DNA of 26,211 nucleotides from a virus. This document shows positions 1 to 26,211 of the stretch, in pieces. Location: positions 1 to 26,211 of IMG/VR virus record IMGVR_UViG_3300009164_000314; one strand, given 5' to 3'. How positions within the stretch are numbered: position 1 is the first letter of the stretch; every line of letters starts with the position of its first letter. The translations under genes and the position numbers were made by a program. The notes below the pieces were generated by a model that was not told the origin of the DNA, did not search any database, and worked only from the letters and a program-made list of their open reading frames with translations.

Positions 1-682
1 AAAGCAATTGAATAAAGCCGTCTCTAAGTCTACGCACACGCATTGTCTTTGCAGGAATATGACCGATGTATCCAATGTTTCCCGCTGTAGTTCTGCCTAT
101 TTCAATATAGCCATTTCCAGTTGCTTCATAGTCTGTAAATACTTTAATTAATGTTTGAGTAAATGTATCTTCATCATTCGTTGTATCAAGCCACGCATGC
201 AAGTCTTGTCTTAATTTGCTTAGCTTTCTACGTGCTCTTTCAAGAGACTTGTCATCTGTAATAGAATCAAAAGCATCATTTGTTTTCTTTGTTTCTATAA
301 AATCATATCCTAAGCCGACAATGTTTGCTACCTTTGCATTAATTGCAGCATAATTGTATGTTGAAATCTCGTATACTTTTGAAAGATATTCTAAGTTGTA
401 TGGGGGCTCTACTAAATCGAACATAGCATAGCCAGTAATTGCTTGTGCTAATAAATTTTGCTGTGTTCCAGTTTCTTCTCGTCCAGTAAACGACTTAGAA
501 AACTCTCTGTTAATTTTACGCTTAAATGAAGCCCCTAGCCCTCTTACTTTTTTTAGATCTTCTAGACCTGCTGAAAATGGGTCAGTTGTTATTTCATTTT
601 TTTCTAACGAGAGCCAATCTGCGTTGTTTGAAATATTAATTATGTTTTCTGAGTTATCTTCATCAAGAAATTCTGTGCTCAT
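1..682 (-). CDS. Phage portal protein, N-terminal 227 residues (cut by window edge)
   Basis: The frame is open from the ATG at 682 to the left edge, so the C-terminal part is missing. Portal proteins form the dodecameric ring at the capsid vertex through which DNA is packaged and to which the neck attaches. Residues about 93-126 (PPYNLEYLSKVYEISTYNYA and following, ending VGLGYDF) and about 188-217 (GNGYIEIGRT, then HIPAKTMRVRR) match the PBSX/HK97-type portal pattern I know. A basic helical stretch (residues 145-165) lies between them. The start overlaps the stop of the upstream 113-aa gene as ATGA, and AAAGGGG five bases upstream serves as ribosome binding site, so translation is probably coupled. 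Portal is the firmest family call here because of the two motifs. The downstream genes (protease, capsid) are outside the window. Confidence 0.85.
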   Translation of the reverse strand, partial: MSTEFLDEDNSENIINISNNADWLSLEKNEITTDPFSAGLEDLKKVRGLGASFKRKINREFSKSFTGREETGTQQNLLAQAITGYAMFDLVEPPYNLEYLSKVYEISTYNYAAINAKVANIVGLGYDFIETKKTNDAFDSITDDKSLERARRKLSKLRQDLHAWLDTTNDEDTFTQTLIKVFTDYEATGNGYIEIGRTTAGNIGYIGHIPAKTMRVRRLRDGFIQLL

Positions 683-1020
683 TTTAACCCCTTTAGTTTT
701 TTCATTTCGTCCTTGTAGTTACCAATATCAAATGGGTCAGGAACTAGTCCCCAGTCAAGTCTTTGCTTTTGGTGCTCAAATTCTTCATCATTAATTTTCC
801 TTCTAGCGGAAAGAAATTTAGGCCTGCCTTCGTGTATACCGAACGTGCGAACTTCTCTAGCCAAAGCATCGATGTTGGATCTATTTCCTTTTTTGGACGT
901 GATTGAAAGAAAGTTTCCATCATCATCTCCAATCCATCTGCCGTCTGGCATCTCCCAGACATATATGCCCAGGGTTGACTCTTCTTCATTAATGTTATAT
1001 TTAGCCTTATTAATATTCAT
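679..1020 (-). CDS. Conserved phage protein of unknown function preceding portal
   Basis: This 113-aa hydrophilic protein has no signal peptide or membrane segment. The N-terminal half carries an acidic turn (MPDGRWIGDDDGNF). The C-terminal half has a charged helical region (RRKINDEEFEHQKQRLDWGL) followed by VPDPFDIGNYKDE. I recall similar small proteins beside terminase/portal genes of other phages but know no assigned function. It is the first gene after the promoter at 1040-1069, and its stop overlaps the portal start (ATGA), so it belongs to the portal/head operon and not to the fibre cluster. There is no clear Shine-Dalgarno sequence before the ATG; the predicted leader is only about a dozen bases. 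Confidence 0.75.
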   Translation of the reverse strand: MNINKAKYNINEEESTLGIYVWEMPDGRWIGDDDGNFLSITSKKGNRSNIDALAREVRTFGIHEGRPKFLSARRKINDEEFEHQKQRLDWGLVPDPFDIGNYKDEMKKLKGLK

Positions 1021-1039
1021 ATGACTTTATTTTACCATT

Positions 1040-1069
1040 ATTGTCTACTCAAGTCCAGCTTTTTGTCAA
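1040..1069 (-). promoter_or_regulatory. Sigma70-type promoter for the 113-aa/portal operon
   Basis: On the minus strand a perfect -35 box TTGACA (1064-1069) is followed after 18 bases by GACAAT (1040-1045), which matches four of six -10 positions. It lies in the 62-base gap after the 590-aa LamG gene and points at the 113-aa/portal pair. The expected start is near 1033, leaving about 12 bases of leader. This is the only perfect TTGACA I noticed in the intergenic gaps. Confidence 0.55.
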
Positions 1070-1082
1070 CCCACGTGACAGA

Positions 1083-2855
1083 TTATTGGTTCTGAAGCAC
1101 GATCCAGTCATTATCATAAAACTCAACAGAGTTTTCTGTCAATGTCATGGACGAATCATCTGCTATTGTTGCTGATTTTCCAATATGCATGTTGTAATTA
1201 GATAATGCCATAGAGGCTGAGAAGGTTCCTGGGTAGTAAGAAATATATTGATATAGGCTAGAAGGGCCTCCTGTTGTCGAATGATTAAATAGAATCTGCC
1301 CTGTAATTGGTCCGCTTGTTACAATTACAACGTGATAAAGCTCGTTTGCGGTAAATACAGAACTTATATTTGTCTGAGAAGTCCGATCTACGCCATTAAC
1401 ATAAATAGCAGATATATTAGATTTAGTAATAGTTCCATTTGTTACCCATGAGTATTCTGCTGATACAAAGTTTCCACTTGCCGTACTTGATAAAATAGAG
1501 TTTGAGGTAAGGTCTGATAGGGTTAAAAAGAACTCTACCGTTCTAGTTAATTCTGCGGTATTAATTTTAAATCCTGATCCGCCTGCCGTTGTTAATCCGT
1601 TTAGCTTTTGGCGGGATAAGATAGGATATTTAATTCTTCCCAGCGTAATATCTTTTGAGGCAAATCCAGGTGTGCTCTCTATAGTATAAATATAATCTGG
1701 ATTACTTACTGAGTAAAGAACTTGATCTTTGTAAAAACACATAAGCAAGCTATATAGCCTTGGAATAAATTTACTTGTATCTGATGAGGCAAATGTTATC
1801 TCAAGATAAAGGGTTCTTTCAGAACTAAATGATCCTAATTTAAATTGAGGAATTGTTCTTCCATTAATACACGCTATCCATGTTGTTCCATCTATAGAAG
1901 TTCTTACAGAGACCCCATTATCGCCGTTCCACTCTATCTTAGAGGAGTCTAAATCAAATCCTGCAGGAATTGCTATGGCATCTACTATAACTACGCTCTT
2001 AGAGGCTGCAGAGGCCGTTTTTTTAAACTCAAGGCATTTCTCTTGTGTATTATAAATTAAATCATTTGAGGCAAAAATCTCTAAGGGCTTGTTTGCAGGA
2101 TAGGCAAAATTAAATTGCTTGCTTACGCTATCATCATATATTTCAAACAATGTCCCACTTTGAGGGTATGAAATCTGAAGAGGAGATGTTGTGCCAGAGT
2201 AATTAAAGTGTTCTAAAGTTTTATCTAGGCCTAGGGCATATCTATATACTGCTGGAGCATCTACAATAAATGAATCAGATGCATTTCCTGTTGGACCTAA
2301 TTTTAATGTAATTGTTGGGTTAGTAAACTTATAATTAGTTAAAGGTTTGCTTGCTGCAAATTTGCCATTTACATATAAAGACATTTCTGTAATAGAGTAT
2401 GTTGCTACAATATGATGAGATTGGCTTATATTAGGTAAAGTATAATCAAGTCTTTCCGCCTCAAGTTTAAATACTATATTTCCCTTTTCATAAAATATAC
2501 CCACATTTTTTGTTGAGTCTGCAAATATGCTTGTTAGGACAGATGTTGTAATTTTAGGATAAAACCAAACTTCTAATGAGAATGCATTATCTGAAGAGTT
2601 GTTATCTGCAAATCCGCCATCGGCAGTAGATCCATAATAGTCCTTAGTTACGGGTAGTGTTATGTATTTAGTATTTGTTATAAGAGACCCGTTTGCTCCT
2701 CCTGAAACAAGTGGAATAATTCCTATTGTTAGTCCGCCTGTGTATGTTCCATTGTTTGAGCACCCAGACACATCTGACGCTGTGGTTCCAGAAAATTCAT
2801 CCAGTGGCCAAAAGCCAATAGGATAGTCATTCATTACTTTAAGTTGATAGCTCAT
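1083..2855 (-). CDS. LamG/concanavalin-like tail protein, 590 aa
   Basis: A probable virion surface or receptor-binding protein. Residues about 8-225 form a LamG-type jelly roll. The N-terminal signature is YPIGFWPLDEFSGTTASDVSG followed by NNGTY; later come FSLEVWFYP, HHIVATYS and MSLYVNGK, all typical of Laminin_G_3 domains that often bind glycans. The middle (about 230-380) is beta-rich. The C-terminal part (about 390-590) repeats the jelly-roll style with VEFFLTLSDL, ISAIYVNGVDR and LYHVVIVTSG, suggesting a second divergent LamG domain. There are no signal peptide and no catalytic motif. It is the last gene of the fibre series and has its own -10 box six bases before the ATG and no Shine-Dalgarno, suggesting a leaderless message. 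Sugar binding is inferred from the fold only. Confidence 0.75.
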   Translation of the reverse strand: MSYQLKVMNDYPIGFWPLDEFSGTTASDVSGCSNNGTYTGGLTIGIIPLVSGGANGSLITNTKYITLPVTKDYYGSTADGGFADNNSSDNAFSLEVWFYPKITTSVLTSIFADSTKNVGIFYEKGNIVFKLEAERLDYTLPNISQSHHIVATYSITEMSLYVNGKFAASKPLTNYKFTNPTITLKLGPTGNASDSFIVDAPAVYRYALGLDKTLEHFNYSGTTSPLQISYPQSGTLFEIYDDSVSKQFNFAYPANKPLEIFASNDLIYNTQEKCLEFKKTASAASKSVVIVDAIAIPAGFDLDSSKIEWNGDNGVSVRTSIDGTTWIACINGRTIPQFKLGSFSSERTLYLEITFASSDTSKFIPRLYSLLMCFYKDQVLYSVSNPDYIYTIESTPGFASKDITLGRIKYPILSRQKLNGLTTAGGSGFKINTAELTRTVEFFLTLSDLTSNSILSSTASGNFVSAEYSWVTNGTITKSNISAIYVNGVDRTSQTNISSVFTANELYHVVIVTSGPITGQILFNHSTTGGPSSLYQYISYYPGTFSASMALSNYNMHIGKSATIADDSSMTLTENSVEFYDNDWIVLQNQ

Positions 2856-2861
2856 AATATT

Positions 2862-2867
2862 ATTATA
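2862..2867 (-). promoter_or_regulatory. TATAAT -10 box giving a probable leaderless mRNA
   Basis: A perfect TATAAT on the minus strand ends six bases before the ATG of the 590-aa gene at 2855, so transcription would begin at or next to the A of the ATG. No Shine-Dalgarno is present in the gap. The -35 region is poor (TAAATA at a 17-base spacer). Confidence 0.5.
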
Positions 2868-2887
2868 CTACATTTAAAAAGTAGTAT
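2865..2887 (-). repeat. 7-bp inverted repeat overlapping the -10 box
   Basis: ATACTAC and GTAGTAT (arms 2881-2887 and 2865-2871) are separated by nine bases and lie directly after the stop codon of the 110-aa gene. The 3' arm overlaps the TATAAT box. No U-run follows, so a classical terminator is unlikely; an operator or mRNA-end stabiliser is possible. Confidence 0.4.
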
Positions 2888-3220
2888 TTAAGGAATAACT
2901 TCTACGCCAGATATGGTAAGAAGGATACCGCCTGGGATACTAGCCTGAGCAAAAATCCGATCCCCTGGATTTACAACTATTGTAACATCGTGGGAAGTAA
3001 TAGATTTTTCTGTTGCAGTTAAGTCTGGAAACACTTTATTATAATTTTGAGCATCTTCGCCAGCTGGGGCTACGTAGATAGAATATAGCAATGTTCCATT
3101 ATAAATATTTGAAACAATAAGATTTTTTATGATTGCTTTATTAGTAAATGTTTTAAGTGGTGTAGTTGCTAGCTGGGTTAATATTAAAGGGCCAACAAAT
3201 CTTTGAGGTTCATATGCCAT
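2888..3220 (-). CDS. Small beta-sandwich phage virion protein, 110 aa
   Basis: The protein is beta-rich with no signal peptide or membrane helix. Its pattern, an N-terminal strand pair, IKNLIVSNIYNGTLLYSIYV, a short Asn/Lys loop, then VNPGDRIFAQASIPGGILLT and a terminal ISGVEVIP, matches that of the 105-aa protein at 8087-8404 (ITSITLSN, LNAGDAIILSAGN, FISGVKITTI). The two look like diverged copies of one family. Small proteins of this type accompany fibre genes in many phages, but I cannot give a defined role; fibre-tip, adaptor or decoration functions are all possible. It lies between two LamG genes, nine bases downstream of the 240-aa one. Family name unknown to me. Confidence 0.7.
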   Translation of the reverse strand: MAYEPQRFVGPLILTQLATTPLKTFTNKAIIKNLIVSNIYNGTLLYSIYVAPAGEDAQNYNKVFPDLTATEKSITSHDVTIVVNPGDRIFAQASIPGGILLTISGVEVIP

Positions 3221-3229
3221 TTTTTGTCC

Positions 3230-3952
3230 TTAGACGATTGTCCATTTAGAAATAAAGTCTCTTTCAACTTGACCCATTTCATAATCACTTAAAGCTCTGT
3301 TATAAACAAGAATTTCTCCTAGATCAAATTGACCATATGTTGATAAGTAGCGACCAATTGATTGTCCTGTCATATTAGATGGTGCTCCATCTGATGCACC
3401 AAGAGCAACAGTAATTCCATTTCTTCTAACTTCTCTTCTATTATTTGTGTTATCATATCTTATAGAATAAACTTCTGGACGTCCAGCAGTCACTGCTGGA
3501 ACAATAGCATTAATGTCATCATTACCAAAAACCGCTCTAGATGATGTTGGAATAGTATATCCAAATGCAAGGTTTGATCTTGTAGCCACTCCCTGTCCGC
3601 CAATAACAAACGAGCTACCAGTTTTTGCTGTTTTAGTTGCTACGTAAAAAAATGTAAAAGATGTATTTGCAAGCCATGATAGTGTAGGATCTGCAAATGT
3701 CATAAAATTATTTACACCATCAAATCTTAAAGCTGGCAATGAGTTAATTGCCGCTAATACGTATGTTGGCTGATTTGTTGAAGTTGCCTGTACAAAATTT
3801 CTTTGATACTGAGATCTGTCTTTTACTAAAGAACATTTTCTTGTAATAGCGTCTACTGTAAAGTTAGAAATAGATGTAGCATCTAACCATAGTTGCAAGC
3901 CAAACTGAGTGTATCTTGATCTCTTAAATAATGATCTCTGTGACTCTAACAT
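3230..3952 (-). CDS. LamG/concanavalin A-like lectin-domain protein, 240 aa
   Basis: Almost the whole protein is one jelly-roll lectin-like domain (residues about 15-238). Diagnostic pieces are LQLWLDATS near the N-terminus, ALRFDGVNNFMTF (about residues 74-86), FTFFYVATK, and the C-terminal FDLGEILVYNRALSDYEMGQ before a closing KWTIV. These are standard for Laminin_G_3 domains in phage adhesins and secreted bacterial proteins. It probably sits on the virion and contacts host-surface glycans. The start is fused to the upstream stop as TAATG, so it is translationally coupled to the 98-aa accessory gene and thereby to the 516-aa fibre. No catalytic residues are evident. Confidence 0.8.
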   Translation of the reverse strand: MLESQRSLFKRSRYTQFGLQLWLDATSISNFTVDAITRKCSLVKDRSQYQRNFVQATSTNQPTYVLAAINSLPALRFDGVNNFMTFADPTLSWLANTSFTFFYVATKTAKTGSSFVIGGQGVATRSNLAFGYTIPTSSRAVFGNDDINAIVPAVTAGRPEVYSIRYDNTNNRREVRRNGITVALGASDGAPSNMTGQSIGRYLSTYGQFDLGEILVYNRALSDYEMGQVERDFISKWTIV

Positions 3953-4248
3953 TATGCCCCCTGCAAGGATTCAAATTCTTTAAGACCTGCCTTGTTTGAT
4001 TTTTTCTCTTGTGAAGTAAAATCTACAAGTTCAACTCTGTATACAGAACCATCTAGAAAATATGGATCACAGAATATCATTTTTTGTTTTTCTGAGTCAT
4101 GCTCTAAATACTCTAAAACTTCAACTAAGTTATTCTCGTCTTTAAAGTCTTTGTTTGGACCTGAAAGCGGGAAAGAAGCATTTGGAAATAAAGTGTTAAG
4201 GGTTCCAGAGCGTTCTACGGTTTCTGAATTAAGTATCGCATAGTACAT
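3952..4248 (-). CDS. Small tail-fibre accessory/assembly-type protein, 98 aa
   Basis: The N-terminal segment (MYYAILNSETVERSGTLNTL, then FPNASFPLSGPN and NNLVEVLEY) resembles the N-terminal domain of small proteins found directly downstream of tail fibre genes in many phages and thought to help fold or attach them. The rest is acidic and Lys-rich. It lies one base downstream of the 516-aa fibre (stop and start written TAAAATG) and overlaps the next gene by one base (TAATG). Position and size suit a fibre chaperone, but this is inferred from context and partial pattern memory. It does not resemble the accessories at 6259-6537 and 8779-9156, so each cassette has a different partner. Confidence 0.65.
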   Translation of the reverse strand: MYYAILNSETVERSGTLNTLFPNASFPLSGPNKDFKDENNLVEVLEYLEHDSEKQKMIFCDPYFLDGSVYRVELVDFTSQEKKSNKAGLKEFESLQGA

Positions 4249-4249
4249 T

Positions 4250-5800
4250 TTAGCCGTGTGTCCATTCGTTCATTGGAACAATTGTTGGATAATTTGTAGA
4301 CTGATATCTTGTATCAAATGAGTATGTAAATACAGACTTGAAAAGACTTAGTTCAGCACCATTTGCTACTGATGTTCCATCAGAGTCAACTCCATATTTT
4401 CTAAGTCCGCCTGGATCAACAACGTATAGTCTCATACCAACAGTTCCGTCTACGTTAGACTCTCCTGCATGCCAAATAAATTTGTCTTTCTTGAACGGCA
4501 CAATTTGTGCTCCCCAAGACTGGCTTGCCCATCTAGAAGTATAATATCTTGAAGGATCTTGAGTGCTAAAGAAAATTCCACACCATCCTGTTTGATAGTA
4601 GTAGTATGGTGCATATGCTACAACCCAATCGTTATTCCAGGTCTGCATGTAGCGCATGCCGTAGTAGTTTCCTTGCTCAATTCCATACGAAGTTGTATGT
4701 CCTTGACCATTTAAAGTTGTTAAGGTTCCAGAGGACGTAGCAAAGTTAGGAGCAAATGTTGCATATCGAGTTACGTTTGCAGGAACAAATCGTGCTATTC
4801 CAACTACGTTATTATCTCCCATAACAATGTATGCTTTTCTTCTTGACTCATCATAGTTTTGAGATGAATCTTGTTGCCATTGGAAATCATTGTAGTAGTA
4901 GTAGGCTGTTTGAGTTAATGCTGTAGGACGACCCGCAGTAAATGCCTCTAACAAGAATCTATGCATTGTTCCAACTGTATAGTTAGTTGCATCTAAATCT
5001 CTGTTTGCATTAGCATTTTTCCATACGTGAAGTCTATAGTTATTAGCGTTGTCTCTAGGCTCTAGAACTGCCAATGTATTGGTTCTAACATTGTATGAAA
5101 TTGCTGTATATCCAGTATTGAATCCTGCCCATGTTGCATATGTACCGCTCATATTTACTAATTCTAACGGAGCAGTTCCACTTCTAGGATAAATTCCTAG
5201 TTGGCTGTTTCTGTAGTAAATTGAGTTTCTTGGACGGATTCCTGCTTTTTGAATCATTGTTCCAAAGAATGGCCAATGCTCTAATACATAGTTGTACCAA
5301 ACTGAGTGAGCAAATTGTCCGTCAGATCCTGAAGCTGGTTCGTGCCCTGGTAGCTGAACAAGCCAGTTACCTTCGTCTTGTTGATAGTTAGTTCCTTTTA
5401 CAGAAGAGTGTCCTGTACCTCTAGAGTCTTGTGAGGTATTTGTGTATCTTGCACCTCTATCTGGCCAGTCTTGACCTTCTGTATCTGATCTTAAGTATCC
5501 GCCGTACATTGGCTGCATATTGCTACTGTAAGTAACAAATGCTGGCTCATTAGATCTATTAGTATAAATACCAAAAGTAGGAAGAGGATTTTTTGTAACG
5601 GCATTATTTGAAATATTAGTAGATATCGCTGCCACGTTAGCAATAGAGGTATTTAAACCTAATCCTGCCGAAGAGGCCAAAAGTATAGAAAGCATTTGAG
5701 GGCTTGTGTTTATTCCAGCATTTAGATTATTGTAGACTGATAAATCTAAATCTGGTAATGCTATCGAATTACTATTTCCTGATATTGTTGATAGTGCCAC
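4250..5800 (-). CDS. Putative receptor-binding tail fibre, 516 aa (paralogue of 6549-8060)
   Basis: It starts with GTG at 5800 behind a good ribosome site (AGGAG, then six bases). Residues 1-75 are a hydrophobic, helical, Asn/Ser/Ala-rich leader. From about residue 78 (PLPTFGIYTNRSNEPAF) to the end runs a domain very rich in Tyr, Trp and Asn, collinear with the 503-aa protein at 6549-8060. Shared landmarks are NMQPM/KMQPI, TYATWAG/AYSTWAG, NNYRLHVWKN/NNYRMHIWKN, FQWQQDSSQNYDESRR/FQWQANSSQNYAESQY, VPANVTRYATF/VPSNVTHYATY and NNDWVVAYAPYYYY/DNNWVVAYNAYYYY. I do not recognise a named family for it. Surface chemistry and location suggest an adhesin or receptor-binding protein, perhaps glycan-binding through aromatic residues. 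No lyase or hydrolase motif was seen. It is followed directly by its 98-aa accessory. Confidence 0.75.
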   Translation of the reverse strand: MALSTISGNSNSIALPDLDLSVYNNLNAGINTSPQMLSILLASSAGLGLNTSIANVAAISTNISNNAVTKNPLPTFGIYTNRSNEPAFVTYSSNMQPMYGGYLRSDTEGQDWPDRGARYTNTSQDSRGTGHSSVKGTNYQQDEGNWLVQLPGHEPASGSDGQFAHSVWYNYVLEHWPFFGTMIQKAGIRPRNSIYYRNSQLGIYPRSGTAPLELVNMSGTYATWAGFNTGYTAISYNVRTNTLAVLEPRDNANNYRLHVWKNANANRDLDATNYTVGTMHRFLLEAFTAGRPTALTQTAYYYYNDFQWQQDSSQNYDESRRKAYIVMGDNNVVGIARFVPANVTRYATFAPNFATSSGTLTTLNGQGHTTSYGIEQGNYYGMRYMQTWNNDWVVAYAPYYYYQTGWCGIFFSTQDPSRYYTSRWASQSWGAQIVPFKKDKFIWHAGESNVDGTVGMRLYVVDPGGLRKYGVDSDGTSVANGAELSLFKSVFTYSFDTRYQSTNYPTIVPMNEWTHG

Positions 5801-5819
5801 TTTGTTCTCCTATTTTATG

Positions 5820-6257
5820 TTATATTTTTAAATCTGAAAATGCGTATGATCCAAAGATTGTTGTTCCGTTATTTCTTGTGTAAAAATTTAAAACTGTTGT
5901 ATCTAATGATAGTACTGGCTGAATGTTTGAAGCACCGCCACCATCCCATACAATTCCTGCTGGCCAATTTATAGTATACGATCCACCAGATTTAATTTCC
6001 ATCTGCCAAAATTGTGCTACGCTTGCTGTATTTGCAATGTTTGAAAATGCTACTGTAAAATTACCACCAGCAATTACTTTAAAAACATTTGAAGCTGCTA
6101 GGTCTATGGTAAGGGTTCCAGTTGACTTAGTTCCCAAATCAATAAATTGCGCTGGGATATTAAAATATGGCTTACCTTGTCCATTAATTGGAGCTTGAAG
6201 ATATGTGTAAGTCCAGAGTGCTGGTGTTACTGATTGGGGGGTCTGTGTAATTGGCAT
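5820..6257 (-). CDS. Fibre-tip-like beta-sandwich protein, 145 aa
   Basis: I choose the start at 6257 (MPITQTPQSV), not the longer open frame reaching 6332. GAGGAA lies five bases before 6257, and the start follows the stop of the upstream gene by one base (TAAAATG). The body (NVFKVIAGGNFTVAFSN, then MEIKSGGSYTINWPAGIVWD, GGG, and LDTTVLNFYTRNNGTTIFG) matches a beta-sandwich module often found at the C-terminus of phage tail fibres; here it is a free-standing protein. It sits between the accessory gene of one fibre and the start of the next, so it may be a detached tip domain, a trimerisation piece or a decoration of either fibre. No catalytic motif. Confidence 0.75.
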   Translation of the reverse strand: MPITQTPQSVTPALWTYTYLQAPINGQGKPYFNIPAQFIDLGTKSTGTLTIDLAASNVFKVIAGGNFTVAFSNIANTASVAQFWQMEIKSGGSYTINWPAGIVWDGGGASNIQPVLSLDTTVLNFYTRNNGTTIFGSYAFSDLKI

Positions 6258-6258
6258 T

Positions 6259-6537
6259 TTATTCCTCTTCTGGAAGATCGAGTGCAGGTAAGTCTGCTGG
6301 TCGAATTCCTGGTCTTGGTTCTGGTAGCGCATCCCATTCAGCTTGATCGTCTTTTACACGCTTAGCTGCTATTACGTGATCTGCGGCTCTTACCTCATTA
6401 TCTGTTTTTCCTGGATATTTGTCAACAACAACTCCGTCAACAAGGTCTAATCTATGTGGCAAAGTCGTTACAATATCTGTTTCGTATTCTCCATTTTCAT
6501 TAAACTCTGCTACTCCATGATTAAAATTAAGTTTCAT
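6259..6537 (-). CDS. Small acidic fibre-accessory protein, 92 aa
   Basis: It begins MKLNFNHGVAEFNENGEYET and ends in an acidic, Pro-rich tail (PRPGIRPADLPALDLPEEE). The centre is a charged helical stretch (NEVRAADHVIAAKRVKDDQA, then WDALPEP). I recognise no named family. Its position 11 bases behind the 503-aa fibre, its size and its charge parallel the accessories after the other two fibres, so a fibre assembly or capping role is inferred from context. GGGAG six bases before the ATG is a good ribosome site. The last three Glu codons and stop also provide the ribosome binding site for the next gene. Confidence 0.65.
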   Translation of the reverse strand: MKLNFNHGVAEFNENGEYETDIVTTLPHRLDLVDGVVVDKYPGKTDNEVRAADHVIAAKRVKDDQAEWDALPEPRPGIRPADLPALDLPEEE

Positions 6538-6548
6538 TTTTTTCTCCC

Positions 6549-8060
6549 TTATACTTTTCTTGTCCAGTGCGCCATTGATTGGAGACCTGGAAAATTTGTG
6601 CTTGTGTAATCTGTATCAAATCTACCGCGTTGTGGATTAGCTTCTAACGATAGGGTTCCGCCATTAGCAATAGTTGAAGATGTAGTTCTTCCTTGTAATG
6701 CTCCTTCTGGATCTTGAACAAAAAGTCTTAATCCATAATCATTATCTGTATTATATCTAGAGTTGTTAAACAAAAATTTATCTTCTTGATAAGGAACCAT
6801 TTGACATCCTTGCTCGCTGTTTGCGGCCTGACCAATAAAGTAATTTCTAGGATCTCTTGTATCAATAAAGTATACGTTCATTCCTGAGCCATAGTAGTAG
6901 TATGCATTATATGCTACTACCCAGTTATTGTCCCAGCTGATGTTATGTCTCATTCCGTATCTTTCGCCTTGCTCGTATCCGTATGAGGTTGTTAAGCTGA
7001 TTGTGTTAAAAGATGTTGTTAATTGTTGAGTTGCTGGATTATATGTTGCATAGTGGGTTACGTTTGATGGAACCATTCTAGCCATTCCAATAATACCGTT
7101 ATCTCCAGCTACAACACGCATTCTATATTGTGATTCTGCATAGTTTTGAGAAGAGTTTGCTTGCCATTGGAAATCATAAAACGCATAGCTAGGAACTCCA
7201 GCGCCTTGACCTGCATCAAGCATGCCTGTCTTTGCTTCTCTTAAGAAAGCAGCAAGTGTTCCTGGATAGTAATTATCACTATTTAAAGATCTATCAGTCC
7301 CTGTGTTTTTCCAGATATGCATTCTGTAGTTATTAGATCCATCTTTTGCGGTAATAACTACAAGTGTTCTGGTTCTATCGTTATAGCATGCTGAACCGTA
7401 TCCTGTTCCGCCTGCCCAAGTTGAGTATGCGCCATTATTAAGGTTTATATTTTCATAATAACCATTATAAATTCCACGTTCCATAATTCTTAATGTTGAG
7501 TTCTGATACCACATAGAGAAGTTTTGTCTTACTCCTCTTTTACCAATAATAACTCCAAAGTATGGCATATAACCTGGAGATACATCAGAGTGCACTGCAC
7601 AGTAAGTTCTATTACCAGCATTTAATCTCATCATCCAGTGTCCGTCTGCCTGTTGATATGGTGTTGCCTGACTCCAATAAGAAGTCCAGCTACTTGAGTT
7701 AAAGCGTTCGTTTGTATAATTATTTCCATTCCACGGAGCCCATAATTCTGAATCGTCGTGTTGGCTTCCTGCGTTAATTGGTTGCATTTTACTATTATAG
7801 ATATTCCAAAATGGTCTATTATCTCTGTTTGAATATGTTGCAAATGTTGGCAAAGCATTATATTGCGGAAGAAGATCTGTGGCAGTTGCACTAGCTGATG
7901 CGATTGCTGCGTCTAATGTTGCTGCGCTTCCTGTTGCCGCTTGATTTGATATAATTGCCAAAATTGTAGGATTCGCTGCAAAGGCTGCGACTGTTTGATC
8001 TTGTACTACCTTATCTATACCAGGTAAAACAATTTGCGTAACTGAATTTGCAACTGCCAT
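6549..8060 (-). CDS. Putative receptor-binding tail fibre, 503 aa (paralogue of 4250-5800)
   Basis: It has the same architecture as the 516-aa protein. An Ala/Ile/Thr-rich N-terminal leader (about 1-85) is followed by a Tyr/Trp/Asn-rich domain from NALPTFATYSNRDNRPFW onward. The landmarks collinear with its paralogue are listed under that entry. Most divergence lies in the section between about residues 110 and 200 (DDSELWAPWNGNNYTNERFN versus TEGQDWPDRGARYTN) and in the C-terminal tail (PGLQSMAHWTRKV versus PTIVPMNEWTHG). That is what duplication followed by change in specificity would give. AGGAG lies nine bases before the ATG. It is probably translated with the 92-aa accessory behind it. 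Enzymatic activity is not evident. Confidence 0.75.
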   Translation of the reverse strand: MAVANSVTQIVLPGIDKVVQDQTVAAFAANPTILAIISNQAATGSAATLDAAIASASATATDLLPQYNALPTFATYSNRDNRPFWNIYNSKMQPINAGSQHDDSELWAPWNGNNYTNERFNSSSWTSYWSQATPYQQADGHWMMRLNAGNRTYCAVHSDVSPGYMPYFGVIIGKRGVRQNFSMWYQNSTLRIMERGIYNGYYENINLNNGAYSTWAGGTGYGSACYNDRTRTLVVITAKDGSNNYRMHIWKNTGTDRSLNSDNYYPGTLAAFLREAKTGMLDAGQGAGVPSYAFYDFQWQANSSQNYAESQYRMRVVAGDNGIIGMARMVPSNVTHYATYNPATQQLTTSFNTISLTTSYGYEQGERYGMRHNISWDNNWVVAYNAYYYYGSGMNVYFIDTRDPRNYFIGQAANSEQGCQMVPYQEDKFLFNNSRYNTDNDYGLRLFVQDPEGALQGRTTSSTIANGGTLSLEANPQRGRFDTDYTSTNFPGLQSMAHWTRKV

Positions 8061-8086
8061 TTTTTATTTCTCCTAAATACTTTTAA

Positions 8087-8404
8087 TTAGATTGTTGTTA
8101 TTTTGACGCCTGAGATAAATGCTGTAACAGAGCTTGCGTTTCCTGCACTGAGAATAATTGCATCTCCTGCGTTCAAAACTTGCTTAACATCTATAACTGT
8201 AATTTGACGAGGTGCTAGGTCAATATTCTTGTAAAAGAAAATTCCTGCGAACTTGCAGCTTGTCTGTTGTGCTACGTCGGTGACGTTAGATAAGGTAATA
8301 GATGTAATAACATCTGTCTCTCCTGCTGGGACGGTGTAAACCTGAGCCTCAGTTGCTGTAACGTTTCCGCCGAATAGTCTTGCTGGTAAACTAATTTGTG
8401 CCAT
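8087..8404 (-). CDS. Small beta-sandwich phage virion protein, 105 aa
   Basis: It is beta-rich: VTATEAQVYTVPAGETDVIT, SITLSNVTD, NIDLAPRQITVIDVKQVLNA, GDAIILSAGN, then AFISGVKITTI. The order (strand, 'tvpag', 'itsItLsN', Asn-rich turn, 'GD-I', closing 'ISGVKI') is shared with the 110-aa protein at 2888-3220, so I read them as paralogues. Such proteins are frequent in phage tail gene clusters, but I know no proven function. The gene starts one base after the stop of the 110-aa helical protein (TAAAATG) and precedes the 503-aa fibre by 26 bases. Confidence 0.7.
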   Translation of the reverse strand: MAQISLPARLFGGNVTATEAQVYTVPAGETDVITSITLSNVTDVAQQTSCKFAGIFFYKNIDLAPRQITVIDVKQVLNAGDAIILSAGNASSVTAFISGVKITTI

Positions 8405-8405
8405 T

Positions 8406-8738
8406 TTATATTACTCCCATGTTTACGAATAGATTGTAGTTATCTACTGCTGCATTTACTAATGCAATTTGTTGATTTCCAGAGGTGACAACGGCATTTA
8501 CCTGAGACGATCCAGCATTTGTTATTGTTGTAACTTGACCGCTAGATGCATTTGTTATGTCTGAAATTTTTTCGTTTGTTATTGCCACAATGTCATTTAC
8601 TCCTAGAAGTGATCCTAGGGACTCAAGGGATTTAGCCAAGAATACGAGGTCTTGTGTGGTAAGCGTAGATGCAGACAAAGCATTGATCTTTGTCTTTGCT
8701 AGCTCAATTTGTGCGGTTAATGTTACTGCTGATGGCAT
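8406..8738 (-). CDS. Helical fibre-linker-like protein, 110 aa
   Basis: The protein is almost entirely alpha-helical and low in aromatics, likely a coiled coil in its C-terminal half (SSGQVTTITNAGSSQVNAVV, then NQQIALVNAAVDNYN). Residues about 12-70 (KTKINALSASTLTTQDLVFL, then LGVNDIVAITNEKISDI) align without large gaps with residues about 671-730 of the 883-aa Fn3 protein (KAKINALSASTLNAEQILYL, then LGIDDVVAATANAIT). The same helical module therefore exists free-standing and fused. It is probably a trimeric stalk or adaptor. A strong ribosome site (AAAGGAGG) lies nine bases upstream, and two -10-like boxes precede it. Confidence 0.7.
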   Translation of the reverse strand: MPSAVTLTAQIELAKTKINALSASTLTTQDLVFLAKSLESLGSLLGVNDIVAITNEKISDITNASSGQVTTITNAGSSQVNAVVTSGNQQIALVNAAVDNYNLFVNMGVI

Positions 8739-8760
8739 TTTGTGTTGCCTCCTTTAGAAT

Positions 8761-8783
8761 ATTGTATCATAAAACTCATTATA
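8761..8783 (-). promoter_or_regulatory. Candidate promoter(s) before the 110-aa helical gene
   Basis: Two -10-like boxes lie on the minus strand: TATAAT at 8778-8783, overlapping the stop codon of the 125-aa gene, and TACAAT at 8761-8766 preceded by TGA, forming an extended -10 (TGATACAAT). No good -35 accompanies either. If the second is used, the start is near 8754 and the AAAGGAGG ribosome site falls at the very 5' end of the message. Confidence 0.35.
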
Positions 8784-9156
8784 CTGGTACTACTGGAAAG
8801 GTATAAGTTAGGTCTTCAGATATATTATCTGGAAGGTCTCTTAGGGCCTGTCTATATATTTCCCACTCCGTCTTTTTTGCATCAGATAAAGGAGAGGTAG
8901 ATAATTGTGTCCAGTCTGATTCCATTAGAGCTCGATCTCTTTTATTTCTTGCGTCTAAAATAACCCAAGATCTTCTTAAATTAAATCGATAGTCCTCTAA
9001 TTCTTTTTCTGTCATTGCAACTGGTACACCATTTGACAACTTATAAAATTTACCATCTGTATTAGAAGGAATAACATGCCAATCTTGTCCTGGAGACTCT
9101 TCAGAAACTAATGTTTGTTCTTGAATATTTTCTTCATCAAATTTAATATAAATCAT
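8779..9156 (-). CDS. Phage tail fibre assembly chaperone-like protein, 125 aa
   Basis: The C-terminal third carries the motif I know from small tail assembly chaperones (Pfam Phage_tail_APC type): RDRALMESDWTQLSTSPLSD, a Lys/Thr/Glu spacer, WEIYRQALRDLPDNI. In such proteins 'SDWTQ' and 'YRQALRDLP' are the conserved signatures. The N-terminal part (MIYIKFDEENIQEQTLVSEE onward) is acidic and probably contacts the fibre. Its start is fused to the stop of the 9156-10091 fibre (TAATG), giving coupled synthesis of fibre and helper. This is the best-supported accessory among the three cassettes, and it strengthens the reading of the other two. Confidence 0.8.
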   Translation of the reverse strand: MIYIKFDEENIQEQTLVSEESPGQDWHVIPSNTDGKFYKLSNGVPVAMTEKELEDYRFNLRRSWVILDARNKRDRALMESDWTQLSTSPLSDAKKTEWEIYRQALRDLPDNISEDLTYTFPVVPV

Positions 9157-10091
9157 TATCTATCTCCATAAAGTGTTGCACATCTATTCCACAGTCTGTG
9201 GGATGAGTATCCATTGTATGCCGTATCATCTAAATCTGTATAGTTCATTGCTGTCATGGTCATTCTCATATCGGGCTGAATCCATTTATCTGAAAATGTA
9301 GTATCTAAATCATATAATTTATTTACCTCTAGTGCTTTACCGCCGTAACCGCCCTGCCACCATAAATATGTTGATGTCTGACAGAAAAATGCTGTTGTAT
9401 TTGCTGGAATTGTCATTGTTCCAGTCCAAGTATAGTTAGAGTTTCCACCAGAACGATTTGCCATTGTTGTCCATGTCATTCCCGTAGCCTGTGAGTATAG
9501 TCTTCCAGCGCCAGTTGGAATTCCGTAGTACATTGCAGAACCTTCATATCCTTGTGCCCAGTAATTTGCATACCATCCAGAAAGTGTAATTGTTTTAGAT
9601 AGTGTTGGGTGAAAGTTTCGAATAAACATAGATCTCATTGAAAAACCCTGATATCCAGAATCTTCCATGTGGTTGTGAACCTGTCCTCCACCAACTACGT
9701 TTCCTCTTGCAAACTGTAAAACTGCTCCTGCACGATTATTTACAGATGAATATGAATTTGTATTTTGTCTATTATGACGACCTAGCGCCATATGAAAATT
9801 TCTTTCATGATCTGTAGTAGAGTTCATATAATTATAATATGCTCCCCATCCATCGCCAGACTGCCATGCACCTGACCAGATTGGGTTTCTATCATTAATA
9901 GTATAAATTGTTGGAATGTGATACGGGAATCTTGTTCCATCAGTTACTTCTCTAAATTCATTATCTATTCCAGTTTTAACTCCAAGTGAGGTTGGTGTAA
10001 TTCCAAGTGCCGATCCTGTTATTCCAATTGTTGCCATATCAGCGGCTTTTAGTCCTGACGATAATGTTAAGAGCGAGTCTAGTGATGCCAT
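9156..10091 (-). CDS. Putative receptor-binding tail fibre, 311 aa
   Basis: I place the start at 10091 (MASLDSLLTLSS), five codons inside the longer open frame starting at 10106. GGAGA lies eight to nine bases upstream, and the TAATG fusion with the Fn3 gene repeats the style of neighbouring junctions. A helical leader (1-60) precedes a segment (IPTIYTINDRNPIWSG) matching the equivalent segment of the 503- and 516-aa fibres (PTFATYSNRDNRPFW). After that the sequence differs but is equally rich in Tyr, Trp, Asn and Gly (SGYQGFSMRSMFIRNFHPTL, LSGWYANYWAQGYEGS). This suggests a common virion-attachment region with an unrelated or strongly diverged head. No catalytic motif was seen. The assembly chaperone gene follows directly. 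Confidence 0.7.
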   Translation of the reverse strand: MASLDSLLTLSSGLKAADMATIGITGSALGITPTSLGVKTGIDNEFREVTDGTRFPYHIPTIYTINDRNPIWSGAWQSGDGWGAYYNYMNSTTDHERNFHMALGRHNRQNTNSYSSVNNRAGAVLQFARGNVVGGGQVHNHMEDSGYQGFSMRSMFIRNFHPTLSKTITLSGWYANYWAQGYEGSAMYYGIPTGAGRLYSQATGMTWTTMANRSGGNSNYTWTGTMTIPANTTAFFCQTSTYLWWQGGYGGKALEVNKLYDLDTTFSDKWIQPDMRMTMTAMNYTDLDDTAYNGYSSHRLWNRCATLYGDR

Positions 10092-12742
10092 TATGCGATT
10101 CTCCATCCTTTTGCAGTATTTGAATATATTAATTTCATAGCTTTATTATTTACGTTAAAAATAAGGTCTTCTGCTACACCCTGAATTAATTCACCATTTC
10201 TAGCTACTGTAAAGAAGTTTGTTGATGCAGTTCCAGAGATGTCAATTATTTCTACAACGGCACCTATTCCAGGCCCCGCTGGAAGTGTTAAAGTTAGTCC
10301 ACCAACTCCACCACCAAGTGCTGGAGTATTAACAAAAACTCTATCTCTATTTACTAAAAGTTTGCTGGAAGTTAAAATTTGCCATGTATTATATCCAGCG
10401 CTTGCAGCTAAAGCTGATGCTGTTGCAATATCTGACACCTGACTTGAAATTGATGATTCTATAGAAGTAACTCTAGGGTTAATGTTATCGTATGAAGCTT
10501 GAAGAGTTGTGTATTTACTTGATAGGTTTGATACTGCTACTCCATTTGCCGTTCCATTAACAAGTGTAATTGCGGCTGATCCAGCACTTTGAATATTTGT
10601 AATTGCATTTGCGGTTGCCGCAACAACATCATCTATACCTAGAGCTTTAGATAATATTACTAAGGAGTTTGACAAATATAATATTTGTTCTGCATTTAAA
10701 GTTGAAGCGCTTAAAGCATTAATTTTTGCTTTAATTGTATCAATTTGATTTGATAAAGTAGCATAGTTAGCTGCGCTACCAAAATCTGTTGTAATAATAT
10801 TACTAGCATTTGATTGTTCACCCTCAGAAGCAGTTGTAATAGCTCTTACTTTAAAGGTGTAAGCAGTAGCTGGAGTAAGTCCTGTAACAAGAATTGGTGA
10901 TGTAGCTCCTGCGCCTGAGCCTCCAATTGGAGTCGATACAACTGTATATCCAGTAATTGTTTGTCCGTTAGTTACGGTTGGTGCGGTAAATGTAAGTGTT
11001 GCAGTTGTTGCGCCTGTTTTTGCAGCTACTCCAACTGTTGGTGGTCCTGGTGGGGCAGTATCTGTAGTTATGCTACCGCTTGCTGCTGATTGGGGCCCAG
11101 TTCCAACTGAGTTAATTGCTGATACTTTAAATGTATATGATGTTGCGGGAGTTAATCCTGTAAAAGTAATTGGTGATGTTGTTGATGTGGCAATAACTCC
11201 ACCAGGAGTTGACGTACCAAGGTAGCCAGTAATTGTTGTTCCGCCATTTGATGCTGGTGCTGTAAATGCAAGAGTTGCGGTTGAAGATCCTGTTTTTGTA
11301 GCAGTGCCAACTGTTGGCGCACCTGGTACATAAACGTCTGTAGCATCTGTTGTTACGCTATTACTTGCTGCTGATTGTGCACCGTCTCCAACAAAGTTAG
11401 TAGCTACAACTTTAAATGTATAAGCTGTTGCTGGAGCTAATCCATTAATTGTAATAGGTGAGGCTGATCCAGTAGCAACAATATTTCCTGGAGTTGATGT
11501 AACTGTGTAACTAGAAATTGATGCTCCACCTGTTGACGCTGGTGCTGTAAATGCAACCCGTGCTGAAACTGAAGATAATTTTACAGCTGATCCAATTGTT
11601 GGGGCTCCAGGTACAGTGGCATCTGAAGTAATTTGATTACTTGCTGAAGAAGCAGCAGATGTACCAGCTGAGTTAGTTGCTGTTACAGCAAATGTATACG
11701 CAGTTGCGGGTGTAAGCCCCGTAATAGTAATTGGAGATGCTGATCCTGTAGCAGTAATTCCGCCAGGTGTTGATGTTACCGTATATCCCGTTACTGCTGC
11801 TCCGTTATTTGCTAATGGTGGGCTAAATGAAAGACTTGCAGTTGTTGAACTTAATTTTGTAGCTGTGCCAACTAATGGGGCTGAAGGTGCTGCTGCATCT
11901 GTAGTTATCTGATTACTTGAAGATGAGTTAACGCCCGAGCCTTGGGAGTTTGTTGCTAATACTGTAAATGTGTAGTCTTGCCCAGGTGTCAGTCCTGTAA
12001 CAGTAATTGTTCCGCTGCCTGCTTGTGATACAGATCCCGTAATTGCACCTGGTGTTGATATAGCTGTGTATGAAGTAATTGCAAAGCCACCATTTGATCC
12101 TGGTGCAGTGTAAGCAACAGTTGCAGTTGTTGAACCAGTCTTTGTTGCAGTACCAATTGTTGGTGCACCTGGAGCATTTGGATTTACGTAATCTGTAGTT
12201 ACTGCATTACTTGCCGCTGATGGACTAGAAGTTCCAATAGGGTTTGTAGCTGTAACTGTAAATGTATATTGTGTTCCAGAAGATAGTCCTGTAAAGTTAA
12301 GTGGTGATGATGTACCAGTTGCGGTTATACTGCCAGGCAAAGATGTTGCTGTGTACCCAGTGATTGCTCGTCCACCATCTGATGTTGGTGCAAAAAATGT
12401 AAGTGATGCCGTTGATGTTCCAGTTTTTGTAGCCGTTCCAATTGTTGGTGCATCTGGAGCTGCAGAATCTGTAGTTATGCTATTACTTGGAGAAGACGGC
12501 CCTGAAGTTCCATCAACATTTGTAGCTGTAACTGTAAATGTATAAGCGGTATTAGGACTTAGTCCTGTAACAGTAATAGGAGATGTTGATCCTGAAACAG
12601 AAATATTTCCAGGAGAGGACGTAGCTGTATAGCTAGTGATTGTCTGTCCACCATTATTAAGTGGTGCTGCAAATGCAACAGTTGCTGTTGTTGTTCCTGT
12701 TTTTGTAGCGGTGCCAATAATTGGAAGATCTGGTGCTGCCAT
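10091..12742 (-). CDS. Seven-Fn3-repeat tail protein with helical and beta C-terminus, 883 aa
   Basis: Seven tandem fibronectin type III domains of about 90 residues fill 1-92, 95-184, 188-282, 285-374, 377-466, 471-561 and 564-653. Each opens like APGAPTIGTATKTG and contains a TITGYTVTSTPG core, SPITVTGLTPATAYTFTV and a closing S-ASN-ITTD. Residues 660-780 are helical and share the INALSASTL module with the 110-aa protein at 8406-8738. Residues 785-883 form a beta module (WQILTSSKLLVNRDRVFVN, LTLTLPAGPGIGAVVEIID, ending KGWRIA) often seen at fibre tips. The Fn3 repeats are probably an extended stalk on the virion; such domains often aid adhesion. GAGGAG six bases before the ATG is the ribosome site. 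The repeats are recognisable at DNA level, so recombination could change their number. Confidence 0.85.
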   Translation of the reverse strand: MAAPDLPIIGTATKTGTTTATVAFAAPLNNGGQTITSYTATSSPGNISVSGSTSPITVTGLSPNTAYTFTVTATNVDGTSGPSSPSNSITTDSAAPDAPTIGTATKTGTSTASLTFFAPTSDGGRAITGYTATSLPGSITATGTSSPLNFTGLSSGTQYTFTVTATNPIGTSSPSAASNAVTTDYVNPNAPGAPTIGTATKTGSTTATVAYTAPGSNGGFAITSYTAISTPGAITGSVSQAGSGTITVTGLTPGQDYTFTVLATNSQGSGVNSSSSNQITTDAAAPSAPLVGTATKLSSTTASLSFSPPLANNGAAVTGYTVTSTPGGITATGSASPITITGLTPATAYTFAVTATNSAGTSAASSASNQITSDATVPGAPTIGSAVKLSSVSARVAFTAPASTGGASISSYTVTSTPGNIVATGSASPITINGLAPATAYTFKVVATNFVGDGAQSAASNSVTTDATDVYVPGAPTVGTATKTGSSTATLAFTAPASNGGTTITGYLGTSTPGGVIATSTTSPITFTGLTPATSYTFKVSAINSVGTGPQSAASGSITTDTAPPGPPTVGVAAKTGATTATLTFTAPTVTNGQTITGYTVVSTPIGGSGAGATSPILVTGLTPATAYTFKVRAITTASEGEQSNASNIITTDFGSAANYATLSNQIDTIKAKINALSASTLNAEQILYLSNSLVILSKALGIDDVVAATANAITNIQSAGSAAITLVNGTANGVAVSNLSSKYTTLQASYDNINPRVTSIESSISSQVSDIATASALAASAGYNTWQILTSSKLLVNRDRVFVNTPALGGGVGGLTLTLPAGPGIGAVVEIIDISGTASTNFFTVARNGELIQGVAEDLIFNVNNKAMKLIYSNTAKGWRIA
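10780..12742 (-). repeat. Seven imperfect ~270-bp tandem repeats encoding Fn3 domains
   Basis: The repeat units correspond to the seven Fn3 domains of the 883-aa protein. The codons for GTATKTG, SPIT-TGLTPATAYTF and ASN-ITTD recur with moderate nucleotide divergence, about every 270-285 bases. Confidence 0.8.
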
Positions 12743-12754
12743 TTTATACTCCTC

Positions 12755-15700
12755 TTATGCCTGAGCTTCTGTCCAAGATAAACGAGCTGAAATATCTCCA
12801 GATGTTAGTCCTAGGTTTGTTGCAACGATTGTTAAAATATCTGGACCATTTGGGAATCCTGGAGCTTTGTAGTTTCCATCTCCTGAAAGAATTGATGTTC
12901 CAAGGTCTTTAACCTTTGACAAATCAAAGCTGGTTGCTGAATAGTTTGTACCACCAGTACCGTCGGTATAGAAAGCAAATGCCTGATCTCCACCTCTAAT
13001 TGTTGTTATTGGGCTAGTTACTGTAGAACCTGTCTTTCCAGTACCATCGTGATAAATAACTTGAGCTAGTGATCCTCCAGCTACTCTAATGTTTTCCCAG
13101 TCATTTGGAAGAGTTACTCCAGTTGGGAACGATGAAGGATTATAAATACCCTGAATCAAAAATGCTCCTTGAGCAAGAATACCTAGCGAGCTAAGTGATA
13201 ACTGCATAGTATTTAATGTTTCTCTCTTGCCATAATTTCTTCCAATTCCATTATCTGCAGATGGTGCAATTCTAATTGAAAGAAGTGGTCTTGCAACCGC
13301 TGTTGTACCAAAGCTTTGAGAAACGGATCCTTGTGGAGTAACAATACTTGATGCTATTGTTGTTGCATTGGATATTGAGTATTGAATAGTATTAGATGTT
13401 ACTGCGCTTACTGTAAATGTTCCATTGAATGTTGTTTTTTCAACTGCTGTTGCAGCTGTTTGTGCTTGTGCCGTATATCCATAAACTCCAGCAAGGATAA
13501 CTTCAAATGTATTTGATGCTGGGGTTGCTGATATAGTCCTATCACCATTTAAAATAGTAGTAACTGCAGTAGATTGAATTTGACCATTTTGAAGATTTCT
13601 AGATAATGCAGTATTTGATACTGTTACAGTTTGACCTGTGTAAAGACCGTGTGCACCTTGAGTTGTAACTAATATTGTAGATGCAGAAGTTCTTTGAACG
13701 CTTGTTATTGCTGCTGAGGTATTAACTCCAGTTACAATAAGTGGGTATCCCACCTGTACTTGGTGATTTGAAGCAGTTGTTAATGTTGCAACAGATGAGG
13801 ATGCTGACTTTGAAGAAATTTTTGCAATAACTTCACCTGAACCTGCAACGTTTACGAATCTCTGCATACCAGCGGTAAAGATAAAGTTCTTATCATCATC
13901 AAACTTGCCGTCCATAATAACAGATGATCCCCAGTGTGAAATAACTGGAGCACATGTATTTGTAATTGTTTGAACAGAAACTTGTGCAATTCCAGTTCCA
14001 TTTGTAATTGTATTATCTGGAAGATATGTTGCATTATTTGATGATCCAGACAAAGTTACAGCTTGTCCTTGTAGATAAGAAGTCATCGGCTGTCTTCTAT
14101 TTATATTAACAGGGTAACCTTGTGCAATTTCATTATATGCTGTATCAGTAATTGTATAAGAACAAATTTCAAAATTACTTGTATCTTTTATTACTAAGAA
14201 TCCTGAAGTTGGCCAAAATTTAACGCTATCAACATACATAACAATCATTGATGGTGCTAATGGCGATCCAACTATTCCTGAAGATCCCGCCTTTAACTTT
14301 GTGCTAAAGAATGGTGAGTTAATTGCTTCATATCTTGCTGGAAGGTTTCCAGAACGCATGTAAGCTTCTGTATTTCTATTGTTATTAGGCATCTTGTGGC
14401 AATAAACAATATTTCCTTCTGTACCTCTAAAACCAAATCTAATAAATCCTGCACCGTACCAGGTGTAGTCAACATAGGCCATCTGCATTAATGCAGGGTC
14501 TAGTGTATATCCTGAAGGGCCTTTCCCATCAAGTCTATCTACGTTCCACTCAGTTTGAGGAACTCTAATTTCTTGAGTCAAAACATAAGAAGAGTTAGTT
14601 ACGGAATCTCCCTTATATGCTGGAGTAACCTTTAAGTTAGTATCTGATGCAATTTCAATAACACTATAATTTGCTCCCTTAATTACAATCTGGTCTCCAA
14701 CCAATAACTGCTTTCTAAATCTTGTATTTATGCCAGTAATTGTATTTGAATACTTGGTTGCAGCAATTTTACCAAATAAATCTTTCTTGGTAAATCTTCT
14801 GACGGCATAAAGATATGTCCCATCATATTCAAGGAAGAATCCGTTTTGATCATTGAACATACCAGTTCTTGTTGCGGCACCTTCCCACTTATAAACAGTA
14901 ACTGAAACATCAACTCCTCCTGGGAATTGATCTGTAGCAGTTAAGTTTTGTGTAAGTGGCATAATATACTGGAACTCATTTGTTCCTAATACATTTGTAA
15001 CTACAAACTTACCATTCCATGGGTTGTATGATCCTGCTGTAACAACTCCATCTACTTTAATTTTTGCTCCTGGTTGCATTCCATGATCTTGAAGTGTTTT
15101 TACAGTTACAACTTGATTTCCAATTAAAACTCCTGCAACAGCAATGCTATCTACGTCAAAAGTAGGTGTAAATTTTACACCAGTAGAGAATTGAATTGAT
15201 TTTCCTGATTGATATCTAAAAGCACGACGTGTTTGACGAATAACTCTTACACCACAAACATTGTCTGTTGTTGAAAGAATAACTCCTCCATCATGTGGTC
15301 TATGCTGTACATATCCGTTTGGTTTTGTATAAAGTCCTACTCCATTTGTAATAATTGGATTAGCAACTTGTGAAGTCATTTTAAATTTCATTTGGTTTGG
15401 AGATGAAACGTTAAATATTCTCCAAGAACCTTTGATTGAGCAATTTTCGTTTTGGCTTCCGATTAGAATTGGAGTTCCTGGAAGAAGTCCATGTGCTGTA
15501 CTTGTTGTAATTGTAATTGTAGACTGAGCTGCACCATCTGATTGAGCAGTCCATCCTTGAAGTCCTACTGCATCGCTTCCACCTGGGATATGTGCATTGT
15601 CATAAATTCCTCCGCCTGCTATGGATGTAAGGCTTCCATTTGAAATAGCTCCAGAAACAACTCCATTTGCTAAATATGTAAATGTAAAACCATCTGTGGA

Positions 15701-16315
15701 TACTGTTTCAACTGGGAAAGTTCCTTCAGCTAAGGGGGAAGATGTATCTTGAATTGAAATAACATCGCCTGCAACAAGATCTGTTGCTGGGCTAGAAACT
15801 ACGCAAGTTATTGTAGATCTTGGTGAAACACCATCACCAGTTACGCTTGTTACGTCAAATGAGTTTCCGCCTGTTGCTCTAGAAAAGAATGATGGATAAT
15901 TTGATGTTAAAACTAAAGCTTCCCACTTAGAGCTCTGAACACCATATTCAAAGTCTGTATCCATTAAAGATTGTGGCGGAGCAACTCTTAGTTTATTTAC
16001 TGCATCCATAAGTGGTTCTGTAAATGTTACTGTTTCTGCTGGCTCGTCAACAATAATTGCAAGTTGATCTGTAGAAGCCATGCTTGCACAGTTATATTTA
16101 AGAGTAATTATTGTTTTTGGCTCGTAGCCAAGTGTGTTGTCAATTGCAAAAGCGGTAGCGCCTAGGTTAGTATCGGAGAAATTGTAGATAACCTTGCCTT
16201 GGGTGGTATTTGTGATAAGCATCAATCTATCTTGTCTTACTATTCTTGGAATAGTAATTTGATTAGTGCCTGGATTAAATACGTAGTATGCGTGTTCTAT
16301 TTGTCTTCTTGCCAT
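12755..16315 (-). CDS. Large virion structural/tail protein, 1186 aa
   Basis: This is the largest gene of the window. Residues 1-95 are beta-rich (IEHAYYVFNPGTNQITIPRI). Residues about 103-132 contain LRVAPPQSLMDTDFEYGVQS followed by SKWEAL, and about 362-382 contain RAFRYQSGKSIQFSTGVKF. I associate both with long structural proteins of T4-like cyanophages and related marine phages. A short motif of the form T-x-HGL-x-x-G-x-x-(I/V) recurs at about 270, 409, 848 and 888 (for example HGLLPGTPILIG and HGLYTGQTVTVSN), each followed by a tail like FTVSAVTSNTIQYS, so small beta domains are repeated. The middle (YTWYGAGFIRFGFRG) and C-terminal parts are also beta-rich. It is probably a fibre or baseplate-associated protein; no enzyme motif is visible. 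AGGAG precedes the ATG. Confidence 0.75.
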   Translation of the reverse strand: MARRQIEHAYYVFNPGTNQITIPRIVRQDRLMLITNTTQGKVIYNFSDTNLGATAFAIDNTLGYEPKTIITLKYNCASMASTDQLAIIVDEPAETVTFTEPLMDAVNKLRVAPPQSLMDTDFEYGVQSSKWEALVLTSNYPSFFSRATGGNSFDVTSVTGDGVSPRSTITCVVSSPATDLVAGDVISIQDTSSPLAEGTFPVETVSTDGFTFTYLANGVVSGAISNGSLTSIAGGGIYDNAHIPGGSDAVGLQGWTAQSDGAAQSTITITTSTAHGLLPGTPILIGSQNENCSIKGSWRIFNVSSPNQMKFKMTSQVANPIITNGVGLYTKPNGYVQHRPHDGGVILSTTDNVCGVRVIRQTRRAFRYQSGKSIQFSTGVKFTPTFDVDSIAVAGVLIGNQVVTVKTLQDHGMQPGAKIKVDGVVTAGSYNPWNGKFVVTNVLGTNEFQYIMPLTQNLTATDQFPGGVDVSVTVYKWEGAATRTGMFNDQNGFFLEYDGTYLYAVRRFTKKDLFGKIAATKYSNTITGINTRFRKQLLVGDQIVIKGANYSVIEIASDTNLKVTPAYKGDSVTNSSYVLTQEIRVPQTEWNVDRLDGKGPSGYTLDPALMQMAYVDYTWYGAGFIRFGFRGTEGNIVYCHKMPNNNRNTEAYMRSGNLPARYEAINSPFFSTKLKAGSSGIVGSPLAPSMIVMYVDSVKFWPTSGFLVIKDTSNFEICSYTITDTAYNEIAQGYPVNINRRQPMTSYLQGQAVTLSGSSNNATYLPDNTITNGTGIAQVSVQTITNTCAPVISHWGSSVIMDGKFDDDKNFIFTAGMQRFVNVAGSGEVIAKISSKSASSSVATLTTASNHQVQVGYPLIVTGVNTSAAITSVQRTSASTILVTTQGAHGLYTGQTVTVSNTALSRNLQNGQIQSTAVTTILNGDRTISATPASNTFEVILAGVYGYTAQAQTAATAVEKTTFNGTFTVSAVTSNTIQYSISNATTIASSIVTPQGSVSQSFGTTAVARPLLSIRIAPSADNGIGRNYGKRETLNTMQLSLSSLGILAQGAFLIQGIYNPSSFPTGVTLPNDWENIRVAGGSLAQVIYHDGTGKTGSTVTSPITTIRGGDQAFAFYTDGTGGTNYSATSFDLSKVKDLGTSILSGDGNYKAPGFPNGPDILTIVATNLGLTSGDISARLSWTEAQA

Positions 16316-16327
16316 TTTATATTTCTC

Positions 16328-16948
16328 CTAAAATAAATAACTTGTTGCTGCAAATTTACTGTTTAGCTCGGTCTGAGTTAAAGTACTTGTATACTTTGGA
16401 TAATATAGACCTAGGTTTAGCATTGCGTCTACCCTGGCTACCGTTGTTTCACTAAGTATAGCATTAGCCAGTTCATTGCCAGAAGGACCTGTTGGACCTG
16501 TTGCTCCAGTTAATCCCTGTATTCCTTGTGAACCTCTAATATTTCCTTGTAATGTCCAAGTTGCTGATGCTGAATTATATTGAAACCAATCGCCTGTTGT
16601 TGTATTTAAATAATTATCTAAACCTAATTTACCCGCTGGGTTTGATGATGTTGGATTAGCAATTCCAGTGTAGTTATATGAACCTCTTTGTCCCGCCGTT
16701 CCTTGTGGACCCGCTGCACCTGCAGCACCTACTGGACCTTGTGTTCCTGTAGGTAAACTAAAATTTAATACTGCTGCTGAGGATGTTCCGCTATTTACAA
16801 CAGTTGGTGTTGATCCTGAAGGAAGTGTTGTAACTGTGCCAACAGAAACAGTTGCTGCGGCTCCTGGAAGTCCTTGAGGACCTTGTGCTCCTGGACGTGA
16901 TCCTGCTACTACAACCCAGGCCGTACCATTCCAACGTTTTAATGACAT
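16328..16948 (-). CDS. Collagen-like tail fibre protein, 206 aa
   Basis: Three short Gly-X-Y segments (residues 20-31, 68-89 and 139-157; for example GTQGPVGAAGAAGPQGTAGQ and GLTGATGPTGPSG) are separated by a VSVGTVTTLPSGSTPTVVNS / AAVLNFSLPTG beta module and by a KLGLDNYLNTTTGDWFQYNS segment, both standard in phage fibres. The N-terminus (MSLKRWNGTAWVVVAG) is a usual attachment motif; the C-terminus is helical (ARVDAMLNLG). It probably forms a trimer through the collagen triplets. Proline is mostly in the X position, with one GLP. It has its own TATAAT box and a GGAGG ribosome site nine bases before the ATG, and it begins a short transcription group with the 1186-aa gene. Confidence 0.85.
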   Translation of the reverse strand: MSLKRWNGTAWVVVAGSRPGAQGPQGLPGAAATVSVGTVTTLPSGSTPTVVNSGTSSAAVLNFSLPTGTQGPVGAAGAAGPQGTAGQRGSYNYTGIANPTSSNPAGKLGLDNYLNTTTGDWFQYNSASATWTLQGNIRGSQGIQGLTGATGPTGPSGNELANAILSETTVARVDAMLNLGLYYPKYTSTLTQTELNSKFAATSYLF

Positions 16949-16969
16949 ATTATAATTCCTCCATTTGTT

Positions 16970-16975
16970 ATTATA
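16970..16975 (-). promoter_or_regulatory. TATAAT -10 box before the collagen-like gene
   Basis: A perfect TATAAT lies on the minus strand in the 39-base gap between the 587-aa and 206-aa genes. No convincing -35 is present. The expected start is near 16963, directly before the GGAGG ribosome site at 16958-16962. The same local string AGTATAAT is seen before the 590-aa gene and near 8780. Confidence 0.45.
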
Positions 16976-16987
16976 CTATAAGTTCGT

Positions 16988-18751
16988 TCAAAATCCTATC
17001 CAAGAAAGAACTTCTGAATCGGAGTTTGGGTACATCTTTTTCCATTGATTATTGACAGAAACGTATATTGTTTTTTCTAAAACTACATATATGATTGCCC
17101 CTGGATACAAAGTGGCACTAGGCAAATTTACAAAAGCTTGAACCGCTGCTGCTCCATTTTTAAACAAATCTTTATACTCTAGGTATCCTTCTTCATTTGC
17201 TAGGTCTATCCATAAATCTGTTTCTGCGGGCGCTGGAGGGGTCAAAGAAGAGATAATAGCTTGTCCTGCAGTATCATCTAAGTCTATCCAAAGTTCTCCT
17301 GCGTAAGATGGGTTTGCTGGCTCATTTGCACTATAGATTAATTCTGTAATTGGTTCATCAGTATCAATCCAAAGAGTGTCTGTATTATAATTTTGTGGAG
17401 CTTCTGGTCCCGCATAAATAAATTCTGTTGCTCCTGCATCATCATCAACATCTATCCAAAGATCTCCAAGATTTGTTGCCCCCGATGGTGGCTCTATTAA
17501 ACCAACAAAGAATGTGCTAGCTGGAGCAGTGGAATCAGTTGGAACAAGTGTTAATCCGCCGCCACCGCCAGAACCCGATACTTCTTTCCATAGTAGTCCG
17601 TCCCAAACATTTAATTTGTTAAGTATTTTATTATAATATATTTGACCATGTACTGGGGAAGAAGGTGCGGCATCTAAACCAATAATAATTCCATTTGTAT
17701 AAGTGTTTTTTGATGTCCAGGTATTTGTAGTAGAAAGAGATAAATCTGAGCTTACAAATTCCCAAGTAGAGGATAGTGCATTCCATACCTTGAGCGCTCT
17801 AGTGGTACCGCTTCTAAATTCATCAGTATCTAGCCAGAACTGTCCATCTGCTGGAGATGCTGGGGCGGAAGCTGACATAATAGCCTTAGATGGAGGAATT
17901 ATTGTTTCTAAGATTAGCTTATTTGCAACATCATCGTAAGTTGCAGTAATATTTGGATTTAAATTATGAACAAAAAGAGGCGCAATATAGTCTTGCGCTT
18001 GCTCTTGTGTTAGTTGAGCAATAACTGAAAGGTTTACTTTATTAGTTGTATCGTCGTATGTTGCAATTACATTTGTATGCCCAGCATGTGCAAACATTGC
18101 TCCTGTTGTATCTGATATAGTTTCTGGAGCATCTGCTATTGAAAGATATGTACTTGCTGCAGTAGTTATATTTAATTTAGTAGCAAGAGCTGATGTTATA
18201 GTCGCTGCAAAATTTGCATCATTTCCTAGGGCATCTGCTATTTCTTTTAATGTATCTAAAACCGCTGGGGCGGAATTTATTAAATTAGATATTGCATTAT
18301 TTACGTATGTCTTATCTGCCATAACGGAGGTGTCTACGGCTAAGGTTATTGTATTTGCAACATCGTCATATGTTTTTGTTATTCCGTTGCCTGCTGTCAA
18401 AGAAGTAGCAATTGCATCCATGACCTCTTCATCGTCATAGGTAGCAGTTAAATTTATTTTTCTAGCAACATCATCATATGCTACTGTAATATTGTTATGA
18501 GTTCCAGTGGTAAGCAAGCCGCCGACAAGATCTTCTACCTCTTCAATATCTAGGATATTGGTTTCAAGTGTTTTGACCTTATAGTCTAGGGAGTTTGGGT
18601 CGGTAGAGTTATTAGCACCAACCTTAGACTCTAATGCTTCAATAGCATCGTTTGCATTTGCGTGTTGGGCGGAATGGGGAACTAACTCAACCGAATCATT
18701 AGGTTGAGGGTTAATTAGAACGTCTAAAGACGTTGGAAAATTTGTTGCCAT
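16988..18751 (-). CDS. Modular tail fibre protein with YDD and LWIDTD repeats, 587 aa
   Basis: The N-terminus (FPTSLDVLINPQPNDSVELV, then SAQHANANDAIEALESKVG) is a fibre head common in phages and probably attaches to the virion. Four YDD repeats of the type NITATYDDVANKINL lie at about 88-102, 124-138, 227-241 and 266-281. Residues 158-195 (APAVLDTLKEIADALGNDAN, then ITSALATKL) form a helical module also present in the 492-aa fibre. From 290 onward a 'P-G-(D/Q)-hydrophobic-WIDTD' beta motif occurs six times (about 303, 369, 429, 458, 485 and 511). A Gly-rich hinge (SGSGGGGGL) lies near 392-400. The C-terminal 60 residues are beta-rich. It is probably a trimeric fibre. The ribosome site is GGGAGAGG, and a -10 box at 18772-18777 may drive it separately from the oxygenase gene upstream. 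Confidence 0.8.
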   Translation of the reverse strand: MATNFPTSLDVLINPQPNDSVELVPHSAQHANANDAIEALESKVGANNSTDPNSLDYKVKTLETNILDIEEVEDLVGGLLTTGTHNNITVAYDDVARKINLTATYDDEEVMDAIATSLTAGNGITKTYDDVANTITLAVDTSVMADKTYVNNAISNLINSAPAVLDTLKEIADALGNDANFAATITSALATKLNITTAASTYLSIADAPETISDTTGAMFAHAGHTNVIATYDDTTNKVNLSVIAQLTQEQAQDYIAPLFVHNLNPNITATYDDVANKLILETIIPPSKAIMSASAPASPADGQFWLDTDEFRSGTTRALKVWNALSSTWEFVSSDLSLSTTNTWTSKNTYTNGIIIGLDAAPSSPVHGQIYYNKILNKLNVWDGLLWKEVSGSGGGGGLTLVPTDSTAPASTFFVGLIEPPSGATNLGDLWIDVDDDAGATEFIYAGPEAPQNYNTDTLWIDTDEPITELIYSANEPANPSYAGELWIDLDDTAGQAIISSLTPPAPAETDLWIDLANEEGYLEYKDLFKNGAAAVQAFVNLPSATLYPGAIIYVVLEKTIYVSVNNQWKKMYPNSDSEVLSWIGF

Positions 18752-18771
18752 GTGGTTGCACCTCTCCCTTA

Positions 18772-18777
18772 ATTATA
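18772..18777 (-). promoter_or_regulatory. TATAAT -10 box before the 587-aa fibre gene
   Basis: A perfect TATAAT lies on the minus strand within the 48-base gap after the 2OG oxygenase gene. No clear -35 was found. It is followed by the ribosome site GGGAGAGG (within 18761-18770) nine bases before the ATG. Confidence 0.45.
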
Positions 18778-18799
18778 CCTTAAATGTTTCTTTACTTAT

Positions 18800-19450
18800 C
18801 TATAGGACTTTAGATACCTGTCCTTGATATCTACTATGATCTTTATGGTTTCTGTCGTTATATGAAAACATTGTTACCGCAGAATACTTTATTCCCGACT
18901 TTACTGGCAGTGCCGCATGTGAAAAAAGATAGCTCGACGGGAACAACACAATGTCTCCGTATTGAGGAACATAGGTGTAGTCAAAATGAGGAAAATACAG
19001 CTCTCCTCCTTCATAGTCGCTATTTAAATACATAACCGTAGAAACGTCACAAGAATAGCTTGGTCCGCTATCTGGATGTGTTTTAAAATGCTGCCCTTCT
19101 CCGTAACGAACAAAATTAATTGCTTCCATGTAGTGTAGGGTGTTAATATTATATTCTTTTGTATAGTCGTCTAGGCACTCTTTAAGCTTTTTGGTTATTT
19201 GATCATGTATTGATATGACTTCGTCTGAAAGATCATTTCCTGGCCTTAAAGAATCTCTTCTAATTTTAAAATCAACACAATCTCTATAATCTAATTTTTC
19301 TACATTATCTCCGACTTTAGCAATAGACCACTTAAACATTGAGCTTTTTTCTGAACTCAAAACGTTTTCCAGTCTTTCTGGGATATTCATTGCCTCTGGC
19401 AAAGCGTTTCTATATATTTTTATTCCTACTGTGGGAATGTCAATTATCAT
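18800..19450 (-). CDS. 2OG-Fe(II) oxygenase, prolyl 4-hydroxylase-like, 216 aa
   Basis: I place the start at 19450 (MIIDIPTVGI), where AAGGAG stands five bases upstream; the longer frame to 19486 has no such site and would overlap the upstream gene. The C-terminal half is a double-stranded beta helix with all expected residues in this numbering: HxD at His125/Asp127 (GQHFKTHPDSG), distal His178 (YLFSHAALPV) and Lys188 (SGIKYSAV) to bind 2-oxoglutarate. YLNSDYEGGELYFP and GDIVLFPSSY are classic P4H-family segments. It should be an active dioxygenase hydroxylating a protein or small molecule; the substrate is unknown. The neighbours are two similar-fold but ligand-poor proteins, a GNAT-like protein and fibre genes, so a virion protein substrate is plausible. 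Such oxygenases are frequent in cyanophages and other aquatic phages. Confidence 0.85.
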   Translation of the reverse strand: MIIDIPTVGIKIYRNALPEAMNIPERLENVLSSEKSSMFKWSIAKVGDNVEKLDYRDCVDFKIRRDSLRPGNDLSDEVISIHDQITKKLKECLDDYTKEYNINTLHYMEAINFVRYGEGQHFKTHPDSGPSYSCDVSTVMYLNSDYEGGELYFPHFDYTYVPQYGDIVLFPSSYLFSHAALPVKSGIKYSAVTMFSYNDRNHKDHSRYQGQVSKVL

Positions 19451-19467
19451 AATTTCTCCTTGTTCTA

Positions 19468-20058
19468 CTATATTAAAGGCATCCACTTTTGTGAATACTG
19501 ATTTTTTATTTCTGATAATGGGCTTACGTAAAACACTATTGATTTAAATTTATTGTAATAAACAATTTTATTTCCTGCCTCTGAAACTATAATGTCTCCA
19601 GGACCTATCTCAAACTCCATGTCGTTAATTAAAACTTTTGATTTTTGTAAATCTAGGGAAATTATTCCAAACATTGAGGGCCTTGATGTTCCTCCAGCAT
19701 CATACCAGAAAGAAGGGTCTTGGTCTTCAACCAATGAGGAATAAATAAAATATTTATTTTTTGAATAACTAAACTCATGTTCTTTACAAACATTTTTTAT
19801 TAAAGAAACAATCTTCTGAAAAAGAAAATACATCTGCTCGTCATGCATAAAAAATGGATTATAACTATTTTTATTATATACATTAACAATTTTTTCCTCA
19901 GAATTGGGAAAGTTATAAATTTTTTCAGATTTATTTAATTCATTTATTATTTTTTCATAAAGTCCCGTTGTGTCAAAGTTATCTTTAGATAACATTGTTT
20001 TTCTTTTTTCTCTATAGATAACATTTTCGTTTTTATTTTGAGTATACTCGTTAATCAT
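19468..20058 (-). CDS. Cupin/2OG-fold-like protein without evident metal ligands, 196 aa
   Basis: The start at 20058 (MINEYTQNKN) is preferred over the longer frame from 20088, because GAGG stands six bases upstream. The gene overlaps the preceding stop by eight bases. The N-terminal 100 residues are helical and Lys/Asn-rich. Residues 105-180 form a beta-helix-like series: YSSLVEDQDPSFWYDAGGTS, MFGIISLDL, VLINDMEFEIGPGDIIVSEA, SIVFYVSP. The order is that of a cupin or 2OG oxygenase core, but I see no HxD pair and no distal His at the expected points. I therefore call it a fold relative and not an enzyme. It could be a partner of the oxygenase next door, or it could act on its own without metal. 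AT content is higher here than in the fibre genes. Confidence 0.65.
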   Translation of the reverse strand: MINEYTQNKNENVIYREKRKTMLSKDNFDTTGLYEKIINELNKSEKIYNFPNSEEKIVNVYNKNSYNPFFMHDEQMYFLFQKIVSLIKNVCKEHEFSYSKNKYFIYSSLVEDQDPSFWYDAGGTSRPSMFGIISLDLQKSKVLINDMEFEIGPGDIIVSEAGNKIVYYNKFKSIVFYVSPLSEIKNQYSQKWMPLI

Positions 20059-20581
20059 TTTTAACCTCAACATAAGAAACTCCAACAATTAATTCTCCAG
20101 AAGATACTTCAGAAATTCTATAAGCATACTCTTCTAAAGATGGGAAAATTATAAGATTTCCTTTCAATAAAGGAATAGAAAGATTTTTATTTAAAAAGGT
20201 AATATTTGAACCAGGGTGGTTATCATTTACAACATAAATAATTGATAGAGTATCTCTTAGCCCTGGATTAAGAAATTCTTGTGCGTATGATGTTTCTGGG
20301 GATATTTTTAAAAACACATTTTCAATTGGGAAAACAAAAGAAAGAGACTTGTCATGAAGATATGAGTTTATTTCAGAAATAAAGCTAACGTATAATCTTC
20401 TGTTTTCTAAATTTAAATTTCTTAGATTTGTTGTTTTAATCACGCCTTCTTTAAAACCATTTACTCTGTCTATCCATGAGATCTCTTCAAAGCTTGAAAG
20501 CATTTGCTGAAGTGCTAAATCATTTATATATGAAAAATCATAAAGATTTATTTCATGTTGCGAAAATATTTTATTAACCAT
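20051..20581 (-). CDS. Degenerate 2OG oxygenase-like protein, 176 aa
   Basis: The start is taken at 20581 (MVNKIFSQHE) because AGGAGG stands five bases upstream. The longer frame to 20650 would overlap the upstream gene by 77 bases. The C-terminal half follows the P4H-family pattern: ENVFLKISPETSYAQEF, then DTLSIIYVVNDNHPGSNITF, LLKGNLIIFPSLEEYAYRIS, GELIVGVSY. Where the iron ligands should be there is no HxD (near AQEFLNPG), and the distal His is replaced (EYAYR). It therefore looks like an inactive relative of the intact enzyme at 18800-19450. It could be a pseudoenzyme scaffold, or the family could have diverged to a non-catalytic role. It overlaps both neighbours by eight bases, so it is probably co-translated with them. 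Confidence 0.65.
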   Translation of the reverse strand: MVNKIFSQHEINLYDFSYINDLALQQMLSSFEEISWIDRVNGFKEGVIKTTNLRNLNLENRRLYVSFISEINSYLHDKSLSFVFPIENVFLKISPETSYAQEFLNPGLRDTLSIIYVVNDNHPGSNITFLNKNLSIPLLKGNLIIFPSLEEYAYRISEVSSGELIVGVSYVEVKND

Positions 20582-21122
20582 TTTTTCCTCCTGCTCTGTG
20601 CCCGTGCCAAATATTTGGATAAACGGGATCCCTTGGTGGATTGATATCAAACAAAGATATAGCAGATCTTTGCTCTACTGGAATTTCTTTTATTTCTTCA
20701 TTACACATAGCTTTTGCTTTACATGTAGCTGATTCAGTTTGCATGCTTCTATCTAAGGGCACATCGCAAAGTGCATCTAAATACTCATAAAATATTGTTC
20801 TTCCAATTAAGCCAAATGCTGGAAGAAGTCCCTTCTTTCTATATTTTGGCTGAATATACACTCTTTCATTCATTAAGTTTTTATTAACTGTTGCGTATAA
20901 ATCTGGATATTCTGTTGGCAAAAAATCTGAGACAACAACTGTATTTTCTGGATGAGTATTATTAAAATAAACACAAATTACATACTTTACTTGCGCTAGG
21001 TTATCTAATTTTGTTACATGTATCCAGGAGCCTTTTAGCTCTTCTGGCATTGAAGAAAATATTGGAACAGAATACTCCCCAACTGGCTTCATGCCAATAA
21101 CATTATATTGCGCTTGAGTCAT
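20574..21122 (-). CDS. GNAT-like N-acetyltransferase-related protein, 182 aa
   Basis: The centre (residues 86-115, ERVYIQPKYRKKGLLPAFGL then IGRTIFYEYL) resembles GNAT motif A, the strand-turn-helix that binds acetyl-CoA pyrophosphate. Here RKKGLL stands in place of the ideal R-x-x-G-x-G/A. A strand before it (VKYVICVYFNN) suits motif D. The C-terminal 60 residues are polar with two Cys and end in HGHRAGGKNG, which is not typical of GNATs. It could be an acetyltransferase, but with only motif A to go on I give moderate weight. The ATG at 21122 is 20 bases inside the end of the Hint gene; ATG at 21092 is a weaker alternative without a ribosome site. Confidence 0.55.
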   Translation of the reverse strand: MTQAQYNVIGMKPVGEYSVPIFSSMPEELKGSWIHVTKLDNLAQVKYVICVYFNNTHPENTVVVSDFLPTEYPDLYATVNKNLMNERVYIQPKYRKKGLLPAFGLIGRTIFYEYLDALCDVPLDRSMQTESATCKAKAMCNEEIKEIPVEQRSAISLFDINPPRDPVYPNIWHGHRAGGKNG

Positions 21123-22281
21123 GGGTTAGCATCCTTTCAGTAAAGAACATATCGTATGGTTCGCAGTTTATGGAAATAATATCGTGTGGCACCTGAACTA
21201 TTTCATACAAATAGATAGGTTCCCAACTGCTGGTGTCATATGAGTATACCAAATCAGTTTCTTTAACTACATTTACGGAAGTCTCAAATTTAGAAATTCC
21301 GTTTCTTTTAATTAAAATATAGTGATATTGAGAAAATATATCTTCATTAATTACGACTGCGTATGCAGATTGTGTTTTATATATGTTAGCTATTGTTGTA
21401 ATTTCTGGAATAATATTAGGATTGCTATCTGACCAAGCAATAGCTTGAGCCGTTACACCTTCTGCGCTTTCGTATGGGAATCCTTCAATATTTACAGATA
21501 AAAGAGTATCACCTACTTGCAAGTCTCCTGCTTTTACAAGTCCGTCTGTTGTTCTAACTAAAGTCGTAATTCCAACACTTTTACTAAATCCAAAATCAAA
21601 TAAAGCGCTTAGGTCTAGGTTTGTTAAATCTCCTGAACCTCCAAAAAGTGGTGTATCAAATGCTGGTTCGTTAAAAGCTGGTTGAAATCCTGGGTTAAAT
21701 CCTGGGCTAAATCCTGGGCTAAATCCTGGGCTAAATCCTGGGTTTGAATTATAAGATATATTAAATGCTGAAATAAGAGGAACTCTTCCATTATAAATTT
21801 GAATATTTCTGCTGCCTTCTCCACTCAAAGAAAATGTTATTTGATTTGAACTTGCACTCCAGCTTCCATATGCAATGTTTGTTCCATCTACAGCAATATT
21901 TGTAGGAAAGGTAACAAAACTTCCATTAATTGTTACAGTAGATCCGTTCCAACTTGAAGAAGATACTGATGAATCTTGTGGAGGGTCGGGAACATAAAAT
22001 CCTGGGTTAAATCCTGGATTAAAGTTAGGTGGTGCAACATAATTATAATAAGTAAAAGGAACTTGAGACCCTATTAAAACTGTAGTGCCTGCTGGTATTC
22101 CTTGATCAACTATATTTAAATTTATTCCAATGTTACTTGTAGTGGAAGGGGTTTCTATCCAAGAAAGACCAACTGCTGATAGAACTGATTGAGCTTGACT
22201 TTGAGTTAATCCAGATAGGTTAGGAACATTTACTCTTACAACACCTAGTAAGCTAAAAAAATTTTTCTTGGCTCTTGCCAT
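21103..22281 (-). CDS. PASTA / beta-sandwich / PGF-repeat / Hint multidomain protein, 392 aa
   Basis: Residues 19-80 form a PASTA domain (VPNLSGLTQSQAQSVLSAVG, then VDQGIPAGTTVLIGSQV). Residues about 105-178 are an Ig/IPT-like beta domain (TVTINGSFVTFPTNIAVDGT). Proline-rich (N/S)PGF repeats lie at 86-95 and 179-200 and flank it. Residues 232-388 are a Hint (intein/hedgehog-type) domain: TTDGLVKAGDLQVGDTLLSV at the start, YHYILIKRNG with His320, and CEPYDMFFTERMLTHD at the end. The first catalytic position (five residues before Thr240) is Ser235, not Cys, and the usual final His-Asn is His387-Asp388, followed by only four residues. Self-cleavage may therefore be altered or lost. PASTA domains typically bind peptidoglycan, so it could be a cell-wall-binding virion protein. 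It is followed by the GNAT-like and oxygenase genes. Confidence 0.75.
   Translation of the reverse strand: MARAKKNFFSLLGVVRVNVPNLSGLTQSQAQSVLSAVGLSWIETPSTTSNIGINLNIVDQGIPAGTTVLIGSQVPFTYYNYVAPPNFNPGFNPGFYVPDPPQDSSVSSSSWNGSTVTINGSFVTFPTNIAVDGTNIAYGSWSASSNQITFSLSGEGSRNIQIYNGRVPLISAFNISYNSNPGFSPGFSPGFSPGFNPGFQPAFNEPAFDTPLFGGSGDLTNLDLSALFDFGFSKSVGITTLVRTTDGLVKAGDLQVGDTLLSVNIEGFPYESAEGVTAQAIAWSDSNPNIIPEITTIANIYKTQSAYAVVINEDIFSQYHYILIKRNGISKFETSVNVVKETDLVYSYDTSSWEPIYLYEIVQVPHDIISINCEPYDMFFTERMLTHDSSAI
21685..21744 (-). repeat. Five 12-bp tandem repeats encoding (S/N)PGF
   Basis: Five perfect or nearly perfect 12-base units (plus-strand consensus AAATCCTGGGCT) encode the tetrapeptide repeat in the Hint protein; the three middle units are identical. 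Two more units lie at 21997-22020, before the beta domain. The in-frame length suggests slippage could vary copy number. Confidence 0.9.
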
Positions 22282-22284
22282 TTA

Positions 22285-23763
22285 TTACACAGCCAAATCT
22301 CCAAAAGCGACCCAGCTATTTGTGCCTCTTTTGATTATAGTTGCGGCAGACCACTGTGCTCTGAGCTTTAAACCTGGTGTAGAATTAATTGTAAAACCAT
22401 CTCCAGCAATTGTTACTTGAGAAGTTCCAGTTTGAAGAACTTCAAATGTTGTTCCAACGGGAAGAGATGCTGAATCTGTTATTGTAAGTGTTCCTCCACC
22501 TGACATTTCAATAATCTGTCCCATGTCCATCAAGACTGGCGTATAAGATCCAGTTTTAGCAACAAACTTTTGTAAATTACTTGAATTTTCAAATAAAACA
22601 ACACCTTTCATGGTTTCATGAAATTGACATACATAATAAAGTTGTGGAGCAGAAGCAGGCAATAAAATTACTATTTGTCCCGCATCTGTTCCTGAATTTT
22701 CTATTCCAGTAGTGTAAACATTTGCTTGGGTGTATGCTCCATAGGAAGTTTGAAACCAAAAAGGATGTCCTGGTGCTTGTATAGAAATTCTATAAGGTTT
22801 TCCAGGTGCAATAGTTATTGGTCCATTTAAAACTCCATTTACAAGGTATCCACCCGTTCCGCTATTAAAAATTTGATAGTCTAAAGCTGGTTGTGTTTTT
22901 TGTACATAATCCCTTGCAGCTACTGTTGAAGTTAAATATGTACTTGCTGCATCAGTTTTTTGTAAATAATCAGTAACTGCAGTTGCAGTGCTTAGTTTTG
23001 TTCCCAAAGCGGATGTAACTGTAGATGCAAAACTTTGATCATTATTTATTGCTGCTGCAAGCTCTTTTAAAGTATTTAAGGCAGCTGGAGCAGAATCTAG
23101 TACATTATTAAATACTACGGTTGCTGCTGCAGTAGCTGTTGTATCGGCATATGTTTTAGTAGATATAGTTGACGTATCTACCGATATTGCACCCGTTGTA
23201 TCATTATAAGAAAGTCCTGATCCTAAAAAATTTCCTATTGCATCTTGTGCTCTTTCATCTGTAAAATATTTATTAGTTGTGCCTTCTGCTAAAAAGTTAG
23301 TTGTGCTTGGAATTTCACTATCTCTTGCAATAGAAGATGGAATTTCTGAATCTGGTATTTTGCCATCTGGTCCCAAAGATGCAACTCCATCTGGATTTCC
23401 AATATCTGCTATTGAAACATAACCAGAAGCAGGGTTTGTTAAAGTATTGCTTAAACTTGTTGTTGTTATTACATCTGGCCCAGTTGAAAGACTAATACTA
23501 TTATTTGTGTCATTATAAGATACAACTATATTTGAATGTGTTCCCGCAGATAATGCTGCTGCTACACCATCTTGTGCTATTTCTTGAACTTCCGCAATTG
23601 GTGGTGTTAAATATGGCAAAGCTGACCAAATATTAATTCCATTTCCTGCTTTTACTTTATTTAAAGTTGTGTCAATTCCAAGCTCGCCAGAATCTAAAAT
23701 CTTGGTAGATGAGTTCCATTGAGTAGTTGTGCCTCTTCTTATTTTTATTTTAGATATTGGCAT
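22285..23763 (-). CDS. Tail fibre with Mtd_N-like head and cupredoxin domain, 492 aa
   Basis: The N-terminus (KIKIRRGTTTQWNSSTKILD, then GELGIDTTLNKVKAGNGINI) is the major tropism determinant N-terminal-like head shared by many phage fibres. Residues 75-200 hold two YNDT repeats and KIPDSEIPSSI. Residues 221-257 repeat the TLKELAAAINNDQSF module of the 587-aa fibre. Residues about 302-392 match the cupredoxin fold with an apparently complete type-1 copper set: His333 (APGHPFWFQT), Cys379, His382 and Met385 in YYVCQFHETMKGVV, the C-x2-H-x2-M spacing known from amicyanin. Residues 400-492 are a common fibre-tip beta module ending TNSWVAFGDLAV. It is probably on the virion surface; copper binding is inferred from residues only. 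The start is fused to the upstream stop (TAATG). Confidence 0.8.
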   Translation of the reverse strand: MPISKIKIRRGTTTQWNSSTKILDSGELGIDTTLNKVKAGNGINIWSALPYLTPPIAEVQEIAQDGVAAALSAGTHSNIVVSYNDTNNSISLSTGPDVITTTSLSNTLTNPASGYVSIADIGNPDGVASLGPDGKIPDSEIPSSIARDSEIPSTTNFLAEGTTNKYFTDERAQDAIGNFLGSGLSYNDTTGAISVDTSTISTKTYADTTATAAATVVFNNVLDSAPAALNTLKELAAAINNDQSFASTVTSALGTKLSTATAVTDYLQKTDAASTYLTSTVAARDYVQKTQPALDYQIFNSGTGGYLVNGVLNGPITIAPGKPYRISIQAPGHPFWFQTSYGAYTQANVYTTGIENSGTDAGQIVILLPASAPQLYYVCQFHETMKGVVLFENSSNLQKFVAKTGSYTPVLMDMGQIIEMSGGGTLTITDSASLPVGTTFEVLQTGTSQVTIAGDGFTINSTPGLKLRAQWSAATIIKRGTNSWVAFGDLAV

Positions 23764-24014
23764 TATGCAGTTCCTCCATCAATTATTCCAATTGCTGGTA
23801 CTTGATAGTTTTCTACTGAATATATTGTTCCATCATACGTATGAATATGTTCTAACAGTCCAGATACTGCTCCGCCAACTGGATTCCAACTTGATCCATC
23901 CCAATATTTTAATCCTGAATCAACTGTATTAAAATAAATATCGCCAATACGTGGGTTTGCTGGATCTGTGGCTAAAGCTACTGCATGTAAGGGAACTAAT
24001 CTTTGTACTGACAT
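23763..24014 (-). CDS. Small phage virion protein, 83 aa
   Basis: It begins MSVQRLVPLHAVALATDPAN and continues GDIYFNTVDSGLKYWDGSSW, a beta motif common to phage fibre proteins. The C-terminus reads HIHTYDGTIYSV and ends IIDGGTA. I have seen such short proteins in fibre operons, but I know no function; the single motif suggests an isolated fibre head or adaptor. GGGAG lies six bases before the ATG. The stop is fused with the start of the 492-aa fibre (TAATG), suggesting stoichiometric production of the two proteins. Confidence 0.7.
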   Translation of the reverse strand: MSVQRLVPLHAVALATDPANPRIGDIYFNTVDSGLKYWDGSSWNPVGGAVSGLLEHIHTYDGTIYSVENYQVPAIGIIDGGTA

Positions 24015-24025
24015 TTAAAACTCCC

Positions 24026-25327
24026 TTATCCAGTAATTACGACTCTGTATGCTCCACTTGCAGGTGCTGTTGCAAATCTTAATGTAACTGTATTTGCTGA
24101 TGTGCGCTCTATGTCTGTTTCAACAAGTGCTTTTGATCCTGCTGTTTCAAAAACTTGAACGGTAACATCATCTGATCCTAAATTATGTGTTACAACTAAT
24201 GCTGTAAGGGTTGATGGGTTAGCAAGGTCTACCGCATACTTTCTTGCAATTGCATGATAGTTGGTACCATTATTTGTAAGGGTCCACCGATCATCAGTTT
24301 CATTCCAAAGAACTTCTACGTCTGCAGATGTGCCACGCTCTACACGAATTCCAGCATCTGTTGTTGGTGTGCCAGTAAAGTCAGTATTAAGATTAATCTT
24401 ATTATCAACAATATTTACCTGTGTAGTATTTACTGAATTGATTGTTCCAGTTACATTTAAGTTTCCGCCTACTGTTAAATTATTAGTAATTGTTACATCA
24501 TCTGGAAGATCAATTGTTACTGTGCTTCCTTCTCCTGATGTAGGACTTACTGTTACTTCACCAGTTGTGCCTTGAATATTTTGTACATAGTCACCAGTTG
24601 TGTCTGTTCCAAGTGCTACAGAGTTTGGTTGTACTGTTGTGGTGATTGTTACATCGCCAAGATTTGTCATTGTTCCAGTACCGTTTACATCTCCTGAGAG
24701 AGTAATTACTGGATCTTTATTAAGAGATACTGCGCCTGCTGTTACTGTAAAATCTGTTGAATTAAATGAAGCAACACCCTTTTGAGTTGTGCTTGCATCT
24801 TTTGCAGTGATTGTAATTGTGTTATTTGTTACTGCTGTATCAATAGATCCATCGCCAGTTACTGTCAGTGTATCTGTAAGAAGATCTACTGTATCTGTTC
24901 CAGTTTCTCCTGCAATAGAAAGATTAGTTGCTACATTTGCTTCACCAGCTGCAGTTAAACGACCTTGCTGATCTACTGTAAATGTTGGGATCTTTGTTGT
25001 TGAACCATATGAGCCTGCTGTTACTGCGGTATCATTTAATTTAATTGATAGCGTTCCTGCTGGATCATTATATGTTGCTGTTAAGCCTGTTCCGCCAGAT
25101 ATTAATGCACCAACTACATCTTGAATAACTTCTGTGGAGCCAGACATTGGCATCCATGGACCATTAGGAGAGGCAAGTCCATTGTAGTAGTACATTGTAT
25201 TATTAGTTGAATCATAATAAATCTGTCCTGCTACTGGATTTGATGGTGCTGAACTTAAATTTTGAATTCGGGCATTGAGCAACTCATTCTTGTTGAGGTC
25301 AATGTTAGTTACAAATAATCTTGCCAT
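24026..25327 (-). CDS. Repetitive beta-rich tail fibre, 433 aa
   Basis: The N-terminal MARLFVTNIDLNKNELLNAR and GQIYYDSTNNTMYYYNG are a typical fibre head. One YNDP repeat (GLTATYNDPAGTLSIKLN) matches the YDD repeats of the 587-aa fibre. Residues about 120-330 are Thr/Val-rich short repeats (DTVDLLTDTLTVTGDGSI, VTISL-type strands, NNLTVGGNLNVTGTINSVNT), compatible with a beta-helix or trimeric shaft. IVDNKINLN, GIRVERG and WNETDDRW follow, as in many phage fibres. The last 60 residues hold a beta module beginning VVTHNLGSDDVTVQVFETAG, shared in pattern with the 146-aa protein at 25340-25780. AAAGGAG precedes the ATG. Likely an elongated trimer; no enzyme motif. Confidence 0.8.
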   Translation of the reverse strand: MARLFVTNIDLNKNELLNARIQNLSSAPSNPVAGQIYYDSTNNTMYYYNGLASPNGPWMPMSGSTEVIQDVVGALISGGTGLTATYNDPAGTLSIKLNDTAVTAGSYGSTTKIPTFTVDQQGRLTAAGEANVATNLSIAGETGTDTVDLLTDTLTVTGDGSIDTAVTNNTITITAKDASTTQKGVASFNSTDFTVTAGAVSLNKDPVITLSGDVNGTGTMTNLGDVTITTTVQPNSVALGTDTTGDYVQNIQGTTGEVTVSPTSGEGSTVTIDLPDDVTITNNLTVGGNLNVTGTINSVNTTQVNIVDNKINLNTDFTGTPTTDAGIRVERGTSADVEVLWNETDDRWTLTNNGTNYHAIARKYAVDLANPSTLTALVVTHNLGSDDVTVQVFETAGSKALVETDIERTSANTVTLRFATAPASGAYRVVITG

Positions 25328-25339
25328 TTTTTATCTCCT

Positions 25340-25780
25340 TTAGGACAGGTACGCTGTCCCTGAAAATGGTTGTGCCATCGTCAGTGTTATTTGGTTAATA
25401 CTATTATAGTCTATTCCCGTTTCTAATATGTCGCCTGCGGAATTTTTTACAGTAACATTTGGGTTATACCCTAAATTATGTGTTATTGGAAGGCTATATA
25501 CTCCAGATACTGGACCTGTTACTTGAGTCAACATCCACGGATAAGTAAGAGTCATTGTGCTAAGTAAATAATTAGCAGCTCCTGCCCAGGTGAGATCTGA
25601 AGGTTTTGGACCATAGAATCTTGTTGTATTTTTATCGTAATAAAAATCGCCTTCAAGTCCTAAAGTGGCTAATGGTGCTCCTGTACCATTTAATATAGTT
25701 TTTCCTCTTGGACCTTGAGGGCCAGGAGAGGAAATAATTACATCATTTACAATTTCCGTTACTACTACTTTATCTGTCAT
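25340..25780 (-). CDS. Short collagen-like fibre protein, 146 aa
   Basis: After a short strand (VVVTEIVNDVIIS) comes a minimal collagen stretch SPGPQGPRGKTIL (residues 18-30), then NGTGAPLATLGLEGDFYYDK and TRFYGPKPSDLTW, a combination standard in phage fibres. The C-terminal module (ITHNLGYNPNVTVKNSAGDI onward to GTAYLS) resembles the last domain of the 433-aa fibre. ATGA overlaps the upstream stop, so it is coupled to the 117-aa gene. It may be a fibre head or linker between the BppU-like protein and larger fibres; this is inferred from order only. Confidence 0.75.
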   Translation of the reverse strand: MTDKVVVTEIVNDVIISSPGPQGPRGKTILNGTGAPLATLGLEGDFYYDKNTTRFYGPKPSDLTWAGAANYLLSTMTLTYPWMLTQVTGPVSGVYSLPITHNLGYNPNVTVKNSAGDILETGIDYNSINQITLTMAQPFSGTAYLS

Positions 25781-26130
25781 ATTGTAACCGATCTGCTTAG
25801 GGCCAAAAAGCCTTCAAGCAATTTTATTTTGTTTCCGTTGCTGTCTGTTACCATAATATCATAAGCTGATTTTGGATAAAATAGTTTATTTGTTTGTGCT
25901 GCAGTCATTTTAATTGTTAATTTTCCAGCAGCCTGATCCATGGATATTCCGTCTGACAAATTAGGAGTTGATAGGGTAAAAGCTAATTTTGTGCCACCTT
26001 TTGTATCACGAACCTGCATTTTTGCAGAAGCTCCTACTAAACTTATTGGCAAGTCTTGGTTGTCTTTATATTCTACAACAAAAGAAAATGTTGTATTTTG
26101 ATCTACTTCAAAATTTTTAACCGCTGACAT
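25777..26130 (-). CDS. BppU-like baseplate/fibre attachment protein, 117 aa
   Basis: One Ig-like beta domain covers the whole protein. The strands around FSFVVEYKDNQDLPISLVGA, AKMQVRDTKGGTKLAF, AAGKLTIKMTAAQTNKLF and YDIMVTDSNGNKIKLLEGFL follow the pattern of small proteins related to the BppU N-terminal region (baseplate upper protein of lactococcal phages), which anchor receptor-binding proteins to the baseplate. I rate the family as likely, not certain. It is the first gene after the hairpin at the right edge, has an AGGAG ribosome site five bases before the ATG, and leads the long fibre series. Confidence 0.7.
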   Translation of the reverse strand: MSAVKNFEVDQNTTFSFVVEYKDNQDLPISLVGASAKMQVRDTKGGTKLAFTLSTPNLSDGISMDQAAGKLTIKMTAAQTNKLFYPKSAYDIMVTDSNGNKIKLLEGFLALSRSVTI

Positions 26131-26148
26131 TTTTACTCCTAGAATAGG

Positions 26149-26178
26149 AAAACTCCTGTACTCATTTTAGCACAGGAG
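26149..26178 (-). terminator. Rho-independent terminator-like hairpin before the fibre operon
   Basis: On the minus strand CTCCTGTGCT pairs with AGTACAGGAG (ten pairs, one G-U) around a six-base loop, directly followed by TTTT. It would stop transcription from genes to the right of the window. The loop side holds TGCTAAAAT, an extended -10-like sequence, so transcription might also begin here. The U-run is short. Confidence 0.55.
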
Positions 26179-26211
26179 CGATCCTAATAATGAAATTACT
26201 TTGATTCTGAA

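Follow-up and report, generated by a model that had tools for sequence, protein, structure and literature searches.

Prolyl 4-hydroxylases of bacteria and eukaryotes (structures 3itq and 5hv0; collagen P4H) are the closest solved counterparts of the intact oxygenase, gene A, of the locus described here. A shares with them the fold, the H-D-H triad and a lysine presumed to bind 2-oxoglutarate (2OG), while X-Pro-Gly motifs occur in its neighbour, gene E. A differs from these enzymes in that the similarity is low (E about 5e-5), the family is virus-only in the data searched and a stalk of Pro-Phe repeats, rather than a triple helix, is the proposed target. X-Pro-Gly is the classical P4H motif (PMC8968730). 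The same paper cites mimivirus, which infects amoebae, for an enzyme, a lysyl hydroxylase/glycosyltransferase, whose substrate is Gly-X-Y collagen; there too a virus encodes both a repeat protein and its hydroxylating enzyme, as we propose for E and A. No described pair of a phage prolyl hydroxylase and a repeat protein was found in the literature searched (open-licence papers).

T4-like cyanophages and pelagiphages encode 2OG-Fe(II) oxygenases of the same superfamily, several per genome (phrog_61, phrog_81, phrog_2297, phrog_3531; PMC3037559, PMC9599517), and a fused two-domain cyanophage oxygenase resembles C2, an additional gene of sister lineages, joined to A or C. Unlike A, the annotated relatives that we inspected lie outside any fibre operon with a Pro-repeat or Hint protein. 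For the presence of multiple 2OG oxygenase genes in a single marine or freshwater phage genome, the published guesses are DNA repair and 2-oxoglutarate balance. The C-terminus of E resembles Hint and bacterial intein-like domains in its T/SxxH block and C-terminal histidine, and departs from them in having Ser instead of Cys at the first position and Asp instead of Asn at the end.

Gene order and proteins of the locus

In the window, the whole 26,211-nt stretch of DNA analysed, five genes in the order E-D-C-B-A overlap or nearly touch on the minus strand. Their starts were chosen by ribosome-binding sites, stop/start overlaps and orthologue alignments.

21103-22281, minus strand: gene E, 392 aa; PASTA domain, X-Pro-Gly-Phe repeat linker and Hint-like domain
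22054..22233, minus strand: PASTA domain of E, aa 17-76 (PF03793, E=6.7e-7; PDB PASTA matches)
21997..22026, minus strand: first X-Pro-Gly-Phe stretch of E, NFNPGFNPGF
21643..21744, minus strand: second repeat stretch of E, NPGF SPGF SPGF SPGF NPGF QPAF EPAF TPLF
21106..21579, minus strand: C-terminal Hint-like domain of E, aa 234-392, with S235 at the nucleophile position, S-Q-Y-H and C-terminal H-D-S
20574-21122, minus strand: gene D, 182 aa; start overlaps the E stop; no family match; beside Hint in the lineages surveyed
20051-20581, minus strand: gene C, 176 aa; predicted pseudo-2OG oxygenase with ligands lost; start overlaps the D stop
19468-20058, minus strand: gene B, 196 aa; double-stranded beta-helix pseudo-oxygenase by its model; start overlaps the C stop
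18800-19450, minus strand: gene A, 216 aa; intact 2OG-Fe(II) oxygenase of predicted prolyl-4-hydroxylase type; own ribosome-binding site AAGGAG

An earlier note on this DNA had placed four overlapping or near-touching genes after the Hint/PGF gene, and their position, strand and near-continuous overlap agree with our gene models. The order E-D-C-(C2)-B-A is shared by all close relatives and by many distant ones, C2 being a second apparently intact oxygenase that is extra in sister lineages L038, L039, L105 and L147. Given this recurring order and dN/dS values of 0.05-0.36, the arrangement is more than chance. Its reading as a dedicated modification cassette in the tail-fibre region is well supported. 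Isolated phages gave no match, either to the region at the nucleotide level or to B, D and E by tblastn.

Gene A matches the Pfam profile 2OG-FeII_Oxy_3 (PF13640) at E=8.5e-14, above the cut-off, and its active-site residues are H125, D127, H178 and K188. H-D-H-K is aligned in 90 out of 90 distinct A-family sequences; together with the profile match, this confirms the earlier proposal that the last gene keeps HxD...H...K. We take the lysine to be the 2OG binder, as in collagen-type P4H. The solved relatives found for A are prolyl 4- and 3-hydroxylases only (3itq, 5hv0, 8k0e, 6tp5; E about 5e-5), and its dN/dS is about 0.05. The family has more than 500 relatives in IMG/VR, and none was found in the bacterial genomes searched. 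No intact oxygenase other than A is recognised on the block in the closest relatives; in other phages A stands within arrays of up to about 11 oxygenases.

The same note had taken B and C for ligand-poor 2OG-fold proteins, and each assignment stands on evidence of a different kind. Profile-profile comparison with A, in which close orthologues only were used, gave no signal for B and a weak one for C, and structure and cyanophage homologues, respectively, were used instead. B has no sequence match. According to its AlphaFold model (pLDDT 79, pTM 0.76) it is a double-stranded beta-helix, with a best Foldseek TM of 0.68 to a phage protein and with cupins and 2OG enzymes at low TM. Its HxD position reads W-Y-D, the distal histidine is missing in most orthologues and B thus lacks the metal triad; W-Y-D and E-A-G are kept, with the D invariant and no histidine ligands. 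Active phage 2OG enzymes are homologues of C, among them the S-H9-1 oxygenase (5e-9) and the ACG-2014f fusion (1e-6), and C also matches phrog_3531 (E=3.8e-5); the cyanophage homologues are the better evidence for its assignment. C has lost every ligand of the metal triad, the distal His being Tyr in close orthologues and the others gone.

D had been called GNAT-like, which we could not confirm: none of the 18 D orthologues scanned matched a GNAT family profile, the acetyl-CoA loop R/Q-x-x-G-x-G/A is not kept (RKKGLL in the window; RPSHVW in L108/L117, where the glycine is gone) and the AlphaFold model is unusable (pLDDT 37). The accompanying idea of acetylation (+42 Da) is without support.

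In E, Pro-Gly occurs 7 times, against 2.2 expected from composition, and X-Pro-Gly repeats are present in the E protein of every close relative, their number varying from about 5 to 10 per protein. The domain layout of E is backed by an alignment of 10 orthologues. S235, S-Q-Y-H and H-D-S are kept in the clade I orthologues and in nearly all distant ones. The Hint-like domain has a weak profile match only, to a bacterial intein-like domain, with Ser for Cys and Asp for Asn. The Pro-Gly repeats of the window's E (7) are few, and this was counted against E as the substrate of A.

A-family genes and their Pro-aromatic repeat neighbours

Of the A-family members, 29 distinct ones have 3 kb or more of DNA upstream, and in 28 of these a Pro-aromatic tetrapeptide-repeat ORF lies there; the counts are not independent events because the phages are related. 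The repeats are of the NPGF, FPPP and FPPF/FPPY types, and the sole exception (L155) has a collapsed repeat copy, PPYFPPAF. The controls were 250 kb of other phage DNA, in which 0 of 1,227 ORFs were of this kind, and 121 kb surrounding Hint loci that lack A, in which the count was again 0. The reverse test used 30 loci picked by FPPxFPPxFPP DNA alone, each with at least 4 kb downstream: 2OG genes were present at 23 of them and an A-family gene at 20, with no nearby 2OG gene at the remaining 7. Within loci, 2OG density did not fall off with distance from the repeat, so this test gives no support; we attribute the lack of thinning to oxygenase arrays that extend many kilobases.

PASTA, fibronectin-III-like and Hint-like domains occur in the repeat proteins, some of which match phage tail families. 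Of the other aquatic phages examined, nearly all have an A-family enzyme next to such a protein, which suggests that phages with the A family chemically modify their own stalk proteins so as to harden or mark them. The linkage names a concrete candidate substrate for one large 2OG family. It falls short of proving an enzyme-substrate pair, since in the phages with oxygenase arrays another member of the array could be the one that modifies the repeats.

A proposed model of stalk hydroxylation

We consider it probable that the block is a phage prolyl-hydroxylation cassette, in which A would hydroxylate prolines in the repeats of E, with B, C and D as accessory proteins. The repeat region of E is named as the substrate because the A family is genetically linked to such repeat proteins. 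A would be a peptidyl-prolyl hydroxylase using 2-oxoglutarate, Fe(II) and O2, and its targets the prolines in the X-Pro-Gly-Phe repeat linker of E, which may itself, with its PASTA and Hint-like domains, be a stalk or decoration protein belonging to the tail-fibre region. Through the overlaps of their genes, E, D, C and B would be produced together. B and C, as catalytically dead oxygenase-fold proteins, would probably act by binding the Pro-rich chain or the Hint protein, or by presenting it, and D would be a co-conserved partner. The effect of hydroxylation could be a stiffened or marked stalk, comparable to collagen and plant hydroxyproline-rich proteins, and a later step may be cleavage or ligation of this modified stalk by the Hint-like domain.

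If this were true, phages would build hydroxyproline-rich stalks, a modification usually tied to collagen and plant cell walls, and would use dead enzyme copies alongside an active one. It is tempting, although we hold it less likely than not, to extend the model to many uncultivated aquatic phages. These would have a dedicated hydroxyproline system in which a PASTA/fibronectin-like stalk with long Pro-aromatic repeats, often with an autoprocessing Hint-like domain, is modified by the phage's own P4H-type enzyme, while dead oxygenase-fold partners hold the repeats and the Hint-like domain then releases or attaches the matured stalk. Such a post-translationally hardened phage appendage would be of a kind absent from the literature searched (open-licence papers).

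Partners, targets and alternative explanations

The earlier note had proposed one active enzyme with two pseudoenzyme partners, forming a dedicated modification complex. The pseudoenzymes B and C are real and conserved, their dN/dS of 0.14-0.22 indicating purifying selection, but they are not simply partners of A. C2 is a second apparently intact enzyme in sister lineages, and in L118-L126 Hint-D-B is kept with no recognised intact 2OG oxygenase, the C2-like gene there being ligand-less as well. On this evidence the tie of B and D to the Hint protein is no weaker than their tie to A. Hydroxylation of E by A has against it the same L118-L126, the 7 repeat loci with no 2OG gene nearby, and L107, which has a Pro-rich E and Hint-D-B with no recognised oxygenase in the L107 DNA examined. 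Of the proposed complex, the cassette in the tail-fibre region is well supported and the partner model holds only in part. B, C and D could well serve the Hint protein in structure or assembly, as chaperones or caps, and have no joint action with A, the beta-helix fold having been recruited for binding only. We rate this somewhat short of an even chance; the retention of Hint-D-B in L118-L126 speaks for it, and the invariant D and the E-A-G motif of B, kept in a protein with no metal ligands, would fit it. It is opposed by the fixed joint gene order in lineages with A, by degenerate oxygenases that adjoin A in independent arrays too (L154, L165) and by the cyanophage protein that fuses a C2-like to an A/C-like domain. 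This alternative touches the partner part only and is compatible with prolyl hydroxylation by A.

As for the target of A, hydroxylation of the E repeats has to be weighed against another virion protein of the operon, either a fibre or the collagen-like protein at 16328-16948 (PF01391, E=5e-6, just under the curated cut-off), about 1.9 kb from A; the repeat link would then reflect a shared host-recognition module only. GPT-repeat proteins do adjoin some Pro-Phe arrays (L160, L188). However, the neighbour common to the lineages is the Pro-aromatic repeat protein (28/29), and the window's collagen-like protein has 2 Pro-Gly, which equals the chance expectation, so that we find this unlikely. A might instead act on nucleic acid (DNA or RNA), on a host protein or on a small molecule, and stand in the fibre region by chance or as a hitch-hiking auxiliary gene; this seems quite improbable to us. 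DNA repair or 2-oxoglutarate balance has been proposed for cyanophage 2OG oxygenases (PMC3037559), and the annotated relatives inspected adjoin helicase or metabolic genes. This is countered by the repeat-protein linkage, by a gene order in which the genes overlap and include one for a tail-type protein, and by solved relatives that are prolyl hydroxylases.

Finally, the missing catalytic residues of B and C might suggest decaying, functionless remnants of duplicated oxygenases, a reading to which we give next to no credence, since it is contradicted by their dN/dS and opposed by intact frames and motifs conserved across distant phages.

An intact oxygenase beside a proline-repeat protein

Five genes lie in the order E-D-C-B-A on the minus strand of the window (18800-22281). 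The plain ORF listing gave over-long starts in three of the five and was replaced by starts refined from ribosome-binding sites, stop/start overlaps and orthologue alignments. C2 is an extra oxygenase gene of other lineages; L-numbers denote the IMG/VR or phage loci compared with the window.

18800-19450, minus strand: A, 2OG-Fe(II) oxygenase
19468-20058, minus strand: B, modelled oxygenase-type fold without the histidine ligands
20051-20581, minus strand: C, oxygenase fold without ligands
20574-21122, minus strand: D, fold unassigned
21103-22281, minus strand: E, PASTA/repeat/Hint-like protein
L038:5459-6004 and L039:5459-6004, also in L105, L147 and L108-L117: C2, between C and B

Overlaps of 8-20 bases occur at E/D, D/C and C/B; 17 bases separate B from A, which has its own AAGGAG site.

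A matches Pfam 2OG-FeII_Oxy_3 (8.5e-14) and PHROG 2OG families (best 8e-27). It retains H125, D127, H178 and K188, and H-D-H-K is unchanged in an alignment of 90 distinct A-family members. Its solved-structure relatives are only prolyl 4-hydroxylases, a prolyl 3-hydroxylase and a transmembrane prolyl 4-hydroxylase (E 5e-5 to 2e-4). In viral contigs, a scan with A found 514 relatives, the top 80 of which were retained; the bacterial genomes scanned gave zero. By tblastn, A has matches in 211 of 50,697 records of isolated phages, a rough background whose sensitivity and habitats differ from those of the IMG/VR counts.

In E, repeats of X-Pro-Gly-Phe link a PASTA domain to a Hint-like C-terminus that carries Ser235, S-Q-Y-H and, at its end, H-D-S. 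Pro-Gly occurs 7 times against 2.2 expected, X-Pro-Gly being the motif classically associated with prolyl 4-hydroxylases (P4H; PMC8968730). Repeat number and kind differ among E relatives, while the flanking domains are constant. Our best reading is that A would hydroxylate prolines within the repeats of E. The window clade has just one recognised intact oxygenase, A, and just one Pro-aromatic repeat protein, E, and so would represent the plainest form of a theme that is more elaborate elsewhere. A collagen-like protein encoded near the block (16328-16948) is a possible second target.

The earlier note described a virion protein modification block with a GNAT-like gene, two 2OG-fold pseudoenzymes and one intact oxygenase. 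That observation largely holds; the GNAT label of D is unsupported, since GNAT profiles gave 0 matches to 18 D orthologues, the acetyl-CoA loop is not kept and the AlphaFold model is unusable (pLDDT 37). The proposed virion modification complex survives in part, narrowed to putative hydroxylation of prolines in the adjacent Pro-repeat protein.

Linkage of A to Pro-aromatic repeats

Proteins with long Pro-aromatic tetrapeptide repeats adjoin A relatives (best 80 of 514). PASTA or Hint-like proteins carry (FPPP)n at L154, L158 and L165-L172, small or fibronectin-like proteins carry (FPPF/FPPY)n at L160-L164, L174, L184 and L189-L206, and the window clade has NPGF. Upstream DNA of 3 kb or more was available for 29 distinct A sequences, and 28 of these have a repeat ORF 1-5 kb upstream, although the loci are related and the counts not independent. 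In L155, the single exception, a protein of this type is present with a single, collapsed copy, PPYFPPAF. The same repeat test gave 0 of 1,227 ORFs in control DNA (250 kb of cyanophage, Streptomyces phage and window-clade sequence) and 0 in 121 kb around Hint loci without an A gene.

In the reverse direction, IMG/VR loci were picked by the DNA pattern FPPxFPPxFPP alone. Thirty of the matches listed had 4 kb or more of downstream DNA; 23 of these 30 contain a 2OG gene and 20 an A-family gene, these loci again being related and the counts not independent. Within the loci examined, 2OG genes do not become sparser farther from the repeat. L107 carries one Pro-rich E with no recognised oxygenase in the L107 DNA examined.

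L174, L237, L250, L262 and others pack 8 to 11 oxygenase-like genes into about 10 kb beside Pro-Phe repeat proteins, and most of these genes have intact active sites.

A constant core and changing oxygenases

The order E-D-C-B-A is kept in IMG/VR relatives of the window. Sister lineages L038, L039, L105 and L147 have one additional gene, C2, whose HxD...H...K site is apparently intact. C2 is a relative of the N-terminal half of a cyanophage fusion protein. The more distant L108-L117 read Hint-D-C-C2-B-A' (A' being an A-type gene), L114 Hint-oxygenase-D-B-A, L118-L126 Hint-D-B plus a C2-like gene without ligands, and L107 Hint-D-B. Thus, Hint, D and B form a constant core, while oxygenases come and go. 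L118-L127 also encode large cysteine-rich proteins (about 740-780 aa) ending in the same Hint-like domain, in most loci with D and B downstream and without recognised active oxygenases.

C has homologues among active phage oxygenases (S-H9-1, 5e-9; the C-terminal half of an ACG-2014f fusion, 1e-6), and 9 of 11 C orthologues match phrog_3531; C itself has lost all metal and 2OG ligands. Sequence searches with B found no convincing relative beyond this cassette. AlphaFold gave a good model of B (pLDDT 78.7, pTM 0.76), for which Foldseek retrieved cupin and 2OG beta-helix proteins from the PDB, at low TM scores, and from a viral library a phage protein (TM 0.68). B has W-Y-D at the HxD position, and both histidines are missing in the window clade. 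B and C are under purifying selection (dN/dS 0.14-0.22), and degenerate oxygenases adjoin A in independent arrays too (L154, N-D-H-R; L165, E-D-H-R). We think that B, C and D could bind, present or chaperone the Pro-rich chain or the Hint protein. Partnership with A cannot be the whole role of B and D, though, because both are also kept where no intact enzyme is recognised.

D is 96-97% identical to its L002/L003 counterparts (dS about 0.16) and 66% to others (dS about 0.9-1.3), a contrast that suggests recent exchange of the gene.

Virus affinities and annotation

The virus is represented in metagenomes only. The major capsid protein of a relative (L081:13604-14653) is 58% identical to that of Streptomyces phages, whereas the virion structural protein of the window (12755-16315) shows about 39% identity to T4-like cyanophage counterparts, a mixed signal for the host. 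Judged by these identities, such a combination in one phage clade is tail-region exchange between unrelated phages. In cyanophage records L074-L079, 2OG-fold proteins are labelled 'ferrochelatase' or 'DNA endonuclease V', names that look wrong on sequence comparison; phrog_3531, phrog_2297 and phrog_274 match A or C.

Follow-up and report, generated by a model that had tools for sequence, protein, structure and literature searches.

Hint domains are known from inteins, Hedgehog processing domains and bacterial intein-like domains (BILs), and BILs of type A carry Cys1 and a His-Asn end. BILs occur in variable secreted proteins, in which the Hint domain brings about cleavage and not splicing (PMC7664689, PMC7765530). 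In class 3 inteins, the active site is a Cys-His-Thr triad, the nucleophile of which is Cys107 in the engineered gp41-1_WCT (PMC7664689). Phage fibres can carry Peptidase S74, which acts as their intramolecular chaperone (PMC7824862).

The presence of a Hint domain in a phage tail protein has itself been annotated before, in Phage NCTB (“putative phage tail protein, contains intein domain”). Homologous jumbo-phage proteins, which make up PHROG 38766, are also carried by Alexandravirus, Rivsvirus and fHe-Yen9-02; Alexandravirus entries read “virion structural protein” or “tail protein,” and across these three groups the terms “virion structural protein” and “tail fiber protein” are used. The jumbo-phage Hints follow collagen-like fronts and have Cys1 (where the profile alignment begins later, this residue was read from the sequence just outside it), a T-x-x-H motif, the block-F Asp, and a His-Asn end that is usually followed by Thr. 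The cultured jumbo-phage homologues keep this full set of residues, from which it is plausible that the ancestral Hint module was autocatalytic. In NCTB, a free-standing Hint gene without an N-extein (L136:4435–4896, plus strand) lies directly after the tail gene that bears the complete Cys1/His-Asn Hint, and it has Tyr at the position of the block-B His and retains His-Asn. Within the open literature (subscription papers were outside the scope), we found no paper on Hint domains in phage tail proteins or on their processing, and no description of a Hint clade of the Ser1...Asp type, to which the protein described below belongs.

The 392-residue protein and its genomic neighborhood

The window, i.e., the whole stretch of DNA analyzed here, is 26,211 nt long and corresponds to positions 1–26,211 of the IMG/VR record IMGVR_UViG_3300009164_000314. 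A preliminary description, made from the sequence alone, had proposed that one of its ORFs joins a PASTA domain, a beta-sandwich, PGF repeats and a C-terminal Hint domain. The ORF was confirmed: it starts at an ATG at 22281 and encodes 392 residues (Table 1). The PASTA assignment also stood, as residues 17–76 matched Pfam PF03793 with an E-value of 6.7e-7 and 29.6 bits, above the curated cut-off of 23.2, and the PGF repeats are real, forming two tandem arrays with a period of 12 nt. The residue numbers that had been given for Ser235, His320 and His387-Asp388 were all correct, as was the four-residue tail, SSAI, which is followed by the stop codon. Residues 104–178 (approximately) had no match in the domain libraries; an IPT/Ig-like beta-sandwich, judged by eye, is plausible here, and close relatives have a Cys-containing module in its place. 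Overall, the data support a tail protein of the cell-wall-binding (PASTA) type, with a C-terminal Hint domain that is altered at its first and last positions.

Table 1. Features of the putative adhesin gene and its neighbors in the window.
Feature	Position	Strand	Evidence
Upstream tail-fibre gene, Mtd_N-type N-terminus	22285..23763	-	Pfam PF18454, E 1.7e-10; tail-fibre PHROGs
PASTA-IPT/Ig-like-PGF-Hint protein, 392 aa, putative phage tail adhesin	21103..22281	-	ORF; relatives in viral contigs; tail-gene neighborhood
PASTA domain, residues 17–76	22054..22233	-	Pfam PF03793
First short NPGF repeat	21997..22023	-	Tandem repeat, period 12 nt
Putative IPT/Ig-like beta-sandwich module, residues about 104–178	21748..21972	-	Sequence, judged by eye
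(N/S)PGF tandem repeat linker	21670..21744	-	Period 12 nt, 6.2 copies
Hint domain, residues 235–388	21118..21579	-	Profile matches to BIL 2lwy and gp41-1 intein; hhalign to jumbo-phage Hints
Ser235, intein/Hint position 1 (Cys in jumbo-phage relatives)	21577..21579	-	Ser in 67/67
His320, block-B His of the (S/T)-x-x-H motif	21322..21324	-	His in 67/67
Ser370, block F position 4 (Asp in canonical Hints)	21172..21174	-	Alignment counts
Asp388, position of the terminal Hint/intein Asn	21118..21120	-	Asp in 63 and Asn in 4 of 67
Next gene, GNAT-like, 182 aa; start codon overlaps the His387-Asp388 codons	20574..21122	-	Repeated weak Pfam matches
2OG-Fe(II) oxygenase, intact-looking	18800..19486	-	Pfam PF13640, E 8.5e-14

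In 44 of 66 loci, the gene that immediately follows the Hint gene was the GNAT-like one. Among 14 members of its family, five matched Acetyltransf_7 (best E-value, 4.6e-4) and four matched Acetyltransf_1, and its product is possibly an acyltransferase that acts on the adhesin. Of 60 loci, 26 had a 2OG gene no more than 3 kb downstream of the Hint gene, and prolyl hydroxylation of the proline-rich repeats is a possible role for it; the two proteins are candidates for the modification of a repeat-rich adhesin. Two further minus-strand regions, 19468–20088 and 20051–20650, adjoin the oxygenase gene and look like its degenerate relatives. Elsewhere in the window, the minus-strand genes at 10091–12742 and 16328–16948 encode tail proteins, in which seven FN3 repeats and a collagen-like segment occur. 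The gene at 12755–16315 (minus strand) encodes a structural protein of 1186 residues with approximately 39% identity to virion proteins of cyanophages (S-RIM44, Syn1), a resemblance that places the window near the T4-like cyanophages.

Hint identity and the family of relatives

When single sequences were used, the Hint region gave no Pfam match above threshold; Hint_2 appeared only below threshold (best, 0.002, in the sequence L148), and the Hint_2 profile had no match in the whole 26-kb record. The single-sequence PDB search returned a marginal match to the bacterial intein-like domain 2lwy (E 0.16), and the corresponding search against phages was too weak to place the region. The profile of the family matched 2lwy in the PDB with an E-value of 3.9e-7, and a broader profile matched the gp41-1 intein with an E-value of 6e-4, with Ser235 falling on intein position 1 and Asp388 on the terminal Asn. 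When the Ser1 family was aligned with the jumbo-phage Hints by hhalign, the probability was 98.9% and the E-value 2e-17, and PHROG 38766 was matched by 25 of 34 family members (best, 5.6e-10). By these profile comparisons, residues 235–388 are a relative of the Hint superfamily, as the preliminary description had supposed.

Two scans of viral contigs recovered 56 and 80 loci, mostly from the same contigs, and three more scans added others. Related architectures were found in more than 50 viral contigs, and the architecture is therefore not a product of chance. The relatives comprised 84 distinct domain sequences, 67 of which, from viral metagenome contigs, belong to a Ser1 group that falls into 27 clusters at 70% identity, with a median pairwise identity of 37%. 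In the tree, the Ser1 group formed a single clade apart from the other sequences, with a support of 99/93. This Ser1...Asp clade is a large group of lake phages that had no earlier name. The seeds that collected most of the family include the motif INCEPYDMF, so that the invariance of this motif is partly built in; Ser1 was in no seed of the two main scans, and for the divergent members the His and Asp also lay outside the seeds. An alignment that left out INCEPYDMF had no segment of sufficient conservation to serve for a scan.

Across the family, the Hint domain is constant and C-terminal, and the front of the protein is a mosaic. The fronts included one or two PASTA domains, PASTA with PGF repeats, PASTA-like domains with HYGGF repeats, FN3/Ig-like domains with GAF repeats, and Pro-Val repeats, so that the variation lies in PASTA, FN3 and Ig-like domains and in repeats made of Pro, Phe and Gly. 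When only the N-terminal part was used as the query, in search of adhesins without a Hint, a single contig matched, and it was already known. One genome scan detected no relatives in bacterial or archaeal genomes, and in that collection there is therefore no link to prophages. Most records contained one copy and a few contained two. Two Ser1-type Hint adhesins are encoded on the plus strand of one such phage (L191:2080–4383 and 13273–14841), one with two PASTA domains and Cys-rich modules, the other with FN3 and FTPFSVF-type repeats. In another phage, which has a Ser1-type copy, the second Hint protein (L190:2815–4458, plus strand) has an FN3-like front with FAPPNFF repeats, and its Hint starts with Cys1, carries Gln where the block-B His would be and ends in Asn; this Hint is probably inactive.

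The active site of the Ser1 clade compared with known Hint systems

The preliminary description had noted an altered active site at Ser235 and Asp388. Both changes are real, but they are not private to one phage and instead define the clade of 67 relatives; the list was also incomplete, in that the replacement of the block-F Asp by Ser370 had been missed. Position 1 was Ser and the block-B residue was His in all 67 sequences, the motif of the latter being S-x-x-H in 60 and T-x-x-H in 7. Block F position 4 was Ser in 62, Thr in 4 and Cys in 1, in comparison with Asp in 15 of 17 jumbo-phage sequences. The last Hint position was Asp in 63 sequences and Asn in 4, preceded by His (28), Tyr (28) or Phe (11) and followed by G (27), S (25), N (5) and then others. 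The C-terminal tail after the Hint was 2–16 residues long in all relatives but one, in which it had 42 residues.

The jumbo-phage tail Hints are homologous to those of the Ser1 clade, likewise form the very last part of tail proteins that are rich in repeats, and share with them a W, a T, a GD and a PYD/PFD motif. The Ser1 clade differs from them in its Ser1, S-x-x-H, block-F Ser and (H/Y/F)-Asp end and in its PASTA, FN3 or Ig-like fronts. BIL domains provide the best solved-structure match to the family profile (2lwy), but the clade has Ser1 and Asp where type A BILs have Cys1 and His-Asn, and it occurs in the context of a phage virion. The gp41-1 intein, of class 1, matches with position 1 and the last residue in register, and of the class 1 features, the Cys or Ser at position 1 and the block-B motif are present in the clade. 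In contrast to this intein, the domain is not inserted in a conserved host protein from which it could be spliced, the C-extein is negligible, the last residue is Asp, and the class 1 set of block-F Asp, terminal His-Asn and Cys, Ser or Thr at +1 is not kept. The Hedgehog Hog domain is similar in that an N-terminal part is followed by a C-terminal Hint able to transfer that part to an acceptor; the window's protein has no sterol-recognition region and stops four codons after Asp388. Peptidase S74, which sits at the C-terminus of repeat-rich tail proteins, removes itself and uses a catalytic Ser, is only a functional analogue; its Ser-Lys chemistry differs, its fold is unrelated to Hint, and the Pfam search gave no S74 match.

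Possible autoprocessing and the alternatives

Judged from the alignments, the adhesin of this T4-like freshwater phage carries a constant C-terminal Hint with a remodelled, conserved active site, which would consist of Ser1, Ser-x-x-His, Ser at block F position 4 and Asp in place of the terminal Asn. The preliminary description had suggested that self-processing at either end would free the PASTA part or crosslink it, with a structural cap as the alternative. We favor autoprocessing at Lys234-Ser235 over a dead structural Hint, with a rough probability of 0.45. In such a reaction, Ser235 would attack the Lys234 carbonyl as His320 protonates the amide that leaves, and this N-O acyl shift would link the N-terminal adhesin part to the Hint domain through an ester. 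Water might then resolve the ester, or an acceptor with an amine or hydroxyl group, located on the virion or the cell surface, might do so; the PASTA/PGF part would thereby be released or transferred. Catalysis itself, the place of cleavage, the nature of the acceptor and a function in assembly or attachment are all inferences. By analogy, the chemistry could be Hedgehog- or BIL-like, or could resemble the S74 chaperone in fibre assembly, without membership in any of these groups. Splicing is not expected and appears unlikely, because the sequences have no terminal Asn as a rule, no conserved +1 nucleophile and only a short C-terminal tail. Against autoprocessing, three of the positions that are normally catalytic are not as in the jumbo-phage relatives, in that Ser replaces Cys1, a Ser, Thr or Cys replaces the block-F Asp, and Asp replaces Asn; furthermore, Ser1 is generally slower than Cys1.

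The joint loss of Cys1, the block-F Asp and the terminal Asn is also what would be expected of a catalytically dead Hint that has been kept as a C-terminal cap, a trimerisation aid or a virion-attachment module, in which Ser, His and Asp would form a buried hydrogen-bond network needed by the fold. This is the most serious alternative, and we regard it as tentatively possible. Dead-looking Hints do exist in the wider family, and several clearly non-catalytic residues are as invariant as the active site: G247, G257, W283, T295 and L385, which are likely structural, also had no changes on the tree of the 67 sequences. Invariance alone is therefore no proof of catalysis. However, on the same tree, which has a summed length of 37 changes per column, we counted no amino-acid changes at Ser1 or the block-B His and one at the terminal Asp/Asn, whereas the neighboring columns varied (12 changes at position −1, 29–30 at positions −2 to −4, and 10 at position 2). 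The Ser1 codons were TCN in 51 sequences and AGY in 16, with at least four switches of class on the tree; a neutral site would rarely stay Ser through such switches, which points to selection on serine itself. One phage (G027) has Gln at the block-B position in its second Hint copy, and the solo Hint of NCTB has Tyr there, so that folding alone need not keep the His, and its presence in every member of the Ser1 clade is the more telling. The strict retention of Ser1 and His thus weakens the structural-cap explanation. Position −1 was never Pro, although Pro accounts for 13% of the 11 residues before it, and the Hint region of the window's subgroup had a median dN/dS of 0.11, indicating strong purifying selection.

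A bolder form of autoprocessing, which we consider rather unlikely, is that the loss of the block-F Asp and the change of the last Asn to Asp amount to the relocation of an acid. Ser1, His and Asp would then constitute a phage-specific Hint class that forms an ester on the adhesin and transfers it covalently to the virion or bacterial surface, with fronts swapped freely.

Ser370 and Cys373 led us to consider a class 3 intein as well, Cys373 being three residues past the class 3 position. Related to this is the possibility that the pocket is a hydrolase or acyltransferase, built on Ser-His-Asp or on Ser370 and His and working in trans, or else on an ester at block F, much as the class 3 triad does. 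Ser370 occupies the block-F position at which class 3 inteins have their nucleophilic Cys, and it lies 18 residues ahead of the final one; Cys107 has the same spacing in gp41-1_WCT, which is 125 residues long. Block F position 4 is Ser, Thr or Cys throughout the clade, and an acid reappears at the last position. However, the class 3 Trp at His+2 is replaced by Ile, Met, Leu, Val or Phe, a Thr two residues before the end is found in only 28 of 67 sequences, and position 1 is still a nucleophile. The class 3 assignment was rejected, and such an enzyme is possible at long odds.

It is very improbable that the His-Asp end and tail of the window's subgroup are kept only by the overlap with the ATG of the next gene, making the altered last residue a by-product: CATGAC does hold that start codon, and the overlap occurs in 17 of the 63 Asp-ended sequences, but the other 46 (Tyr-Asp, Phe-Asp or His-Asp) keep Asp without it, which largely refutes the overlap as a general cause. 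For His387 and SSAI in the window's subgroup it is a possible cause, and the overlapping start may constrain part of the His-Asp-Ser-Ser-Ala-Ile end there. In the 17 overlapping sequences, the window's among them, the ATG could by itself preserve Asp388 along with His387 and SSAI, which limits the argument for autoprocessing from conservation.

A large clade of phage tail adhesins that joins one constant, coordinately remodelled Hint to exchangeable adhesive fronts would mean that virions employ the intein fold structurally and not as a parasitic element. If the Ser1-clade Hint is dead, the intein fold would have been reused as a virion part with its active-site residues kept. If it is active, it would be a natural Ser1...Asp autoprocessing domain, of use both for mechanistic work and as a tool. 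Should the covalent-transfer reading be true, these phages would have a means of attaching their adhesins covalently while the front domains are swapped freely.
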